Origin: Microcoleus sp. FACHB-672
Lineage (GTDB): Bacteria; Cyanobacteriota; Cyanobacteriia; Cyanobacteriales; Oscillatoriaceae
Assembly (NCBI RefSeq): GCF_014695725.1
Contig: NZ_JACJOU010000016.1
Span: forward strand, 124,001-188,000
Length of the DNA stretch: 64,000 nt
Direction of reading: 5' to 3'
The notes under the pieces were generated by a model that did not search any database, was not told the DNA's origin, and saw only the letters and a list, made by a program, of their open reading frames with translations. Shown piece by piece: positions 1 to 64,000 of the stretch. Every line of letters starts with the position of its first letter. The stretch's first letter is position 1. The translations under genes were made by a program, and so were the position numbers.

Positions 1-1006
1 CTTTCGGCTTGGGGCCATAAAGGGTGAGTTCAGGAATTTGTCGCAATTGCTCAAACAAATAACCTGTCAATTCATGCTCATAAGCTTCAATATTGTGCAT
101 TCCTACACTTGTGAGGTAATCTACTGCCGCACCTAATGCAATCGCCTCGGCAATTGCCGGCGTTCCCGCTTCAAATTTTGCCGGCACATCTGCATAAGTC
201 GAGTGATCTAGAAACACATCTGCAATCATTTCACCGCCGCCCAAAAACGGTGGCATCGAGCGCAAAACATCTAATTTCCCATACAGAAAACCAATGCCGG
301 TGGGAGCGCACATTTTATGTCCAGAAGCCACTAACCAATCACAGTCAAGCACCTGAACATCAATCCCCATGTGAGGTGCACTCTGGCAAGCGTCAATTAA
401 CACTTTCGCGCCGTATTTGTGGGCAATCTCGGCAATTTCGCGCACCGGATTGATGCAGCCTAAAGTATTAGAAACATGAACCACAGACACTAATTTCGTT
501 TTATCTGAAATCAGCTTTTTAAACTGTTCCATGTCAAACTCTTGGGTTTCAGTTAGCTCAACAAACTTCAGCACCGCGCCGGTTTTTTGAGCAACAATTT
601 GCCAGGGAACTAAATTGCTGTGGTGTTCCATTACCGAGAGAATAATTTCATCTCCTCGCTGCAATGTACTCAAACCCCAAGCGTATGCAACCAAATTAAT
701 TGCCTCGCTGGCATTGCGAGTGTAAATAATTTCTTGATGTGATGCCGCATTCACAAACTTAGCGACTTTTTCCCGCGCCGCTTCATAGGCTTCTGTTGCC
801 CTAGCGCTGAGGGTGTGAACGCCTCTATGAACATTAGAATTGTACTGATCGTAGTACATTTTTAAGGTTTCAATCACCTGCAAAGGCTTTTGAGAGGTTG
901 CGGCATTATCCAGATAAACTAAACGATGTCCGTTGACTTCTTGCAGCAAAATAGTGAAGTCTGGGCGAACCCGATTAGCCAGCGTTTTTTCTTGAATGAG
1001 TGTCAT
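1..1006 (-). CDS. sufS: Cysteine desulfurase SufS (partial, C-terminus outside window)
   Basis: Group II PLP-dependent cysteine desulfurase that takes sulfur from cysteine and feeds it to the SufBCD scaffold. The first 335 residues are in the window, starting at the ATG at 1006-1004 and running off the left edge. Translation shows the aminotransferase class V fold signatures: LVYLDNAAT near residue 30, the NVHRGVH segment, [15 protein letters not shown] in the active site, and the PLP-lysine motif [12 protein letters not shown]. The persulfide-forming cysteine of the family lies near residue 360-370 and so cannot be seen. It is the last gene of sufB-C-D-S, 294 bp downstream of sufD, a gap rich in inverted repeats. 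Identity is secure; completeness is not known. Confidence 0.95.
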
Positions 1007-1300
1007 AGGATTGAAGGGTAAAGAATGAAGTTTGAGATCGTATCTTGTCTGTAATCCAATACTTCTGAGGTTTAAATTTAACCTTAGAAAGGCTAGAAGA
1101 TTAAAGTGAGAAGGATTGGTATTTAACCCACTCACCCGCCAGAAATTTAAATTCCTGGCTAATACTCAACTCAGATAAATTTAGCTCTGGAAGGGTGAGT
1201 GAAGCAGTATTGAATATGAATCTATAAGCTTGTTTTTAACAGTCCATTTTAACGGACTTTTGCGATGAGCCGAGGATTTAAATCCTCGGCTTGAGTGTAG
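1007..1300. repeat. sufD-sufS spacer with nested inverted repeats
   Basis: No gene is seen here. A 9-bp arm at 1129-1137 pairs exactly with 1193-1201 and encloses a near-palindrome at 1138-1159. A second imperfect hairpin covers 1241-1258, and a perfect 24-bp palindrome sits at 1268-1291. Such a structured spacer inside a co-directional operon suggests transcript processing, attenuation or an internal promoter for sufS (inference). Confidence 0.6.
1268..1291 (-). terminator. Perfect 24-bp palindrome just after sufD
   Basis: The two 12-nt halves (AGCCGAGGATTT and AAATCCTCGGCT) are exact reverse complements. The palindrome lies 9 bp downstream of the sufD stop codon. There is no long T-run after it on the minus strand, so it may be a partial terminator or an mRNA-stabilising hairpin rather than a full stop before sufS. 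Confidence 0.5.
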
Positions 1301-2674
1301 TTAGGATCTACAAGCCACACACTGAGAAAGCATTTTTCGCAAAGAAACTACCGGCAGTTGCTGAATAATTTCGCCGGCAAACGCATCCATCAGCAAATTG
1401 CAACTGGCTTCTCTATCCAAGCCGCGACTTTGCAGATAAAACACTTCATCAGCCTCTAACTGGCTAACTGTCGCGCCGTGAGAACACTTGACATTATCAG
1501 CCGTAATTTCTAGCTGCGGCTTTGTATCCACACGCGCTTTCGGAGATAGCAGCAAATTACGATTCAACTGCGCTGCATTTGTCAACTGCGCCGGCTTGGG
1601 AACAAACACTTTCCCGTTAAACACTGCATGAGCGCGATCATCGACAATACATTTATGCAGTTGATTCGTCGTGCCGTGCGGGTGGTTGAGTGCGATTGTA
1701 CTGTGAGTGTCGCCCAACTGCTCACCGGCAAGCATGGTTAAACCATAGAGTGAGGTATCCGTCGCCTCGCCGGTTTGGAAAACCTCTAGATTGTGCCGTG
1801 ATAGCTTGCCACCCAAACTCACCGCATGACAGGCATAGCGACTATTTCGGGCTTGTGAAACCGCTGTTTTGCCAATGTGAAACGCATCAGCCCCATCTCG
1901 CTGAATGCGAAGATGGACAACCGAGGCATTTTCCTGTGCCCAAATTTCCGTTACCGCATTCGTAAAATAAGGGTGAGCCGTTGAGACATCGGGACATCCC
2001 TGCGCCGCAGTTGCGTAATGCTCAACCAGCGTCAGCGCACTTCCCGCCTCAGCCACCACCAGACAGCGCGGCTGCACAAACACCGGCACCTCACCCGTAA
2101 CCGTGATAAACAGCAGGTGAACCAGCGTTTCAACGGCTTGATTTTTCGCCACCCACACCACTGCCGCATCTGTCAAACCGGCAGTATTCAGCGCAGTAAA
2201 CACCTCCTGTGCACCCGGTTGCTTTGCCAGATACTCACCGATGCGTTGGCGCTCATTTGCGGGCAATTGGCCCAAATTTCCCACAAACACGCCTTCTGGC
2301 AAGCCAGTAAGGGAAGACAGGTTAGGGGCAAAAACGCCGTTGACAAAAATCAGCCGGCTATCAGAGGCTTCCGGCAACATCAGCAACTCAACGGCGGCAT
2401 CTGCCGGTTCCGGGGGTTCAGGCAACGCGCCGGCAAAATTCACTTCTAACAGTTTGGAAAGATCCGTAAACCGCCATTCCTCATCCCGTTTTGTGGGAAT
2501 TGCCAACTCACGCACCCAAGTCGCCGCATTATCCCGAACTTGCTGTAACCAAGCAGCCGTTTGAGCGTCTAGTGCGAACTCCGGAGGAACGATTCGCGAA
2601 GCGCTCCCACGCGCCTCATGCAACAACTGATCTAAATAAGTCACTTCTGGCTTAACCGCAACTTGATTGCTCAT
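1301..2674 (-). CDS. sufD: Fe-S cluster assembly protein SufD
   Basis: SufD is the partner of SufB in the SufBC2D scaffold complex, where clusters are assembled in the cytosol. The product has 457 residues, normal for the family. The SufBD core is seen in the C-terminal half, with the [21 protein letters not shown] block (read in two parts around SRHNLEVF and TSLYGL), the [13 protein letters not shown] segment and the closing [23 protein letters not shown] region, which matches SufB/SufD signatures. The start ATG overlaps the sufC stop by 4 bp (ATGA), so the two are translationally coupled. It sits in sufB-C-D-S order, as in other cyanobacteria. Confidence 0.95.
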
Positions 2675-3462
2675 CGCGCCCCCACCTCAGCTTCCTCGTC
2701 TTCTGTCACCCAGTCATAACCGCGACTTTCTAATTCCAAAGCCAATTCTTTGGTGCCGGTGGTGACAATTTTTCCAGCTTCCATGACGTGAACAAAATCG
2801 GGCACAATGTAAGTCAGCAACCGCTGATAGTGCGTAATCACCAGCATGGTATTTTGAGCGTTGGCAATTGTATTTACGCCATTAGATACGATCTTCAGCG
2901 CATCAATATCTAGCCCTGAATCTGTCTCATCTAAAATGGCTAATTTCGGTTCTAGCAATGCCATTTGCAAAATTTCATTCCGCTTCTTTTCGCCGCCAGA
3001 AAAACCTTCATTGACGCTGCGGCTTAAGAAAGCTGGATTCATTTTGACAACTTCCAGTTTTTCTTGGATTAAGTCATCAAAATCAAATACGTCTAATTCT
3101 TCTAAACCCTTCTGTTTTTGGTGAGAGTTATAAGCGACGCGCAAAAAGTCAAGATTGCTGACACCAGGAATTTCCAGAGGGTATTGAAACGCTAAGAAAA
3201 CACCGGCTCTTGCCCGATCTTCGGGTTCTAATTCTAGCAAGTTTTGTCCTAGAAAGATGACTTCGCCGCCTGTTACGGTGTAGTCAGGATGGCCGGCTAA
3301 TACTTTAGAAAAGGTACTTTTTCCTGAGCCGTTTGGCCCCATGATGGCATGGATTTCTCCTGCCTTCATTTCTAAGTTCAAACCTTTTAAGATTTCGATG
3401 CCATCAACTTCAGCTTTTAAATCCCGAACTGATAGCAAAACTTCACTGTTGTCGATAATCAT
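2671..3462 (-). CDS. sufC: Fe-S cluster assembly ATPase SufC
   Basis: ABC-type ATPase that drives conformational change of the SufBD scaffold. It is soluble and not a transporter component. The 263-residue product shows Walker [10 protein letters not shown] near residue 43, the Q-loop FQYPLEIPG, the family signature [11 protein letters not shown], Walker [13 protein letters not shown] and the switch histidine in VITHYQRLL. The variant signature SGGEKKR is typical of SufC. It overlaps sufD by 4 bp and lies 163 bp after sufB, and that gap is filled by two consecutive hairpins. Confidence 0.97.
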
Positions 3463-3524
3463 CTGTCTGTTTTTTTGCGTCCTCTACGCCGGCAATCTGA
3501 TAATTTCTCTAACCGCAGATTCTA

Positions 3525-3622
3525 CAGGTGAAACTTGAATGTGCTGCACTCGTCATTCAAGTTCCACCTGCGTCCACAGATAAACACAGATTTTTTCTAC
3601 GTTTGTCTGTGGTTATCTGTGG
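3525..3622 (-). promoter_or_regulatory. Two back-to-back hairpins between sufB and sufC
   Basis: First hairpin in the direction of transcription: 3606-3622 pairs with 3574-3590 (17 nt, one mismatch), starting 3 nt after the sufB stop. Second: 3554-3570 pairs with 3525-3541 (17 nt, one mismatch). Placement inside the operon fits partial termination or 3'-end stabilisation that would set the SufB:SufC ratio (inference). The first contains the phrase CACAGATAA, also seen near 41354, so it may belong to a dispersed repeat family. Confidence 0.6.
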
Positions 3623-3625
3623 TTT

Positions 3626-5065
3626 TTAACCAACGGTTCCTTCTAGTTTCAAGCTCAACAGTCTATCCGCTTCGACTGCAAATTCCATTGGCAGTTCATT
3701 AAACACTTGTTTGCAGAAACCGCTGATCATCATGGAAATGGCATCTTCAGAGGAAATGCCTCGTTGTGCAAAGAAGAACAGCTGATCTTCTCCAATTTTG
3801 GAGGTAGATGCTTCGTGCTCTACTTTGGCGGTGTTGTTTTGGACTTGGATATAGGGGAATGTATTGGCTTGGGCATTGTCGCCAATCAGCATGGAATCGC
3901 ACTGGGAATAATTCCGTGCGCCGGTTGCTTTAGGCCCCATTTTCACTAAGCCACGATAGCTATTTTTGGAATTGCCGGCAGAAATTCCTTTGGAAATAAT
4001 CGTGCTGCGGGTGTTTTTGCCGATATGCACCATTTTGGTGCCGGTGTCGGCTTGCTGTTTGTGATTTGTCAGGGCAACTGAGTAAAATTCACCAACAGAA
4101 TTATCACCAACTAATACACAACTGGGATATTTCCAAGTAATTGCTGAGCCGGTTTCCACTTGTGTCCAAGAAATCTTAGAATTCACCCCTTGGCACAAAC
4201 CCCGTTTGGTGACAAAGTTGTAAATTCCACCTTTGCCGTTTTCATCGCCGGCATACCAGTTTTGCACCGTGGAATATTTAATTTCTGCGTTATCCATTGT
4301 CACCAATTCCACGACGGCAGCGTGTAACTGGTTGGTGTCAAACATGGGGGCGGTGCAGCCTTCCAAATAGGTGACAGAACTGCCTTCTTCCGCAACAATT
4401 AAGGTGCGTTCAAACTGACCCGAATCACCGTTGTTAATCCGGAAGTAGGTAGACAGATCCATCGGGCATTTGACGCCTTTGGGTATATACACAAAGGAGC
4501 CATCGCTAAACACGGCTGAGTTAAGGGCGGCGAAGAAATTATCGCCCACCGGCACGACGCTGCCTAGGTATTTCTTGATCAATTCCGGATAGTCTTTAAC
4601 AGCCTCAGAAATTGAGCAGAAAATCACGCCTTCTTTGGCAAGTTTTTCTCTAAATGTTGTGGCGATAGAAACACTGTCAAACACCGCATCGACGGCAACA
4701 TTAGAAAGTCGCTTTTGTTCAGAAAGCGGAATTCCTAACTTTTCAAATGTTTCTAGCAAAGTCGGATCAACTTCTTCCAAACTATTAAGCTTCTTGGGCT
4801 GTTGTTTGGGCGCAGAGTAATAAATAATGTCTTGATAATTAATCTGCGGATAAGTCACATGAGGCCAGGTTGGCTCAGTCATTTTGAGCCACTGCCGGTA
4901 AGCTTTTAGGCGGAATTCCAGCATGAATTCCGGCTCGTTTTTCTTGGCCGAAATGAGGCGGACGACATCTTCACTCAACCCACGAGGGATAGTGTCGGAT
5001 TCAATGTCGGTGACAAACCCGTATTTGTAGGGTTGGTTAACTAAGGTTTTGACTGTAGCACTCAT
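3626..5065 (-). CDS. sufB: Fe-S cluster assembly scaffold SufB
   Basis: Core scaffold subunit on which Fe-S clusters are built, receiving persulfide sulfur from SufS. The 479-residue length fits cyanobacterial SufB. Typical blocks are visible: [19 protein letters not shown] near residue 200, [10 protein letters not shown], the STVQNWY motif, [18 protein letters not shown], and the C-terminal [20 protein letters not shown] followed by [12 protein letters not shown]. It is the first suf structural gene, 118 bp downstream of ftrC. That gap includes a small hairpin at 5150-5164 and may hold its own promoter. Confidence 0.97.
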
Positions 5066-5183
5066 CGTCAGTGTGTTCTCTCTAATCTCTCAGAATCGGA
5101 AGTTCGTTCGTCTGCAGGTGAGCGTTGCCCACCTATTCTCTCTCTCTTAGTGGGCGCTGCCCACCCCACTGTGCTGCAATTTT

Positions 5184-5546
5184 TTAGTATTGATTTGTTG
5201 TCGTGCGAATTTCTTCAAATGTTATTTCTTGTTTATCGCCGGCAAAATCATTGTCGGGCGTCAAGAAAAGCATACAGTGGCATTCTTTGCGTTCCCGCAT
5301 CGGCACGCAGGGGCAGTTCCAGAAAGCTGCAGCGACTTCGGCTTGTTTGTCGTCGTAGTGCCGGCATGGACACAAAGGTGAACCGAGTTCTTCTTTATGC
5401 TTGGCTAGTCCTTCGATGACAACCGCTGTTATGCTCAGATCCGAGCAGAAGTAGGTGTCGGTGCGCTTCGCGTAGGTTTCCGAGAAGTGCCGCATAGCTT
5501 CGAGGTTTTTATCCGTTGCCTGGTTGGGGTTGTTTGCTGGATTCAT
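5184..5546 (-). CDS. ftrC: Ferredoxin:thioredoxin reductase catalytic subunit
   Basis: Catalytic (beta) subunit of ferredoxin:thioredoxin reductase, which passes photosynthetic electrons from ferredoxin to thioredoxin through a 4Fe-4S cluster next to a redox disulfide. The 120-residue product carries all the diagnostic cysteines: C34, CPC at 59-61, CPC at 78-80 and CHC at 89-91. The variable (alpha) subunit is not in the window. The gene lies between sufR (divergent) and sufB (co-directional), so it probably shares the SufR-controlled region at its 5' side. That placement would tie an Fe-S client enzyme to cluster supply (inference). Confidence 0.93.
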   Translation of the reverse strand: MNPANNPNQATDKNLEAMRHFSETYAKRTDTYFCSDLSITAVVIEGLAKHKEELGSPLCPCRHYDDKQAEVAAAFWNCPCVPMRERKECHCMLFLTPDNDFAGDKQEITFEEIRTTTNQY

Positions 5547-5582
5547 TGCGTACCGATATATAGGAGCGAATTAAATTGCGTC

Positions 5583-5650
5583 TATAATGAATTAAACAAC
5601 GGAGTTGTTGCTTAATTCTATTTTAGGGTACTTTAGCAACACTCATGTTG
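5583..5650 (+). promoter_or_regulatory. sufR promoter with SufR operator CAAC-N6-GTTG
   Basis: The 162-bp region between ftrC and sufR holds a TATAAT box at 5583-5588 on the plus strand. Just downstream is the palindrome AACAAC-GGA-GTTGTT (5595-5609). A CAAC-ACTCAT-GTTG site at 5637-5650 matches the CAAC-N6-GTTG consensus known for cyanobacterial SufR. The operator follows the likely sufR start site, which fits autorepression; control of ftrC-suf in the other direction is inferred. Confidence 0.75.
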
Positions 5651-5708
5651 TCAAAGTCCACAAAGACTTTTTTCAGTGCGGTTTTAGGCGTAGAGTTCTC
5701 GGAAGACG

Positions 5709-6365
5709 ATGGCCACCACTCACGAAACCACCACTAAACAAGACATCCTGCAATATTTACTCAAGCAAGGTCAAGCAACCGCTCATGAATTAGCAGAATC
5801 ATTAGATATCAGTCCCCAAGCAATTCGCCGCCATCTCAAGGATTTAGAGGCGGAAGGGTTAATTCAATACCAGTCAGTTCACGCAGGAATGGGCCGGCCA
5901 CAGCATTTATATGAGCTTACCCGTGAGGGGCGACATCGCTTTCCAGATCAATACGATAAATTTGCCATTTCGCTGCTGGATACACTGACGGAAACAGTTG
6001 GCCAAGAGCAAGTTAGTTCGATTTTACGCAAACAGTGGCAGCGCAAGGCAATTGTATACCGAAACAGTCTGGGCAAGGGTTCTCTGCAAGAACGGGTTGC
6101 TAAATTGGTGGAACTGCGCCGTGCTGAGGGTTACATGGCGGAGTGGCATTCTGTCGAGCCGGCACAGGGAACAGCCCAAACCGAGGGCGGGTTTATGATC
6201 AGTGAACATCACTGTGCGATTTCCCACATTGCGGAGTCTTTTCCCAATGTGTGCGATCACGAGTTAGAAATGTTTGCAACGGCGCTGGAAGATTGCACGG
6301 TGGAACGGACACACTGGATTATTGATGGTCAGCATCAATGCGGTTATTTAATTAAAAGCCGGTGA
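5709..6365 (+). CDS. sufR: Fe-S biogenesis transcriptional repressor SufR
   Basis: DNA-binding repressor of the suf operon that itself carries Fe-S clusters and releases repression when clusters are scarce. The 218-residue product has an N-terminal winged helix-turn-helix (about residues 10-70, with the SPQAIRRHLKDLEAEGLI recognition region). Four C-terminal cysteines lie at 169, 182, 196 and 211, giving exactly the C-X12-C-X13-C-X14-C pattern described for SufR. It is divergent from ftrC-sufBCDS. In many cyanobacteria sufR faces sufB directly; here ftrC is interposed. Confidence 0.96.
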   Translation: MATTHETTTKQDILQYLLKQGQATAHELAESLDISPQAIRRHLKDLEAEGLIQYQSVHAGMGRPQHLYELTREGRHRFPDQYDKFAISLLDTLTETVGQEQVSSILRKQWQRKAIVYRNSLGKGSLQERVAKLVELRRAEGYMAEWHSVEPAQGTAQTEGGFMISEHHCAISHIAESFPNVCDHELEMFATALEDCTVERTHWIIDGQHQCGYLIKSR

Positions 6366-6577
6366 TCGGGGACAAGGCAGGGGTAAGCCGGCACTCCACT
6401 TAATTTTTCTGCCTCTATGGCGAGAAAGAGGAAGGGGAAATTTAGCAGTCTGTCATACAATAACGAATTAAATGCGCTTTAGCTGAACAAGTAACGGATA
6501 ATAATCAGCTAAGGGTAATTTTTAATTAAATACTATGTTTCCCAGTACATCGATTAGCCTGAAGGTGAGAGTTTGAC

Positions 6578-6979
6578 ATGGCTGAACAACAGCAATCTGA
6601 TCTGCAATTTTTAACCTTAGAAGAGTGCGCTGAGGTAGACACGGCGCTGCTGTCTACGCGGGAGAAATTTTCGGCGCGGTTGGCAATTTATGCGCTGAGA
6701 GTGCTTAAGCAAATCGCTGGAGAGACAGCTTTAAAGGTTGAAGAAGTGACGCCTCAACAGGTGAAAAATTGGATAGAACAAGATGAGACAATTCGGCAAC
6801 AAATTGAAATTGACACCGGCTTTGCCAGCTTCTTTACAAATTTAGTGATTTCTTCTTTGAAGCCATTAAAGCAAATTTATTTGGAAACTGGGGTGCCGGT
6901 TGAAGATTTAACCGTTCGCCAAGTGGTTGCTTGGTTTGAAAAGCAAGCAAAGATGCGGCTAGCCACACCTGAGTCCTGA
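6578..6979 (+). CDS. Conserved hypothetical protein, 133 aa, helical
   Basis: I do not recognise the family. The product is a soluble, acidic, probably all-helical protein of 133 residues without cysteines that look like metal ligands, signal peptide or membrane segment. It has two similar-looking segments ending in VTPQQVKNWIEQ (about residue 60) and LTVRQVVAWFEKQ (about residue 115), so it may be an internal duplication of a short helical motif. The ATG follows a purine-rich GAAGGTGAGAG stretch. It is monocistronic and closed by a strong hairpin terminator. Confidence 0.7.
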   Translation: MAEQQQSDLQFLTLEECAEVDTALLSTREKFSARLAIYALRVLKQIAGETALKVEEVTPQQVKNWIEQDETIRQQIEIDTGFASFFTNLVISSLKPLKQIYLETGVPVEDLTVRQVVAWFEKQAKMRLATPES

Positions 6980-6997
6980 GTTCTGAGGTGCTTATAA

Positions 6998-7042
6998 AAT
7001 AAAGACGTTGCGGAAGATTTCTCTTCATGCAACGTCTTTATT
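6998..7042 (+). terminator. Hairpin terminator after the 133-aa gene
   Basis: A 14-nt arm at 6998-7011 is exactly complementary to 7029-7042 (AATAAAGACGTTGC / GCAACGTCTTTATT), with a 17-nt loop. It lies 19 bp past the stop codon and before the convergent tRNA gene. Confidence 0.75.
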
Positions 7043-7135
7043 AATTGTTTATTTGATGTAGTCAGCCTTCAAGTTTTGACCGCTTCGCCGGCTGCTTCTG
7101 TTGCCTAATTGGCTCATTGAGCCTTACATTTGCGA

Positions 7136-7208
7136 TACCCCCAGGGGAATTCGAATCCCCGTCGCCTCCGTGAAAGGGAGGTGTCCTAGGCCTCTAGACG
7201 ATGGGGGC
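7136..7208 (-). tRNA. tRNA-Glu (anticodon TTC)
   Basis: The 73-nt minus-strand sequence folds as a cloverleaf. The acceptor stem GCCCCCA pairs with TGGGGGT. The anticodon arm CCTCC-CTTTCAC-GGAGG has TTC in the loop, and the T-arm GGGGATTCGAATCCCC carries the canonical TTCGAAT loop. The discriminator base is A and CCA is not encoded. In cyanobacteria tRNA-Glu is also the precursor of 5-aminolevulinate for chlorophyll and bilins. Confidence 0.97.
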
Positions 7209-7294
7209 GTGTTGTTTGCGCCTTTATCGTTCGCACCTTTATTACGATAACCAATCTGCCCCGATCTGTCAACACCTTTTTCAAAAAATTTTTT

Positions 7295-8359
7295 TCACTC
7301 ATTTCCGGCCTGTTGGCAGTAGGCTTGCAGGATGCGAATGCAGTTGGCAATTGCCCCCAAATGGGCGATTTCAAAGCCGTGTGTGTTTTGGGTGGGGAAT
7401 CCCAAACAAGCCGCGCGGGCCACATGGCCAAACTTCATGGCAATGGAGGCGTCGCTGCCAAACCCACTAATCGCGGCCCACTGCACCGGCACGCCGGCAA
7501 CCTCAGCAGCCTTTCTTATTTCGGTGTTTAAAGCTTCATCGTAGATGCCATAGCCGTCTTGAGAGAGCAAAACCGGCACTTCACCCTCTTCTATCGGATA
7601 TTCCGGCGCTAAGGGGCAAATTTCCAGGGCTATCAACGCCTCCAATTTCTGGCGCTGGCTGAAGTAAAGCGCCCCAATTGCCCCGACTTCTTCCTTTGCC
7701 GAAGCCACCAGGTAGATATCGACTGCCGGCTGCTTCACCATCTCTGCCAGCGCCAGTAAAATCGCCACGGACGCCTTATTATCGAGGGTGTAGCTGCCGA
7801 TATAATCTTTAAGTCTAATTGGCTTCTTGCGATGCTTGCCCACGACGACTCGCGTTCCCGGACGAATGCCGGCAGCCTCTAGCTCATCCGCTGTGCATTT
7901 CGTTTCTACCCAAGCATTTTCCCAGGTTAAAGACTCTTTGTCCTGCTGGGCTTTTTGGGGCGATTCGTGGGAAACGTGGCGCGAACCAAAACTGAGAATG
8001 CCGGCAATTGTTTCCCGATCGCCCAACAAATCGACAACGCCTTCGCCATAAACCCAAGGAAAGGAACCCCCTAAGCGCCGGATCTCCACGCGTCCGTGAG
8101 ATTTGACTGTTTTAACAATCGCACCAATTTCATCTTTATGGCCGGTGATGGCAATGGCGCGGTTAGGATCGCTGCCGGCAATTTTAGCGATCACATTGCC
8201 GGCGGCATCTTGCCAAACTTCCACTCCCGCTTCTGCAAATCGAGTTAGCAAAAGCCGGTCAATTTCTCCCTCAACACCACTGGGAGAATGATGCAGTACG
8301 AATTCTTCAATTGTTTCAAACAGCCGATCATAATCTAGCAAATCCATAAAATCACTCAA
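7295..8359 (-). CDS. M42 family metallopeptidase (aminopeptidase)
   Basis: Predicted cytosolic di-zinc aminopeptidase of the M42 (glutamyl-aminopeptidase/CelM) family, which trims peptides as large tetrahedral assemblies. The 354-residue product shows the expected ligands in order: GHKDEIG near residue 74, the bridging aspartate in YTLDNKAS, the catalytic glutamates of AKEEVGAIG, and the C-terminal histidine in NTHGFE. The stop lies just past the tRNA-Glu gene and it is co-directional with it. Substrate specificity cannot be read from the sequence. Confidence 0.9.
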   Translation of the reverse strand: MSDFMDLLDYDRLFETIEEFVLHHSPSGVEGEIDRLLLTRFAEAGVEVWQDAAGNVIAKIAGSDPNRAIAITGHKDEIGAIVKTVKSHGRVEIRRLGGSFPWVYGEGVVDLLGDRETIAGILSFGSRHVSHESPQKAQQDKESLTWENAWVETKCTADELEAAGIRPGTRVVVGKHRKKPIRLKDYIGSYTLDNKASVAILLALAEMVKQPAVDIYLVASAKEEVGAIGALYFSQRQKLEALIALEICPLAPEYPIEEGEVPVLLSQDGYGIYDEALNTEIRKAAEVAGVPVQWAAISGFGSDASIAMKFGHVARAACLGFPTQNTHGFEIAHLGAIANCIRILQAYCQQAGNE

Positions 8360-8385
8360 TCAACTACTGATAATTCTCCCAGATT

Positions 8386-8991
8386 TTATGAGTGGAGGTT
8401 GGGATGTAAACTCGCGCCGGTGCGGCCAGTCACCAGCCAAAGTAAACAGCGAAAGCAGTCCCGTAAAATTCGCCAGATTGATTCCGGGTGTATATCCGTT
8501 GAAGGCACAGAAATGGGTGTCACAACAATCCCACGGCTTCCCAAAACTAGGGTAGCAATGGCACGCGACCGCGTCATGTGATAATCTGAGGTAACTAAAT
8601 ATAAATGCCAGATTTTCCGATCCACAAAATCTTGAACGCTGCCGGTGAAGTTTGTCACCGTATCCGTTGCCGAAGCATAATGAAATTGGTTTTCAGGAAC
8701 GCCAACTTTTTGAAATATTTTTTTAAAAGGCTCATAATTAGGTCGCACATCAGAAATCCAAATATCTAAATTTGGTTGTGATTTCCAAAGTCGAGCTGAA
8801 ACCTGTATCCGCTCAAAGGCACCTCCCAAGGCTAAAATAGCTTGAGGCTCTGGAACTTGATTGAGAGTAATCGCCAATCGAACGGGAATAAAACTAATGA
8901 GTGCGATCAAAAAACCTATTATTAAAAAGACTATAATCTTCTTAAACCTATTTTCCAAATAAGTTTTAGGCTTTTTTTTGTAACGACTCAT
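8386..8991 (-). CDS. YdcF/DUF218 family membrane protein
   Basis: The 201-residue protein begins with a basic stretch and one membrane segment (about residues 19-40, IIVFLIIGFLIALISF). A DUF218/YdcF (ElyC/SanA-like) domain follows, with ILALGGAFERI near residue 53, a central ATDTVTNF segment, and LVTSDYHMTRSRA near residue 132. Members are inner-membrane-anchored proteins implicated in envelope homeostasis, with biochemistry poorly defined. It lies 26 bp upstream of the M42 gene on the same strand, so the two may be co-transcribed. Confidence 0.85.
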   Translation of the reverse strand: MSRYKKKPKTYLENRFKKIIVFLIIGFLIALISFIPVRLAITLNQVPEPQAILALGGAFERIQVSARLWKSQPNLDIWISDVRPNYEPFKKIFQKVGVPENQFHYASATDTVTNFTGSVQDFVDRKIWHLYLVTSDYHMTRSRAIATLVLGSRGIVVTPISVPSTDIHPESIWRILRDCFRCLLWLVTGRTGASLHPNLHS

Positions 8992-9087
8992 TGGCTTCTT
9001 TGCTGTGATAAACCATAGATTGCCGGCATCTTACGCGCTGGAACGATGGTAACCAATTTAGACTAGCTAGCGTAAGTCAAGCATTCG

Positions 9088-9205
9088 TTAATATTTGTAG
9101 CACAGTAGGGATTGATCATCGGCACTCACGCTCAGAAATTGCCCATCACTCGTAAAAGAAGTAAGGGTTAATATTTGTTTAGGAGTTCTTGGGATTAAAC
9201 TCTCA
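9088..9205 (-). pseudogene. Remnant of a WD40-repeat protein
   Basis: One minus-strand frame between the stop codons at 9206 and 9088 reads SFTSDGQFLSVSADDQSLL followed by CYKY and a stop. This has the rhythm of a terminal WD40 blade (SPDG-x-L-x-S-x-S-x-D). There is no start codon or room for a full blade, so it is the C-terminal scrap of a lost gene directly downstream of the broken M23 gene. It is small, so chance cannot be excluded. Confidence 0.4.
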
Positions 9206-10077
9206 GCCTATCATGAGATTCCCACTGACCTGTATAGCCAGCCGATGCGAGTCGAGAGTAAAACGAACTGCCAAATTGGTACAGGAGCCGGCGCAGTCCT
9301 GTTGTTACGAGACTGATTGGCAAGTAGTCATTCCATTGCTGTCCAATTTCAGGAGTTGTCAAGGGAAGTTTAGGCATTGCCATAAATAGTAGTGCCAACG
9401 CCGGCTCGTTTCCCTCTAAACGGTGGAACATAAAGCAATCCTCATTCCGGCTAAAAAATAATTTCCCTTTGCCAGAGTCGAGATAAAAGGAACCATCCAC
9501 AGCCATCCTGACTGTGGCAACAATCTGGCCGATCACTCGATTCTTTTCCATCATCGTAAAATGCAGTTGGGTTTCAAGGGGAAATGTGAACACCTGCACC
9601 AAGGAAGCAGCAGAAGCAACAGGTTCAAGTGCGTTTCCTTCCACCGGCACACTTTCAGCCTGAAATTCCCCATCCACATTGAGATTAGCAAAACTGAACG
9701 GAACCGTTGCTGCACCCAATTCAGGCGTGAGTTGTACCTGAACGTGAATGTGCGGTTGAGGAGAATAGCTAGAATTACCGCAACGTCCGAGTAAAGCACC
9801 GCGCTCGATGCGATCACCCAAATTCACTACAATGCTATTTTGAGCGAAATGGGAAATTTCGACATAAAAACCGCGCTCGTCGTAAAGCACAACGCAGTTG
9901 CCCCAGTTATTATCTTGATCGACGCTGCCGGTTGCACAGTCCGCTAAATCTTTCACCACTCGAACAACCCAGCCCCGAACCGGCGACAGAACCGGCTTTT
10001 GAAACGCATAATAATCTTTCAATTCCAAGCCACTGCCGCGATACGTGCAACCGTTCTCATCTTGAATTAAAAAATCA
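9195..10077 (-). pseudogene. C-terminal part of the urea transporter-M23 peptidase fusion, cut by the IS element
   Basis: Carries most of an M23 (LytM-type) metallopeptidase domain: SPVRGWVVRVV, the WGNCVVLYDERGFYVEISHFA strands, GDRIERGALLGRCGNSS, and the catalytic HxH as HIHVQVQ. About 170 more residues of family-specific C-terminal tail follow. Reading upstream of the first possible start (TTG at 10028) the same frame continues without a stop to the edge of the insertion at 10077. Removing the IS plus one copy of the 8-bp target duplication joins it in frame to the 10834-10942 segment, restoring HQGLWRYAYDFLIQDENG with the other zinc ligands (H and D). A shortened product from TTG 10028 is possible but would lack those ligands. 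Confidence 0.85.
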
Positions 10078-10833
10078 GGCGTTGCTGAAAGTGTAAGGAA
10101 CTAAGCTGGCAGGGGAACCGTTCGGTACTTTAAGTAATGAAGCAGTAACCGAAGTGAACACTTCAGCATCTCGACAGACTTGGAATAGCACAGGGTCTTG
10201 CGGTGCAATCGTGCTAAGTAGTGCTGTAGACGGGTGTTCTCGCTTTCCACGCGGGTCATATAGGTTTTGCTGATCATCTGGTCACCCGCATCGAAGAACA
10301 TTGGGTAAACCTTCCAGCCATCAGTGACATAGAAGAAACACTGCCAGCACTTGACAATCAACCACAACGACTCGAAGGTTGCCGCACTGCGATCACCGAT
10401 TACCCATGCCAAAATACCTGCTTGAAAGTGATTGACTGCAGTCCAAATCCAAATCTTGTTGCGCTTGTTGCCCACAAAGGTTTGCAGTTCATCCAAGTCG
10501 CTTACTTCTGGGATTTCTTCAGCTTCGGGGGCATCACTGAGTTGGTGTCCTGCCTCTCGAATCCAGTGCATGACAGTGGTGTGATGAATCTCGGTGACTC
10601 GTTCGATGCCGCGCAACCCCATGCCATTGAGATACATTTTGATGCACAGTTGCTTGACATCGTCGGAGTAAGCCCACCGACGGTAGGACTCAAGGAATTG
10701 ACGAGAACACTGCTTGCACTTGTAGCATTGTCTGCCACGACGATGCCCGTTTTTAGCGGTTTGAGTGGAGTGACATTGAGGACATTTCATGACTTTATTG
10801 TACTCAACCTAGCATTACTCTTTCAGCAACGCC
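10078..10833 (-). mobile_element. Complete IS1-family insertion sequence, 756 bp
   Basis: Terminal inverted repeats are perfect over 14 bp: GGCGTTGCTGAAAG at 10078-10091 and CTTTCAGCAACGCC at 10820-10833. The element is flanked by an 8-bp direct repeat AAAAATCA (10070-10077 and 10834-10841), within the usual target-duplication size for IS1. It carries one transposase gene on the minus strand, in the same direction as the gene it interrupts. Intact ends, intact transposase and identical target repeats indicate a recent insertion. Confidence 0.97.
10101..10790 (-). CDS. IS1 family transposase (single-frame)
   Basis: The 229-residue DDE transposase combines the InsA-like zinc-binding and helix-turn-helix part with the InsB-like catalytic part in one frame, so it would not need the programmed frameshift of classical IS1. 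The N-terminus has CPQC near residue 3 and CYKCKQC near residue 22. A helix-turn-helix is around LRGIERVTEIHHTTVMHWI. Catalytic acidic positions are seen in SDLDELQTFVG/KIWIWTAV, YVTDGWKVY, and VESENTRLQHYLARLHRKT, the last being the classic IS1 E-region. The reading frame is uninterrupted. Confidence 0.96.
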   Translation of the reverse strand: MKCPQCHSTQTAKNGHRRGRQCYKCKQCSRQFLESYRRWAYSDDVKQLCIKMYLNGMGLRGIERVTEIHHTTVMHWIREAGHQLSDAPEAEEIPEVSDLDELQTFVGNKRNKIWIWTAVNHFQAGILAWVIGDRSAATFESLWLIVKCWQCFFYVTDGWKVYPMFFDAGDQMISKTYMTRVESENTRLQHYLARLHRKTLCYSKSVEMLKCSLRLLLHYLKYRTVPLPA

Positions 10834-10942
10834 AAAAATCATAGGCGTAGCGCCACAAACCCTGATGTGTCCATTGCCCGTCAAACCCCTGCCATACAGT
10901 CCAGCAGCCGGCAAACGTTCTGCCACTGCCCTGATACCGCAA
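10834..10942 (-). pseudogene. N-terminal piece of the M23 domain, between frameshift and IS
   Basis: This frame reads RYQGSGRTFAGCW, TVWQGFDGQWTHQG and LWRYAYDF up to the IS border, carrying the first M23 zinc ligands (the H of THQG and the D of AYDF). It is a different frame from the upstream urea-transporter domain, whose frame runs out at 10881. The two domains are joined in one protein in some bacteria, and a switch of frame around 10935-10960 would restore the fusion. A separate gene starting at TTG 10942 is the alternative, but no ribosome site is evident. Confidence 0.75.
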
Positions 10943-12047
10943 TCTTCGCCGTGAGTTCGGAGTCTAGGGTCATTTCTGGCGAAGACTGGGGAAATCTCGC
11001 CAACAAGCGATAGCCGGCCAACCCCAACACGTAAAGCAGCAACAAAGTCACCAAATTGTAAGGCAGCGCGTGCACCGGCAGCGCCACCGCCGCCCAGAAT
11101 ACACTCGCGGCTTCCCCCAAAACAGCCGCCAGCGCAACACCAAGGGCAGCTAATGCGTAACTGCTGGGAGAAGGCAGCAAATAAAATCCACCTAGTGCTA
11201 ATACCACCAAAATAAAATTTAAGGCAGATGGATCGTAGTAAACATAGGCAAAGGTGCCGGTTAGTGTTGCCCGAATAAAGGTTCCTAACGCATAGCCAGA
11301 GACCGCCAGCAAAAACTGAATTCGCGAATTTCGTAACAGTAGCAACGCCACCGCCGTCCCCACCCAGACATTCGGCAAGAAAAAAATCAGCCCGAGTGTC
11401 CGCAGAAAGCCTTCAAAAGGCAACGGCAAGCCGACAGAATATGCGTAAGCTGGCACAATTGCCGGTTGTAAGCCGGCATAACGAAACGCCGCTAAATGCA
11501 CAATCCAACTCACGGCAATAAACGGCAAACTTAACACCGGCAAAAACAAAAATGTATGCAAAATGTGTGACAGCGCCCACGTTAAAATAAACGCCATCAC
11601 GCCGGCAGCCGCCGCCAGAAACAGGGATGCAACTGCCGGTTGAAATAGGTAACCAACGCTCAACCCTGCTAGAAACGGATTAAATAAAAAGGGTGCGCGG
11701 TCGAGATAACTTTGCTTTAGTTGCGCCATCTTTGCAAAGGCAACGGCTGCCAGCACCCCCATCAATCCCATCAGCAGCACACCAGGTTGCAGCAGCATCG
11801 CCGCTAGCAGCAGCGCCCCTGTTTGAACACCACGTAGGAAGAGGATTTCGGCAGTCGCAGCGCACACAGCAGCCGACAGGTGCCGGAGAAACTGCTGCCA
11901 CGGGCGCGGCAATACCTGTAGAGGGGAGGTTCGCTGATTTTGGATTTTGGATTTTGAATTTTGGATTTTGCCGGCCTGAGAATTCGGTTGTTTTTGGGCT
12001 GGCAACTTTAGCCGGCCTAGAATGGAGCGAGAATGCAAACCTCCCAT
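10881..12047 (-). pseudogene. Urea transporter domain of a broken UT-M23 fusion
   Basis: Integral membrane urea-channel-type domain with about ten hydrophobic segments. Recognisable UT blocks are FNPFLAGLSVGYLF, LSLPFIAVSWIVHLAAF, FLPNVWVGTAVALLLLR and the following SRIQFLLAVSGYALG. The ATG at 12047 lies 4 bp after the decarboxylase stop, so this is the fourth gene of the operon. The N-terminal 40 residues are partly encoded by a heptamer repeat (11936-11970), so the true start is uncertain. The last 20 or so codons, up to 10881, look like out-of-frame reading of the M23 linker, implying a frameshift near 10935-10960. The truncated protein could still be made. Confidence 0.8.
11936..11970. 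repeat. Heptamer tandem repeat (GATTTTG x5)
   Basis: Five contiguous 7-mers: GATTTTG three times, AATTTTG, GATTTTG. Heptameric short tandem repeats are a known cyanobacterial genome feature. This one lies within the apparent N-terminal coding part of the urea transporter (35 bp, not a multiple of three), so expansion or contraction would shift the frame. Confidence 0.9.
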
Positions 12048-12051
12048 ATTC

Positions 12052-13440
12052 TTAATCTCCCTGAGTGCTGCTAAAGGACTGCAAACCTGCATTCGGTGCC
12101 AGAAAGGGCGGCAAATATTCCCGGCGTTCCAAGTCGCTGAGGTCTTCCGCAGCACGAATCAGTTCAACGTTGCCGGCTTCTGTTACCAAAACCACATTGG
12201 GCCGGTATTCTATGAATTGCAGCCATTGCGTGTTGTTGTACGCGCCTACCGTGGAGATGACGAACCGCGTCCCGCGAGACAGAGGTGGCAAAGAAATCGC
12301 TTCATCCACCACATCAATGTTCATGCACATTGGCCCGTAAATCACTGATGGTTCGCAAACACCGGCAACATGGCGATCTAGGGCAATATCAAAGCGATAC
12401 CAAAAGCTGGTAAAGAGCAAGTTGACGCCGGCATCCACCACATAAGCACGAGTGCCGTCAGGAAGCCGCTTCGTGCCGCAAACCGTCGTGATCAGCGTGC
12501 CGGCTTCATCAACCACCGCCCGTCCCGACTCGACAATTAATTTTGGAGTAAGTCCGGGTTTCAAGTTCGCCCACAGCGCATCGCACACCGCCTCTGCATA
12601 TTCGTCAATGTGCGGCAATAACACCTCTGCTGCGTGGTAACTGCCTTTTAATCGGCTGCGGGAAGGCAAGCCGCCACCAATATCGATGTACTCCATTCGC
12701 CAGCCGCAAGCGGCTTCAATTTCGTAGCCAAACTTCACCATTTTCTCCACCTGCCGGCCATAAGCTGCCGGTTCGGTGATAAAGGTGCCGATGTGGCTGT
12801 GCAGTCCTCTGACGCGCAATTTGCCGCCATTTTGGATGCGCCGAATCACGTCCATTGCTTGACCCGATTCTAAATTAAAGCCAAAACGCGACCACCGGGG
12901 TTGAATTCCCACATCTAAATTGAGTCGAAGTCCAACCGAAATCACTTGTCCGAGGCGAGTAGAAATTGCCTCTAAATCTTCAATTTCATCTAAATGATCA
13001 ATATTAATGATGACGCTATCTTTAACCGCCGCTTCCAGAGTTTCAAAAGGTTTGTGCGGCCCGTTAAAAATAATTTGATTTCCGGGAATTCCTAGGGCTT
13101 TGGCTTTGTCATATTCCATTTTTGACACCAGTTCCGCCATCGCGCCTTCCTGGTGCAAAATCGCGCAAATTGCTTTTAAGTAATTGGTTTTGTAAGACCA
13201 ACCAAACGTGACATCAGGGTAACGGGTGGCAAACGCATTGCGAATGGTGCGGAACTGTCGGCGCAGGGTTCGTTCTGAATAAACAAACAGCGGTGAACCA
13301 AATTGGGTAACCAGATCATCGACAGAGATGCCGGCAACGGCTGTTTTTACACGACGCTGGGGAGGAATTGCGCCGGCAAACTTATTCATCAAGCCGCTGT
13401 GCAATTTTTGGATCGCCGGTTTTTGGTATTGAATCTGCAT
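12052..13440 (-). CDS. PLP-dependent decarboxylase (fold type III, LysA/BtrK-like)
   Basis: Alanine-racemase-fold decarboxylase of the ornithine/diaminopimelate/arginine decarboxylase 2 family, 462 residues. Visible motifs: SYKTNYLKAI near residue 90 with the PLP-binding lysine; the GLHSHIGT phosphate-pocket histidines near residue 215; the glycine loop DIGGGLPS; the VESGRAVVDEAG block; and the C-terminal PMCMNIDV segment, with cysteine as in the CE(S/T)-type active site of the partner subunit. The substrate is unlikely to be free DAP alone given the context: it follows an ATP-grasp ligase by 1 bp and a PqqD-like gene, reminiscent of the ATP-grasp plus decarboxylase pair in butirosin side-chain synthesis (analogy only). 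Confidence 0.88.
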   Translation of the reverse strand: MQIQYQKPAIQKLHSGLMNKFAGAIPPQRRVKTAVAGISVDDLVTQFGSPLFVYSERTLRRQFRTIRNAFATRYPDVTFGWSYKTNYLKAICAILHQEGAMAELVSKMEYDKAKALGIPGNQIIFNGPHKPFETLEAAVKDSVIINIDHLDEIEDLEAISTRLGQVISVGLRLNLDVGIQPRWSRFGFNLESGQAMDVIRRIQNGGKLRVRGLHSHIGTFITEPAAYGRQVEKMVKFGYEIEAACGWRMEYIDIGGGLPSRSRLKGSYHAAEVLLPHIDEYAEAVCDALWANLKPGLTPKLIVESGRAVVDEAGTLITTVCGTKRLPDGTRAYVVDAGVNLLFTSFWYRFDIALDRHVAGVCEPSVIYGPMCMNIDVVDEAISLPPLSRGTRFVISTVGAYNNTQWLQFIEYRPNVVLVTEAGNVELIRAAEDLSDLERREYLPPFLAPNAGLQSFSSTQGD

Positions 13441-13441
13441 T

Positions 13442-14560
13442 TTATCCCTCTCCTGTTGTGACTAATGTTTGTAAAGGTGTGGTATCTGTAATGATTTCGT
13501 AGGTGTAGCGCATGAATAATTTGCCGGCAGCATAAGTAGGGAGTGCCGGCAGAGGTAAGCCCATCGCTGCACGCACCAAACGTGAGGGCAAATTAATTCC
13601 CACGCCCGTTGCAAAGTACGCCCATGCTGGAAAACGGGGGTTAATTTCAATCAGATAAATCGTGCCGTCGCGTGAGGCAATACATTCCAATTCAAACGGC
13701 CCTTTCCAGTTGGTATGCTGTAAAAATGCCTCGGCTGCTGCCAATAAATCTGGATGATGGATCGTGATCGCGCTCCAAACTTTTCCGAGTTCGGTCACGC
13801 TCATCTTTTTAATCGTCACCATGCCGAGATGCTTGCCTTTCCCATCTCCGACTCCCACCAAATTTAGCTCAATTCCGTTAACAATTTGCTGTAAAAGAAT
13901 CGGATATCCCCATTCCGATGCTAACTGGTGAAACCGCTGCAATGCCTCGCCATTGGTCGCGACTCGATACGCTTTGTAATACGGGCCTTTAATCATCAAC
14001 GGAAATCCTAATTCCGCTGTTGCTTCATCTAGTTCACGCGCCGAAGTTACTGAGATTGTTTTGGGAGTGCTGAGACCAAAAGCGCTAGCTGCTTCTACAA
14101 GATTTACTTTATTTCGTAAAGCAAATTGCACTTTAGTCGGCAAATAAACGCGAATACCCAACGCTTCTAGTTCTTGGGAATAGCGAATGTAAAGTGGCAA
14201 CTCCACATCAAAATTGGGAATGATACAATCTAGCCCAATTTGCTCTTTAATCTGCCGCAACCGCTCTAAGAAAATCTCTGGTTCGGTGGAGGGATAGGGC
14301 ATTATATAGCGGCGATCAAATAGCCAATCCATATAAAGCCCCGGTTCCATCGCATCGTAAGCCAGACCAATAATTTTGATCGATAATTCTTGATCTTCTC
14401 GCAAGCTTCTGGCAACGCCAGTACCAGGGCCAGGATTGTCTATCGCATTGATGCCGGTGACGGTAACAGTTAAAGTCTTTTGGATTTTGGAAGCTGCTGA
14501 AGTTGGGTACTGTTGGGCATCTGAATCGGATATATTTTCCAAGGATGTTAGGTGTGTCAT
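13442..14560 (-). CDS. ATP-grasp carboxylate-amine ligase
   Basis: Predicted ATP-dependent ligase forming an amide or related bond between a carboxylate and an amine. The protein has about 372 residues. It shows an N-terminal NAD-like substrate domain, then the ATP-grasp core: FPLMIKGPYYKAYRV (ATP-binding lysine, around residue 185), ILLQQIVNGIELNLVGV, and the metal-binding end GPFELECIASRDGTIYLIEINPRFPAW with the E and N ligands. The chosen ATG at 14560 overlaps the stop of the PqqD-like gene by one base (TGATG) and has GGAGGG just upstream; a GTG three bases earlier is also possible. The downstream decarboxylase starts 1 bp after its stop. Substrate unknown. Confidence 0.88.
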   Translation of the reverse strand: MTHLTSLENISDSDAQQYPTSAASKIQKTLTVTVTGINAIDNPGPGTGVARSLREDQELSIKIIGLAYDAMEPGLYMDWLFDRRYIMPYPSTEPEIFLERLRQIKEQIGLDCIIPNFDVELPLYIRYSQELEALGIRVYLPTKVQFALRNKVNLVEAASAFGLSTPKTISVTSARELDEATAELGFPLMIKGPYYKAYRVATNGEALQRFHQLASEWGYPILLQQIVNGIELNLVGVGDGKGKHLGMVTIKKMSVTELGKVWSAITIHHPDLLAAAEAFLQHTNWKGPFELECIASRDGTIYLIEINPRFPAWAYFATGVGINLPSRLVRAAMGLPLPALPTYAAGKLFMRYTYEIITDTTPLQTLVTTGEG

Positions 14561-14805
14561 CACTTCCCTCCTTCCAGTCCAAATAAATTGAGTTGCCCAA
14601 AAAAGTCTGCTACATCTCGTTGGGCAGCGCTTTGGGGAATTCCAAATTTTTCTGAGAGAAAATCGGCAACTTGGTTTTGGTTTTCACCGAGCTGCAAACG
14701 CTGCAACACTAGCCACTCACAAGGATTCAAGGTGTAACTTTCCCCGGTGCGCGGGTCAAAAGCAAATCCGTCTTCGGTAACATCAAGTAATTGAGTGTGC
14801 GTCAT
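14560..14805 (-). CDS. PqqD-like small protein (RRE fold)
   Basis: First gene of the operon; 81 residues. The sequence follows the PqqD/RiPP-recognition-element pattern: an early hydrophobic strand, DPRTGESYTLNPCEWLVLQRL near residue 18 onward (given here in part: GESYTLN and WLVLQRL), then helices VADFLSEKFGIP and AAQRDVADFFGQL. PqqD-type proteins bind a leader peptide and present it to a modifying enzyme. No precursor peptide gene is evident beside it, so the partner could be a protein, a distant peptide or an amino acid. I chose ATG 14805 because AGAGGAAC lies 8-9 bp upstream; a TTG at 14829 is weaker. Confidence 0.75.
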   Translation of the reverse strand: MTHTQLLDVTEDGFAFDPRTGESYTLNPCEWLVLQRLQLGENQNQVADFLSEKFGIPQSAAQRDVADFFGQLNLFGLEGGK

Positions 14806-14928
14806 TTGCAGTTCCTCTGTAGGTGTCAACTGTTTTAATTCAGTTCGCCAAAAATTACAGATTGCCTTGCTTCTGGATTACACTTTTATAATTTTGCTCA
14901 AACTAGGGTGGCAGTAAAATAAAAGCCT

Positions 14929-15612
14929 ATGAATATCCTGTATGTCGAAGACGAAGCGAAAATTGGCAACTTTGTCTGCGCCGGCTTGAAGGAACAAGGT
15001 TTTGTTGTGGATTATTGCGACTGCGGCAATGAGGGTTATATGCGCGCAATGGACAACGAATATGATGTGGTGGTACTCGACATTATGTTGCCTGGGAAGG
15101 ATGGATTGGCTATCCTCAAAAGCCTGCGTCGGGCCGGTCGGAATGTACCAGTGATTTTGCTGACGGCTCGTAACGAACTTGATGACCGGCTCGAAGGTCT
15201 TAATCTGGGCGCAGACGACTATTTATCCAAACCGTTTTTTGTCCAAGAACTAATTGCCCGTATTCATGCAGTAGTGCGCCGTGTGTCTGGGGAACGCCAG
15301 AATGTGCTGCATGTTGGGACTCTGGCGCTGGATCGCATTAGCCGCGAAGTCACCTGCAATAACCAGTTGGTGGAACTGACTGCCCGCGAGTTTAATTTGC
15401 TGGAGTACCTCATGCGTTCGCCGGGACGGGTATTTACCCGCACACAAATTCTTGAACACGTCTGGGGTTACGATTTTGACACCAACACGAATTTGGTGGA
15501 TGTCTGCATTCAGCGGTTGCGGAAAAAGCTGGAACGCGTAGGCGGGGATGACTGGCTCGAAAGCGTGCGCGGAGTTGGTTATCGGTTTCGTAAGCCGGAG
15601 TCCGGATCATGA
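14929..15612 (+). CDS. OmpR/PhoB-family response regulator
   Basis: DNA-binding response regulator of 227 residues. The receiver domain has acidic pocket residues E7-D8, phosphorylation site D51 in VVVLDIMLPG, T79-type switch in LLTARNELDD and K101-type lysine in DDYLSKPF. The C-terminal winged helix (about 130-225) ends with the usual RGVGYRF. It resembles CusR/RppA-like members by eye. The stop overlaps the start of the kinase gene by 4 bp (ATGA). It is divergent from the PqqD/ATP-grasp operon with only about 120 bp between them, which makes that operon a reasonable target (inference). Confidence 0.95.
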   Translation: MNILYVEDEAKIGNFVCAGLKEQGFVVDYCDCGNEGYMRAMDNEYDVVVLDIMLPGKDGLAILKSLRRAGRNVPVILLTARNELDDRLEGLNLGADDYLSKPFFVQELIARIHAVVRRVSGERQNVLHVGTLALDRISREVTCNNQLVELTAREFNLLEYLMRSPGRVFTRTQILEHVWGYDFDTNTNLVDVCIQRLRKKLERVGGDDWLESVRGVGYRFRKPESGS

Positions 15613-17153
15613 AGTTGCATTCTTTTCGCCTGCGAATTGCGCTGCTATCTGCAATGTTGGCCGGCACTGCTTTGGCCGGTTTTGCAGGGGTATCTTTTAT
15701 GCTGATTTATCAAGCAAAACTGACTCGCCTCGACAGCGACATTAGAAGCCAGTTGCTACAACAAGCTTTGCGCCGGCCTGAACATACCAACTGGTCGTTC
15801 TACGAGAAAGAGTTACCCTCTGTGTTGGGCACAGATTCTCAGACGCCCATCGGTGTGCTAGTGGCTGGCCGGCAAGGGGAAACCATCTATCAATCTAGCA
15901 ACTGGCCGTCTTCTGTGGATCTCGCTACAACTTGGTTGCCCCCGTCTGGGCAATTACCGCCACAACCTAGACCGTTTCCGCAGCAGCCTGGAAACCACCC
16001 GCTTCCGCAACCTAGGCAAGAGGCAGCCAGTGGTTTTGGGGAACCGCCGTCACGTTTCCCAGAGGAACTGCCGGCTCAACTGAATGACCAGATGGCAAGA
16101 CAGATTAAAGTGATGACGAAATCTAGTCACAATGCGGCTTGGCGTGTGGGTGTGCTGATACCACCGCTGCCTCGAATTGGGACTGCAATCAGTTTGGAGG
16201 GAATTGACCGAGAAATGAGTGCGATCCGCAACGGCTTTCTAATTTCAGTGCCGGTGGGGCTTGTGGCAGTGGCGTTTGGGGCGTGGGCGCTTTCAGGGAC
16301 CGCCTTAAAGCCGCTGCGGGAAGTAAGTGCAAAGATCCAGCAGGTGAGTGCAACAGGGCTAGACCGGCGCATTTCAACCGGCACAGCAGATGTGGAGTTT
16401 CGCGAACTGCTACAAGTTTTCAACCAAATGATGGAACGTCTCGAACGTAGTTTCAAGCAGGCTTCTCGCTTTAGTGCTGATGCCGCCCACGAACTCAAAA
16501 CTCCTCTATCAATTTTACAAGGGCAGTTGGAACGGACGCTGCAACAAGCTGAACCCGGTTCGGAATTACAGGAAAACTTGGGTCATTTGCTGGATGAAGT
16601 TTCTCACCTCCGAGAAATCGTTCGCAAACTCTTGTTGCTGTCGCTGGCAGATGCCGGTCAAATGCGTTTGCTCTTAGTTGAGGTAAATTTGTCGAAAATC
16701 TTGGCTGATTTAACTGAGGATGTGGAAATGCTCGCGCCTGATTTGCAGGTATTCTCAACGGTTGAGCCGGCATTATTGTTAAAGGGTGATCGTGATTTGC
16801 TGCTGCAGGTTTTGCACAATTTAACGAACAATGCGATTAAATACAATTTGCCCAAGGGTTGGCTGCGGATTGAGACACAACGCAAAAAAGGTACGATTTC
16901 TGTCAAAGTGAGCAATAGTTCACGAGATATTTCTGCGCGTGACCGGCAGCGACTTTTTGAGCGTTTCTATCGGGGAGATCCGAGTCGCACTCACCAAATT
17001 GAAGGACTGGGTTTAGGCTTAAGTTTGTCGAGAGAAATTGCTCGCGCTCACGGTGGCGACTTGAAGCTAGACTCCACGCCTGCCGGTCAAACGGCTTTTA
17101 CTCTGACATTGCCGGCTATTCAATCAATTAAGTTCAAGCCAGAACACGCGTAA
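15609..17153 (+). CDS. Membrane sensor histidine kinase (HAMP)
   Basis: Cognate kinase of the preceding regulator; 514 residues. Layout: membrane segment about 10-33, a roughly 170-residue extracytoplasmic sensor with a proline/glutamine-rich stretch around residues 118-140, second membrane segment about 203-226, HAMP, HisKA with SADAAHELKTPLSIL (phospho-His near 297), and HATPase_c with NLTNNAIKYN and GLGLGLSLSREIARAHGG. The signal it reads is unknown. The extracytoplasmic domain would suit an envelope or metal cue, which would match the envelope-type UT-M23 protein encoded divergently. Confidence 0.94.
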   Translation: MKLHSFRLRIALLSAMLAGTALAGFAGVSFMLIYQAKLTRLDSDIRSQLLQQALRRPEHTNWSFYEKELPSVLGTDSQTPIGVLVAGRQGETIYQSSNWPSSVDLATTWLPPSGQLPPQPRPFPQQPGNHPLPQPRQEAASGFGEPPSRFPEELPAQLNDQMARQIKVMTKSSHNAAWRVGVLIPPLPRIGTAISLEGIDREMSAIRNGFLISVPVGLVAVAFGAWALSGTALKPLREVSAKIQQVSATGLDRRISTGTADVEFRELLQVFNQMMERLERSFKQASRFSADAAHELKTPLSILQGQLERTLQQAEPGSELQENLGHLLDEVSHLREIVRKLLLLSLADAGQMRLLLVEVNLSKILADLTEDVEMLAPDLQVFSTVEPALLLKGDRDLLLQVLHNLTNNAIKYNLPKGWLRIETQRKKGTISVKVSNSSRDISARDRQRLFERFYRGDPSRTHQIEGLGLGLSLSREIARAHGGDLKLDSTPAGQTAFTLTLPAIQSIKFKPEHA

Positions 17154-17495
17154 AATTAAATACGAAATCAATCATGGAGAATGTTATTGATTTTGATGCA
17201 AATTTCTCACTAAAAATTTTGTTTTTAGCAAAGTCAATATCTCCCATTAAATAACAATAGGAGGAGAATGAGTTTGCCCCCTTTCTAAAATTTAAAAGGA
17301 TTCCAGCGCGATTATTTCATGTCTGCTGATTCGGGGACAAAGAATTCGGTATGACCAGAATATCTCTTAAAAAACTTCTCTGTACCGGCCTTCACAATCG
17401 CTCTTTTTGGTCTGAAGTGGAAAGAAATTTTCGCCGGCTAGAGAAGATTTATGGAAATTCTCTGCTAATTCAATAGCCTCCAGTGCTTTTAAAGT
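17154..17495. other. Intergenic, nothing identified
   Basis: AT-rich spacer between the convergent sensor kinase and WD40 genes. I see no convincing gene, RNA or strong terminator. Confidence 0.5.
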
Positions 17496-18125
17496 TCATA
17501 TCACCGGCTCATTTAAATCCCTGAGGTCGGTAATCTGCATAGCCTCATAAGGTTGGGCAATTCTCAGGGTTTTTAAACAGTTGCCGATATTGACATCCCA
17601 TAACTTGATCGTCTCATCAAAGCTGCCACTCACTAAAGTTTTACCGTCTGAACTGAAAGCAATCGAAGACACCACATCCGTATGACCCTGAAACGTGTTC
17701 AGGCAGCAATCTGTATTAACGTCCCAAAGCTTAATCGTTCCGTCTCCACTGCCACAGGCGATTTTCTGACTTTGAGGACACAAAGCAACTGAAGCAATCC
17801 GCGTGTGACTGTGATCGCGGATAGATTCTGACCCTGAAATAGATTCCAGAACGGTTTCCAGAACAGGTTTCCTTTGCGTTGTTCTGCCCCGTAAAACTGA
17901 CTGAACGTTATTTTTAGTAACTTTTTCACCTAATGTTTGACTGAGCAATTGCCACAGCTTAGAGCCAGTATCGCGGATGTAATCAGCATCATAATCAGAA
18001 GTTTTTGCCATCTGCTGGTAAGTCAGCCCTTTCCAAGCATGGCGTAAAACTATCTCTTGAACCTTATTTAAGCGTTGGGGCCAGAGTACCTGATCTAAAA
18101 TTGCTAAAGCTTCTTCAACTTTCAT
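17496..18125 (-). CDS. Shortened vMAP-HTH/WD40 protein
   Basis: The 209-residue protein joins an N-terminal helix-turn-helix of the vWA-MoxR-associated type (about residues 1-80, with VLRHAWKGLTYQQMA and YIRDTGSKLWQLLS) directly to about one and a half to two WD40 blades (IACGSGDGTIKLWDV, LVSGSFDETIKLWDV). It ends in a short tail whose PYEAMQIT resembles the PYEGMNIT tail common in cyanobacterial WD40 proteins. Family members usually carry an NB-ARC ATPase and a full propeller between these parts and exceed 1000 residues. This gene looks like an in-frame internal deletion product. It may be non-functional or may have become a small DNA-binding or decoy protein. Confidence 0.75.
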   Translation of the reverse strand: MKVEEALAILDQVLWPQRLNKVQEIVLRHAWKGLTYQQMAKTSDYDADYIRDTGSKLWQLLSQTLGEKVTKNNVQSVLRGRTTQRKPVLETVLESISGSESIRDHSHTRIASVALCPQSQKIACGSGDGTIKLWDVNTDCCLNTFQGHTDVVSSIAFSSDGKTLVSGSFDETIKLWDVNIGNCLKTLRIAQPYEAMQITDLRDLNEPVI

Positions 18126-19004
18126 GGCAACAGCGTTTCATAGAAGGGATTATCTTTGTTTGACCAACAAACAAGGGTAGTACCTATTTTGCGGCTGTCC
18201 CGCTTGGTAATGCCCTATTAGTCCCCAAGTGAAATGCACCCGTTGTAACAAATTTGGCAGTTTTCGCTAGCTTCGGCTTGTTTTATCTGGATACCCAGTG
18301 TCATTCATCCCTGTAAGGCCACTGCCTCTGCGCCCTTACTCACGGATTGACCCCTCGACTTGGTCTAACTCGCTCACCCCAGTTTAAACCGTATTTCTAC
18401 TGTCAGTACATTAGATATAACTCATCATTTCCTTAAAAACCATGATTTTTTATTATTTTTTCCCACAGACAGCCTGAAAAAGCATCAGCTATCTTTGTTT
18501 TAGTTTTGAGCTGAACCTCAACGGATCAGTAAAAACAAACATCTAGAGAAAAGCTTCCGTAAGCTCGTAAGTCTCTATGGGGTGCATTAATCTTCAGATT
18601 TTATCCGCTCTGCGTTTCAGCAAGTATGCTCTTGGGCTTTGAGGCTTCCCAAAAGAGCAGCGATAGCAGAATAGTAGGCGGCGATCTCCCGTTCTAAATA
18701 GAAAGTTACGGCTAGTGATTCAGCATCTAAGTTCTAAAGCCGAGACTCTTCCCCAAAGTAAATAGCCAATGTAACCGGCAATTGAAAATTTCTACGCAAC
18801 GCGATGCCTAAGGCTATGCCCGTGGGGTATGTACCTTAACGCAGCTACACAAACCCAGTCTGTCGGCGTGGACTTTGATAACACGCGCCAGCGTGTTGAA
18901 TCTGTGTCAATGCAAATTTTAGTTGCATTTTTTACAAAATTGAACTGCTCCCCATGAGGCGGGCTTCCACCGGCTACGCGATATCGATTTAATACCTAGA
19001 AACA
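18126..19004. other. Long intergenic region (879 bp)
   Basis: No gene is supported. A small inverted repeat AACACGC-GCCA-GCGTGTT lies at 18880-18897. The region separates two decaying genes and is probably relic sequence plus the divergent promoters. Confidence 0.5.
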
Positions 19005-21032
19005 ATGACAGCAATGAACAGCACAATCAGTCTTATTTTTGTTGGCTCAACTGTTGAAAACTATCAAGATTTTATTCCCGTAACTGAAGCGGGAGCAGAA
19101 GTTTTTACCCTCGACCCCACAAAAGATGTAATCGCCCAAATTACAGAAGTTTTAGCAAATCGCACGAATGTTGCTAACCTTCACATTATTTTGGACGACA
19201 GTTTAGGCAGTTTACAGCTCGGTAATACCACTTTAGATGCCGGTGCCCTAGAAAGCCCGCAAGTCATGGCTTATTTGCAAAAGTGGGGCGCATCCCTGAG
19301 TGCAGATGCAAATATTCTTTTGTCTGGGCGAAATGTAGCAGTCAATGAGCTGGTTGTGCAAAAGCTAAGTTTATTGACAGGTGCTGATGTTGCTGTTTCC
19401 CCCGCCATCACAGGTAACGCGACAGATAACAGCATTGGTGGCTTTGATTTAAATAAGCGTTCTGGCTGGTTAGGAGAAGATCTCCTAGCCTCACAGAATG
19501 GGGAAACTCACTTGGCAACGTGTAACTGTGCCGGTTGCAGCTTGTTCATTAATAAAGAACGACTCGCACCGGCACCTGTACTTGGGCCAACCGTCCCTCT
19601 AGCCTCCCTGCCGTTACTCAGCAGCAATCCCGGTGCCACAGCAAAGATATTTCTTGACTTCGACGGGCACACCACTTCTGGAACAGCATGGAATACCAAC
19701 TTCAACGGCAATGCGGATATTATCAGCCCTGCCTACAGTATCGATAGCGATCTGAATACTTTTTCGACCACAGAAGTCGCCAATATTGAAGAAATTTGGA
19801 AGCGAGTTGCAGAAGACTACGCACCTTTTGATGTAGATGTAACCACTGTTGACCTCGGAAATTTAAACGGGCCAAATAATATCGCGTAGTGATTGGCGGG
19901 GCTTGGGATGACTGGTTTGAAGAATCAGGGGTGCCGGCGGTGTTGCCTATCTGACTTCCTGGCGGTGGAACGGGGACACGCCGGTTTTCGTATTTGAGGA
20001 AAATTTAGCAAATGGCGTCGCTAAATACACGGCTGAAGCGACTTCTCACGAAGCGGGACACGCCCTCGGTTTGTACCATCAAAGTACCTACAATGCCGTC
20101 GGCACCAAAACCGCTGAATACAATCCAGGATCGGGCACCGGCGTAACCGGCTGGGCACCGATTAGGGGTGTCAGCTATAACAAAAATCTTACGAGTTGGC
20201 ACAACGGACAAAACAGCCAAGGCTCGACCATTTACCAAGATGATATGGCAGTCGTTGCTTCACCCCTTAATGGCTTCGGCTACCGAACCGACGATCACGG
20301 AAATACGAATGCCTTCGCTTTGGTTTCAATGTTGGCAGCAGTGGCGTTTATAGTGTCAGTTCCTGGAATCTTGATGATGTCAAAATTGTTAGCGATACCT
20401 CGATTCCAAGTTCTGGTGTGAGCATTGATGATGTTTCACTTGTTGGTACAGATGGAGATAACACGCTGATCGGAAGTGATACCTCGATTCCAAGTTCTGG
20501 TGTGAGCATTAATGATGTTTCACTTGTCGGTACAGATCGAGATGACACGCTGATCGCAGGTGCCGGCAATGATCACATTGATGGATTAGCCGGCAATGAC
20601 AACTTGAATGGGGACGCTGGTGATGATACCCTTGACGGCGGTGCGGGCAACGATATACTCACTGGAAGTGCCGGCCAAGATTGGTTTCTCTACAGCACCG
20701 GCAGTGCCTTTACTACAGCATCGGTAGGCGTTGATCAAATTGACGATTTTGCCACAGGCGCTGCCGGTGATCGCATCGTTTTAAGCAAGCAAACATTTGC
20801 TGCACTCACAAGTGAGGTGGCATCTGGGTTTAGCGTGATCTCTGAGTTTGCCACTGTTACGACAGATGCCGGCGCGGCAACCAGCGAAGGGTTGATTGTT
20901 TATAACAGCAGCAATGGCAAATTGTTCTATAACGAGAACGGCAGTGCAGCTAACTTTGGCACAGGTGAGCAATTTGCCACGCTAGCCGGCACTCCTACCT
21001 TAGCCCCAGAAGATTTCATGCTAATCGCTTAA
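19005..21032 (+). pseudogene. DUF4347-metalloprotease-RTX surface protein, broken by at least three frameshifts
   Basis: Three frames together spell one large secreted-type protein. Frame one (19005-19889) holds a DUF4347 domain (about residues 5-155, ISLIFVGSTVENYQDF) and the start of a protease (AKIFLDFDGHT). After a shift near 19886 and another before 19930, the next frame carries GVAYLTSW and the zinc motif HEAGHALGLYH (20047-20079). A third shift near 20300-20322 leads to GFNVGSSGVYSVSSWNLDD, two 28-residue repeats, RTX nonapeptides (GAGNDHIDG, GLAGNDNLNG, GDAGDDTLDGG) and a C-terminal export-type domain to 21032. Pieces could still be translated separately, but the protease cannot be made intact. 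Confidence 0.88.
20394..20561 (+). repeat. Two 84-bp tandem repeats
   Basis: Copies at 20394-20477 and 20478-20561 differ at few positions and each encode 28 residues beginning DTSIPSSGVSI and ending in a DGDNTLIGS-type calcium-loop sequence. They form the lead-in to the RTX repeats. Confidence 0.85.
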
Positions 21033-21082
21033 GGATAGCGATCAAAATTCATCAATGCTGGACGTGTCCAGCGGCTAATCAC

Positions 21083-21118
21083 AGTGGAGCCATCTTTTTT
21101 AGGTTGCTCCACTTTTTT
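21083..21118 (+). terminator. Hairpin terminator with T-run
   Basis: AGTGGAGC (21083-21090) pairs with GCTCCACT (21106-21113), followed by five T. It lies 50 bp after the RTX reading frame. Just before it is another palindrome, GCTGGAC-GT-GTCCAGC at 21056-21071. The remaining sequence to 21370 shows nothing else. Confidence 0.75.
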
Positions 21119-21370
21119 AGTTTAGCTGTTTGTCTCACTTCCTCTGTTGCCATCCCTAATGCTTCTGCGACTTATTTGAGACTCAATTCCATTGCTAATG
21201 TCATAGCCTCAGAACTTTCACTTAACTAGGGCAAGCATGAATTTAACACGCCACTAAACCTTGAGAAATAAGGGGAGATGGGGAGATGAAAGAGGAATTA
21301 AGAATTTTTACTCCGTTTTTGGCAGTATAGGAATCTTAAAATGAGCTGAAATCAATACATTTGAGTCCTT

Positions 21371-21631
21371 ATGCCTGAACATTCAATCACTGTCACCGTA
21401 AAACTATTTGCTGCCTATCAAGAAGCTTATGGAGTGACAGACTTGGTGCTGGACTTTCCCTCTGGCACCCCCGTCAGCGCCCTTCTTGATCGCGTCATCA
21501 GCGAGCAGCCACAACTCCAACAGTGGCGCAACATCACCCGCTTTGGCGTTAACCTGCAATTCGTCGAACCAGACACCATTCTGCAAAGTGGCGACGAAGT
21601 TGCACTTATTCCGCCTGTCAGCGGCGGGTAA
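21371..21631 (+). CDS. MoaD/ThiS-family sulfur carrier
   Basis: The 86-residue ubiquitin-like protein has the beta-grasp pattern (ITVTVKLFAAYQEAYG at the start, SGDEVALIPPVSGG at the end). The C-terminal Gly-Gly is the residue pair that is adenylated and converted to thiocarboxylate in this family. By length and the LIPPVSGG end it resembles MoaD, the small subunit of molybdopterin synthase, but no moaE or other molybdenum-cofactor gene is nearby. It lies 186 bp before thrC, with a strong inverted repeat between. Confidence 0.85.
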   Translation: MPEHSITVTVKLFAAYQEAYGVTDLVLDFPSGTPVSALLDRVISEQPQLQQWRNITRFGVNLQFVEPDTILQSGDEVALIPPVSGG

Positions 21632-21695
21632 ATCACAGCTTAGTCCTTAAAAAGGCTTAATGCCCTTATCTTCCAATCCGGCTTCCCCTGCTTCC

Positions 21696-21722
21696 TATAC
21701 CCGACAAAAATAGTCGGGTATA
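21696..21722. promoter_or_regulatory. 10-bp inverted repeat ahead of thrC
   Basis: TATACCCGAC (21696-21705) and GTCGGGTATA (21713-21722) are perfect reverse complements with a 7-nt loop. A further GACGGGTA copy follows at 21727. It could be the terminator of the upstream carrier gene or an operator or attenuator for thrC; there is only a short T-run downstream. Confidence 0.55.
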
Positions 21723-21817
21723 TTTGACGGGTATTTTTCCCTGTGCTAGTATCGAGCGGTCAATCAAAAAAAGACTAACCAGCCCACAGCCGAGCGAGAC
21801 ACAGAGAGGTTTGACCG

Positions 21818-23122
21818 ATGACCCTAGCGACTGAACAGCACACCCAATCAACTTCCGCCACTTTCAAGAACCTTCAATGTAAAGAATGTGGCGCAGAATA
21901 TGAAGCCAAAGCGACACACGTCTGTGAAGTGTGTTTTGGCCCCTTGGAAGTGAGCTATGACTACGACGCGCTGCGCCGGCAGGTGACTCGCGAAAGTATC
22001 GCTGCTGGGCCGAATTCCATTTGGCGCTATCGTCCCTTTCTGCCGGTGATGACGGATAACCCCATCGATGTGGGAACCGGCATGACCCCTCTCGTCAAAG
22101 CAAATCGTTTGGCTCGCCGGCTGGGCATCAAAAATCTTTATATTAAAAACGATGCGGTGAATATGCCCACCCTTAGCTTCAAGGATCGGGTGGTTTCAGT
22201 CGCACTCACCCGCGCCAAAGAGTTGGGCTTCTCTACGGTGTCCTGCGCTAGCACCGGCAACTTAGCAAACTCTACCGCTGCAATTGCCGCTCATGCCGGT
22301 TTAGATTGCTGTGTGTTCATCCCCGCTGATCTCGAAGCCGGGAAAGTCTTGGGCACTTTGATTTACAGCCCAACCGTGATGGCGGTTCAGGGCAACTACG
22401 ATCAAGTCAACAGGCTCTGCTGCGAAGTTGCAAATACGCATGGCTGGGGATTTGTCAATATTAATTTGCGTCCCTATTATTCCGAAGGCTCAAAAACCCT
22501 CGGCTTTGAAGTGGCTGAACAGCTAGGTTGGAAACTGCCCGACCACATCGTTGCCCCCCTGGCCTCTGGCTCACTGTTCACCAAAATTTATAAAGGCTTC
22601 CAAGAATTCATCAAAGTTGGACTGGTGGAAGACAAAACAGTCCGCTTCAGTGGGGCACAGGCAGACGGTTGCTCACCAATTGCCCAAGCTTTCCGGGAAG
22701 GACGCGACTTTGTGAAGCCGGTGAAGCCCAACACCATTGCCAAGTCAATTGCAATTGGCAACCCGGCTGATGGAATTTACGCAATCGAAGTGGCGAAGAA
22801 AACCGGCGGCAATATTGAATCCGTCAGCGACCCCGAAATTATTGAAGGCATCAAACTGCTGGCTGAAACTGAAGGCATTTTCACCGAAACTGCCGGCGGC
22901 ACCACCGTCGCTGTACTGAAGAAATTGGTAGAAGCAGGCAAGATCGATCCCGATGAAACCACCGTAGTTTACATCACCGGTAACGGACTGAAAACTCAGG
23001 AAGCCATGCAGGGTTACATCGGCGAACCCTTCACCATTGAGCCAAAACTCGACAGCTTCGAGCGTGCCCTAGAGCGCTCTCACACTCTTGATCGCCTGGA
23101 ATGGCAACAAGTGTTGGTTTAA
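21818..23122 (+). CDS. thrC: Threonine synthase
   Basis: PLP enzyme that converts O-phosphohomoserine to threonine; 434 residues. The N-terminus has a zinc-ribbon-like CKECGAEYEA...CEVCFGPL (C-x2-C and C-x2-C, residues about 20-42), followed by the fold type II core with PTLSFKDRVVSVAL (PLP lysine near residue 115), the ASTGNLANSTAAIAAHAG phosphate-binding block, and a late NGLKTQEA segment typical of bacterial/plant threonine synthases. It is flanked on both sides by Gly-Gly sulfur carriers, which opens the possibility that this copy, or a paralogue, uses a protein thiocarboxylate. The family assignment to ThrC is nevertheless good. Confidence 0.92.
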   Translation: MTLATEQHTQSTSATFKNLQCKECGAEYEAKATHVCEVCFGPLEVSYDYDALRRQVTRESIAAGPNSIWRYRPFLPVMTDNPIDVGTGMTPLVKANRLARRLGIKNLYIKNDAVNMPTLSFKDRVVSVALTRAKELGFSTVSCASTGNLANSTAAIAAHAGLDCCVFIPADLEAGKVLGTLIYSPTVMAVQGNYDQVNRLCCEVANTHGWGFVNINLRPYYSEGSKTLGFEVAEQLGWKLPDHIVAPLASGSLFTKIYKGFQEFIKVGLVEDKTVRFSGAQADGCSPIAQAFREGRDFVKPVKPNTIAKSIAIGNPADGIYAIEVAKKTGGNIESVSDPEIIEGIKLLAETEGIFTETAGGTTVAVLKKLVEAGKIDPDETTVVYITGNGLKTQEAMQGYIGEPFTIEPKLDSFERALERSHTLDRLEWQQVLV

Positions 23123-23169
23123 TTTTAGATTTTAGATTTTAGATCAGATATATAGGTCTAAAATCTAAA
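23122..23169. repeat. Heptamer repeat (ATTTTAG x3) forming a hairpin
   Basis: Three ATTTTAG units (23122-23142) overlap the thrC stop. The segment 23131-23143 pairs perfectly over 13 bp with 23157-23169. This hairpin stands in the 87-bp gap between thrC and the next carrier gene and may modulate read-through. Confidence 0.8.
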
Positions 23170-23209
23170 GTCGGCAGATAACAGACAATCAGAGAACAGA
23201 CCAGAAATT

Positions 23210-23485
23210 ATGTCCGTCAAAGTTTTAATTCCCACCCCGCTACAAAAGTTCACCAACGATAAATCCACCTTGGAATGCACCGGCACGACGGTTGCTGAAC
23301 TGCTGGAATCTTTAGAGCAAAACTGTCCTGGGATCAAAGCGCGTCTGTGTGACGATAACGGGGAACCGCGTCGGTTTTTGAATTTTTACGTTAATAGTGA
23401 AGACATCCGCTTCTTGGAGGGCACGAGTACGCCGCTGCAAGATGGGGATGAAGTGAGCATTGTGCCAGCTGTCGCTGGCGGCTAA
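23210..23485 (+). CDS. CysO-like sulfur carrier protein
   Basis: A 91-residue beta-grasp protein ending in SIVPAVAGG. Its start ([12 protein letters not shown]), the [13 protein letters not shown] block and the AVAGG tail follow the pattern of Mycobacterium CysO, whose thiocarboxylate donates sulfide to a PLP enzyme for cysteine synthesis. Here the adjacent PLP enzyme is threonine synthase. No JAMM protease (Mec) or CysM-like gene is in the window. The thiocarboxylate could serve cysteine, homocysteine or another acceptor; that is unproven. Confidence 0.85.
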
Positions 23486-23532
23486 TCCCTTGTTAGGATC
23501 GGCAAGATAGGATAAAAAACTCACTCAGAACA

Positions 23533-24246
23533 ATGGCAGAAGAAACGAATTACAAAGAAGCCGGTGAGCAGCCGCCTAGCACCGTAGAACAGCAAGCTCC
23601 CAGCGTTTCTGAAGAACACGCTCCCAGCACTTCTGAAGAGCAGGCAACGGATCTTCCGAGTGCAAATATGCCGGATGCCAAAGCCGTGCAAACAGAGCAA
23701 AAACCGGCTGAGGCTGAAGTAGGAACAACTGAGCCGACTCCGAAAGGAGAACCCTCAGCAAAACCCCCCAAAGCCAACGCAGCAGACAAACCGGCAGCCG
23801 GAAAAAAAGCCGCTGAAAAAGCGGACGGAGAGGAAGCTCCAGCCAAGGCGGCTAAAAAGGAAAAGGCACCGGGAGTTGAAGACAAGCCCTTTGCTGATTT
23901 CATGCATCAAGACTGTTTGCCGGCGCTGAAAACCGCCCTGAACAAACAGGGGATATCAGATGTTGATATCAGTTTAGAAAAGCAAAAATACCCAGGTTCT
24001 GGCTTGGGATCAACTGAAGAGTGCTGGCAAGTTATTGGCCGGTGGAAAGGCGGAAAGCGTCAATTTAACGTTTATTTCCCCAAAGCGGATATTCAAGGCC
24101 CAAGAGCGTTCTCCTGTGCTGACAGTGGCGCAAAGGCAAGCACAATCGAGCCGTTCTTAATTGATGAGCGCAAGGTCACGCTGGATCTATTAGTGTTTGG
24201 CGTTGTCCAGCGCCTTAACGCTCAAAAGTGGCTGGCGCTGAATTAA
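23533..24246 (+). CDS. DUF2996 protein with a disordered N-terminal region
   Basis: The protein has 237 residues. The first ~115 are low complexity, rich in Ala, Glu, Lys and Pro, with duplicated VEQQAPSVSEEHAPSTSEE-type phrases and KAAEKADGEEAPAKAAKKEK. The C-terminal ~120 residues form a DUF2996 domain (PFADFMHQDCLPALK, ECWQVIGRWKGGKRQFNVYF, ending VVQRLNAQKWLALN). The domain is shared by cyanobacteria and plastids, and its role is not established. The gene starts 47 bp after the CysO-like gene and may be read through from it. Confidence 0.85.
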   Translation: MAEETNYKEAGEQPPSTVEQQAPSVSEEHAPSTSEEQATDLPSANMPDAKAVQTEQKPAEAEVGTTEPTPKGEPSAKPPKANAADKPAAGKKAAEKADGEEAPAKAAKKEKAPGVEDKPFADFMHQDCLPALKTALNKQGISDVDISLEKQKYPGSGLGSTEECWQVIGRWKGGKRQFNVYFPKADIQGPRAFSCADSGAKASTIEPFLIDERKVTLDLLVFGVVQRLNAQKWLALN

Positions 24247-24388
24247 GGGCATTGGGCATTGGGCATAGGGGATAGGGCATTGGGCATGAAGAGAGTGGGA
24301 GATTATTCCCGATTATTTATTAATCATTCTCTATTCTCGTCCCTTTAGGTTGGCGAAGCCTTGACCCATGCCCCATGCCCCATGCCCC
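24247..24388. repeat. Paired heptamer arrays in a convergent spacer
   Basis: Six GGGCATT-type heptamers at 24247-24288 (GGGCATT, GGGCATT, GGGCATA, GGGGATA, GGGCATT, GGGCATG) face CCCATG/CCCCATG units at 24365-24388, which are their reverse complement. The two arrays can pair across the spacer between the converging DUF2996 and kinase genes and may act as a bidirectional terminator. Confidence 0.8.
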
Positions 24389-24390
24389 TT

Positions 24391-25836
24391 CTACAGTTCG
24401 TCAAAACAATAAGTCACAACCCCTTTATCATTCGCAACCCTAACGTAGCCGTCTTTTGCCATCTCCTTTAAAACGGCTTCCACCTCGACGAAGTCAATGC
24501 CAGTGTCCATCACAGCTTGAGTAACGGAAAGTTTACCGCCCCTTGCTTGGGCAGCTTGCAGCAGTTTAACAAGCGTCTGGCTGCGTTTGCTAGAGAACAT
24601 CATCCGCTCAATGGCGGCAGGTTGAGTCAGCGGCACACCGGCAGCAGAGACACCTAATTTTCCTCTCAGTTTTGCCTCTTGCTCGTCTACCATTCCCCGA
24701 ATTAAGAATAAATCCAAGACTAGGCCCAGGCCAAATAGGTTGCCGGTGCCAAACCACAATAAACCCGTGACAATCTTGCCGTTGTAGAATCGGTGGAGTC
24801 CTCCCAGGCCACAAAACCCGGCTGCCCAAAGTGCATAGCTGATGCCGAGCCGTCTTTGAGTCGGGTCATCTTTGAGGGTTTGTAGCTTTTGAGTCCCCCA
24901 ATTTTCGATAGATGGGATGGAGGGGGCTGCCGGCATTGATTTCGCATTCAAATCTTTCAACACCTCTGCTGCGGACTGATAGCGCCGGCTAATGGCATTT
25001 TCTAGCAGTTTGTCCAGCACTTGCCCTAATTGAGGGCTGACAGGATTATCGACTAAGTAATGCCGCCACACCCAACTACCCTCTCGGCTGTCAAATAAGT
25101 CGAAGGAAGGAATTTGAGTTAATAAATGAATACAGGTGACGCCCAAACTATATAAGTCACTGGCAAAAACCGCCCGTCCTAGGGCTTGTTCTGGGGCAGC
25201 GTAGCCGGCTGACCCAATCACTGTGCCGGCACGCCCTAGGGAAGTGCTGGTGGCGGATTTGGCTGCCCCAAAATCAACGAGTACCAGATCCCCCTTCGCC
25301 CCCTTCTGCTGGGAGGTTTGCCGGCGAATAATATTCTCAGGTTTGATATCGCGGTGAATCACCCGGTGTTCGTGGACAAATTGCAGCACCGGCAACAGAT
25401 CGTTCAACAGTTGGCGGATCTGAGTTTCATTAAACGCACCTTCCTCGTTTAATTGCTGGGCTAAGTTCGGCCCGTCAATATATTCCTGCACTAAATACTG
25501 CCGGCCCTCTTGCTGAAAATCGGCCAGCAGTTCTGGAATTTGAGGGTGTTTGCCCAACTGATCTAGCTGAACTGCTTCTTGACGAAATAGTTCAGCAGCT
25601 TTCTCGGCATTGCGAGCGCTTTGATCTTGGGGGCGAAACTGCTTAATCACACAGCGGGGTTTGGACGGCTTGTACTCATCCACCCCTAAGAAAGTTCTGC
25701 CAAAGCCGCCGGTGTCAATCGGTTTAATTGCCCGGTAGCGATCTCCCAAAAGTAACTTTGACCCACAACTTTGGCAAAACGTCGCCAGAGCTGGATTCTT
25801 CGGCTGCTGGCAGTTGGGATTGAGGCAATAGCTCAT
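24391..25836 (-). CDS. Ser/Thr protein kinase with zinc ribbon, TM2 and winged helix
   Basis: Hanks-type kinase of 481 residues. The order is: N-terminal zinc ribbon (C4, C9 and the CQSC pair near 21-24); kinase core with GGFGRTFLG, catalytic lysine in CVIKQF, HRDIKPENI and DFGAAKSATS; a TM2 domain around residues 325-385 (GGLHRFYNGK with two membrane helices); and a C-terminal winged-helix-like segment (LSVTQAVMDTGIDFVEVEAVLKEM region). The combination suggests a membrane-linked kinase with a nucleic-acid- or protein-binding tail. Substrates are unknown. The region upstream is shared with acsF. Confidence 0.92.
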   Translation of the reverse strand: MSYCLNPNCQQPKNPALATFCQSCGSKLLLGDRYRAIKPIDTGGFGRTFLGVDEYKPSKPRCVIKQFRPQDQSARNAEKAAELFRQEAVQLDQLGKHPQIPELLADFQQEGRQYLVQEYIDGPNLAQQLNEEGAFNETQIRQLLNDLLPVLQFVHEHRVIHRDIKPENIIRRQTSQQKGAKGDLVLVDFGAAKSATSTSLGRAGTVIGSAGYAAPEQALGRAVFASDLYSLGVTCIHLLTQIPSFDLFDSREGSWVWRHYLVDNPVSPQLGQVLDKLLENAISRRYQSAAEVLKDLNAKSMPAAPSIPSIENWGTQKLQTLKDDPTQRRLGISYALWAAGFCGLGGLHRFYNGKIVTGLLWFGTGNLFGLGLVLDLFLIRGMVDEQEAKLRGKLGVSAAGVPLTQPAAIERMMFSSKRSQTLVKLLQAAQARGGKLSVTQAVMDTGIDFVEVEAVLKEMAKDGYVRVANDKGVVTYCFDEL

Positions 25837-26254
25837 ACAAGCAAGGCGCGACTCGGATTCTCTCTTTCATAGTTGCACACGAAAGCCTTGAGCGTCGCTC
25901 TTGCTGAACCCTCTGAAGAGGACTAATTGCTCAGTTGTCTCGTTTTGAGGCGTGTGTCTGGGAAATCGCACGTCCAGAGTGAAAAAATTAATTTCTAGCT
26001 TTTTTTAGCCTTCTTGCTGAGGAAGGTTTTTTTGAAATCTTTTATTTTAGCACCCATTTTTCGAGCGGCCTAGAGCGTAATTTACAAAAGTTGATACGCC
26101 GTTGTAACTCTTAACCTGATTGCATTTTTGACCTCGCCATGCGGCTGCTAGACTGGAGTGCGTAGCAAATGCAACGATTATCGTAGAATTATTGGACGCC
26201 GCCGAATAGACCACTCCTAAGGCAAAAATCCTTAACAAGAGCGTAAACAGACTT
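25837..26254. other. Divergent control region of the kinase and acsF
   Basis: 418 bp without a gene. It must hold both divergent promoters; I cannot identify specific operator sites. Confidence 0.5.
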
Positions 26255-27331
26255 ATGGTAGACTCCCTCAAAAAACCAGCCTTTGAAGAACTCCGGCCTG
26301 GGGTGAAAGTGCCCTCCAAGGAAACAATCCTGACGCCCCGGTTCTACACCACAGACTTTGAAGAGATGGCCAAGATGGACATCTCACCCAATGAAGATGA
26401 ACTTCTCGCGATCCTTGAAGAATTTCGCACCGATTACAATCGCCATCATTTTGTGCGGGATGCGGAGTTTGAACAGTCTTGGGATCACATTGATGGTGAG
26501 ACTCGCCAATTATTTATCGAATTCTTAGAGCGTTCTTGCACGGCTGAATTTTCTGGGTTCCTCCTCTACAAGGAATTGGGACGCCGGTTAAAGGACAAAA
26601 ACCCACTTTTGGCAGAGTGCTTTAATTTAATGTCGCGAGATGAGGCGCGTCACGCCGGCTTCCTCAACAAAGCGATGTCAGACTTTAACCTGTCGCTAGA
26701 TTTAGGTTTCCTCACCAAAAATCACGCCTATACCTTCTTCAAACCAAAGTTCATCTTCTACGCCACCTATCTATCTGAGAAAATCGGTTACTGGCGCTAC
26801 ATCACCATTTTCCGTCATTTAGAAGCACATCCAGAACACCGGATTTACCCGATTTTCCGCTTCTTTGAAAACTGGTGCCAAGATGAAAACCGGCACGGAG
26901 ATTTCTTTGATGCCATCATGCGCTCTCAACCCCATATTTTGAATGATTGGAAAGCCAAGCTATGGTGCCGGTTCTTCCTGCTGTCAGTGTTTGCAACGAT
27001 GTATCTTAACGACATCCAGCGGAGTGACTTCTACGCTGCACTGGGTTTAGACGCTCGTGAGTATGACATTCTTGTCATCCAAAAGACCAACGAAACCTCA
27101 GCACGCGTATTTCCAGTGATTTTGGATGTAGATAATCCAGAATTTTACCAGCGTCTTGATATTTGCATACAGAATAATGCTAAACTGTCAGAAATTGCTA
27201 AATCGGACGCGCCTAAGATTGTCAAGTTTTGCCAAAAACTGCCTCACTACCTCTCCAATGCCTGGCAGTTGGTACGGCTTTACTTTATGAAGCCGATTGA
27301 GACTGCTCCCATGATGGAGGTAGTTCGTTAG
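26255..27331 (+). CDS. acsF: Mg-protoporphyrin IX monomethyl ester (oxidative) cyclase
   Basis: Di-iron oxygenase that forms the isocyclic ring of chlorophyll using O2; 358 residues, normal for AcsF/ChlA. The iron-ligand motifs are visible: [13 protein letters not shown] (E ligand), [11 protein letters not shown] (ExxRH-type), and [14 protein letters not shown]. Strongly conserved segments include [15 protein letters not shown] and [18 protein letters not shown]. It is the aerobic form, consistent with an oxygenic phototroph. It is monocistronic with a terminator 35 bp downstream. Confidence 0.97.
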
Positions 27332-27365
27332 GTTTCCGGTTTCGCTCCTCTGTTAGTTTGGTTAG

Positions 27366-27397
27366 CGGTTCTGCATTAAGTAGAGCCGTTTTTTTTT
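27366..27397 (+). terminator. Intrinsic terminator of acsF
   Basis: CGGTTCTGC (27366-27374) pairs, with two G-U wobbles, with GTAGAGCCG (27380-27388), followed by nine T. Confidence 0.85.
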
Positions 27398-27577
27398 GGT
27401 GAGTGTTAGGACAATTAAATCAATTACTTTTATCTGTAAATGTCCTGGGTTTTTAACCCAATCGTGCAAAATTTAGCGCCAAGCCGGCTAAACAAGTTTG
27501 AAGATTTTTACATCTAGAAATCAAAGTTTTAGGGCTATCTGAGTAACAACTAATTTGACGCGAAAATATAAAATTGT

Positions 27578-28357
27578 GTGTTTGGGAGCCGGCTGATTGT
27601 GAGATTTAAATGGGATGAGTTACAAGAGCTAAAGCCAAGAAAATTAGCCTACTTGCTAGCGGGAGTTAGCGTATTTCTCACACCGGCATTCAGTTGCTTT
27701 GCCACGCCTTTAGAAAGCTTAAATCCCCCTGAGCTATCACAAACCCCAACCACTCAAACTAACGAGGTGGATTTAGATCCCCAAGTGATTGAAAACAGTC
27801 CTGTGCTGCAGCGTTGGTTGCGTGAGGTGCCTGATGTTTTAGAAGATATTCGGAACGATCCCAGCTTCAAGACACGAGTGCGGCTGGGTTATTCCCATTT
27901 TCCCTCTGATCAGGGTGCCGATGGGTGGAATGCCGGCGTGGAAGATGTGTTTATTGGGCGCACCGGCTTCACCGTTAGCGGAGATTATCAGGCGTCTTTC
28001 AACGGCGGTCGCACCGCAGCCGGCGTTAACGTGCGTTATTATGCGCTTCCTTTAGGCAGCTATGTCAATATTGCGCCGGTTGTCGGCTACCGGCACTTGG
28101 AAACAAAGGCTTACTCCACCAACGGCATCGAACTCGGTGCAAAGCTAATGTTGGCATTGTCACGGGGGGGTGCGGCAGATATCTCATTAACGCAAACTTG
28201 GGTTAAACCCGGAACGGGTGAAGATGTGGGTTTAACAACTTTTTCCGTGGGATATGCCGTCACTCGAAATTTACGTCTCTCCACCGACATTCAAAAGCAG
28301 AATGCAAGGGAAGATAAAGATAGTCGCGTCGGTGTGGTTTTAGAGTGGATGCCCTAA
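27578..28357 (+). CDS. Secreted beta-barrel-type outer-membrane protein (unknown)
   Basis: The 259-residue protein starts at GTG 27578 (or GTG 27599). It has a signal-peptide-like stretch KLAYLLAGVSVFLTPAFSCFA near residues 25-45. A short Pro/Thr/Gln linker and a helical segment (SPVLQRWLREVPDVLEDI) follow, then alternating beta-strand sequence (VRLGYSHFP, FTVSGDYQASF, GVNVRYYALP, VNIAPVVGYRHLE, ending VGVVLEWMP). The pattern of amphipathic strands with aromatic ends suggests an 8- to 10-strand outer-membrane barrel. I cannot name a family or role. Confidence 0.75.
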   Translation: MFGSRLIVRFKWDELQELKPRKLAYLLAGVSVFLTPAFSCFATPLESLNPPELSQTPTTQTNEVDLDPQVIENSPVLQRWLREVPDVLEDIRNDPSFKTRVRLGYSHFPSDQGADGWNAGVEDVFIGRTGFTVSGDYQASFNGGRTAAGVNVRYYALPLGSYVNIAPVVGYRHLETKAYSTNGIELGAKLMLALSRGGAADISLTQTWVKPGTGEDVGLTTFSVGYAVTRNLRLSTDIQKQNAREDKDSRVGVVLEWMP

Positions 28358-28461
28358 AAATCAACCTCTGAAATAACCTTCTTCGAGTTACTTAACTCAG
28401 CGGAAAAACGAATCTCTTATATTTTCACTCAGCGAATCCATTTCAAATCATGATTTTAAAC

Positions 28462-31455
28462 TTATATTTTGCGAGGCAACTCAACTTGGAAAGTAGAACC
28501 CTCTCCTAACCGGCTTGTAACAGTAATCGTGCCGTTCATCAAGCGTACCAGCGAGTCAGTAATTGCTAAACCTAAACCCGTACCTGGATACCTGCGGGCA
28601 AGCGTCTGATCCACTTGGCGGAAGGCTTCAAAAATGTGATCAATCTCTGTCTCCGCAATACCGATGCCGGTATCTTCAACTGTAATGACTACCCGATCAG
28701 ATGGCTGTTCGTATACCTCAACCCGTATACTTCCAGACTCGGTAAACTTAATTGCATTAGAGACAAGATTGATTAAAACCTGCCGTAGACACGCTCGATC
28801 AGTGCACAAATTACGATTTTGCACATCAATGTAAACATCCAACGTCAATTTTTTTTCAGCCGCCAGCTTATTAAATTGTTCGACGGTGGGTCTGACTAAC
28901 TGGACGACATCAAACGTTTCCCGTTTGATACCTCGAAGGCCGGCCTCAATGTGCGAAAGGGCAAGAATATCATCAATCAGCATCAGCAAATTTTTGCCAT
29001 TGTTGAGAATGCGATCTGCCATCTTTGTTTGGTTAGAAGTCAGCGGATCGGGGCGCTGGCGCAACAGCAGTTGAGCGAAACCGATAATTACATTAAGCGG
29101 AGTCCGCAGTTCATGAGACATGGTGGCTAAAAATTGCGATTTCAGCCGCGCTGCTTCAAGAAGCTGCAAGTTTTGCAATTGAATTTGTTCTCGCTGATTT
29201 GCGAGTTCCTGGTTTTGACGGGCCAAGATGTGATTTTGAACCGCCACGAGTTCTTCTCGCTCCTCCAAAATATTAATGAGCTGGGCGTTGTTAATTGCAA
29301 TGGCCGCCTGTTCTCCCACGGCAACTAATAAGTGCTGCCACATTTCCAAATCAAACGCACCGCTATCGTCCCAACTGCCAGTTGCCAGCACACCTAGCCG
29401 GCCCGCTTGCGCTGATTCAATCGCCACTGCATAGACAGCAGCCGGTTTCCCGAGTGTTTGGTGGGATTTGGGTTTTTCCCAGCAAATAGCTGGGTGTTCT
29501 CGCCCGCCTGTTGGGGAGTGATTTTCTTGCCGGATTAATTGGCATTTGCCGGTGGAAAAGACTTGACTGAGCAAACCGTCCTCTGTCGCTAAGGCTTTTC
29601 CCATCGGCAGATTTTCCGTTCCCATGCCGGCTGTCGCAGTTAGTTCCAGTTGGCCGGTGCTAGGGTTATGCAACACAATCAGACAAAACTGTGCGCTGGG
29701 AATTGAGTCACAAACCGCATCCACCATGACTTGTAACAAACCTGGCAAATCTGCAAGACGCTGGTTAACTAAATTTGTTAGCCGTTGCAGCGTTCGCAAC
29801 TGTTGTTGCTGTTCATCGAGAACTAAAACCACCTGAGACAGGTTTTTGCTGGTTTCCTGCGCCTGCCGGTAAAGCTGCGCCTTATCTAAAGCCAAAGCCG
29901 CGCGCCGGCCTAAATCTTCAGCTAAAGTCATATCCGCTTGCGTGTAGCGCCGCACCCTGTCGGAGAGAACCAGCAAAATCGAGCCGAAAGTTTGCTTGCC
30001 GAACCGGATAGGCAAGCACATATAGGATCTAAAATTCAACGCTTGTAACAGTTCCAAATGCTCCGCATCGTTGGCGATCGCCTCCATCTTGGCGTCACAA
30101 ATATCAAACCCGACAGAAATTTGCCAAGGCTGATCTGTCTCACCGCAGCGCAACCGCTTGAGGTAGCTGTAAGTCCCATCCGCATCTGCCGGGTAACGGC
30201 GCTGCAACTCGCGTACTAGGGGTTCACGAGACGGATCTTTGTGAGCAACTGCCACACAGCGACAAGAGTCGTCGTCAGCATCAATAATATTAATAGCGCA
30301 CCAGTCGCCCAGGTAAGGCACAACCAGTTCAGCTAAATTTTCTAAAGTTGTTTCATAATCAAGCGATGCCGCCAGCATGGTACTCGCTTCAATCAGGAAA
30401 TACAGGGCCGATTCTGTCCGCTTTTGCTCAATGGCAAATCGCTCTTGGGCCGCAACCACCTGAGATCGGGCCACTTGTTCGCGACCGATCAGTTCCTCTT
30501 TCAATTGTTTGGCGGCATCGAGTTGCACGCTTTGTTTGCGAACCAGTTGATCGAGTTCTCGGTTGAGGGTGTGAATTTCTGCCTCGGCTTGTTTGCACTC
30601 GGTGACGTCTCGCGAAACGGATATAATTTCTTCGACGGTCCCCCGCTCTGGATGGCGAACACACCGGCTGCTCGTCTCAAACCAAATATAATTCCCATCC
30701 TTGCGACGGATGCGGTAGCATAAGGTGTAAGTAGAAGGCTGATTGAGAGTGTCTGTTTGGGTTCTTTTGAGCGCTGCCTTATCTTCCGGGTGGAAAAACT
30801 CATGAACGTCCCGTCCAAGCAGCTCATCCGGCTCATAACCAAGCAAGGTGCGGCTAGCTGGGGATGCGTAGAGGTAAACACCGGCTGGCGTATGCCTGGA
30901 GATCAGGTCAGTACAGTTCTCAGCCATTAACTGATAGCGCTTTTCACTTTCGCCCAGAGCCTCTTGTGAAAGCTTGCTACTGTCAATGTCTGTATAAGTG
31001 CCCACCCATTCTAAGATTTGGCTATTTTCCCCAAACACCGGCTCTGCTTTGGCGATAAACCAGTGATAGGTGCCATCCGCCCGCAATAGGCGCAGTTCCG
31101 TTTCATAAAAGCGGCTAGAGCAGTTGGCAGTTAAATGAGCTTTCGCTAAAACCTGCCGGTGGAATGAGAGGACGCGATCATGGTCTTCTGGATGAATTGC
31201 CCTGGTAAATCCCAAGCCCAAGGCCCGTCCTGGTTCCACGCCTGTATATTCCTGCCACCGGCGATTCCAATAGCTAACTAAGCCATCTGCTTTAGACCGC
31301 CAAGCAATCTGGGGGATGGCGTCTAAGAGCCGGTGTTGTCGGGATTCGCTACTGATAAGGCGCTGCTGTAAGCTTTCGACTTGAGCTTGAAGTTGTTCTA
31401 GGCTTTTAGGATGGCAGCTCGTTTCCGATGGCTGTTGAAGATTAATATTATTCAT
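28462..31455 (-). CDS. Multi-sensor histidine kinase (PAS-PAS-GAF-GAF-HisKA)
   Basis: Soluble sensor kinase of 997 residues without membrane segments. Two PAS/PAC modules are seen at about 40-165 (IAWRSKADGLVSYWN) and 170-290 (DLISRHTPAGVYLYASPASR). A coiled coil leads to two GAF domains (about 350-530, with YLGDWCAINIID and YMCLPIRFG; and 570-740). A second coiled coil precedes HisKA (MSHELRTPLNVIIGF, His near 782) and HATPase_c (NLVSNAIKFTESG, GTGLGLAI). The chromophore-attaching Cys typical of phytochromes is not evident. It is divergent, across 232 bp, from a NarL-type regulator that may be its partner. Confidence 0.93.
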   Translation of the reverse strand: MNNINLQQPSETSCHPKSLEQLQAQVESLQQRLISSESRQHRLLDAIPQIAWRSKADGLVSYWNRRWQEYTGVEPGRALGLGFTRAIHPEDHDRVLSFHRQVLAKAHLTANCSSRFYETELRLLRADGTYHWFIAKAEPVFGENSQILEWVGTYTDIDSSKLSQEALGESEKRYQLMAENCTDLISRHTPAGVYLYASPASRTLLGYEPDELLGRDVHEFFHPEDKAALKRTQTDTLNQPSTYTLCYRIRRKDGNYIWFETSSRCVRHPERGTVEEIISVSRDVTECKQAEAEIHTLNRELDQLVRKQSVQLDAAKQLKEELIGREQVARSQVVAAQERFAIEQKRTESALYFLIEASTMLAASLDYETTLENLAELVVPYLGDWCAINIIDADDDSCRCVAVAHKDPSREPLVRELQRRYPADADGTYSYLKRLRCGETDQPWQISVGFDICDAKMEAIANDAEHLELLQALNFRSYMCLPIRFGKQTFGSILLVLSDRVRRYTQADMTLAEDLGRRAALALDKAQLYRQAQETSKNLSQVVLVLDEQQQQLRTLQRLTNLVNQRLADLPGLLQVMVDAVCDSIPSAQFCLIVLHNPSTGQLELTATAGMGTENLPMGKALATEDGLLSQVFSTGKCQLIRQENHSPTGGREHPAICWEKPKSHQTLGKPAAVYAVAIESAQAGRLGVLATGSWDDSGAFDLEMWQHLLVAVGEQAAIAINNAQLINILEEREELVAVQNHILARQNQELANQREQIQLQNLQLLEAARLKSQFLATMSHELRTPLNVIIGFAQLLLRQRPDPLTSNQTKMADRILNNGKNLLMLIDDILALSHIEAGLRGIKRETFDVVQLVRPTVEQFNKLAAEKKLTLDVYIDVQNRNLCTDRACLRQVLINLVSNAIKFTESGSIRVEVYEQPSDRVVITVEDTGIGIAETEIDHIFEAFRQVDQTLARRYPGTGLGLAITDSLVRLMNGTITVTSRLGEGSTFQVELPRKI

Positions 31456-31687
31456 AGCGTTTTTTCATTTCATCCACTCGTCACTCAGCTAAAACTACTT
31501 CCTTGCGGGCCGGCACTAGAGTGAAAAATGGCCTGCTAAAGCGAGAGCGAAAGATTTTATAATCTAAATCTATCCCTTTCGCATAGCTACTCACAGCTAC
31601 CGCTAGGTGTATTTCTTGCAAAAAAGTTGAGTGGTTGATAAATAATTTTTTTTACAGTAAAACCCTTGTACATTTGGCTAGGTGAAT

Positions 31688-32410
31688 ATGAGCGAAATTC
31701 GCGTTGTTCTGATTGAAGACCACGACCTGACTCGGATCGGTATCCGGACAGCTTTACAACAGCGTGAGGGTATTAAAGTCGTTGGAGATGCTGCCAATGC
31801 CATAGAAGGGCTAAAACTGCTGAAAGCGCATAAACCTGATATTGCAATTGTCGATATCGGCTTGCCAGATATGGACGGCATTGAGCTGACCCAGCGGTTT
31901 AAAGAGTCAATGGTAGCAGGGTCAGATCCCCAAACAAAGGTGCTGATCCTGACGTTTCAGGATAGCGAACAGGAAGTTCTGGCCGCTTTTGCTGCCGGTG
32001 CGGACTCCTACTGCATGAAGGATATCCGGTTTGAGCAGCTGCTCGAAGCCATCCGCTCAACCTATGAGGGTAACTCCTGGATCGATCCGGCGATTGCCGG
32101 CATCGTGCTGCGCCAAGCGCGAACCACGCCGTCGAATGGCGCTGAAGAGGTCAATGCCAATACCACCGTTTCGATTCACGCCGCCGATCCTGAATACAGC
32201 CAGCTGATAGAAGCTTATCCTTTGACTGAACGGGAGTTGGAAGTTTTGGAGCTGATCGTGCAGGGTTTCAGCAATGCCGCGATTGCCGAAAAGCTTTACA
32301 TTACCGTCGGAACAGTTAAAACCCACGTCCGCAATATTTTGAACAAGCTGTCTGCCGATGATCGCACCCAAGCTGCCGTGTTGGCGCTGCGTTCTGGATT
32401 GGTGGGATAA
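31688..32410 (+). CDS. NarL/FixJ-family response regulator
   Basis: DNA-binding response regulator of about 240 residues. The receiver has E10-D11, phosphorylation site D56 (AIVDIGLPDMDG), and K in YCMKDIRFEQLL. After a linker comes a LuxR-type helix-turn-helix (LTERELEVLELIVQGFSNA, AEKLYITVGTVKTHVRNIL). I take ATG 31688; a GTG six bases earlier is possible. The kinase lies divergently. The target genes are unknown. Confidence 0.94.
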   Translation: MSEIRVVLIEDHDLTRIGIRTALQQREGIKVVGDAANAIEGLKLLKAHKPDIAIVDIGLPDMDGIELTQRFKESMVAGSDPQTKVLILTFQDSEQEVLAAFAAGADSYCMKDIRFEQLLEAIRSTYEGNSWIDPAIAGIVLRQARTTPSNGAEEVNANTTVSIHAADPEYSQLIEAYPLTERELEVLELIVQGFSNAAIAEKLYITVGTVKTHVRNILNKLSADDRTQAAVLALRSGLVG

Positions 32411-32857
32411 ACTGCTTTATCCTGAAATGCAGATGATGGAGTAACTGTTTTTTTTGTCAACGTATATTTGGATAGAGCTTGAATATCAGGTGTGGCAATA
32501 ACTTGCAAACACTTGAGGACAAACAGAGACTCAAGAAATGTTACACACGCTACAAAAATAGCTCAGTAATTGCTCTGAGTTCGGCCGGCTCAGCAAAAAA
32601 AATGATTGACAAAAAAAGCCGACGCTCAATCGGACAACGCACAAACTAGATAAAGGTGTAAAAACAAGCTCAAGCTCAAGCGGGACAAAACAAAATACTG
32701 TTTAAAGCGGGTTTAGATTTAGTAACGATCTAAACCCGCTTGTTTTATGCCAGGGTTTTCTCAGACAAGTTTAAGCAAACGTTATATCTCCAGAATGATG
32801 CCAGAGCTTGGTTACATCTGAAAAACTAAAGATAACAATTTTTACGGGTCAATTTAC
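32411..32857. other. Intergenic with a strong hairpin (32705-32741)
   Basis: Contains the perfect inverted repeat AAGCGGGTTTAGAT (32705-32718) / ATCTAAACCCGCTT (32728-32741) with a 9-nt loop followed by GTTTTATG, a probable terminator for the regulator. The remainder is the GH13 5' region; no gene is seen. Confidence 0.7.
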
Positions 32858-34510
32858 ATGGCAAGCCCCATTGAATTTAATTTATTTGCTCCTTATAACG
32901 AAGGAGCGGCCTTAATTGGGTCGTTTTCTAATTGGGAAGAGATCCCCATGAAAAAAGGCGAAGATGGTTATTTTCGCACCCAAGTTGACCTAGAAGATGG
33001 GGTTTATCAATATAAATTCCGCGTTCAATCTAAGTCATGGTTTTTTGAAGCGGATCAATGGGTAGAGGTCGTTGATCCTTACGCAACAGATATTGATAAT
33101 CCCACCCAAAATGGCGTGGTGAGGATTAAAGAGGGTCAGCGAATCATTGATACTTACGTTTGGCAACACGATGACAAACCGTTGCCGGCAGACAGTGAAT
33201 TAGTCATTTATGAAATGCACGTCGGGGATTTTTCCGGCGGGGAAGATGACCCTTATGCACGCGGGCAATATAAGCACGTTATTGAAAAATTAGATTACCT
33301 TTGTGAGCTGGGGATTAATGCGATTGAGCTGATGCCGGTGAAAGAATACCCGGGTGATTATAGCTGGGGTTATAACCCGCGACACTTCTTTGCAACCGAG
33401 TCCAGTTATGGCAGCACAGAAGATTTGAAACGCTTAATTGATGAGTGTCATGGGCGGGGTATTCGAGTGATTATGGACGGGATTTATAACCACTCAGAAG
33501 CCGAAAGTCCGCTGACACAAATAGACCACGATTACTGGTATCATCACTCGCCACGCGACCCCGATAATAACTGGGGACCAGAGTTTAATTACGAACATTA
33601 TGACGAAAACTTAGATCTCAAGCCGGCTTGGAAATTTACGGGTGACACTGTTCGTTTTTGGGTTCAAGAATATCACATTGATGGCATTCGCTACGATGCC
33701 GCCAGACAAATTGCCAACTACGATTTCATGCACTGGATTGCTAAAGAAGCGAAGCAAGCTGCTGGGCCGAAGCCATTTTATAACATTGCCGAACACATTC
33801 CGGAAACGACTACCATCACGAACTTTGACGGGCCGATGGATGCCTGCTGGCACGACAGTTTCTATCACTGTGTTTTAGAACATATCTGCGGCGATACCTT
33901 TGATTTAGAGCGCCTCAAAGATGTGATTGATTGCAAACGTCAAGGCTTTATGGGAGCCACGAATGTTATCAATTACACAACCAACCACGACCACAATCAT
34001 GTTTTAGCAGAATTAGGTGAGCGCGGCATTTTGGGTGAGGCGGCGTTTAAGCGGAGAAAGTTGGGCGGTGTGATTACAATGACCGCAGTTGGGGTTCCCT
34101 TGCTGTGGATGGGTGAAGAATTTGGGGAATACAAATACAAAACCCAAGAACAAGCCAAAATTGATTGGACGCTATTAGGACAAGACGACAATCGCGGTTT
34201 GTTTGAAGTTATGAAAGGCTTGATTCATCTGCGTAAAAGCACTCATGCTCTGTATACAGAAAATATTGAGTTTTTCCATGAAGATGCAGACTCAAAGGTG
34301 TTAGCCTACACGCGCTGGAACGATGAAGGTTCTCGTGTGGTTGTTGTGGCTAACTTTTCAGACAACTATCTCGGTGGTTACACGATTCCTAATTTCCCAG
34401 AAAACGGAACTTGGCACGAATGGATCGGCAATTATGACGTGGAAGCCGGCGATAACAGCATCATGGTTGACTTGCCAGAATACGAAGCGAAAGTCTTTGT
34501 CTGGCACTAA
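32858..34510 (+). CDS. GH13 alpha-amylase-family enzyme with CBM48-like N-terminus (branching-enzyme-like)
   Basis: Alpha-glucan-active enzyme of 550 residues. An early set/CBM48 domain (1-100, IGSFSNWEEIPM) precedes the (beta/alpha)8 barrel with GH13 regions: I RVIMDGIYNHS, II DGIRYDAARQI (nucleophile Asp), III FYNIAEHIPE (acid/base Glu) and IV YTTNHDHNH (Asp). It ends with a C-terminal beta domain (VVVVANFSDN, ending AKVFVWH). Length and layout fit a glycogen branching or related transglycosylating enzyme, but exact activity cannot be read. A degraded copy of the same gene lies at 41002-41335. Confidence 0.9.
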   Translation: MASPIEFNLFAPYNEGAALIGSFSNWEEIPMKKGEDGYFRTQVDLEDGVYQYKFRVQSKSWFFEADQWVEVVDPYATDIDNPTQNGVVRIKEGQRIIDTYVWQHDDKPLPADSELVIYEMHVGDFSGGEDDPYARGQYKHVIEKLDYLCELGINAIELMPVKEYPGDYSWGYNPRHFFATESSYGSTEDLKRLIDECHGRGIRVIMDGIYNHSEAESPLTQIDHDYWYHHSPRDPDNNWGPEFNYEHYDENLDLKPAWKFTGDTVRFWVQEYHIDGIRYDAARQIANYDFMHWIAKEAKQAAGPKPFYNIAEHIPETTTITNFDGPMDACWHDSFYHCVLEHICGDTFDLERLKDVIDCKRQGFMGATNVINYTTNHDHNHVLAELGERGILGEAAFKRRKLGGVITMTAVGVPLLWMGEEFGEYKYKTQEQAKIDWTLLGQDDNRGLFEVMKGLIHLRKSTHALYTENIEFFHEDADSKVLAYTRWNDEGSRVVVVANFSDNYLGGYTIPNFPENGTWHEWIGNYDVEAGDNSIMVDLPEYEAKVFVWH

Positions 34511-34523
34511 TTAAATTGCCTTT

Positions 34524-34571
34524 AAATACAAGAGAACGCAGAGTGACATCACCCTGCGTTCTCTTGTATTT
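34524..34571. terminator. Perfect 18-bp hairpin between convergent genes
   Basis: AAATACAAGAGAACGCAG (34524-34541) and its exact reverse complement (34554-34571) enclose a 12-nt loop. It is placed between the GH13 gene and the convergent CphA2-like gene and would serve as a bidirectional terminator. Confidence 0.9.
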
Positions 34572-34618
34572 ACCTTTGCGCCGTTAAAAACCTTTTGCAC
34601 AGGCAAACAAATTTTAGC

Positions 34619-36529
34619 TCACAAAACTGTCCCGAGTTCTTTGAGGTAAACGCGCACTAGGGGTTCACCATCTCCCAGCCGGTACTGTTCGATCAAGCCT
34701 TGGCGTCGGATAGAAATGTTATCTGACTCATTGATAATGACCGTAGAATCCTCCGAAGCGTTGTGCATAAGCATCATTTCGGTTTCGGTGGGATTATCTA
34801 GAACCACCATATTACTGTACTGGTAAAACATTCCATCAGTTTCCAGGATGTTTTCGCAGTATTCTGCAATCAGCAGGTCAAGTCTGGGATGACGCACGAG
34901 GTTTTGAATGTTGGTGTTGTAATCTTTGTGCAGGTTCTTTTCTGAACGATTGATAAAGACGCCCTCACGGCAGACAGCGCCGATTATCCAGTCGGGGTGC
35001 TGCAAAAGAATATGGTCAATGATTTCTTGGAGTTCTTTAACTGAAATCCGGTTAAAGGTGATAATTGGGATTCTCGCATCTGCGTCGGTTTTAAAGAACG
35101 TTTCCAAAATAGATGAAGGCACATCAACGCTTTCACCAATCGCAGGATTCAGGTGCATGAAGATGCCCGGTGCTGAGTTAATTTCGAGGATGCCAAAGTT
35201 GCCATCTTTCCAAGAAGTCGAGAGATTTTTGGCAATGACATCAATCCCCAGACACGTGAGACGGAAGTGCTGTGCGATGTCTTGCGCGAGGATGATGTTG
35301 TCTGGGTGAACGGTGCGTGTGGCATCAATGCTGACTCCGCCGGCAGAGAGGTTGGCGACTTTACGAAGAAACACAGTGCGATCTTTATCAATGACGCTAT
35401 CAATTGACAAGCGCTGTTCTTCCAAGTACATTTCCATCGACTCGTCGCACTTAATTTTGCTTAAGGGCGAAGTGGGTGTATCTAAACGGGTTGCCGTCCG
35501 GTTTTGCCGATCAATTAATTCGGCAATGGTTGATTTTCCGTCCCCAATCACAGATGCGGGCCGGCGTTCTGTGGCGGCAACAAATCTGCCGTTGACGCAC
35601 AGCAAGCGAAAATCTGCCCCAGAAATGCTTTTTTCAACAATGATATCTGCCGATTGGCCCTCTGGGGTGGCATCCACCGCCCTGTTATAGGCAAAGATCA
35701 GTTCTTCTTTGTCTCGCACATCAGCCGTCACGCCGATGCCTTTATGCCCGATCACCGGCTTTACGGCAACTGGGTAGCCAATTTTTCTGGCTGTTGCAAT
35801 GGCATCGTCACAGGAACCGACGATATCGCCGTTAGGAACCGGGAACCCCAAGGTTTGTAAAAATGCTTTACAGTCATCCTTGCGAGTGGTGAAATCTGAA
35901 TCAATATGACTGTCGCAGTCAAAGGTGGTGGCGATGCCCCGAATCAGTTTTTTACCATAGCCGTATTGCACAAGTCCTTCATCCCACAAATAAAATGTGG
36001 GAATTCCTTTGTCGTTGGCGGTTCGCCAAAGCGTGTAAACTGTTGGCCCGCCATAAACGGAATGCCGGAAAAGATTTTGAAAGGTTTTGATTTGAGTGTC
36101 TAAGTCAAAACGATCACCTTGAGTGATGGCTTCAAACCAATCCCAAACGCAGTAAACAACGGCCCGATTGGTACGTGCGTGCAGTGCTTGCACCCCGATT
36201 CTCATAAAATGTGCGAAAGGTTTGAGACTCCAGTGATCAAGGTGTAAACCCATGTCTAGTTTGCCAACTTCTGAGACGGTTCGGGCAAACAGATGGCCAT
36301 AGGATTCATAACTTTCATCGCGGATGTCGGGGTAGCGATCCCCAATGATCGAGACGTAATCATCGATGGCTAAGGGATGCAGATGGCCGGTGAGGGCAAA
36401 GTCGAAAACTAGCGCCGCCCTATCTAAGTAAGGATTCGGGCCGATGAAATATTTGAGGTTGAAAATGTCGAAGGCGTCGCTCTTTCTGGCATTGACGCGA
36501 TATTTATCGATGAGAGTCTCTTGAATCAT
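34619..36529 (-). CDS. cphA2: CphA2-type cyanophycin synthetase (truncated relative to CphA1)
   Basis: A 636-residue protein. The N-terminal ~200 residues match the CphA-type N domain in style. A complete ATP-grasp domain follows (about 210-480: GYPVAVKPVIGHKGIGV, DIIVEKSISGADFRLLCVNGRFVAATERRPASV in parts, and FGILEINSAPGIFMHLNP with metal ligands). CphA1 continues with a Mur-ligase-like domain with its own P-loop, giving about 870-900 residues. Here only ~150 residues remain with no GTNGKT-type motif. That architecture matches CphA2, which polymerises beta-Asp-Arg dipeptides and is known from N2-fixing cyanobacteria. Cyanophycinase is encoded 2.8 kb away. Confidence 0.75.
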   Translation of the reverse strand: MIQETLIDKYRVNARKSDAFDIFNLKYFIGPNPYLDRAALVFDFALTGHLHPLAIDDYVSIIGDRYPDIRDESYESYGHLFARTVSEVGKLDMGLHLDHWSLKPFAHFMRIGVQALHARTNRAVVYCVWDWFEAITQGDRFDLDTQIKTFQNLFRHSVYGGPTVYTLWRTANDKGIPTFYLWDEGLVQYGYGKKLIRGIATTFDCDSHIDSDFTTRKDDCKAFLQTLGFPVPNGDIVGSCDDAIATARKIGYPVAVKPVIGHKGIGVTADVRDKEELIFAYNRAVDATPEGQSADIIVEKSISGADFRLLCVNGRFVAATERRPASVIGDGKSTIAELIDRQNRTATRLDTPTSPLSKIKCDESMEMYLEEQRLSIDSVIDKDRTVFLRKVANLSAGGVSIDATRTVHPDNIILAQDIAQHFRLTCLGIDVIAKNLSTSWKDGNFGILEINSAPGIFMHLNPAIGESVDVPSSILETFFKTDADARIPIITFNRISVKELQEIIDHILLQHPDWIIGAVCREGVFINRSEKNLHKDYNTNIQNLVRHPRLDLLIAEYCENILETDGMFYQYSNMVVLDNPTETEMMLMHNASEDSTVIINESDNISIRRQGLIEQYRLGDGEPLVRVYLKELGTVL

Positions 36530-37094
36530 TGATTACCTCCGTTTGGCTAAACACCCGATAAAATCTAGAAACTTGATCGCCTCTACCCCAGTCCTTCTTG
36601 ATATCTGAGGGGGGCTTTTGATTGCCGGTGACGGCACAACCGATGAATTAGTTAAGCGTGTTGGGCTTTCTCAGCCGGATGAAAGCCTGGGCTAGGCGAA
36701 ACGCATTTTGCCATCTAGCTCAGCTAGAGCGTAACGTTATTTGTGTTGTATTTCAGCTACCCAAAGGCATACTCCAGCCAAGGTTGAGGTAACCTCTCTG
36801 GTTTTGCCACCCGCTGCCGGCTAGTCAGGAGTATTAATAAATTGCACACAGAGAATCCTTGAAACTTCTTAATAAGCGGTTTTTTTATTTATTTATATGC
36901 AATTTAAACATAATTTTAGAAAAATTGTCAGACAGCAAAAAAGGCTGTGGTGAAGCTTATGCCTGAGTAATTTTACTTAAGATTAACTAAGGGCGGATTC
37001 CATTGAGCTGAATATATAACTTTTGATAGGTGTAAGGACTCCCACAATGTTGATAAATAGAATGTATAAGAAAACACTAAGGAGACAGCAAGAT
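36530..37094. other. Intergenic upstream of cphA2 and a small gene
   Basis: No gene is supported. It contains the divergent 5' regions. The nearest GTA...TAC pair (36748-36760) has seven rather than eight intervening bases, so I do not call an NtcA site. Confidence 0.5.
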
Positions 37095-37295
37095 ATGAAT
37101 GCTACACAGGCTGATCTCAGAGATGAAGTTCACAAACTAGCTGAGGAAGCTTTCCATCGCAAACTCATTTCTGGCTATGGCGATGGGGCAAACCGCAATG
37201 AATACCAAATCGTATACGAGGGCAAACCCAGACATTTCTCCCTTGAGCACGCTCGCTATTTATTACTCAATTTAACAAACCCGTCGCGTGTGTAA
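37095..37295 (+). CDS. Small hypothetical protein, 66 aa
   Basis: I chose ATG 37095 because TAAGGAGAC stands just upstream; a longer reading from 37023 lacks a ribosome site. The product is soluble and charged (DLRDEVHKLAEEAFHRKL, then YGDGANRNEYQIVYEGKPRHF). It probably has a helix followed by two strands. The family is not recognised. It is monocistronic with its own terminator. Confidence 0.65.
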   Translation: MNATQADLRDEVHKLAEEAFHRKLISGYGDGANRNEYQIVYEGKPRHFSLEHARYLLLNLTNPSRV

Positions 37296-37804
37296 GTGGA
37301 TAAACCGGCACAATATTTGTTCTCCCGGTGCTGTTGGTATAAAAGAGTAACCTAATTTCTCAGACAGCTCCCCCAAGCTTCCATCTGCTGTGACTTTAGC
37401 AATCCCCCAAAACCCCCTACATGGGGGTTCTTTTTGTTGGAGGGTCAATTTTATCTTCTGTAAAATATTAGTTGTGTTACTGAAAAATTAATCATCGCAG
37501 AAATATATTTATACTTTCTTATTTTAAATTAATATTTTAATTTCAATAATTATTTAAAGCGATAACACTTTCGGGCTATCTCTTGCTCTTTGCATAAGTC
37601 AAGAAAAAAACTTCCAAAGTTAGTGCCGCCCCTATCTGCCTTTTAGCTGGGCAAGAACTCTACCTTTGGTGGATGAGGCTGCGAGTGTAATTGATTAATA
37701 TATAAAAAACTATAAAAACTTGTCAAACAGCTTAAAAACTCGTAACTCAGCGCTCACCAGGTAGTGAGCCATCCAAAAGCAGATTTAGAAAGTAATAAGA
37801 AGCT
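37296..37804. terminator. Intergenic with an intrinsic terminator at 37411-37435
   Basis: AACCCCC (37411-37417) and GGGGGTT (37423-37429) form a stem with a 5-nt loop followed by CTTTTT, a good terminator for the 66-residue gene. The rest of the 509 bp is AT-rich with no gene seen. Confidence 0.75.
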
Positions 37805-38023
37805 ATGATCCTCTCTCCCGTCTGTTTAATTACTCTAGTGGCTGCTGGTGCAGCAGTTTGGACACTCCTGCACACAACGAATGCCCTATTCACGCTTGTT
37901 GCTTTAGGGGCAGTAATTGTTTGCTGCCTGTTGGGTTTTACTTTCGCTCCTTTGCCGTTGCGAGTCTTGATAGTCTTCACCGTTATTGGTGCAGATTGGC
38001 TGCAAGTTTCAAGTAGAAGCTAG
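37805..38023 (+). CDS. Possible small membrane protein, 72 aa
   Basis: The reading frame encodes two hydrophobic segments (VCLITLVAAGAAVWTLLH; ALFTLVALGAVIVCCLLGF) and a shorter third one, a composition unlikely by chance in a non-coding frame but not proof of expression. No clear Shine-Dalgarno is seen (AATAAGAAGCT precedes the ATG). Family unknown. Confidence 0.35.
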   Translation: MILSPVCLITLVAAGAAVWTLLHTTNALFTLVALGAVIVCCLLGFTFAPLPLRVLIVFTVIGADWLQVSSRS

Positions 38024-38794
38024 CCAAGAATGAGGGAATTTTAGCTAATTGCATCAGCAGCAAAAACACGCGGCATTTTTGGGTTTTGTCTTAGAAATTT
38101 TTGAGGTTTGCTTACTCAAATTACCGGCTGAGGATAAATCGGTTAAGCGCCAGCCTCCGCCGCGCAGCAAATCTCGATGGCCGGCTGCAAAGACTTAACC
38201 TAATCAGTATAAAATTAAAAAAGTTAGGATTAAAAATTCCCTGTTTAGGATGGCTATTAGAGAGAAATACTCACTTCAGAGCTGGCAGGAGCTTGTTTAT
38301 CTGCTGCGTGAGAGACAACTAAAAGGCGGCTTAAAAAGGTGAGCCACAGGAAGTTTGCTTTAGTCTGTATTACTGCTCACCCAACAACTTAACCTTAAAA
38401 TACTCCTTAAGTTATATCGAAATACTCTGTGAGGATGAAGCTGTTCTGCTATCGCAGTTGTTAGACTAGAATTCGCCAGTCAAGCTTTTAAAATTGTCCA
38501 ATTCAGGATGTTATTTGATTTGGAGAAGAGAGTTTGAAGCAGCTAAAAGGTTTTAAGCTAGATAATCTTTTTAAAAAATTGCATCAATATTTTGTTGAAA
38601 TTTTCTGATATTTTGTCTGCCAAACTCATAATTGACTGAGTGAAGCGGCAGAACATAAGGCTTGTTTAGCAGACCCAAAAACCTTTAGTTGAAATAATCC
38701 TGAGTTGCTTTGATAAGTTTAGGGGCGTTAGAGGAGCCGGGGCGGTTACCCTACGGTAAATATCACCCATGCTACGCAATTAAGGAAAAAAAAT
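38024..38794. other. Intergenic (771 bp), no supported gene
   Basis: I find no reliable coding sequence, RNA gene or strong hairpin. A reading frame at 38101-38322 has no ribosome site and an Arg/Leu-rich, non-protein-like composition. Confidence 0.45.
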
Positions 38795-39016
38795 ATGATA
38801 TCTCAAGATCTTATTTTTCTGTTTCGCGAAACAGCTTGCCGGTTTCTACTCAGGCAACCTTTAACATCTAAAGCACCTTCTGAATGCCTTTTAAATTTGC
38901 CCTGTGGCTGTTCTAATCCGGGGACAGCGATCAAATGTGAAGACTGTCCTTATCTAGAGAGCTGTTTATCGCGAGTGAAAAGCTTCGCGGCGCAAAACCA
39001 GCACACGAGTGTTTAA
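38795..39016 (+). CDS. Small cysteine-rich hypothetical protein, 73 aa
   Basis: ATG preceded by AAGGAAAAAAA. The C-terminal half has a compact cysteine pattern, PCGCSNPGTAIKCEDCPYL followed by ESC: C-x-C-x9-C-x2-C-x5-C, which could bind zinc or an Fe-S cluster. It lies upstream of cyanophycinase on the same strand, separated by 287 bp. Family not recognised. Confidence 0.5.
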   Translation: MISQDLIFLFRETACRFLLRQPLTSKAPSECLLNLPCGCSNPGTAIKCEDCPYLESCLSRVKSFAAQNQHTSV

Positions 39017-39303
39017 GGATTGCTTCCAAAGGTGGCCAGCTTGGTCTGTCCTCAAGCCCAACTTTTTTAGAGTGCCGACCCCGTGAGCGAGCTGAAATGC
39101 TCAGTTTTGCGGCATTTCTACCGGCTCAACGAACTTTAAAGATAAAGTTAATCATTGGTGCGGTTGGCAGCCTTCACGAAAGGAGTGACAAGCGTTACTA
39201 ATTTCTGTTTAATTTTCTGTCTCAATCTATACCTAGAGGATGTGTTAACGAAATACATTGTCATGTTTTATTAATAGTTAACTTAATCAGCATTAGAGGC
39301 ACT

Positions 39304-40131
39304 ATGTCGGAAAATCAAAACCGTGGGCAATTAGTCATTATTGGTGGGGCGGAAGATAAGGAAGGAGACTGCAAAATCCTTCGTGAATTCGTGCGACGCG
39401 CCGGCGGCATTAAAGCTAGAATTGCCGTAATGACCGCTGCAACCAGCCTGCCTAGAGAAGTTGGAGATAACTATGTCAGAGTGTTTGAGCGGTTAGGTGC
39501 TGAAGATGTTCGAGTCGTTAACAGCGAACGTCGCGAAGATGCAAGTGACTCCAGCTACTTAGAAACCATAGAAAATTGCACCGCCGTGTTTTTCACCGGC
39601 GGCGATCAAGCCCGTATTATCGAGTTGTTAAAAGACACCGAACTCGATACAGCGATTCACAGACGCTACGCTGAAGGAATCGTGGTGGGGGGGACAAGTG
39701 CAGGTGCCGCGATGATGCCCGACGAAATGATTATTGAGGGAGACTCTGAGACAAATCCTCGTGTGGATGTGGTGGCAATGGGTCCTGGTATGGGCTTCCT
39801 GCCGGGGATCGTAGTGGATCAGCATTTCGCACAGCGTGGACGCTTGGGCCGCTTAATTTCAGCACTGGTACAGCAGCCGGCAGTTTTGGGATTAGGAATT
39901 GACGAGAACACAGCAATTATTGTCAACGGTGACGAGTTTGAAGTTGTGGGCGAAGGCGCGGTGACAGTCATCGATGAAACCGAAAAAACCCATGACAACA
40001 TCGATGGACTTTTGAAAGATGAGGCTTTAGCCGTTTGCGGCGCTAAACTCCACATTCTGCCACATGGATATCGCTTTAACTTAAAAACCCGAAAGCCGGT
40101 TCTTGAAAGAGTTCCTGCGCCGATGGCATAA
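39304..40131 (+). CDS. cphB: Cyanophycinase
   Basis: Serine peptidase (S51 family) that hydrolyses cyanophycin to beta-Asp-Arg dipeptides. The 275-residue product shows GQLVIIGGAEDKEGD at the N-terminus, FFTGGDQARI, the nucleophile elbow GGTSAGAAMM, the DQHFAQRGRLGRL region and GLGIDENTA. Length is normal. No cphA1 follows it in this window, unlike the common cphBA1 arrangement, but a CphA2-like gene is encoded at 34619-36529. The dipeptides released could be re-polymerised by CphA2 (known biochemistry; the local link is inferred). Confidence 0.96.
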   Translation: MSENQNRGQLVIIGGAEDKEGDCKILREFVRRAGGIKARIAVMTAATSLPREVGDNYVRVFERLGAEDVRVVNSERREDASDSSYLETIENCTAVFFTGGDQARIIELLKDTELDTAIHRRYAEGIVVGGTSAGAAMMPDEMIIEGDSETNPRVDVVAMGPGMGFLPGIVVDQHFAQRGRLGRLISALVQQPAVLGLGIDENTAIIVNGDEFEVVGEGAVTVIDETEKTHDNIDGLLKDEALAVCGAKLHILPHGYRFNLKTRKPVLERVPAPMA

Positions 40132-40177
40132 ACCGCTCAGTAGGGCCTCAAAAGAGCAAGGGTCTAAAACTAAAAAA

Positions 40178-40220
40178 ATGGGCAAGAGGCGGGACTAATT
40201 TGCCCGAATCTCTTGCCCAT
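40178..40220 (+). terminator. Hairpin after cphB
   Basis: ATGGGCAAGAG (40178-40188) is the exact reverse complement of CTCTTGCCCAT (40210-40220). There is no strong T-run downstream. It lies between cphB and a convergent small gene. Confidence 0.6.
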
Positions 40221-40308
40221 TCCCAAAAAACCAGCAGTTTAAAAGTTGTTAGTAGCTGCGCTCGTTAGGATTGTTTGATAGCGTTAAGAACGAGCGCATT
40301 TGATAAGT

Positions 40309-40560
40309 TTAAGCACTTTTTAGCTGTTCGTCGGCAGCAGACGACTGCGCCTGAGAGGTAGACACTAACTTCCAGCCGGCACTCATGAGTTTTTGATAGG
40401 TTGCCCAGCCCTTAGATCCTCCAGGAACTTGATAGTCTGGGACGGCAAATTGTGGAAAAGCCTTGTAGGGTCGCCAGGGATCACTGGCTGCGGTTCGCAG
40501 GTGCAAGATTTTCTCTTCACTCGATCCGAGCGTGGGTAACCAGCACATTTCTCTTAGCAT
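40309..40560 (-). CDS. Small hypothetical protein, 83 aa
   Basis: Start chosen at ATG 40560, preceded by a good GAGGAG site; a longer reading from 40605 is less likely. The protein begins MLREMCWLPTLGSSEE and has an aromatic-rich centre (DPWRPYKAFPQFAVPDY, GSKGWATYQKLM) and a polar tail. It has no membrane segment. I do not recognise the family. It is convergent with cphB. Confidence 0.65.
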   Translation of the reverse strand: MLREMCWLPTLGSSEEKILHLRTAASDPWRPYKAFPQFAVPDYQVPGGSKGWATYQKLMSAGWKLVSTSQAQSSAADEQLKSA

Positions 40561-41001
40561 GGGAAACTCCTCTATAAAAATAAGGTGAATTTTGGAGTCA
40601 GACAAGTTCCCTAGTCAATCGGCCCAGACTGCCATTGATAACAACTTATAAGTGATTATGAGCAACCCAAAGCTCTGGTAGAAACTAGAGAAAGGTTATC
40701 CATTCGGGTAATATAGAGATAGTTTTTTTTGTACCCGCTGGCTTTCTACCTATGACCCCATTCTCGTCATTAAAGTTTCCAATCACCTCTGTCTAAAGCT
40801 TTATCTATTTTTGGTAAAAAAATGTTTCTAAAGCTACAAAATTAGGTTTTTTTATAATCCACAAGCAGGAAAAACCCCGGTTCCGTAGCTAATATTACAA
40901 ATTGTGAAGAGATTTTTATATTTCCGCAGAATGATGACCCGCCTCACTGAATCCCTCAAAATAGGTGGACTCATACCCTCAGAAACAAAGTTGAACGGTT
41001 G
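40561..41001. other. Intergenic (441 bp)
   Basis: AT-rich, with promoter-like sequence for the 83-residue gene. It ends at the GH13 pseudogene. Nothing else is seen. Confidence 0.5.
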
Positions 41002-41335
41002 ATGGCTTGCTCTATTGAATTTAAGTTATTCGCTCCCAACAATAAAGCAGCAGAGTTAATTGGGTCATTCTCCGACTGGAAAGAAATCCCGATGGAAAAA
41101 GATGAGGATGGCTACTTTCGGACATAGGTTGAGCTGGAAGATAGCATTTATCGCTATAAATTCCGGGTTCAGTTCGGTAAAAGTTTGGCCGGCTACTCAG
41201 TTCCTAACTTCCCGTTAGCGCGAATCTGGCGCGATTTAATCGACAATTGCGGTATAAACAGTTGTGGAGGGAACTATGATACTTGACTTGCCAGAAACGA
41301 CAGCAAAACTGTTAATTTTGCAGTCGGCTAAGTGA
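41002..41335 (+). pseudogene. Internally deleted copy of the GH13 gene
   Basis: The first 60 codons parallel the gene at 32858: IEFKLFAPNNKAAELIGSFS, DWKEIPMEKDEDGYFRT and YKFRVQ match IEFNLFAPYNEGAALIGSFS, NWEEIPMKKGEDGYFRT and YKFRVQ. A TAG at 41125-41127 replaces the glutamine of YFRTQV. After FRVQFGKS it jumps to AGYSVPNFP, equivalent to GGYTIPNFP some 440 residues later in the intact protein, then in another frame to MILDLPETTAKLL, equivalent to IMVDLPEYEAKVF. The whole catalytic barrel is missing. This is a relic of a paralogous gene. Confidence 0.93.
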
Positions 41336-41495
41336 ATGATGAGGAAGATTATTTAAGCACAGATAAACGCAGATTAGCTAAGCGGATGTTTTAAAGGTTG
41401 AATCAGGCTTTGTGATTCTATTTAGGAGCCAAGCACTTGACGATGCTTTTCCCTTCTTTGGATATGAGAAGAAAAGATATTTTTAAAACGATCTC

Positions 41496-42278
41496 TTAGC
41501 CTAGTAGCAAAGATTGGCCGCCATCGATCCACATTTCAGTGCCAGTGATGTGGCTGGAAGCTTCGGAGGCTAGAAATAGCACTAATTGTGCGACTTGTTC
41601 CGAGGTTCCGGGTTTGCCATCAGTTAAAGGAATTTGACCTTCGGGAAACTCCACCGGCTCCTTTACAGAGTCAATATTACGCTGTTCTGTATTTTGATCG
41701 ATATTGGTGCTAATTGCCCCCGGACAAATTACATTGACGCGAATTCGGGACTCAGCAAGTTCTAGTGCAACCATTTTTGCGAAAGCAACTTGACCGGCTT
41801 TGGTGGAAGAATAAGCGGTTGCGCCGGTGTTGCTAAAGACGCGAGTGCCATTAATTGAAGAGGTGATGATTACTGAACCGCCTTGTTTTTTCAAATAAGG
41901 CACCGCATATTTAACGGTAAAAAATGTGCCGGTGAGGTTAACTTTGATCGTTTTTTCCCACTCTTCAGGTTTTAATTCCTCAATGGGTGCCCAAACACCA
42001 TTAATGCCGGCGTTGGCAAAAACAATATCGAGCCGGCCCCACTTATCCGAAACTTGTTGATAAGCTTGTTGCATCTGATCGGCTTCTGAAATATCAGCAA
42101 TCACCGACATTGCTTCACCGCCGCTTTGCTGAATCTGCTCAACCACTTCTTTCAATTCATCCTCTGTGCGTCCCAGCGCTGCCACCTTCGTGCCTTCTTT
42201 GGCCAGCAATTTTGCAGCGGCTTTACCGATCCCAGAGCCTGCGCCGGTAATAAGCGCAACTTTATCTGTGAGTTGCAT
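41496..42278 (-). CDS. Short-chain dehydrogenase/reductase
   Basis: Classical SDR of 260 residues with a Rossmann fold: TGAGSGIGKAAA near residue 11, NAG in VFANAGINGVW, the catalytic serine in IITSSINGT and the Y-x3-K in AYSSTKAGQVAF, then CPGAISTNI. After the dinucleotide-binding strand the residues ALGRTEDEL suggest NADP rather than NAD preference (inference). The substrate is unknown. It is divergent from the YihY gene across 79 bp. Confidence 0.92.
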   Translation of the reverse strand: MQLTDKVALITGAGSGIGKAAAKLLAKEGTKVAALGRTEDELKEVVEQIQQSGGEAMSVIADISEADQMQQAYQQVSDKWGRLDIVFANAGINGVWAPIEELKPEEWEKTIKVNLTGTFFTVKYAVPYLKKQGGSVIITSSINGTRVFSNTGATAYSSTKAGQVAFAKMVALELAESRIRVNVICPGAISTNIDQNTEQRNIDSVKEPVEFPEGQIPLTDGKPGTSEQVAQLVLFLASEASSHITGTEMWIDGGQSLLLG

Positions 42279-42357
42279 ACAATTTTTCTTCCTTTAGTTA
42301 GAAGAAACCTAACTTGTCAAAACGATAAAATTCATCCATCTAAAGGAGCAAAATGCC

Positions 42358-43491
42358 GTGAAAATTGACATAATCGGGCTACTCAAACAAACCTTTGCAG
42401 AGTGGCAAGAAGATAAAGCGTCGCGGCTAGCAGCAGCGCTGTCTTATTACACCGCATTTTCCCTTGCGCCGCTATTGATTATCGTAATTGCGATTGTCGC
42501 ATTGGTTTTTGGCCAAGATGCCGCGCAAGGCGAAATTGTCGGACAAATTCAAGGTTTGGTTGGCGAGGAGGGTGCAAAAGCAATCGAAACCATGATTCAA
42601 AATTCCCGCAAGCCGGCTGAAGGCACAATTGCCACGATTATCAGTGTGGCTATTCTTTTATTTGGTGCCACCAACGTCTTCAACCAACTACAGGAATCGC
42701 TCAACACGATTTGGGAAGTTGCACCGAAGCCAGGGCGAGGCATTAAAGGGGCGATAAAAGACCGCTTCCCCTCCTTCGCAATGGTTCTCGGAATTGGCTT
42801 TTTACTGCTGGTTTCACTGGTTGTCAGCGCCGGACTTACGGCAGTGAGTAATTATTTAGGTCATCTTTTACCCAACCTCAGTATTGTGTGGCGAGTGGTT
42901 AACTTTCTGTTTTCCTTCGGTGTTATCACACTGCTGTTTGCGATGATTTACAGAGTCTTGCCAGACGCTAAAATTGCCTGGGGTGATGTTTGGATTGGGG
43001 CAGCGATTACTTCTCTGCTATTTACGATAGGTAAATCTTTAATAGGGTTGTATTTAGGAAATAGCAGCGTCGGTTCAACTTATGGGGCTGCCGGCTCGTT
43101 TGTTGTGCTGCTGCTATGGGTGAATTATTCCGCGCAAATTCTGTTCTTTGGGGCTGAATTTACGCAGGTTTATGCAAATAAATACGGCTCCAGAATTGTG
43201 CCGAATAAAAATGCTTTGCCCCTCACGGAAAAGGCTAGAGCCGGCGAAGGAATGCCCCGCACAAGTTATATGGAGATAGCTAGCGCTCAAGACGATGAAA
43301 AGCAAGCTGCCCATGAAAAAAACCGAGTTGCCGGCGACAACCGAGTTTCTACACAAGAGGCTGATGAGACGCCTGAGTATCAGCCGGTGAAGAAAAAGCC
43401 CCCACACCCGGCAGCCATTGCCCTCAGTGTGATGATTGGTGCTTATCGCAGCGGGACGAAGCTGTTGGGAATCAACAAAAATCGCCGTTAA
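42358..43491 (+). CDS. YihY/BrkB family inner-membrane protein
   Basis: The protein has 377 residues with GTG start. About six membrane segments span residues 25-265, with the family hallmarks ASRLAAALSYYTAFSLAPLL near residue 22, FNQLQESLNTIW near residue 117, and YGAAGSFVVLLLWVNYSAQILFFGAEF toward the end (given in part). A ~110-residue charged cytosolic tail ends in VKKKPPHPAAIALS. The family was once annotated as ribonuclease BN in error; its transport function is unsettled. It converges on the NRPS gene, leaving only 34 bp. Confidence 0.92.
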   Translation: MKIDIIGLLKQTFAEWQEDKASRLAAALSYYTAFSLAPLLIIVIAIVALVFGQDAAQGEIVGQIQGLVGEEGAKAIETMIQNSRKPAEGTIATIISVAILLFGATNVFNQLQESLNTIWEVAPKPGRGIKGAIKDRFPSFAMVLGIGFLLLVSLVVSAGLTAVSNYLGHLLPNLSIVWRVVNFLFSFGVITLLFAMIYRVLPDAKIAWGDVWIGAAITSLLFTIGKSLIGLYLGNSSVGSTYGAAGSFVVLLLWVNYSAQILFFGAEFTQVYANKYGSRIVPNKNALPLTEKARAGEGMPRTSYMEIASAQDDEKQAAHEKNRVAGDNRVSTQEADETPEYQPVKKKPPHPAAIALSVMIGAYRSGTKLLGINKNRR

Positions 43492-43525
43492 GCGAAATCT
43501 GACGAAGATAAAGGAAAGTTTTTAA

Positions 43526-46500
43526 TTACTTATTAAAGTAACCCCCAATTTGTTCTGCTAGAACTTGAACATTGGGGGTTTTCATCATTTCTAGATGGTT
43601 GCCGGTAACTAAATGAACGTCTGTTCCCGACTCAGTCAGCTCACTCCATCCCATCGTTGGATCTTGACTGTCTGCACTTCCCTGTTCGCAACTTTTAAAA
43701 AGCGTAATTCGGTTAGGGTAAGTTTTGGGAGTATAGCTGAGAGTGGCTTGACTGTTAGCCTGAAAAACGCGAAACATTGACCGAATGGTGAGTTGATTTA
43801 GCCTTCTCAATTTAGCCTCTTGCGGCATTAAATTAACCATTACTGCCTTTTCTAAAATAAACTTCAATGACCTACGATTTTTGAGTTGAAAAACCTTACT
43901 TAAACGAAGAAGATTACTTGTGAATGATTGTGTTTTATGCTTCTCCGAAACGTTCGTCAAATACAAGTAATCCAGAAGAAATGGCCAAATAGAGCGCCTG
44001 ACCGTGTTAAAGAGAAATTTGCAACCATTCCAGAAAGAAAATTTGTTACCGGCAACAGGTGCAGCCGTGTCTAGCAAAGCGAGTAACCCCACTTCCTCTC
44101 CTGCTTTTTGTAACTGTTGCGCCATCTCAAACGCAACCAACCCCCCAAAAGACCAACCGCCTAAAAAATAAGGCCCATTCGGCTGCACCGCCCGTAATGC
44201 TTTGATATAGTAAGCGGCCATTTCTTCAATGCGGGTTAAAGGAGATTGTTCGCCATCAATTCCGATGGGTTGCAATCCGTAAAATGGTTGATTTTCTCCT
44301 AAATAATAGGCTAATTCATAATAAGGAAACACCACGCCAAAGATGGGATGAACACAGAAAAAAGGCGGATTAGAGCCTTTGGGCTGAATCGGAACTAAGG
44401 GCGACCATTTGAGAGATTTTGTTTCCGCAAATAAAGTATTAGCTAAACTTTCTATGGTGGGAGATAAGAAAAGGGAAGATAAGGGCAATTCGCGAGAAAA
44501 TTGTTTGTGAATTTGCTCCATGAGGCGAATCGCTAGGAGTGAATCTCCTCCCAAGTCGAAGAAGCTATCGCCAACACTCACCCGCTCAACATTAAGAACT
44601 TCAGCCCAAATTTTTGCTAATGCTGACTCGGTTGGCGTGCGAGGAGAAATAAAGGTTTTTTGTCGTTGAAGGCGAGTTAAAGCATTGGGTGCCGGCAAAG
44701 CACGACGATCCACTTTACCGCTGGGGGTTGCCGGCAGAGTATCTAGAATGACAAACTCTGAGGGCACCATATATTTTGGCAATTTATCTTTGAGAAATTG
44801 CCGTAGAGTATTGATCAGGGATGAGGGATCAGCAATCGAGTTAGCCGACACGAGATAAGCCACGATTCGCTGATTAACAGAAATATCCTCTAAAACGATT
44901 ACAACTGCTTTTCTAATTGCTGGATATTGATTAATAACCGCTTCAATTTCTCCCAATTCTATGCGAAACCCACGTATTTTTACTTGCTGATCAATGCGAC
45001 CTAAAAATTCAATCTTGCCATCGGGTAAATAACGCGCTAAATCCCCTGTTTTATACAGCCTAGAAGGTTGAAGGGATAAAATTCTTCCTTTCTCCCTAAA
45101 AGGGTTAGGAATAAACCTTTCTGCTGTCAATTCAGGCCGGCAAAGGTAGCCTCGCGCCAACCCATCACCGGCAATGTACAATTCGCCGGTAATGCCAATC
45201 GGTGCCGGCTGTAAATTTCGGTCTAATATATAAACTTGAGTATTCAGAATTGGACGACCAATTGACGGTTTTTTACTATCATCACTAATTTCTGCAAGGG
45301 TTGCCCAAACCGTGGTTTCAGTTGGCCCATAAGCGTTAAAAAATCGACGACCGGCAGCCCAACGCTTTACAATATTTTGAGAGCAAGATTCGCCGGCACA
45401 AATAATTGTTTGTAATGCCGGAAGTTTTTCTGCCGGCAACACGGCTAGCGCTGCCGGTGGTAGGGTAATGTGAGTTATTGCTTGTTTTTGTAATAGCTGA
45501 ATTAAAGGTTGTCCCGGTAAAAGTGATTCTTTTTTTGCTAGGTATAAAGTTGCGCCGGCTTGCAGCGCCATCACAATTTCAAAAATTGAAGCATCAAAAC
45601 TCAAAGAGGCAAATTGCAAAACGCGGTGACTTGGCTTTAAATTAAATGCATCAATTTGAGATTCTACCAGGTTGCACAGTCCCCGGTGTTCGACTAAAAC
45701 ACCTTTTGGCTGTCCCGTCGATCCAGAGGTATAAATTACATAAGCGAGGTTGCCGGTTGTGACGTTGCTTGATGGGTTTTCTTTGCTGTGTCGGGAAACA
45801 TTATTTTTGTCTTTACCCAGATAAATAATAGAAAATTCATGCTGCCGGCTTTCTCTATTTTCCCAAAATAACGGGGTTGAAATTGAATCAGTTACCAAGA
45901 TGGATACCTGAGCATCTTCTAACATGAAATTCAAGCGTTCTTGGGGATAGCTTGGATCTAAAGGTAGGTAAGCCCCACCGGCTTTGAAGATCCCCAGCAG
46001 CGCCACTATCATTTCAATAGAACGTTCTAGGCAAATCCCAACTAAAACCTCTGGCTTTACTCCCATTTTTTGCAAGTAATGGGCGAGTTGATTTGCGCGG
46101 TAGTTCAGTTCGCGATAAGTTAATCTTTCGTTTTCAAAAACAATTGCGGCTGCCTCCGGGTAGCGTTCTACTTGCGCTTCAAATAAGTGATGGAAACAGC
46201 GCCTATTTTGAGATACAGTTATATTAAATTTTCCTAATAATTTATGCCGCTCTGCCTCAGTTAAAATTTGCAAATAACCGATGTGCTGTTCGGGATCGAT
46301 AATAATATTTTCTAAAAGAATTTGGAAATGTCCCAACATTCGGCTAATGGTTGCCGGCTCGAATAAATCCGTGCTGTAGACCACTTGGCCTTTCAACCCT
46401 TCTAAATCTTGCCACAGGTGGAATTCTAAATCTAATTTTGCGGTGCCTGGGTCAAATTCAAATAATTTTAGGGTTAATCCGGGTAATTCTAGGGTTTCTA

Positions 46501-47659
46501 CCGGAGTATTTTGCAGGGAGAAAGCAATTTGAAATAAAGGATTTCGGCTTAAATCTCGCTCTGGATGCAGTTCTTCAACTAATTTTTCAAAGGGTAAATC
46601 TTGATGGGCATAAGCTCCGAGGGCAACCTCTTTAACCCGACTGAGTAATTCTAGAAACGTTGGATTTCCTGATAGGTTAGTTCGCAATACTAAACTATTG
46701 ACAAAGAAACCGATGAGTGATTCAATTTCGCTGCGGTTGCGACCGGCAATCGGTGATCCAATCGCAATATCTTCAGCGCCGGTGTAGCGATACAGCAACG
46801 TCTGAAATGCGGCAAGCAAAGTGATGAATAACGTTACCCCTTGCCGGCTGCTCAATGCCTCCAGCGCCTCACTCAATGCCGGTGGCAACACCCACAATTG
46901 TTTTGCGCCTCGGTAGGTGGGAACTGCCGGCCTTGGTCGATCTGTGGGTAAATTTAGCATTTCTATCCCCTCTAGCTGCTGCCGCCAGTAAGCGAGCTGG
47001 GTTTCCTGCACAGAATCGCGCAACCATTCGCGCTGCCACTCCGCAAAATCGGCATACTGAATAGGAAGTTCTGGTAAAGCTGGGGAATTGCTCAATTTTG
47101 CATTTTTAGCCGCAAAAGCTGGGTAAAGCACCCCGATTTCTCGAATCAGCACCCCCATTGACCAACCATCGGCAACAATATGATGTAAATTCAGCAGCAG
47201 CAAGGATTCAGCGGCATCCATTTGTAGCAGCGTCACGCGGATTAAAGGGCCGGCTTTTAAATTGAACGGACGCTCAAACTCTGCTTTCACCCGTCGCCGC
47301 GCTGCTGTTGCCCGTTCAGCTGCCGGCAAGTGCTGCAAGTGTGCGATTGCTATCGACACTTTCAAGCAAGGGGCGATCGCTTGCATGGGTTGCCCCTCAA
47401 TAGCGATAAACGTTGTGCGTAAAGTTTCATGCCGGCGCACAATTTCGTTAAAAGTCTCCTCTAACGCTGCTAAATTCAGAGTGCCGGTGAGACGAAGCGC
47501 ACATCCCACATTATAAAAAGGGTTGCCGGGAACGAGCCGGTGCAGAAACCACAGCCGCTGCTGAGCGAACGATGCCGGAAAAACAAAGACTTCTTCTTGA
47601 TCGGTATTGGCTTCTGTCTCATCAGCCGTGAAGTGGTTACCGGCAAGGTTTTGGCTCAT
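43526..47659 (-). CDS. Single-module nonribosomal peptide synthetase (C-A-PCP-TE)
   Basis: About 1377 residues from ATG 47659 (a start at 47701 is also open). A condensation domain comes first (FPASFAQQRLWFLHRL; HHxxxDG as LHHIVADGWS). The adenylation domain follows (A3 LAYVIYTSGSTGQPKGV, A5 NAYGPTETTVWA, A7 YKTGDLARYLPDG, A10 PATPSGKVDRRALP). A carrier domain (FFDLGGDSLLAIRL) and a thioesterase (GGWSFGGLVAFEMA, final His region GNHLEM) complete it. Aligning by eye to GrsA gives the ten-residue pocket D-A-F-T-I-A-A-V-W-K, closest in character to aromatic/hydrophobic pockets. No other NRPS/PKS, MbtH or transport gene is nearby, so it is an orphan synthetase that would join one amino acid to an acyl or peptidyl donor and release it. 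Confidence 0.93.
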   Translation of the reverse strand: MSQNLAGNHFTADETEANTDQEEVFVFPASFAQQRLWFLHRLVPGNPFYNVGCALRLTGTLNLAALEETFNEIVRRHETLRTTFIAIEGQPMQAIAPCLKVSIAIAHLQHLPAAERATAARRRVKAEFERPFNLKAGPLIRVTLLQMDAAESLLLLNLHHIVADGWSMGVLIREIGVLYPAFAAKNAKLSNSPALPELPIQYADFAEWQREWLRDSVQETQLAYWRQQLEGIEMLNLPTDRPRPAVPTYRGAKQLWVLPPALSEALEALSSRQGVTLFITLLAAFQTLLYRYTGAEDIAIGSPIAGRNRSEIESLIGFFVNSLVLRTNLSGNPTFLELLSRVKEVALGAYAHQDLPFEKLVEELHPERDLSRNPLFQIAFSLQNTPVETLELPGLTLKLFEFDPGTAKLDLEFHLWQDLEGLKGQVVYSTDLFEPATISRMLGHFQILLENIIIDPEQHIGYLQILTEAERHKLLGKFNITVSQNRRCFHHLFEAQVERYPEAAAIVFENERLTYRELNYRANQLAHYLQKMGVKPEVLVGICLERSIEMIVALLGIFKAGGAYLPLDPSYPQERLNFMLEDAQVSILVTDSISTPLFWENRESRQHEFSIIYLGKDKNNVSRHSKENPSSNVTTGNLAYVIYTSGSTGQPKGVLVEHRGLCNLVESQIDAFNLKPSHRVLQFASLSFDASIFEIVMALQAGATLYLAKKESLLPGQPLIQLLQKQAITHITLPPAALAVLPAEKLPALQTIICAGESCSQNIVKRWAAGRRFFNAYGPTETTVWATLAEISDDSKKPSIGRPILNTQVYILDRNLQPAPIGITGELYIAGDGLARGYLCRPELTAERFIPNPFREKGRILSLQPSRLYKTGDLARYLPDGKIEFLGRIDQQVKIRGFRIELGEIEAVINQYPAIRKAVVIVLEDISVNQRIVAYLVSANSIADPSSLINTLRQFLKDKLPKYMVPSEFVILDTLPATPSGKVDRRALPAPNALTRLQRQKTFISPRTPTESALAKIWAEVLNVERVSVGDSFFDLGGDSLLAIRLMEQIHKQFSRELPLSSLFLSPTIESLANTLFAETKSLKWSPLVPIQPKGSNPPFFCVHPIFGVVFPYYELAYYLGENQPFYGLQPIGIDGEQSPLTRIEEMAAYYIKALRAVQPNGPYFLGGWSFGGLVAFEMAQQLQKAGEEVGLLALLDTAAPVAGNKFSFWNGCKFLFNTVRRSIWPFLLDYLYLTNVSEKHKTQSFTSNLLRLSKVFQLKNRRSLKFILEKAVMVNLMPQEAKLRRLNQLTIRSMFRVFQANSQATLSYTPKTYPNRITLFKSCEQGSADSQDPTMGWSELTESGTDVHLVTGNHLEMMKTPNVQVLAEQIGGYFNK

Positions 47660-48393
47660 CTTTGGGAATCTCTCAATCTTAGAAATAGTAAGGCGTATCA
47701 AACACTATTTAGTTTCGGCTATATACAAGTTTTATGTTCACCAGTCATGTAAAGTCCGCTTATCCCTTTCTCCAAATTTGCGGCTTGTACGGAAATTAAC
47801 CACTTGACAATCTTTAACATTGACAATAGCGGAATAAATGTGACTTAGATTACATTGAAATTATTTAGCAAGCCTTCTCAAAAAAAAGGATCGGGGCAGA
47901 AATATTATAGGCCGGCTCTTAGCCTATCAGCTCACTCAACCTTAAGATTTACGACTAGAGACTAAGTGGATGGGGCGCGATCTCTCTCTATAGAGGAGTG
48001 CGCGTCTGCCCCGACAGTTGTTATCTTGAGAGAAGTGAACAAGCACCACCTAACGCTTGCTGGGTCGCTAAAAAATTATAGCGGGACATCACCGAAGATC
48101 GGCTTCAGATGTATAAATGGTGAAACAAAAATTGACAGGAGAGGATGAGGAGTTTTTGTTGCTTTCGTCACTTTGCTAGAGATGATTATCATCAGCAAAC
48201 TACATTCCCTCAGCCCTCCTAGCAGTGGCATTTCGTACACCAAACTCTTTTAGTGACTGGCAGAGAGTACCCATTCTTAGAAGAGCCTGACTGAATAATT
48301 ATTCTGAAGTCAGATAAATCGATCTCTTTAAAAAGGGATTTGACAGACAAGTTTCTAAAATCCACAAATCAAGTAAGACAGGAAAACATTGTT
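47660..48393. other. Divergent control region between the NRPS and glycine-zipper genes (734 bp)
   Basis: No gene is supported. An interrupted palindrome CTGACT-GAATAATTATTC-TGA-AGTCAG lies at 48287-48313, about 80 bp before the glycine-zipper start. It could be an operator. Confidence 0.5.
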
Positions 48394-49926
48394 ATGACTG
48401 ACAACAAAAAGCCGTTTGATATCAAAGACGACCTTACTGACCCCGCGATCTTGAAACCTGAAGCTCAAAAAAGTGACGAAATCATTGTTTTGAGCGAAAG
48501 TAAAGAGATTTCTAACCTGCAGGACGAAAGCGCTCAGCCCCAGTCTGGCGGTGGGATTAATACAGTCGGCGCAACCATTGGCGCGACTGCCGGTGGCGTT
48601 GCCGGTGCAACCATTGGCCGTTTAGTCGGTGGTAGAGCCGGTGCTGCGCTTGGTGCAATTGCCGGCGCTGTTGCCGGTGGACTCGCAGGAAATGAAGCAG
48701 CCGAAGGTTTGAGCCACACCGTTGAAGAAGTCGTAGATGTCGTTAAAGACGTTGCTCAAGGTGTGAGCCACCAGGTTGAAGATATCGGGGGTGCCGCAAA
48801 AGGTGTGATTGAGGAAGTCAAGCCCTCTGTTAAAAACATTGCCGACTCCGTTCAGCATACCGTTGAAGATGTCAGACCGGCAGTAAAAGACATTGCACAA
48901 TCCGTTCAGCATACCGTTGAGGATGTCGGGCCTTCTGTTAAAGGCATTGCCGACTCTGTTAAGGATACCGTTGACGATGTCAGACCCTCTGTTAAAGGCA
49001 TTGCAGAATCCGTTAAGGATACCGTTAACGATGTCAGACCGGCTGTTGCAGACGCAGCAAACACCATGAAAGACGCGGTTGCAGAGGTTAAACCGTCTGT
49101 AATCAATGCCGCGCACTCTGTGAGCAATGCGGTAGATGAAGTTAAACCTTCTGTTGTCGATGCCGTTAAGGATAGCGCCAGCAGCGTCAAATCTTCGGTT
49201 CGCGGTGTGGCAAACTCTGTCAGCAATGCGGCTGAAGAAGTCAAACCCTCTGTCGTCGATGCCGTTAAAGGTAGCGCCCAAGAAATTAAGTCTTCGGTTC
49301 GCGGTGTGGCCAACTCCGTCTCAGATACGGCAGAACAAGTCAAACCCTCGGTTGTTGATGCCGTTAAAGGTAGCGCTGAAGAAGTGAAGTCTTCGGTTCG
49401 CGGTGTAGCGCATTCCGTCAGCGATACAGCAGAACAAGTTAAACCCTCAGTTGTCGATACCGTTAAAGGGACTGCTGAAGATGTGAAGTCTTCTGTCAAA
49501 GGCACAGGCAACGCCATTCAAGGTGCCGCGAAGGATGTTGAGTCCTCCACGCACCAAGCCGCTGAACGAATCAAACAGTCTGAGACTGACACTGTCAAGC
49601 TGCATGATGAGCGACGTGCGCCTGCCATTCCGCCCATCGTAACCAGTGAAGTGGGAATGGGATTGCCACCTGTTCAAGAGCAGGTAGTGGATCATCCGCC
49701 CTATATAGCGCCTCCAGTGCCCCCCATGCGTCCTAGCGACATCAAACTCTCTGCTAGTACGCCTGAAATTCCTGAGCCGATTGTCGGTCGTGATTCCCTA
49801 AATGTTCGCAAAGAAGTCGAAATCGACAACATTCTGGAAGCTGACGAACCGATTGGTCGGGAACGTTTAGCACGTGAGATTCCCCCCAAGAACATCAACG
49901 ACAAGAAATCGAAAAAAGGCAAGTAA
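48394..49926 (+). CDS. Glycine-zipper protein with LEA/apolipoprotein-like helical repeats
   Basis: The protein has 510 residues from ATG 48394 (CAGGAAAAC upstream; the TTG at 48340 is less likely). An acidic N-terminal ~50 residues is followed by a glycine zipper (GATIGATAGGVAGATIG, VGGRAGAALGAIAGAVAGG), likely membrane-inserting or oligomerising. Next come about four 18-residue units of the type VKDTVDDVRPSVKGIAE (54-bp period), then three 33-residue units of the type SSVRGVANSVS...EEVKPSVVDAVKGSAEEVK (99-bp period). Both would form long amphipathic helices, as in LEA-3 or apolipoproteins. A proline-rich and charged tail ends KKSKKGK. A role in membrane or desiccation protection is inferred only. 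Confidence 0.85.
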   Translation: MTDNKKPFDIKDDLTDPAILKPEAQKSDEIIVLSESKEISNLQDESAQPQSGGGINTVGATIGATAGGVAGATIGRLVGGRAGAALGAIAGAVAGGLAGNEAAEGLSHTVEEVVDVVKDVAQGVSHQVEDIGGAAKGVIEEVKPSVKNIADSVQHTVEDVRPAVKDIAQSVQHTVEDVGPSVKGIADSVKDTVDDVRPSVKGIAESVKDTVNDVRPAVADAANTMKDAVAEVKPSVINAAHSVSNAVDEVKPSVVDAVKDSASSVKSSVRGVANSVSNAAEEVKPSVVDAVKGSAQEIKSSVRGVANSVSDTAEQVKPSVVDAVKGSAEEVKSSVRGVAHSVSDTAEQVKPSVVDTVKGTAEDVKSSVKGTGNAIQGAAKDVESSTHQAAERIKQSETDTVKLHDERRAPAIPPIVTSEVGMGLPPVQEQVVDHPPYIAPPVPPMRPSDIKLSASTPEIPEPIVGRDSLNVRKEVEIDNILEADEPIGRERLAREIPPKNINDKKSKKGK

Positions 49927-49977
49927 ATTTTGCTTGAACTGACTGGGTTGCGTCTAGCTTCCAGTTAGCAACTAAGA

Positions 49978-50010
49978 AGGGTGGGTTAATGATTAACTCA
50001 CCCTTTTTTT
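49978..50010 (+). terminator. Intrinsic terminator of the glycine-zipper gene
   Basis: AGGGTGGGTTAAT (49978-49990) pairs with ATTAACTCACCCT (49992-50004), one mismatch and a 1-nt centre, followed by six T. Confidence 0.85.
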
Positions 50011-50340
50011 CATCTATTTAAAACATAAACAATCGGGCAGATCATAATAGCCTGTCCCAGAGGCAACTATCGCTGATGCAGGAAACGGGCAAAGTCCAAG
50101 AGTTCTTGCCGGCGTTCGCAGCAGTTTCAAACTTTCAGCACTAAAAATTACCAACCGCGTCTTCAACCCCTTGCCAAATAGTCTCCCGTGTCCCACTCCT
50201 AACGCCACCTGCCGCAAAACCCCTAACTTCTGACCATAAGTCAACAACGATGGCTTTTGCCCTTGACATTCCCAGATATACAGCTTATACTCAGAGAGTA
50301 CCTCTAAGCTTTTTTTGGAAGGGAAAAGGTACAATATATA

Positions 50341-50382
50341 CTAAATATATCACTTACGCTACTAAATACATCACTTACGTTA
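50341..50382 (+). repeat. 21-bp direct repeat ahead of the DUF4258 gene
   Basis: CTAAATATATCACTTACGCTA (two halves: CTAAATATAT and CACTTACGCTA) at 50341-50361 is repeated with two changes at 50362-50382. It sits 15-55 bp before the start codon. The 21-bp period (two helical turns) suits cooperative binding of a regulator. Confidence 0.7.
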
Positions 50383-50396
50383 ATATACAAAGTTCT

Positions 50397-50888
50397 ATGC
50401 AAATTACCAATCATGCAGCTCAACGAATGAACCAGCGTGGCATCACGAAAGAGATGCTCGAACTCGTGATTCAATATGGACAATCTCAGGATGAGAAAAC
50501 AACTTTGAGTCGAGATGCAGCGGCGCGTTTAGTCGCCGAACTTCAGTGCCAAGCTGAAGAGCGCGGAGGCGAACTGCGGAAGATCGAGCGCCAGATGAAA
50601 GCATTAGCGCGTTTAGTCGCCGAACTTCAGCGCCAAGCTGAAGAGCGCGGAGGCGAACTGCGGAAGATCGAGCGCCAGATGAAGACTGCCAAGAAAGTTC
50701 TCGACAAAGGTGGTATTACCATCGTCAGCGATCCCTCCGATGAGACCGTCATTTCTGACGAGACCAAAATCATTACCACCTATAACTGTAACCCTCAGAA
50801 GAAGAGAGTGAAGTGGCAAGGGAAGAGAAATCAATCTTGCCCGCGTAACGAGATCGAACGGGCGTTTGGATCTCATAATCAGATTTAG
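50397..50888 (+). CDS. DUF4258 protein with a tandem internal duplication
   Basis: The 163-residue protein starts at ATG 50397. The N-terminus ITNHAAQRMNQRGITKEMLELVIQYG and the late strands KVLDKGGITIVSD...IITTYN define a DUF4258 fold, which is related to small RNase/toxin-like proteins. Between them a 28-residue coiled-coil segment, AARLVAELQCQAEERGGE followed by LRKIERQMKA, occurs twice, encoded by an 84-bp tandem duplication (period measured at 50523 and 50607). The extra unit should lengthen the connecting helix by about 4 nm and might inactivate or retool the protein. No antitoxin-like partner is seen. Confidence 0.75.
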   Translation: MQITNHAAQRMNQRGITKEMLELVIQYGQSQDEKTTLSRDAAARLVAELQCQAEERGGELRKIERQMKALARLVAELQRQAEERGGELRKIERQMKTAKKVLDKGGITIVSDPSDETVISDETKIITTYNCNPQKKRVKWQGKRNQSCPRNEIERAFGSHNQI

Positions 50889-51370
50889 GCATTTTTCAGC
50901 CCCTAAAGGGGCTGAAAACTTCTCTGGGCCGGGGAGAGCGCTCTTTACCTATCTAGGTTTAAAGCTCTTTTCGGCTCAGTTTTTGTCTCAATCCCGATAA
51001 GTATTATGAAAAGCGAAGCAGCGCTCTCAAGATAGACGACTCTACTGAACTGATTCTTCAGATTTTGGCGTGGGCAAAGCTTTCGATAAATGAAAGCCTT
51101 CCCTGATAGCTTTAACAGGCTCAGGCAATACCAACAGCTTGGTGAGAATAAAGCGGCGTTTGAGAATATAGCTCCTTTATACAGGGGTGTTACTCAGAAC
51201 GTGCCCGTCCTTGTAAATTAGTAGTGCGGCCATCTTGCCGGCTGAGTGTAATCTTAGGGAGCAAGATGCTCCCACTACTCATGTTTTTGCAAATTTGGGA
51301 TGCACCCCTTTATTGATTCAGGGACAATAGCTTGATAAGCCGCTATTTTTACGATCTCACCGGCTCTCCA
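50889..51370. repeat. Intergenic with a dispersed CAAGATG-loop repeat (51226-51300)
   Basis: Two hairpin-forming palindromes with the same core follow one another: GCGGC-CATCTTG-CCGGC near 51226-51242 and GGGAGCA-AGA-TGCTCCC at 51257-51273, then CACTACTCATGTTTTTGC. A related pair occurs at 61886-61945. This looks like a small non-autonomous repeat. The GAAAAC/AGCCCC sequence right after DUF4258 (about 50895-50920: CAGCCCCT...AGGGGCTGAAA) is a probable terminator. Confidence 0.65.
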
Positions 51371-52468
51371 TTAAGCGGGATGAAAATAGAACGCGGCACC
51401 TAAAACAATGTAGGTAGCCAGTAGCAGTGCTCCCTCCAACCAATTAGATCGTCCATCCAGACTAATTAAATTAGCAATGGCAACGGCAATCGCAACAGCT
51501 ACAACCTCAAACGGATTGAAATTTAAATCCATTGGTTGACCAATCGCAATTCCAATTAACACTAAAAGCGGAGCCACAAATAAAGCAACCAGCAAACTTG
51601 ATCCCATTGCCACAGTGACCGAGAGATCCATGTTATTTTTGATGGCAACGCTCACGGCTGTAACATATTCTGCCGCACCGCCAACGAGAGGCAAAAGAAT
51701 CACGCCGGTGAAAAGAGGGGTTAATCCTAATCCTTTTGTGGCTTCTTCCACCACTCCAACAAAAATTTCTGACTCGAAAGCAACCGCCACGGTAGAAATT
51801 ACTAAAACCCCGACCCAAAGCCACAAATTAGGCTTGTGAGGGACTGTCTTTCCTTCAGAATCGCTAGGCGTTTCTCCCTCCAATTCCGCGACTCCCACAT
51901 CGTAAAGATAGCTGTGAGTTCCTAATGAAAATAACAACGTTAACGCGTAAACGGCTATCATCACGATCGCCACGGTAATTGAGAGATTGCGAATTGCCCC
52001 TTCCCCGACACCCGACGAAGTATAAATTACCGTTGTGGGCAATACAATTGCCGTGACAGCTAGCGTCATAGAAGAACCATTAACCCGCGCCACAATGGGT
52101 TGAAATTCCTGTTCCTTAAAGCGAAAACCACCCAATAGCATGGAAAGTCCCATGACTAAAAGCAAATTACTGACAATCGTTCCCGTAATGCTAGCTTTAA
52201 CAATGTCAATCAAGCCGGCTTTAAGGGCAACTAAGGCAATAATTAGCTCAGTGGCGTTCCCAAAAACTGCATTTAACAAACCACCAATCGAAGGGCCGGT
52301 AACAACTGCGACTTCTTCAGTGGCTGTGCTTAGCCATATCGCTAGGGGAACGATTGCTATCCCTGAGGTGATGAAGATTGTGAGCGTTCCCCAGTGTAAA
52401 TATTCCGCCGCAATTGAAACCGGCACGAAGATTAACAGGACGTAAGAAATAATTTTCTTGATTGACAT
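51371..52468 (-). CDS. Ca2+/H+ exchanger (CaCA family)
   Basis: Integral membrane antiporter of 365 residues with about eleven hydrophobic segments. The two alpha-repeats of the CAX family are clear: GGLLNAVFGNATELIIALVAL near residue 65 and the inverted GGAAEYVTAVSVAIKNNMDL near residue 265, with acidic residues that carry cation transport. An acidic loop (ELEGETPSDSEG) lies between the halves. It exports calcium from the cytosol in exchange for protons. It is monocistronic. Confidence 0.94.
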   Translation of the reverse strand: MSIKKIISYVLLIFVPVSIAAEYLHWGTLTIFITSGIAIVPLAIWLSTATEEVAVVTGPSIGGLLNAVFGNATELIIALVALKAGLIDIVKASITGTIVSNLLLVMGLSMLLGGFRFKEQEFQPIVARVNGSSMTLAVTAIVLPTTVIYTSSGVGEGAIRNLSITVAIVMIAVYALTLLFSLGTHSYLYDVGVAELEGETPSDSEGKTVPHKPNLWLWVGVLVISTVAVAFESEIFVGVVEEATKGLGLTPLFTGVILLPLVGGAAEYVTAVSVAIKNNMDLSVTVAMGSSLLVALFVAPLLVLIGIAIGQPMDLNFNPFEVVAVAIAVAIANLISLDGRSNWLEGALLLATYIVLGAAFYFHPA

Positions 52469-53663
52469 AAAGCCTATCTGAAAAGTTGTCTAGTCAATCA
52501 TATAAGACTTGATCCGATTTTGTGCTAGCATTCCCATCGGTTTAAAGCAATTCAATCTAAAATATAAAAGTTAAAACTCTCTATTTCCCACATCCCATAT
52601 TGCTGAAGGGATCGCCCGGAACCTGCCGACCCCTCTAAATCGGCTTCTCCACACCGGCACACTCCTAAACCTCCAACCGTTGCCGCAAACCTTGGGGCGG
52701 CTGAAGTGCGATCGCACAATTGTTGTCCTGCGTCTGCCACCATCGACACAGCCGGCAGCCCAATTTACCTCAATTCCAGCCGGCTAAACGTCTACGCCGA
52801 TCACAGGCTGTCAAGTTTCCCCTTCCAGATGTCACAGTCTCAGCCTCCTTGATGCCGGCTAAAAACCCTGATCACCTCGCCTCAGACCCTCTAGAGAGCA
52901 ATCTGGTTGAATACTCCGCTTAATTTCTGCCCACAGGCAGATGTGCGGCCTCAGCACAAAACCTTTAATTAACCTAAGGCAAAGTGTAGGGGAGAAACCG
53001 ATGGGTGGGTTAAAAAGATTATTTGGCAGCGATCAAAGGTTAAAGCAATCCCAACACATCCTTAACTGAACATTCAGTTTCTCTACAGCCGGTTTCAATT
53101 CAAGCCGCTTCACGTCCCACCATCGCAGCGATTCCTTAAAAAGAAAAAAATGTAAAAAACGCATCGCTGAGGAAAAGATTATGGAATAGTTAAACTTATA
53201 TATTTTAGAAGATAACGCTTAAAAATAAAATCAGACTGGACTTGATCAGTCAGTTAATGAGAGATAAGCTGCCGCATATAAAATTTTTATTTTATCTAAA
53301 AATAAAGGCTAGCTTGTCGTAAGTATCATGATTATTTGGCAAAGCAAGAAGTGGAAAGTCGGCAATTTTTAAGGATAAGCCGGCTTCAAAAAATTAGCAC
53401 CAAAAATACATAAAATTTTGGTAAAGTTAGAAGTGCTGAGCTTTATATTTATAATCAGCCAGCCAGATAAAGTCAGGCAGCTATCCAGAAATTTCTAGAT
53501 GTTCAGCCAGTGGTTAAGGCATCTGCAAACACTGAAGAATGCAGGGACGTATAAGCCGGCAGCATCAGGGAAAGGAAGCGTCGCTTTCTGGCCCAATCCC
53601 GCAGTATAACGGGGGCGTTTATCAGAAGCGAGGAAGACAGGTTCTTGGAGCGAGGAAAAGATC
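52469..53663. other. Long intergenic region (1195 bp)
   Basis: No supported gene. Short open frames here (for example 52720-52923) have no ribosome site or protein-like composition. A HIP1 octamer GCGATCGC lies near 52710. The last 200 bp should contain the promoter of the large repeat protein, with AGGAAAAG ahead of its ATG. Confidence 0.5.
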
Positions 53664-56600
53664 ATGTTTGAAAGTAAAGAAATAATGTTGGGGTTAGCCA
53701 AATGGCAATTTTGGCTAGCTCAAGTGCCGGTAGATCAGACAGTTGACACACCAGAAGAAGCATCACTTTTGTTTTCAGGGCCGCAATTTTTTGTGGCATT
53801 AGTTTCTGGAGTCGTGCTTGCCTTTGCGTTCCAATTACTGTTCACAAATTTAACAGTCGCCGCCGGCATCTCTTATTTAGGCCATCAATCCGACTCAGAC
53901 GATTCTAATAACCGGGACTCTGACAGTCTGGGCGGCACCATTAACAAAATTGGCAAAACCCTAGGGATTGTTACCCTAGTCACAGTCACTATTGCTCTAT
54001 TTTTTGCCTGCTTGCTGGCAGTCAAACTCAGCCTGATCAGTAGCGCCGGCTTAGGTGCGATCGTTGGCTTAGTCATCTGGGGCACCTACTTCTCCCTGCT
54101 TGTCTGGGTAAGTTCTACCACCGTCGGTTCTTTAATTGGCTCAATTGTTAATACCGCAACCTCTGGCTTTCAAGCCATTGTGGGAACCGCCGCCGCCGCC
54201 TTTGGTGCCAAAGCCACCAGCAATCAAATCGTCTCCACCGCCGAAGCTGCGGCTTCTGCCGTGCGTCGCGAGTTTGGTTCCGCCTTTGATCCCACCTCAC
54301 TCCGAGAAACCGTAGAAGACTATCTCGGCGCACTGAAGCCACCGGATCTCGACATTGCATCAATGCGGCAGGAATTTGAAAAACTGCTCAACGATCCGCA
54401 ACTCAGAGAACTCGCAAGCAGCAGTGGCGGAGTTCCCAACATTGACCGGCAGAAATTTGTCGATCTCGTTAGTTCTCGCAGTGACTTATCGAAACGCGAT
54501 GTTAACCGCATCGTCGATCAGCTAGAGAACGCTTGGAAGCAAGTAGCCGGCCAAGTGCAACAACAACCGACAAACGGCATCGCCGATCTGGTTGACTACC
54601 TCAAATCTGCTAACCCAGCGGAGCTGATCTCCGATAAACTTGCTCAAAGACTTGATGGACTGCTCGGCGAACTTCGCAAGGGCCGGCAAGCCGAAAACCC
54701 CAGCATGGCCAATCAAGCACTCACCTTGGGCTTGAACAGTCTGATGGGAGTGATTTTAGGGCGGACAGACCTTTCCGATTTGGATGCTCAAAGCATCTTA
54801 AATAAACTCAAATCCGCCCAAGAAAAAGTCAGCGATCAAGCCGGTAAAGTTGCCACGCAGGTGAAAGAGCAAACCCCACTCGTCCCCTACAGCACCGTAC
54901 GGGCAGATGTGGAAAACTACCTCCTCAACACCTACTCCTGGCAAATGAACCCGCAAACCATTCAGCGCGACTTCAGGGACGTGCTGTATGATCCAGACGC
55001 CGATCCGGCAACTGTTCGCCGGGAATTAGAACGCTTGAACCGGCCTTATTTTGTAGAAATTCTCTCCAACAGGGGCGTATTTACCCAAGGTAAAATCCAA
55101 GAACTGGCCAACGAACTCGAAGCCGTTCGGGTGAGCATTATCCACGAAGTCGCCACTTCTGAAGAGCGAGAAAAAACTGAACTGTTGGTGCAGCGAGTCG
55201 AAGATTACGTGCGCTTCACCACCAAGGAAAACTTAACGGCGGCTGGAATTGAGCGAGACTTCCCAGCAGTTCTCGAAGATTCGGATGCCTCTGTTGAACA
55301 GTTGAGCGAACGTTTCAAGCGCCTTGATCGCAAAGCCTATGTGCAAATGCTGATCAAACGTCAAGACCTCAACCGGGAAGAAGCCGAGCAAATTCTCCTA
55401 CAACTGGAAGCCACCCGCGATCGTTCCCTCACCAACGCTCAAGAATTAGCTCAGCAAGCTAACGCTCAATTAGTGGAAGTGCGGCAAAACCTTGAGTCTT
55501 ACCTGCGTTCCACCGGCAAGGCAGAACTCAACCCGGAAGGCATCAAGCGGGATCTGCAAACCCTGCTAGAGAACCCCCAGGCGGGATTGTGGGCGCTGCG
55601 TGCACGCCTATCTCACTTTGACCGCGACACCTTGGTGCAGTTGCTCTCCCAGCGCCAAGACCTCAACGAGGATGAAGTGAACCGCGTCATCGATCAAGTG
55701 GAATCGAATTGGAATAACGTCGTTTACGCACCCAAGGCGCTTGCCGGTAAAGCCAAGGAACAGTACGACCAAGCCACCAATGCGATTGCAGAGTACCTGC
55801 GTAGCACCGGCAAGTCAGAACTCAACCCGGAAGGCATTCAGCGGGATATCAATAAACTGCTCAACGATCCCAAAGCCGGTGCAACGGCCCTGCGTGAGCG
55901 CTTGGCCCAGATGGATCGCGACACCCTCGTCAAGCTACTGTCTCAGCGGCAAGACTTGAGCGAAGAGCAAGTCAATCAGGTGATTGACAGTGTTCAAAAT
56001 ACCGTTCGTAACGTTCTGCGTGCACCCCGCCGCGTGGCTACGCGAGTTCAGCAACAAGCACAAAATTTCCAGGGCACTCTCGAAGATTACCTGCGGAACA
56101 CCGGCAAGGAAGAACTCAACCCGGACGCCATCAAGCGCGACCTCCAGCTGTTGCTGCACGACCCCAAAGTGGGTGCCTACAGTCTCGGCGAACGCCTCTC
56201 CCAGTTTGACCGTTCTACGATTGTGGCACTTCTGGCCCAGCGGCCCGATATTTCCGAGGCCGAAGCTAACCGCATCGTGGATCAAATCTTCTCGGTGCGC
56301 GAGCAGTTTATGCTGCAAATTCAGAAAATCCAAGATAGCATCCAAGGTGTTGTTGACAGCATCTTGAATCGAGTTCGGGATTATCTGAATTCTCTCAACC
56401 GGCCTGAACTCAACTATGAGGGCATCCGGCGGGACGTTCGCAAGTTGTTTTATGACCCGGAAGCTGGGTTTGATGCCTTGCGCGATCGCCTCGGCCACTT
56501 CAATCGGGATACCTTAGTGGCAATTCTCAGTTCCCGTGAGGATATTTCTGAAGCGGATGCCAACCGGCTGATCGATCAGATTGAAGGGGCGCGAAATAAC

Positions 56601-56789
56601 GTGCTGCAACGGGCTGAAGGTATCCAGATGGAAACTCAGCGGCGCTTAGATGACGTGAAGCGTCAGGCGCAACGGCAAGCGGAAGAAACCCGCAAAGCTG
56701 CTGAAACAGCGTCTTGGTGGCTGTTTTTCACGGCCCTCATTTCTGCTGCAGCCTCGGCAGGTGCCGGCGCTTTAGCGGTTGCCGGTTAA
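53664..56789 (+). CDS. Membrane-anchored protein with about eight 98-residue repeats
   Basis: The protein has 1041 residues. Three hydrophobic segments lie in the first ~155 residues (FFVALVSGVVLAFAFQLLF; IVTLVTVTIALFFACLL; LGAIVGLVIWGTYFSLLVW) and one ends the protein (WWLFFTALISAAASAGAGAL). In between, related units start at 54321, 54597, 54918, 55206, 55500, 55794, 56088 and 56382; the last four intervals are exactly 294 bp. The consensus runs YLRSTGKxELNPEGIKRDLQ, LLxDPxAGxxALRERL, xxFDRDTLVxLLSQRxDLSE and EVNRVIDQVE. It is helical throughout. I know no family; the shape suggests a long helical solenoid held at the membrane by both ends. Confidence 0.9.
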   Translation: MFESKEIMLGLAKWQFWLAQVPVDQTVDTPEEASLLFSGPQFFVALVSGVVLAFAFQLLFTNLTVAAGISYLGHQSDSDDSNNRDSDSLGGTINKIGKTLGIVTLVTVTIALFFACLLAVKLSLISSAGLGAIVGLVIWGTYFSLLVWVSSTTVGSLIGSIVNTATSGFQAIVGTAAAAFGAKATSNQIVSTAEAAASAVRREFGSAFDPTSLRETVEDYLGALKPPDLDIASMRQEFEKLLNDPQLRELASSSGGVPNIDRQKFVDLVSSRSDLSKRDVNRIVDQLENAWKQVAGQVQQQPTNGIADLVDYLKSANPAELISDKLAQRLDGLLGELRKGRQAENPSMANQALTLGLNSLMGVILGRTDLSDLDAQSILNKLKSAQEKVSDQAGKVATQVKEQTPLVPYSTVRADVENYLLNTYSWQMNPQTIQRDFRDVLYDPDADPATVRRELERLNRPYFVEILSNRGVFTQGKIQELANELEAVRVSIIHEVATSEEREKTELLVQRVEDYVRFTTKENLTAAGIERDFPAVLEDSDASVEQLSERFKRLDRKAYVQMLIKRQDLNREEAEQILLQLEATRDRSLTNAQELAQQANAQLVEVRQNLESYLRSTGKAELNPEGIKRDLQTLLENPQAGLWALRARLSHFDRDTLVQLLSQRQDLNEDEVNRVIDQVESNWNNVVYAPKALAGKAKEQYDQATNAIAEYLRSTGKSELNPEGIQRDINKLLNDPKAGATALRERLAQMDRDTLVKLLSQRQDLSEEQVNQVIDSVQNTVRNVLRAPRRVATRVQQQAQNFQGTLEDYLRNTGKEELNPDAIKRDLQLLLHDPKVGAYSLGERLSQFDRSTIVALLAQRPDISEAEANRIVDQIFSVREQFMLQIQKIQDSIQGVVDSILNRVRDYLNSLNRPELNYEGIRRDVRKLFYDPEAGFDALRDRLGHFNRDTLVAILSSREDISEADANRLIDQIEGARNNVLQRAEGIQMETQRRLDDVKRQAQRQAEETRKAAETASWWLFFTALISAAASAGAGALAVAG

Positions 56790-57050
56790 AAATGTCAAGC
56801 GTAAAGGGAGTTTTGTGAATGAGGAGTCAAGGGCTGGAATGAGTACCGAACCCTTAATGCGGGCACCTGGGCCTTCACTCCTCGATTCCTAAATCATTCT
56901 CCCTTTGCGCCGGCAGCGTTTAACGTATTCATAAAAATCTTGCTGCTCTCGGTGGTATCACCTTGAGTGGCATTTTGTTGTAATCTGTATATCAGTATTG
57001 TCATGAAGTCAAAGTACAACAAGCACAGCTTCCGCCTTTGTGATCCAGCT

Positions 57051-57449
57051 ATGTGTGAAGACACCCAACCGGCTACGCGAGGACAGTTAGAACGCCTTCT
57101 TTCACAGCGTATTCAAGCTCTGTATCGCACTCAATTGGAACATAAACCCAGTAAAATTGACTGTGAAATTTGTGATGATAAAATTATTATTGTTTTAGAT
57201 GATTCTTTTACGAAAGCCGAAAAGCTGTTGGCTGAAAACGGTCAGGAAGGATTAGCGGAGCAGGTACATACGGAGTTAGATGAGGTAATTTTACCGCTGC
57301 TCAAAGCTTTAATTGAAGAAGTTTTACAAATTTCCGTACTCGACTTGCTGAGCAATGCAAAATTAGAAACAGGGCGCAGTGGAACCATTGCTTTACTGGC
57401 ATCAGCGCCCCAATTTCGCTCTCCCGCATCTGCACGATCAGCCGATTAA
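57051..57449 (+). CDS. DUF2294/MpsC-family protein
   Basis: About 132 residues from ATG 57051 (upstream starts at 57003 or 56967 are open, none with a good ribosome site). The DUF2294 pattern is visible: RGQLERLLSQRIQALYRTQL (in part), KIDCEICDDKIIIVLDDSFTKAEKLL, and LDEVILPLLKALIEEVLQIS. Family members are small soluble proteins of unclear role, some linked to a sodium-dependent membrane-potential system in Bacillus. It converges on and overlaps by 4 bp the receiver gene. Confidence 0.8.
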   Translation: MCEDTQPATRGQLERLLSQRIQALYRTQLEHKPSKIDCEICDDKIIIVLDDSFTKAEKLLAENGQEGLAEQVHTELDEVILPLLKALIEEVLQISVLDLLSNAKLETGRSGTIALLASAPQFRSPASARSAD

Positions 57450-57871
57450 GAAAGAACAACCATCGAGATGTGTCGGCACAACATTTCTTCTAAGGCATCC
57501 AGCATAAAAGGCTTGCTGAGATAGTCCGTGCAGCCGGCTGCTAAAAAACGCAGGCGATCTTCTTCTCTGGCTAACGCAGTAACGGCAATAATTGGAATAT
57601 TTTTTGTGTGTTGATTGGCTTTAAGTTGAGAAACAAACTCGATGCCATCTGCATCTGGCAGTAGCATATCCAGTAAAATCATATCAGGAAGGTGAGTTGT
57701 CGCCAAAGCCATACCCGTGGAAGCGTTCTCTGCACCCAAGAAAGCGCAATTGAACAGCTCAATAATTTGGCTCATGAGCAGCAAGTTGTCTTCGTCGTCA
57801 TCTACCGCCAAAACTAATGGGCGTGTGCCTAGTAGTTGTTGAGTATTTGTACCGGCAGATTCTAATACCAT
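57446..57871 (-). CDS. Stand-alone receiver-domain response regulator
   Basis: About 141 residues from ATG 57871 (a start at 57916 is also open). A single REC domain: acidic pocket VDDDED (24-28), phosphorylation site D68 in MILLDMLLPDADG, switch T in IIAVTALAREED, and K in TDYLSKPFML. It has no output domain, so it acts through protein contacts. The sequence style (LPDADGIEF, LRFLAAGCTDYLSKP) resembles receivers that accompany hybrid kinases. No kinase is adjacent. Confidence 0.92.
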   Translation of the reverse strand: MVLESAGTNTQQLLGTRPLVLAVDDDEDNLLLMSQIIELFNCAFLGAENASTGMALATTHLPDMILLDMLLPDADGIEFVSQLKANQHTKNIPIIAVTALAREEDRLRFLAAGCTDYLSKPFMLDALEEMLCRHISMVVLS

Positions 57872-58738
57872 AGTCTTTTGCGGGAAAATCATAGACGAAC
57901 CAGGCCATCCTTTCAAGATTTTCAGGACGAGGCAGTCCCCAAGCGGCTAAATGGCACTTGTTACAGATTGGCTCGTTTTCTACCTCACTAGGGTGATAGC
58001 CCTTTCTGACGTTGAAGTTGGAATCGAAGAAAGAAGCGTTCAAGCTAGTTAGAGGGTACTTTTAAATTTTACCTTAACTTTAGATTCTTGAAACAAGCGT
58101 CAAGTACGGCTTTCCCCTAAGGGGGGTTGCCCCCTTCTTTGGATAATTCACCTTACATTGTAACAACAAAATACCGGACTTTTCCTGATTTTAACTGAAA
58201 AAGTAAGCTCCTAGCATTACGGCACGCGCTCCCCCCGCAGGATGATAGACCTTTGAGAAGCCGTCTCCGTCACTTCCACCTCAAGACGGATTTCAATCAC
58301 CATATTTTTTCACTCTAATAGTAGGTAACTGATTGGCTAAAAAAGTCTGGAGCTAAATTTTTTTGAGGGCCATCAAACTCCAGCAGAGCGCTGTTAAATT
58401 TTTTTTTTGCATATATTTTTTGTTTGTGCGCTGCCAATCAAACGTTTTTTAAATTACTTATAAAAATTTAATCGAAGTTAAACCGGCTCTAAACCAGTCA
58501 GAAAACGGACTAAGAGCCGGCTGAACGATAAAACTGGAGCTGCCAAACGCCAAAAGTATTCAATTTCAATGCGTCAGTAGAGCAAGGTGCAGATGCGCGT
58601 GTGGATCTTCCTCATCTTAAAAATTATTGATTCACCTGATAAGATAAACTGCAAATAATTTCAGTGAGGTGCCGGCTACTGCATTTAGCCAAACTTCACA
58701 GCGTTAATCCCCTAACACATTCACAGGTCATTAAACGT
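57872..58738. other. Intergenic with two hairpins
   Basis: AAGGGGG-GTTG-CCCCCTT at 58119-58136, and a nested hairpin CCGGCTCT (58483-58490) / AGAGCCGG (58513-58520) enclosing AGTC/GACT. No supported gene; a minus-strand frame at 57798-58043 is probably not real. Confidence 0.5.
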
Positions 58739-58981
58739 ATGATGTTACTCTTATTACCGATCATTGGAATCGCTGCCGGCTGGCTCCCCAGCTATTTTAC
58801 AAAAGCACACAAATTTGGTTTACCGGCCAACATCGCTTTAGGCGTTTGGGGGGCCGTTGTGGGCCGCCTAGTATTCGATTTACTAGGGTTATCGTCCTAC
58901 AGCCTGATCGGTTCTATGGTGGTTGCTTTAGCCGGCGCAGTTGCCAGCCAATCCTTAGCAATCTTAATTGAAATCGCCTAA
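58739..58981 (+). CDS. GlsB/YeaQ/YmgE-family stress membrane protein
   Basis: The protein has 80 residues from ATG 58739 (MMLLLLPIIGIAAGWLPSYF), the normal family size; a longer reading from 58664 would add an unlikely N-terminus. Three membrane helices are seen, with the glycine-rich ALGVWGAVVGRLVFDLLGL and GSMVVALAGAVASQSL segments. Such proteins are induced by stress, and their function is unknown. It sits at the head of a run of stress-type genes. Confidence 0.85.
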   Translation: MMLLLLPIIGIAAGWLPSYFTKAHKFGLPANIALGVWGAVVGRLVFDLLGLSSYSLIGSMVVALAGAVASQSLAILIEIA

Positions 58982-59204
58982 GATTTTAAGTTTTTTAAGG
59001 TTGCCGGTAAACCCCCTCAGATCTCCTCTTCTGTGAACGGATAACCGCGATTCGCTTGTTGATTTTCTCTCTTGAGTTATAAGCCAAAAGAAAGGTTTTA
59101 TTCTCAGCTATTTTATTGCTTAATAGCTAAGAGATAATAGCTAACAGCAAGCTTATGTAATCTTTTCCGTTTCACAACAATAAAAGCTCACAGGAGGTTA
59201 ACCT

Positions 59205-59711
59205 ATGTTTTCTAAGCTGAGGAATACGCCCCAACCAAATCTTGATATTAACATCGGAATTGACCCTGAAAGTCGCCAAGAAATTGCCGCCGGCTTATCA
59301 CGTGTTTTAGCAGATACCTACACCCTTTATCTAAAAACCCATAACTTTTACTGGAACGTCACAGGGCCGATGTTGCCGTCGCTGCTTCAGATGTTTGAGA
59401 TGCAATATAGCGAACTCGCCACATCTGTCGATGAAATTGCAGGGCGAATTCGCGCCTTAGGGTTTCCTGTGCCCGGAACTTATCGGGAATTTGCTCGCCT
59501 CAGTATGATCCCAGCCACTGAAGGCGTCCCTTCTGCCGAACACATGATGCGCGAATTGCTAGAAGGCAATGAAGCCGTTGTGCGTACAGCCCGCTCGGCT
59601 CTAGCAATGGTAGAACGCGGCGATGATGAATCCACCCTTGACTTGCTAACGAAACGAATGCAAGTCCATGAAAAAAATGCTTGGATGCTGCGAAGTATGC
59701 TAACGGAGTAA
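59205..59711 (+). CDS. dps: Dps-family DNA-binding ferritin-like protein
   Basis: The protein has 168 residues with a strong AGGAGG site before the ATG. Ferroxidase-centre residues are visible: KTHNFYWNVTGPM (His) and YSELATSVDEIAGRIRALG (Asp/Glu), with ALTKRMQVHEKNAWMLRSML-type C-terminal helix (LTKRMQVHEKNAWML). It forms dodecameric cages that oxidise iron with peroxide and protect DNA. It is placed among other stress-related genes. Confidence 0.94.
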   Translation: MFSKLRNTPQPNLDINIGIDPESRQEIAAGLSRVLADTYTLYLKTHNFYWNVTGPMLPSLLQMFEMQYSELATSVDEIAGRIRALGFPVPGTYREFARLSMIPATEGVPSAEHMMRELLEGNEAVVRTARSALAMVERGDDESTLDLLTKRMQVHEKNAWMLRSMLTE

Positions 59712-60234
59712 CCGGCATCGGGCTGATTTTGTGAAAAAAAGACTTGTATAACTGACATCGGCGCAATCGCTGCTATTTTTCTTCCCTCTCTTGGCGTGTT
59801 GTTGGAATTGAGGGTAGGTAGAAATTTTTGTTTGATAAATATCCTTTCAACTGTTTGCGGTTACTTCCCTGGATGGATTCATCATTTGGGAATCGTTGGT
59901 AAAAATTAAGTACAGGCGCAGCTAAAACGAAAACATCGCTTAGCTGTAGCAAGCTACACCCATATAGGGGAAAGACGGCGGCGATCGCGGCAATTCTGAC
60001 GTATCTGCGGATTGAAAAGCTCCACTCAGGACATCTCTGTGAAGCCAGGAAATGCGCCAGCACGCTGCGGAGTTGGCTAGGAAGCCGCTCAGAAAGAAAC
60101 GAGTCAGCTAACTTAGCTGAGCTTAATCAAAATATAAGATTGAGACTGAGTTAACAGATAAGCTTTACTCAAGTCTTGAACCGCTGCCGGCTTTGATGGC
60201 ATTTAAAAACAAATTCACAGAAAAAGGAGAAGAC
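59712..60234. other. Intergenic (523 bp)
   Basis: A HIP1 octamer GCGATCGC lies near 59981. A minus-strand frame at 59773-60063 has a lipoprotein-like stretch (AAIAAVFPLYGCSLLQ) but no ribosome site; I do not call it. Nothing else is seen. Confidence 0.45.
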
Positions 60235-60744
60235 ATGAGCGACAAATTGACGACCGATCCGCAAAAAACGACGCGGCACGAGACAAAAGCCGATGTGCCA
60301 GAAGAACACAGATCGTTCCTGGAAAAAGTAATGGCTGGGGCTGGTCTTGAGGATATCTTCGATGCCAGAGACATTACAGAAATCGTGTTCCGAACCATGC
60401 GCGACATGATGACCAACGAAGTCTCAGACCGAGTCGCCAGTGAACTACACCAAGAGGCGGAGCCGACTGAAGATAGGGCGCTGCAAAACGAAGTCGCTGA
60501 CCTCTGGAAAGACACTAACCCCATTGTCGCTTTTCTCAGCAGAGTTCGCCCTGCACTAGAAATTAAACCAGAGACTTTTATCCGTCGCATTCGTGAAGAA
60601 GGTGGCTTGCAAGGTGACGTAGCACCCGAAACCGCAATCAAGGCCGTCTTTTCCGCAACAAAAGACGAATTGTCACCCGAGAGAATTCAAGAAATTGCTA
60701 ACGTTTTACCCGGTGAGATCCGGCAAATGTGGGATCAAGCTTAA
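60235..60744 (+). CDS. DUF2267 domain protein
   Basis: The protein has 169 residues from ATG 60235, preceded by AAAGGAGAAGAC. A basic/polar N-terminus leads into DUF2267-type helical repeats (FLEKVMAGAGLEDIFDARDI, IVFRTMRDMMTNEVSDRVA; then FLSRVRPALEIKPETFIRRI, AIKAVFSATKDELSPERIQEI and VLPGEIRQMW). The domain is common in stress clusters of cyanobacteria; its role is not known. It is followed after 94 bp by a small acidic gene on the same strand. Confidence 0.85.
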   Translation: MSDKLTTDPQKTTRHETKADVPEEHRSFLEKVMAGAGLEDIFDARDITEIVFRTMRDMMTNEVSDRVASELHQEAEPTEDRALQNEVADLWKDTNPIVAFLSRVRPALEIKPETFIRRIREEGGLQGDVAPETAIKAVFSATKDELSPERIQEIANVLPGEIRQMWDQA

Positions 60745-60838
60745 ATAACTCCAGAAGCTATTAGCTGTTAGTTGACTCACTAATGGCTAATTGCCCAGGA
60801 TGGCGTAATTTTGAAATTAACAAGTTTAAGAGGTTCTT

Positions 60839-61105
60839 ATGTCTGAACACAACAAACAAGATACTCACCGCAGTGCAAATCCAGGAGATCGCATTGATGA
60901 ATCGAAGTCTCTTGAAGAAAAGAAACAGCAAGTAGCAGTGGATTCTCCCGATATTACCGGCGACCATATTGAAGTGCCCACTTATTTTATCGTCGAAGAT
61001 TCGGAGGGAGAAGAAAAAGCACTTCATCATGTTAAAGATGCTGAAGAAATTTCTGATGTAATTCGGCAAGCTCGGGTTGATGAAAATGGCAATCGAGTTT
61101 GGTGA
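60839..61105 (+). CDS. Small acidic hypothetical protein, 88 aa
   Basis: ATG preceded by TAAGAGGTTCTT. The first ~45 residues are polar and probably disordered (NKQDTHRSANPGDRIDESKS). The second half looks like a compact fold (VPTYFIVEDSEGEEKALHHVKD, DVIRQARVDENGNRVW). No family is recognised. It is co-directional with the DUF2267 gene and ends before a strong terminator, so the two probably form a unit. Confidence 0.7.
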   Translation: MSEHNKQDTHRSANPGDRIDESKSLEEKKQQVAVDSPDITGDHIEVPTYFIVEDSEGEEKALHHVKDAEEISDVIRQARVDENGNRVW

Positions 61106-61129
61106 TTAACCTCTGAGATCCCTTCCCTT

Positions 61130-61164
61130 CTAATAGAGATAGCTTAATGACTTATCTCTATTAG
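61130..61164 (+). terminator. Perfect 12-bp hairpin
   Basis: CTAATAGAGATA (61130-61141) and TATCTCTATTAG (61153-61164) with an 11-nt loop, 24 bp after the 88-residue gene. No T-run follows. Confidence 0.7.
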
Positions 61165-61301
61165 GGATGGAATACAGATAGATCTTTTTCTCTAAATTTA
61201 TTAAGATTGTTTCCAACAATCTCCAGCCTAGCTCATTCAGTTTGCCTAAGCTTCTGAGTTTCGCTAGTTCACTTTTTGTTTGGCTTTTATTGGTAGAAAT
61301 C

Positions 61302-61844
61302 ATGGAAACTTCTGAGCGCAGTACAGCCCCTTATCCCAATATCCCACCCGTCATTGAAACGCATGATAGCGAATATAATGACACGGGCATTCCCAGTACG
61401 GTTGCGATTGTTGGCCATCCGCTTCACCCCGCTATTGTTCTCTTTCCCATCGCGTTTCTCGTTGGGGTGCTGGGAAGCGATCTGGGTTTCTGGTTAACAA
61501 ATGACCCCTTCTGGGCAAGAGCTTCAGTTTGGCTACTTATTGTTGGCCTTGTCGGTGGTGTTGCAGCAGCAATCACCGGCTTTTTAGACTTCTTTAAAAT
61601 TAAGAGAGTTCGTGATCGCAGCGCCGGCTGGATTCACATGGCCTGCAACGTGGTGGTTATGGTGTTATCGCTCGTTAGCTTGCTGCTGCGTAGGGGCGAT
61701 CCAGTTGCTCCAATTATCCCTTGGGGTCTGGCGATTTCAGCGGTTGTTGCAACATTGTTGGGCATTAGCGGCTGGTTTGGCGGCGAACTGAGTTTCCGGC
61801 ACAAAATTGGCGTGATTGGAAAGAGTCGGGAACATCACTCCTAA
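61302..61844 (+). CDS. DUF2231 membrane protein
   Basis: About 180 residues from ATG 61302 (a start at 61242 would add a hydrophobic N-terminus; I find it less likely but possible). The family motif GHPLHPAIVLFPIAFLVGV lies near residue 37. Four membrane segments follow, with AAAITGFLDFFKI and the last ISAVVATLLGISGWFGGELSFRH (in part). Conserved histidines in GHPLHP suggest haem or metal contact, unproven. It belongs to the stress-type run. Confidence 0.85.
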   Translation: METSERSTAPYPNIPPVIETHDSEYNDTGIPSTVAIVGHPLHPAIVLFPIAFLVGVLGSDLGFWLTNDPFWARASVWLLIVGLVGGVAAAITGFLDFFKIKRVRDRSAGWIHMACNVVVMVLSLVSLLLRRGDPVAPIIPWGLAISAVVATLLGISGWFGGELSFRHKIGVIGKSREHHS

Positions 61845-62244
61845 TTGAAAAAAGGAGGGTCATCTGATTTTTATAGCTTTGTCAAGCGGGCAAGATGCCC
61901 GCTTGCCTTCATTCAGGGATCAAAATGCTCCCACTCCAATATTTTTACAAATCTAACTCGTTCTTCATTTTTTCTTATTTATCTTTCTGTGGGCTGATGC
62001 TTCTTAGTGTCCAAGAATTTAATAATTAAAGACCCTGGGGTGCTGGAAGTCACGCTAGATGCAACCACGAGTTTAGGGGTTGACAAAAACGCTTTAGTTG
62101 TGGAAAAATCGACCAGGTTTTTGTGAATTAAAAGTCGCAAATGAAAGATCAAGGGTGAAATTTTATCCTTCATTTAGCTCTTACAACACTGCCTCAAGCG
62201 GATGCCGGTGTTAGCTCAATTAGATCGCATTCCGGTTTATCATA
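61845..62244. repeat. Intergenic with second copy of the CAAGATG-loop repeat
   Basis: AAGCGGGCA-AGA-TGCCCGCTT at 61884-61904 is followed by a degenerate GGGATCAAAATGCTCCCACT (61917-61936) and an AATATTTTTACAAATCT tail. This parallels the arrangement at 51226-51300. The remaining ~300 bp hold no supported gene. Confidence 0.65.
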
Positions 62245-62293
62245 ATAAACGGACAAAAAACTCCGATCATCGTGTTGTTTTTTGTCCGTTTAT
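62245..62293. promoter_or_regulatory. Perfect 17-bp hairpin with competing pairing, ahead of the DUF3891 gene
   Basis: ATAAACGGACAAAAAAC (62245-62261) pairs exactly with 62277-62293. Its first six bases can instead pair with GTTTAT at 62235-62240, and GTTTATCAT occurs on both sides. The element ends 53 bp before the GTG start of the DUF3891 gene, a position suited to an attenuator; it could also be a terminator or MITE end. Confidence 0.6.
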
Positions 62294-62346
62294 CATGACT
62301 GCCTAAAAATCCAACAATAATCCTAAAACGGAGAGAAGAATTAGTC

Positions 62347-63075
62347 GTGATCCTTAATCTTGTTGAAAATGGTTGGGAAGTCATTTACCATCGCGCCCAC
62401 GCCTTGCTAGCCGCTCAATTAGCGGGACAGTGGAAAAAATCCGAATCTCCTATTCGCTTGTATGAAACAATTGCCGCTATTTCCCATCATGACGATCTCG
62501 AACGGGAATGGGAAGGCAACCAGCTCACTGAAGCCGGTGCACCTTTAGATTTTACCCTTGATAAAAAAACCTCTCTTCCAAAACTGAGAGAACTCACAAC
62601 AAATTCCCGATATCGGGGACGGTGGGTGGCAATGCTAATTTCCATGCACACAAGCTTTTTAAATGAAGGCAAACGTGGCGAATCAGAAGAACTCGATCAA
62701 TTTCTTGACGAGCAACTTGACAACCAAAAGAAGTGGCGGAAAGAGTTAAAAATTAGCAAAAAAGAAGCTGAAGAAGCTTATGCCTTTTTTCAATGGTGTG
62801 ATCGCCTTTCCCTAATTCTTTGTATGGGCAACTTACCAGCCGGGCAGCGATTTCTAGAAATTAGTAAAGGCCCGGACGGGACGCGTTACGATATTTTGGA
62901 AAGAAGTGATGGCCTCGTTACGGTCAAACCCTGGCCTTTTGACGCAGAGAAATTTACCGTCAATGTTGAAGCGTCTTCCCTGAATCAAATAAAATTCGAC
63001 AGTAACGACGAACTGAAAGAAGCGTTGCAAACAGCCCCAATTAAAACTTTAGAATGGACATTTGTGAAGTCATAA
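62347..63075 (+). CDS. DUF3891 family protein
   Basis: The protein has 242 residues from GTG 62347 with GGAGAGAAGAA upstream. The sequence shows the DUF3891 layout: HRAHALLAAQLAGQW near residue 14, the His-Asp segment IAAISHHDDLEREWEG, ISMHTSFLN, and YAFFQWCDRLSLILC. Spaced H, HHD, H and D residues resemble an HD-type metal site, suggesting a metal-dependent hydrolase (inference). Function unknown. Confidence 0.85.
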   Translation: MILNLVENGWEVIYHRAHALLAAQLAGQWKKSESPIRLYETIAAISHHDDLEREWEGNQLTEAGAPLDFTLDKKTSLPKLRELTTNSRYRGRWVAMLISMHTSFLNEGKRGESEELDQFLDEQLDNQKKWRKELKISKKEAEEAYAFFQWCDRLSLILCMGNLPAGQRFLEISKGPDGTRYDILERSDGLVTVKPWPFDAEKFTVNVEASSLNQIKFDSNDELKEALQTAPIKTLEWTFVKS

Positions 63076-63165
63076 CCATTTAAAATTAACTTCAGTTTCC
63101 CTAATTCCATAACTTTATAATCCCAGCCTCCAGCCCACTCAGATCGATAGCCTCCGGAGTTAACT

Positions 63166-64000
63166 ATGGATGTAAAAGCAGCAGTTGCCTTTGAAGCCGG
63201 CAAACCTTTAAGCTTGGAAACCGTTAAACTAGAACCTCCCAAAGCTGGGGAAGTGCTGGTAGAAATCAAAGCTAGCGGCATCTGCCACACCGACGCTTAC
63301 ACCCTCTCCGGTGCCGATCCTGAAGGGCTGTTTCCGGCAATTTTGGGGCATGAGGGGGCGGGAGTTGTGGTGGAAGTTGGGAAAGAAGTCACAAGTCTCA
63401 AACCGGGGGATCACGTCATTCTCCTCTATACCCCAGAGTGCCGGCAATGCGAATATTGTTTAAGTAGAAAAACAAATCTTTGTCAAGCGATTCGTTTAAC
63501 CCAAGGCAAAGGGTTAATGCCGGATGGCAGCAGCCGGTTTTCTCTGGACGGACAAATGTTGCATCACTACATGGGAACATCAACCTTTGCCAACTATACC
63601 GTTTTGCCAGAAATTGCTGTTGCCAAAATTCGAGAAGACGCGCCTTTTGAGAAGGTTTGTTACATCGGATGCGGCGTCACAACCGGCATTGGTGCCGTTA
63701 TTTATACAGCCAAAGTAGAACCGGGATCGAAGGTAATTATTTTCGGTTTGGGTGGCATTGGGTTAAATGTCATTCAAGGCGCAAAAATGGTGGGCGCGGA
63801 TATGATTGTGGGGGTTGACCTCAATCCGGAAAAACGCGCCATTGCTGAAAAATTCGGCATGACGCACTTTGTCAATCCCAAAGAAGTTGAGGGGGATTTA
63901 GTTCCCTATTTAGTCGATTTAACCAAAGGCGGCGCGGATTACACGTTTGAGTGTATCGGCAATGTTAAAGTCATGCGTCAAGCTTTGGAATGCTGCCATA
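63166..64000 (+). CDS. frmA: S-(hydroxymethyl)glutathione dehydrogenase / class III alcohol dehydrogenase (partial)
   Basis: Zinc-dependent dehydrogenase that oxidises the formaldehyde-glutathione adduct. 278 residues are in the window; the C-terminus is missing. Catalytic zinc ligands are visible in [13 protein letters not shown] and GHEGAGVV. The structural zinc cysteines follow the C-x2-C-x2-C-x7-C pattern ([15 protein letters not shown]), and [11 protein letters not shown] and the NAD-binding GLGGIGLN are also present. The start ATG at 63166 has CCGGAG upstream. Confidence 0.93.

What the first reader, a model, noticed from the sequence alone, without database searches (positions are those of the whole stretch)
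12047..14805. Compact operon PqqD-like / ATP-grasp / PLP decarboxylase / urea-transporter-M23: candidate undescribed pathway
Seen: four genes with 1-nt overlap, 1-nt and 4-nt gaps, so they are made together. Known: PqqD/RRE proteins present peptides to modifying enzymes; ATP-grasp plus fold-III decarboxylase pairs extend carrier-bound amino acids in butirosin synthesis; M23 domains act on peptidoglycan. Inferred: a small amino-acid-derived or peptide-derived product, linked to the envelope by the UT-M23 protein. No precursor peptide is visible, which is itself unusual.
Basis: partly seen in the sequence, partly recalled or inferred. Interest (0 to 1): 0.75.

Follow-up and report, generated by a model that had tools for sequence, protein, structure and literature searches.

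The report
Enzyme carries RiPP-leader-like tail for RRE
A rare, conserved cyanobacterial gene set pairs a small peptide-grabbing protein with two enzymes, and instead of a separate precursor peptide the recognition tag appears to sit on the end of one of the enzymes, a use of this recognition system that I did not find described.

Summary
The operon is real and its four-gene order recurs in diverse cyanobacteria; ATP-grasp, decarboxylase and UT-M23 turned up in the same 3 of about 280-390 sampled genomes. The 81-residue protein has a PqqD/RRE fold; its nearest solved relatives are lasso-peptide B1 proteins bound to leaders. I find a likely ligand: the PLP decarboxylase has an extra N-terminal tail, Y[EQ]xPxIxxLxxGL[MI]NKFA, as conserved as the catalytic body, joined by a variable linker, and starting with the YxxPx[L/I] motif that lasso-type RREs bind. 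RRE positions that hold Tyr and Pro in the LppB complex (N33, D70, F74) are invariant here (N27, D64, F68). GL[MI]NKFA occurs once per genome, only on the decarboxylase. One genome lacks RRE, decarboxylase and UT-M23 but keeps ATP-grasp. The decarboxylase resembles N-citrylornithine decarboxylase, so ligation then decarboxylation is the likely chemistry; the substrate is unknown. In this genome UT-M23 is broken (frameshifts plus an IS1-family insertion), and an envelope role is not supported. Best reading: an RRE used as a docking adaptor for an enzyme. RRE-tail binding is inferred, not shown.

The parts
14560..14805 (-). PqqD-like discrete RRE, 81 aa; invariant L26, N27, C29, D64, F68 match the YxxP-contact positions of LppB
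   Evidence: PMC13381572
13442..14560 (-). ATP-grasp ligase (PRK12767 / 2pn1-like), about 372 aa; first 27 aa absent from relatives
12052..13440 (-). Alanine-racemase-fold PLP decarboxylase, 462 aa, FslC/FigC-like; K84, H216, G255-257, R307, C372, Y401 present
13375..13428 (-). Leader-like N-terminal tail of the decarboxylase (residues 5-22, YQKPAIQKLHSGLMNKFA), proposed RRE ligand
9103..12047 (-). UT-M23 gene, a pseudogene in this genome (frameshifts and IS insertion); single ORF in relatives
10078..10833 (.). IS1-family element inside the UT-M23 gene; transposase 10101-10790 (-); 19-bp inverted ends; flanking 8-bp AAAAATCA at 10070-10077 and 10834-10841
14929..17153 (+). Divergent OmpR-type response regulator and histidine kinase; neighbour in 8 of 13 loci, also found without the operon; possible regulator

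Best explanation
The operon makes a small amide-type metabolite in two steps, using an RRE as a docking adaptor rather than as a precursor-peptide chaperone. Step 1 (inferred): the ATP-grasp enzyme couples a carboxylic acid or amino acid to an amino acid, forming an amide. Step 2 (inferred from enzyme subfamily): the PLP decarboxylase removes the alpha-carboxylate of the conjugate. Docking (inferred from sequence, not shown physically): the PqqD-like protein binds the decarboxylase's N-terminal YxxPxI tail in the cleft that lasso-type RREs use for leaders, and so tethers the decarboxylase to the ATP-grasp partner or to a membrane partner. UT-M23 would move or process the product or a by-product in genomes where it is intact. 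RRE-tail binding alone I put at about 0.7; the ligase-then-decarboxylase order at about 0.5.
For: Gene order conserved in 12 of 13 loci including the window, with purifying selection (dN 0.12-0.24, dS near saturation). The same three genomes carry ATP-grasp (3/386), UT-M23 (3/292) and decarboxylase (3/283). RRE fold: the TbiB1 and TfuB1 leader complexes are the top structural matches, Z 11.2-11.7 with 80 residues aligned, and the top profile matches, E 3.6e-10 for TfuB1. LppB residues that contact YxxP (L32, N33, V35, D70, F74; PMC13381572) align without gaps to invariant L26, N27, C29, D64, F68. N33 and D70 are the pair that paper ties to Tyr-type leaders, and the tail has an invariant Tyr. 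Tail residues 5-22 have mean conservation 0.88 with 10 of 18 invariant, against 0.89 for the body and 0.62 for the linker. YxxPx[LVIFA] near the N-terminus was found in 1 of 189 other long ORFs. GL[MI]NKFA occurs once per genome in 11 genomes, in the decarboxylase. RRE and decarboxylase are both missing from the L003 genome, which keeps ATP-grasp. The FigC active-site change M355 and loss of the ODC/DAPDC side-chain charges are shared.
Against: No physical interaction was tested and no complex could be modelled with the tools at hand. YxxPxI is short. Co-loss of RRE and decarboxylase rests on one genome of unknown completeness, and UT-M23 went with them. The RRE model has moderate confidence (pLDDT 76, pTM 0.62). 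Discrete lasso-type RRE profiles are known to attract wHTH false positives (PMC7470986). The invariant GL[MI]NKFA part is longer than RRE binding needs, so it may do something else. Citrate-contact residues of FigC (H357, R387) are I375 and Q405 here, so the acyl group is probably not citrate and remains unknown.
Confidence: 0.52

Rival explanations
1. The tail is itself a modified peptide: GL[MI]NKFA is a core-like segment that the ATP-grasp enzyme modifies, or that carries an intermediate (for example on invariant Lys20 or Asn19), while fused to the decarboxylase; M23 might later cut it.
For: GL[MI]NKFA beyond the YxxPxI part is invariant apart from one Met/Ile change and lies where a core peptide would follow a leader. 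RRE plus ATP-grasp is a RiPP-like pairing. M23 zinc residues (H371, D380, H455, H488, H490 in L007 numbering) are invariant in relatives.
Against: ATP-grasp is retained alone in the L003 genome without RRE or tail. The enzyme belongs to the PRK12767/CPS-like group rather than to known graspetide ligases. The tail is short and fused to a large enzyme. UT-M23 is broken in the window while the other genes stay intact.
Confidence: 0.15
2. The RRE serves an unlinked precursor peptide elsewhere in the genome, and the decarboxylase tail resembles a leader by chance or for another reason (for example dimer or membrane contact).
For: Precursors can lie outside clusters. YxxP is a short motif, expected by chance in about 0.9% of 20-residue stretches.
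Against: Invariance of Y5, P8, I10 and L13 in 12 of 12 orthologues; matched Tyr-type RRE residues; no conserved short YxxP ORF near the operons; GL[MI]NKFA found nowhere else in 12 genomes. A precursor with a different core was not sought genome-wide.
Confidence: 0.17
3. A variant of a known amine pathway: the decarboxylase is a LysA or ornithine/lysine decarboxylase paralogue for polyamine or cadaverine production, with a urea or amide channel, and the PqqD-like protein has a regulatory (DNA-binding) role.
For: LysA model matches at E 4e-64. UT proteins pass small amides (general knowledge). wHTH regulators are structural neighbours of RREs.
Against: Below the LysA cut-off (216.7 vs 297.9 bits); the genome has a separate LysA at 30% identity without the tail. 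The Asp/Glu next to the catalytic Cys and the specificity-helix Asp/Arg of ODC and DAPDC are replaced. RRE cleft residues are conserved.
Confidence: 0.12

Closest known systems
Discrete lasso-peptide RREs (B1 proteins TbiB1, TfuB1) and LppB of linear polyphosphorylated peptides
   Same: PqqD-type wHTH fold, top structural matches; conserved YxxP-contact residues; YxxPx[hydrophobic] ligand motif encoded next door
   Different: No separate precursor peptide found; the motif is the N-terminal tail of a catalytic enzyme; no lasso cyclase or B2 protease recognised among the neighbouring genes
N-citrylornithine decarboxylase FslC/FigC and relatives (SbnH, AcsE) in NIS siderophore pathways
   Same: Nearest solved decarboxylase; ligase-plus-decarboxylase logic; Met next to catalytic Cys; WSRFGF and GAYN motifs
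   Different: ATP-grasp in place of an NIS synthetase; citrate-contact residues replaced; extra N-terminal tail; below the FslC family cut-off
Butirosin BtrJ (ATP-grasp) and BtrK (decarboxylase)
   Same: Pairing of ATP-grasp and fold-III decarboxylase
   Different: No acyl carrier protein in the operon; decarboxylase only distantly similar to BtrK (E 1.6e-14)
Pheganomycin-type ATP-grasp ligase pathways with RRE
   Same: ATP-grasp with a presumed RRE (RRE-Finder, PMC7470986; ligase details from general knowledge)
   Different: Pheganomycin has a separate precursor peptide; no PLP decarboxylase with a leader-like tail is known to me
Bacterial urea transporters (dvUT, 3k3f)
   Same: Whole UT domain aligns (E 4.6e-19)
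   Different: Fused to an M23 domain plus an unassigned C-terminal part; broken in this genome

Membership tests
PqqD/RRE domain (PF05402) | Profile score above curated cut-off | tested here: met
   32.5 bits vs 23.4
PqqD/RRE domain (PF05402) | Winged-helix RRE fold | tested here: met
   AF2 model pLDDT 76; 5v1u Z 11.7, 6jx3 Z 11.2, 80 residues aligned
PqqD/RRE domain (PF05402) | Conserved YxxP-binding positions (LppB N33, D70, F74) | tested here: met
   N27, D64, F68 invariant in 11 orthologues
PqqD/RRE domain (PF05402) | Physical binding of a leader peptide | not testable with these tools
   No complex modelling or assay available
Lasso peptide / RiPP cluster | Separate precursor peptide with leader and core near the RRE gene | tested here: not met
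   No conserved short YxxP ORF near the operons; GL[MI]NKFA only on the decarboxylase
Lasso peptide / RiPP cluster | B2 protease and Asn-synthetase-like cyclase | not tested
   None recognised among the ORFs listed; no profile search was run on flanking genes or genome-wide
N-citrylornithine decarboxylase (FslC, NF041039) | Curated score | tested here: not met
   211 bits vs 500
N-citrylornithine decarboxylase (FslC, NF041039) | Citryl-contact residues H357 and R387 | tested here: not met
   I375 and Q405 in the alignment
Alanine-racemase-fold PLP decarboxylases | Both Pfam domains and catalytic Lys, His, Gly loop, Cys | tested here: met
   PF02784 112 bits, PF00278 44 bits; K84, H216, G255-257, C372
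Diaminopimelate decarboxylase LysA (TIGR01048) | Curated score | tested here: not met
   216.7 bits vs 297.9
ATP-grasp ligase | Pfam ATP-grasp curated cut-off | tested here: not met
   PF02222 22.5 vs 27; PF15632 26 vs 29.1
ATP-grasp ligase | Sequence relation to ATP-grasp enzymes and the conserved E-x-N metal/ATP motif | tested here: met
   2pn1 E 8.3e-14, PRK12767 E 2.6e-22; EINPR conserved
Urea transporter (UT) | Pfam UT domain and curated yut urea transporter model | tested here: inconclusive
   PF03253 153.6 vs 25 met; TIGR03441 76.2 vs 274.6 not met
Peptidase M23 | Pfam cut-off and zinc/catalytic residues | tested here: met
   36.6 vs 28.7 bits; H371, D380, H455, H488, H490 invariant in 8 relatives

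The most novel reading that the evidence does not exclude
A RiPP recognition element has been taken over as a docking adaptor: it recognises a leader-like tag on the N-terminus of a metabolic enzyme, or the tail is a cis-encoded precursor peptide fused to the decarboxylase and modified in place. Either would be a leader/RRE system without a separate precursor peptide, and could account for some of the orphan discrete RREs found outside RiPP clusters.
Probability: 0.6. Interest if true: 0.75.

Novelty: new variant of a known kind. Interest (0 to 1): 0.62.

Why it matters
Discrete RREs are used to mine genomes for peptide natural products, and many hits do not lie next to known RiPP machinery. 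This locus offers a concrete, testable explanation for one class of such orphans: the leader motif is carried by an enzyme. It also points to an uncharacterised ligation-decarboxylation pathway in cyanobacteria, with a purifiable two-protein interaction that can be tested with two point mutations.

Tried and rejected
Separate precursor peptide near the operon: 1766 short ORFs scanned, 23 with a YxxP-like match, none recurrent in sequence and place by inspection apart from ORFs antisense to the ATP-grasp and decarboxylase genes. Related systems on plasmids: ATP-grasp at most 31%, decarboxylase at most 33%, no four-gene set; no PqqD-like gene was recognised beside the Antarctobacter, Microvirga and Streptomyces hits. 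UT-M23 structure prediction failed (pLDDT 45) and was not used. Dedicated two-component regulator: the response regulator also occurs without the operon (G008, G078, G099), so it is a neighbour, not a defining part. Literature searches found no description of this gene set, within the open-licence library only.
Full report
Observation. Pfam confirms each domain, except that the ATP-grasp protein falls below Pfam cut-offs and is recognised through 2pn1 and PRK12767. The fourth gene is broken in this genome. Relatives encode one protein of about 707-726 aa. Here the frame shifts near 10945, an IS1-family element lies at 10078-10833 with 19-bp inverted ends and the 8-bp direct repeat AAAAATCA on both sides, and the frame shifts again near 9195.

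Conservation. A scan of GTDB contigs found 12 loci, all cyanobacterial. In 11 of them, and in the window, the order pqqD, ATP-grasp, decarboxylase is kept. UT-M23 follows in 10 of the 11 and, as a broken gene, in the window; in the eleventh (L009) it lies on another contig. In genome samples of the phylum, ATP-grasp was found in 3 of 386 genomes, UT-M23 in 3 of 292 and the decarboxylase in 3 of 283, and these are the same three genomes. The samples overlap, and two of the three genomes correspond to loci L005 and L010, so this is co-occurrence, not independent replication. Two other species of the window's genus lack the UT gene. The intact ATP-grasp and decarboxylase genes are under strong purifying selection.

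The small protein. Its AF2 model (pLDDT 76, pTM 0.62) matches the lasso RREs TbiB1 and TfuB1, solved with leader peptides, above anything else (Z 11.2-11.7 over 80 residues). The profile of 11 orthologues also picks TfuB1 (3.6e-10), TbiB1 (1.2e-7) and, weakly, two other chains, 9x90 and 9x8z. The paper on LppB (PMC13381572) names L32, N33, V35, D70 and F74 among the residues that hold YxxP. I take 9x8z_B to be LppB because its residues match the paper's numbering at eight positions with a constant offset. On the gapless alignment those positions are L26, N27, C29, D64 and F68 of the window protein, all invariant in its family. Five of nine mapped contact positions are invariant against 16 of 81 overall (hypergeometric P 0.013, a modest figure). 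The paper ties N33 and D70 to Tyr-type leaders; the paeninodin RRE studied there, which prefers Trp, lacks them.

The tail. The part of the decarboxylase that aligns to solved homologues starts at about residue 30. Residues 5-22 read Y[EQ]xPxIxxLxxGL[MI]NKFA in all 12 orthologues. This stretch is as conserved as the catalytic body (0.88 vs 0.89) and is joined to it by a variable linker (0.62). YxxPx[L/V/I/F/A] is the published ligand motif of lasso-type RREs (PMC10368454, PMC13381572). Only 1 of 189 other long ORFs in the loci has such a motif within its first 25 residues. GL[MI]NKFA is present once per genome in the 11 genomes with the decarboxylase and not at all in the L003 genome. The L003 genome keeps a 74%-identical ATP-grasp but has no RRE, no tailed decarboxylase and no UT-M23. 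The window genome's own LysA lacks the tail. From this I infer that the RRE's ligand is the decarboxylase tail. That inference is sequence-based; no binding was shown.

Chemistry. The nearest solved decarboxylase is N-citrylornithine decarboxylase (1.8e-50), ahead of DAP decarboxylase (2.6e-36) and BtrK (1.6e-14). As in FigC, Met follows the catalytic Cys, and the charged residues that recognise free ornithine, lysine or DAP are gone. The residues that bind citrate in FigC are replaced (I375, Q405). I infer a neutral amide conjugate as substrate, made by the ATP-grasp partner; its identity is open.

UT-M23. The UT domain aligns over its length with dvUT. The M23 domain keeps its zinc residues in relatives. 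Similar M23 proteins with N-terminal hydrophobic segments occur in Haloferax and Thermus, and haloarchaea have no murein (general knowledge). Known UT topology (both ends cytoplasmic, general knowledge) and the Arg-rich segment after the last helix suggest a cytoplasmic M23. This argues against a peptidoglycan role but does not exclude it. The structure prediction of this protein was too poor to use.

Context. The divergent response regulator and kinase, often with an LTXXQ (Spy-like) gene, adjoin the operon in about half of the loci, but the same module occurs without it. In four Nostocales loci an OprB porin follows the operon.

Verdict. The lack of a precursor peptide is explained by a leader-like tail on the decarboxylase. 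I place this as a new variant of RRE-based recognition, not as a lasso or other known RiPP cluster, since a separate precursor was sought near the operon and not found.

Noticed in passing
window 10078-10833: IS1-family insertion with 19-bp inverted ends and an 8-bp target duplication interrupts the UT-M23 gene, which also carries frameshifts.
   Followed up: yes
L043 2758-3621; L044 2638-3597: M23 proteins of the same subfamily (LPFxGxW...RYAYDF) with N-terminal hydrophobic segments in Haloferax larsenii and Thermus thermophilus; haloarchaea lack murein, so the substrate of this M23 subfamily is puzzling.
   Followed up: partly
window 14929-17153; L037-L039: A response regulator / kinase pair with a divergent LTXXQ-like gene forms a module that recurs with and without the operon.
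   Followed up: partly
window 11930-11975 and about 14478-14492: ATTTTGG-type short repeats lie inside the N-terminal coding parts of the UT and ATP-grasp genes, in stretches absent from relatives.
   Followed up: no
L002, L007, L008, L013 downstream of UT-M23: An OprB-family porin directly follows the operon in four Nostocales loci.
   Followed up: no
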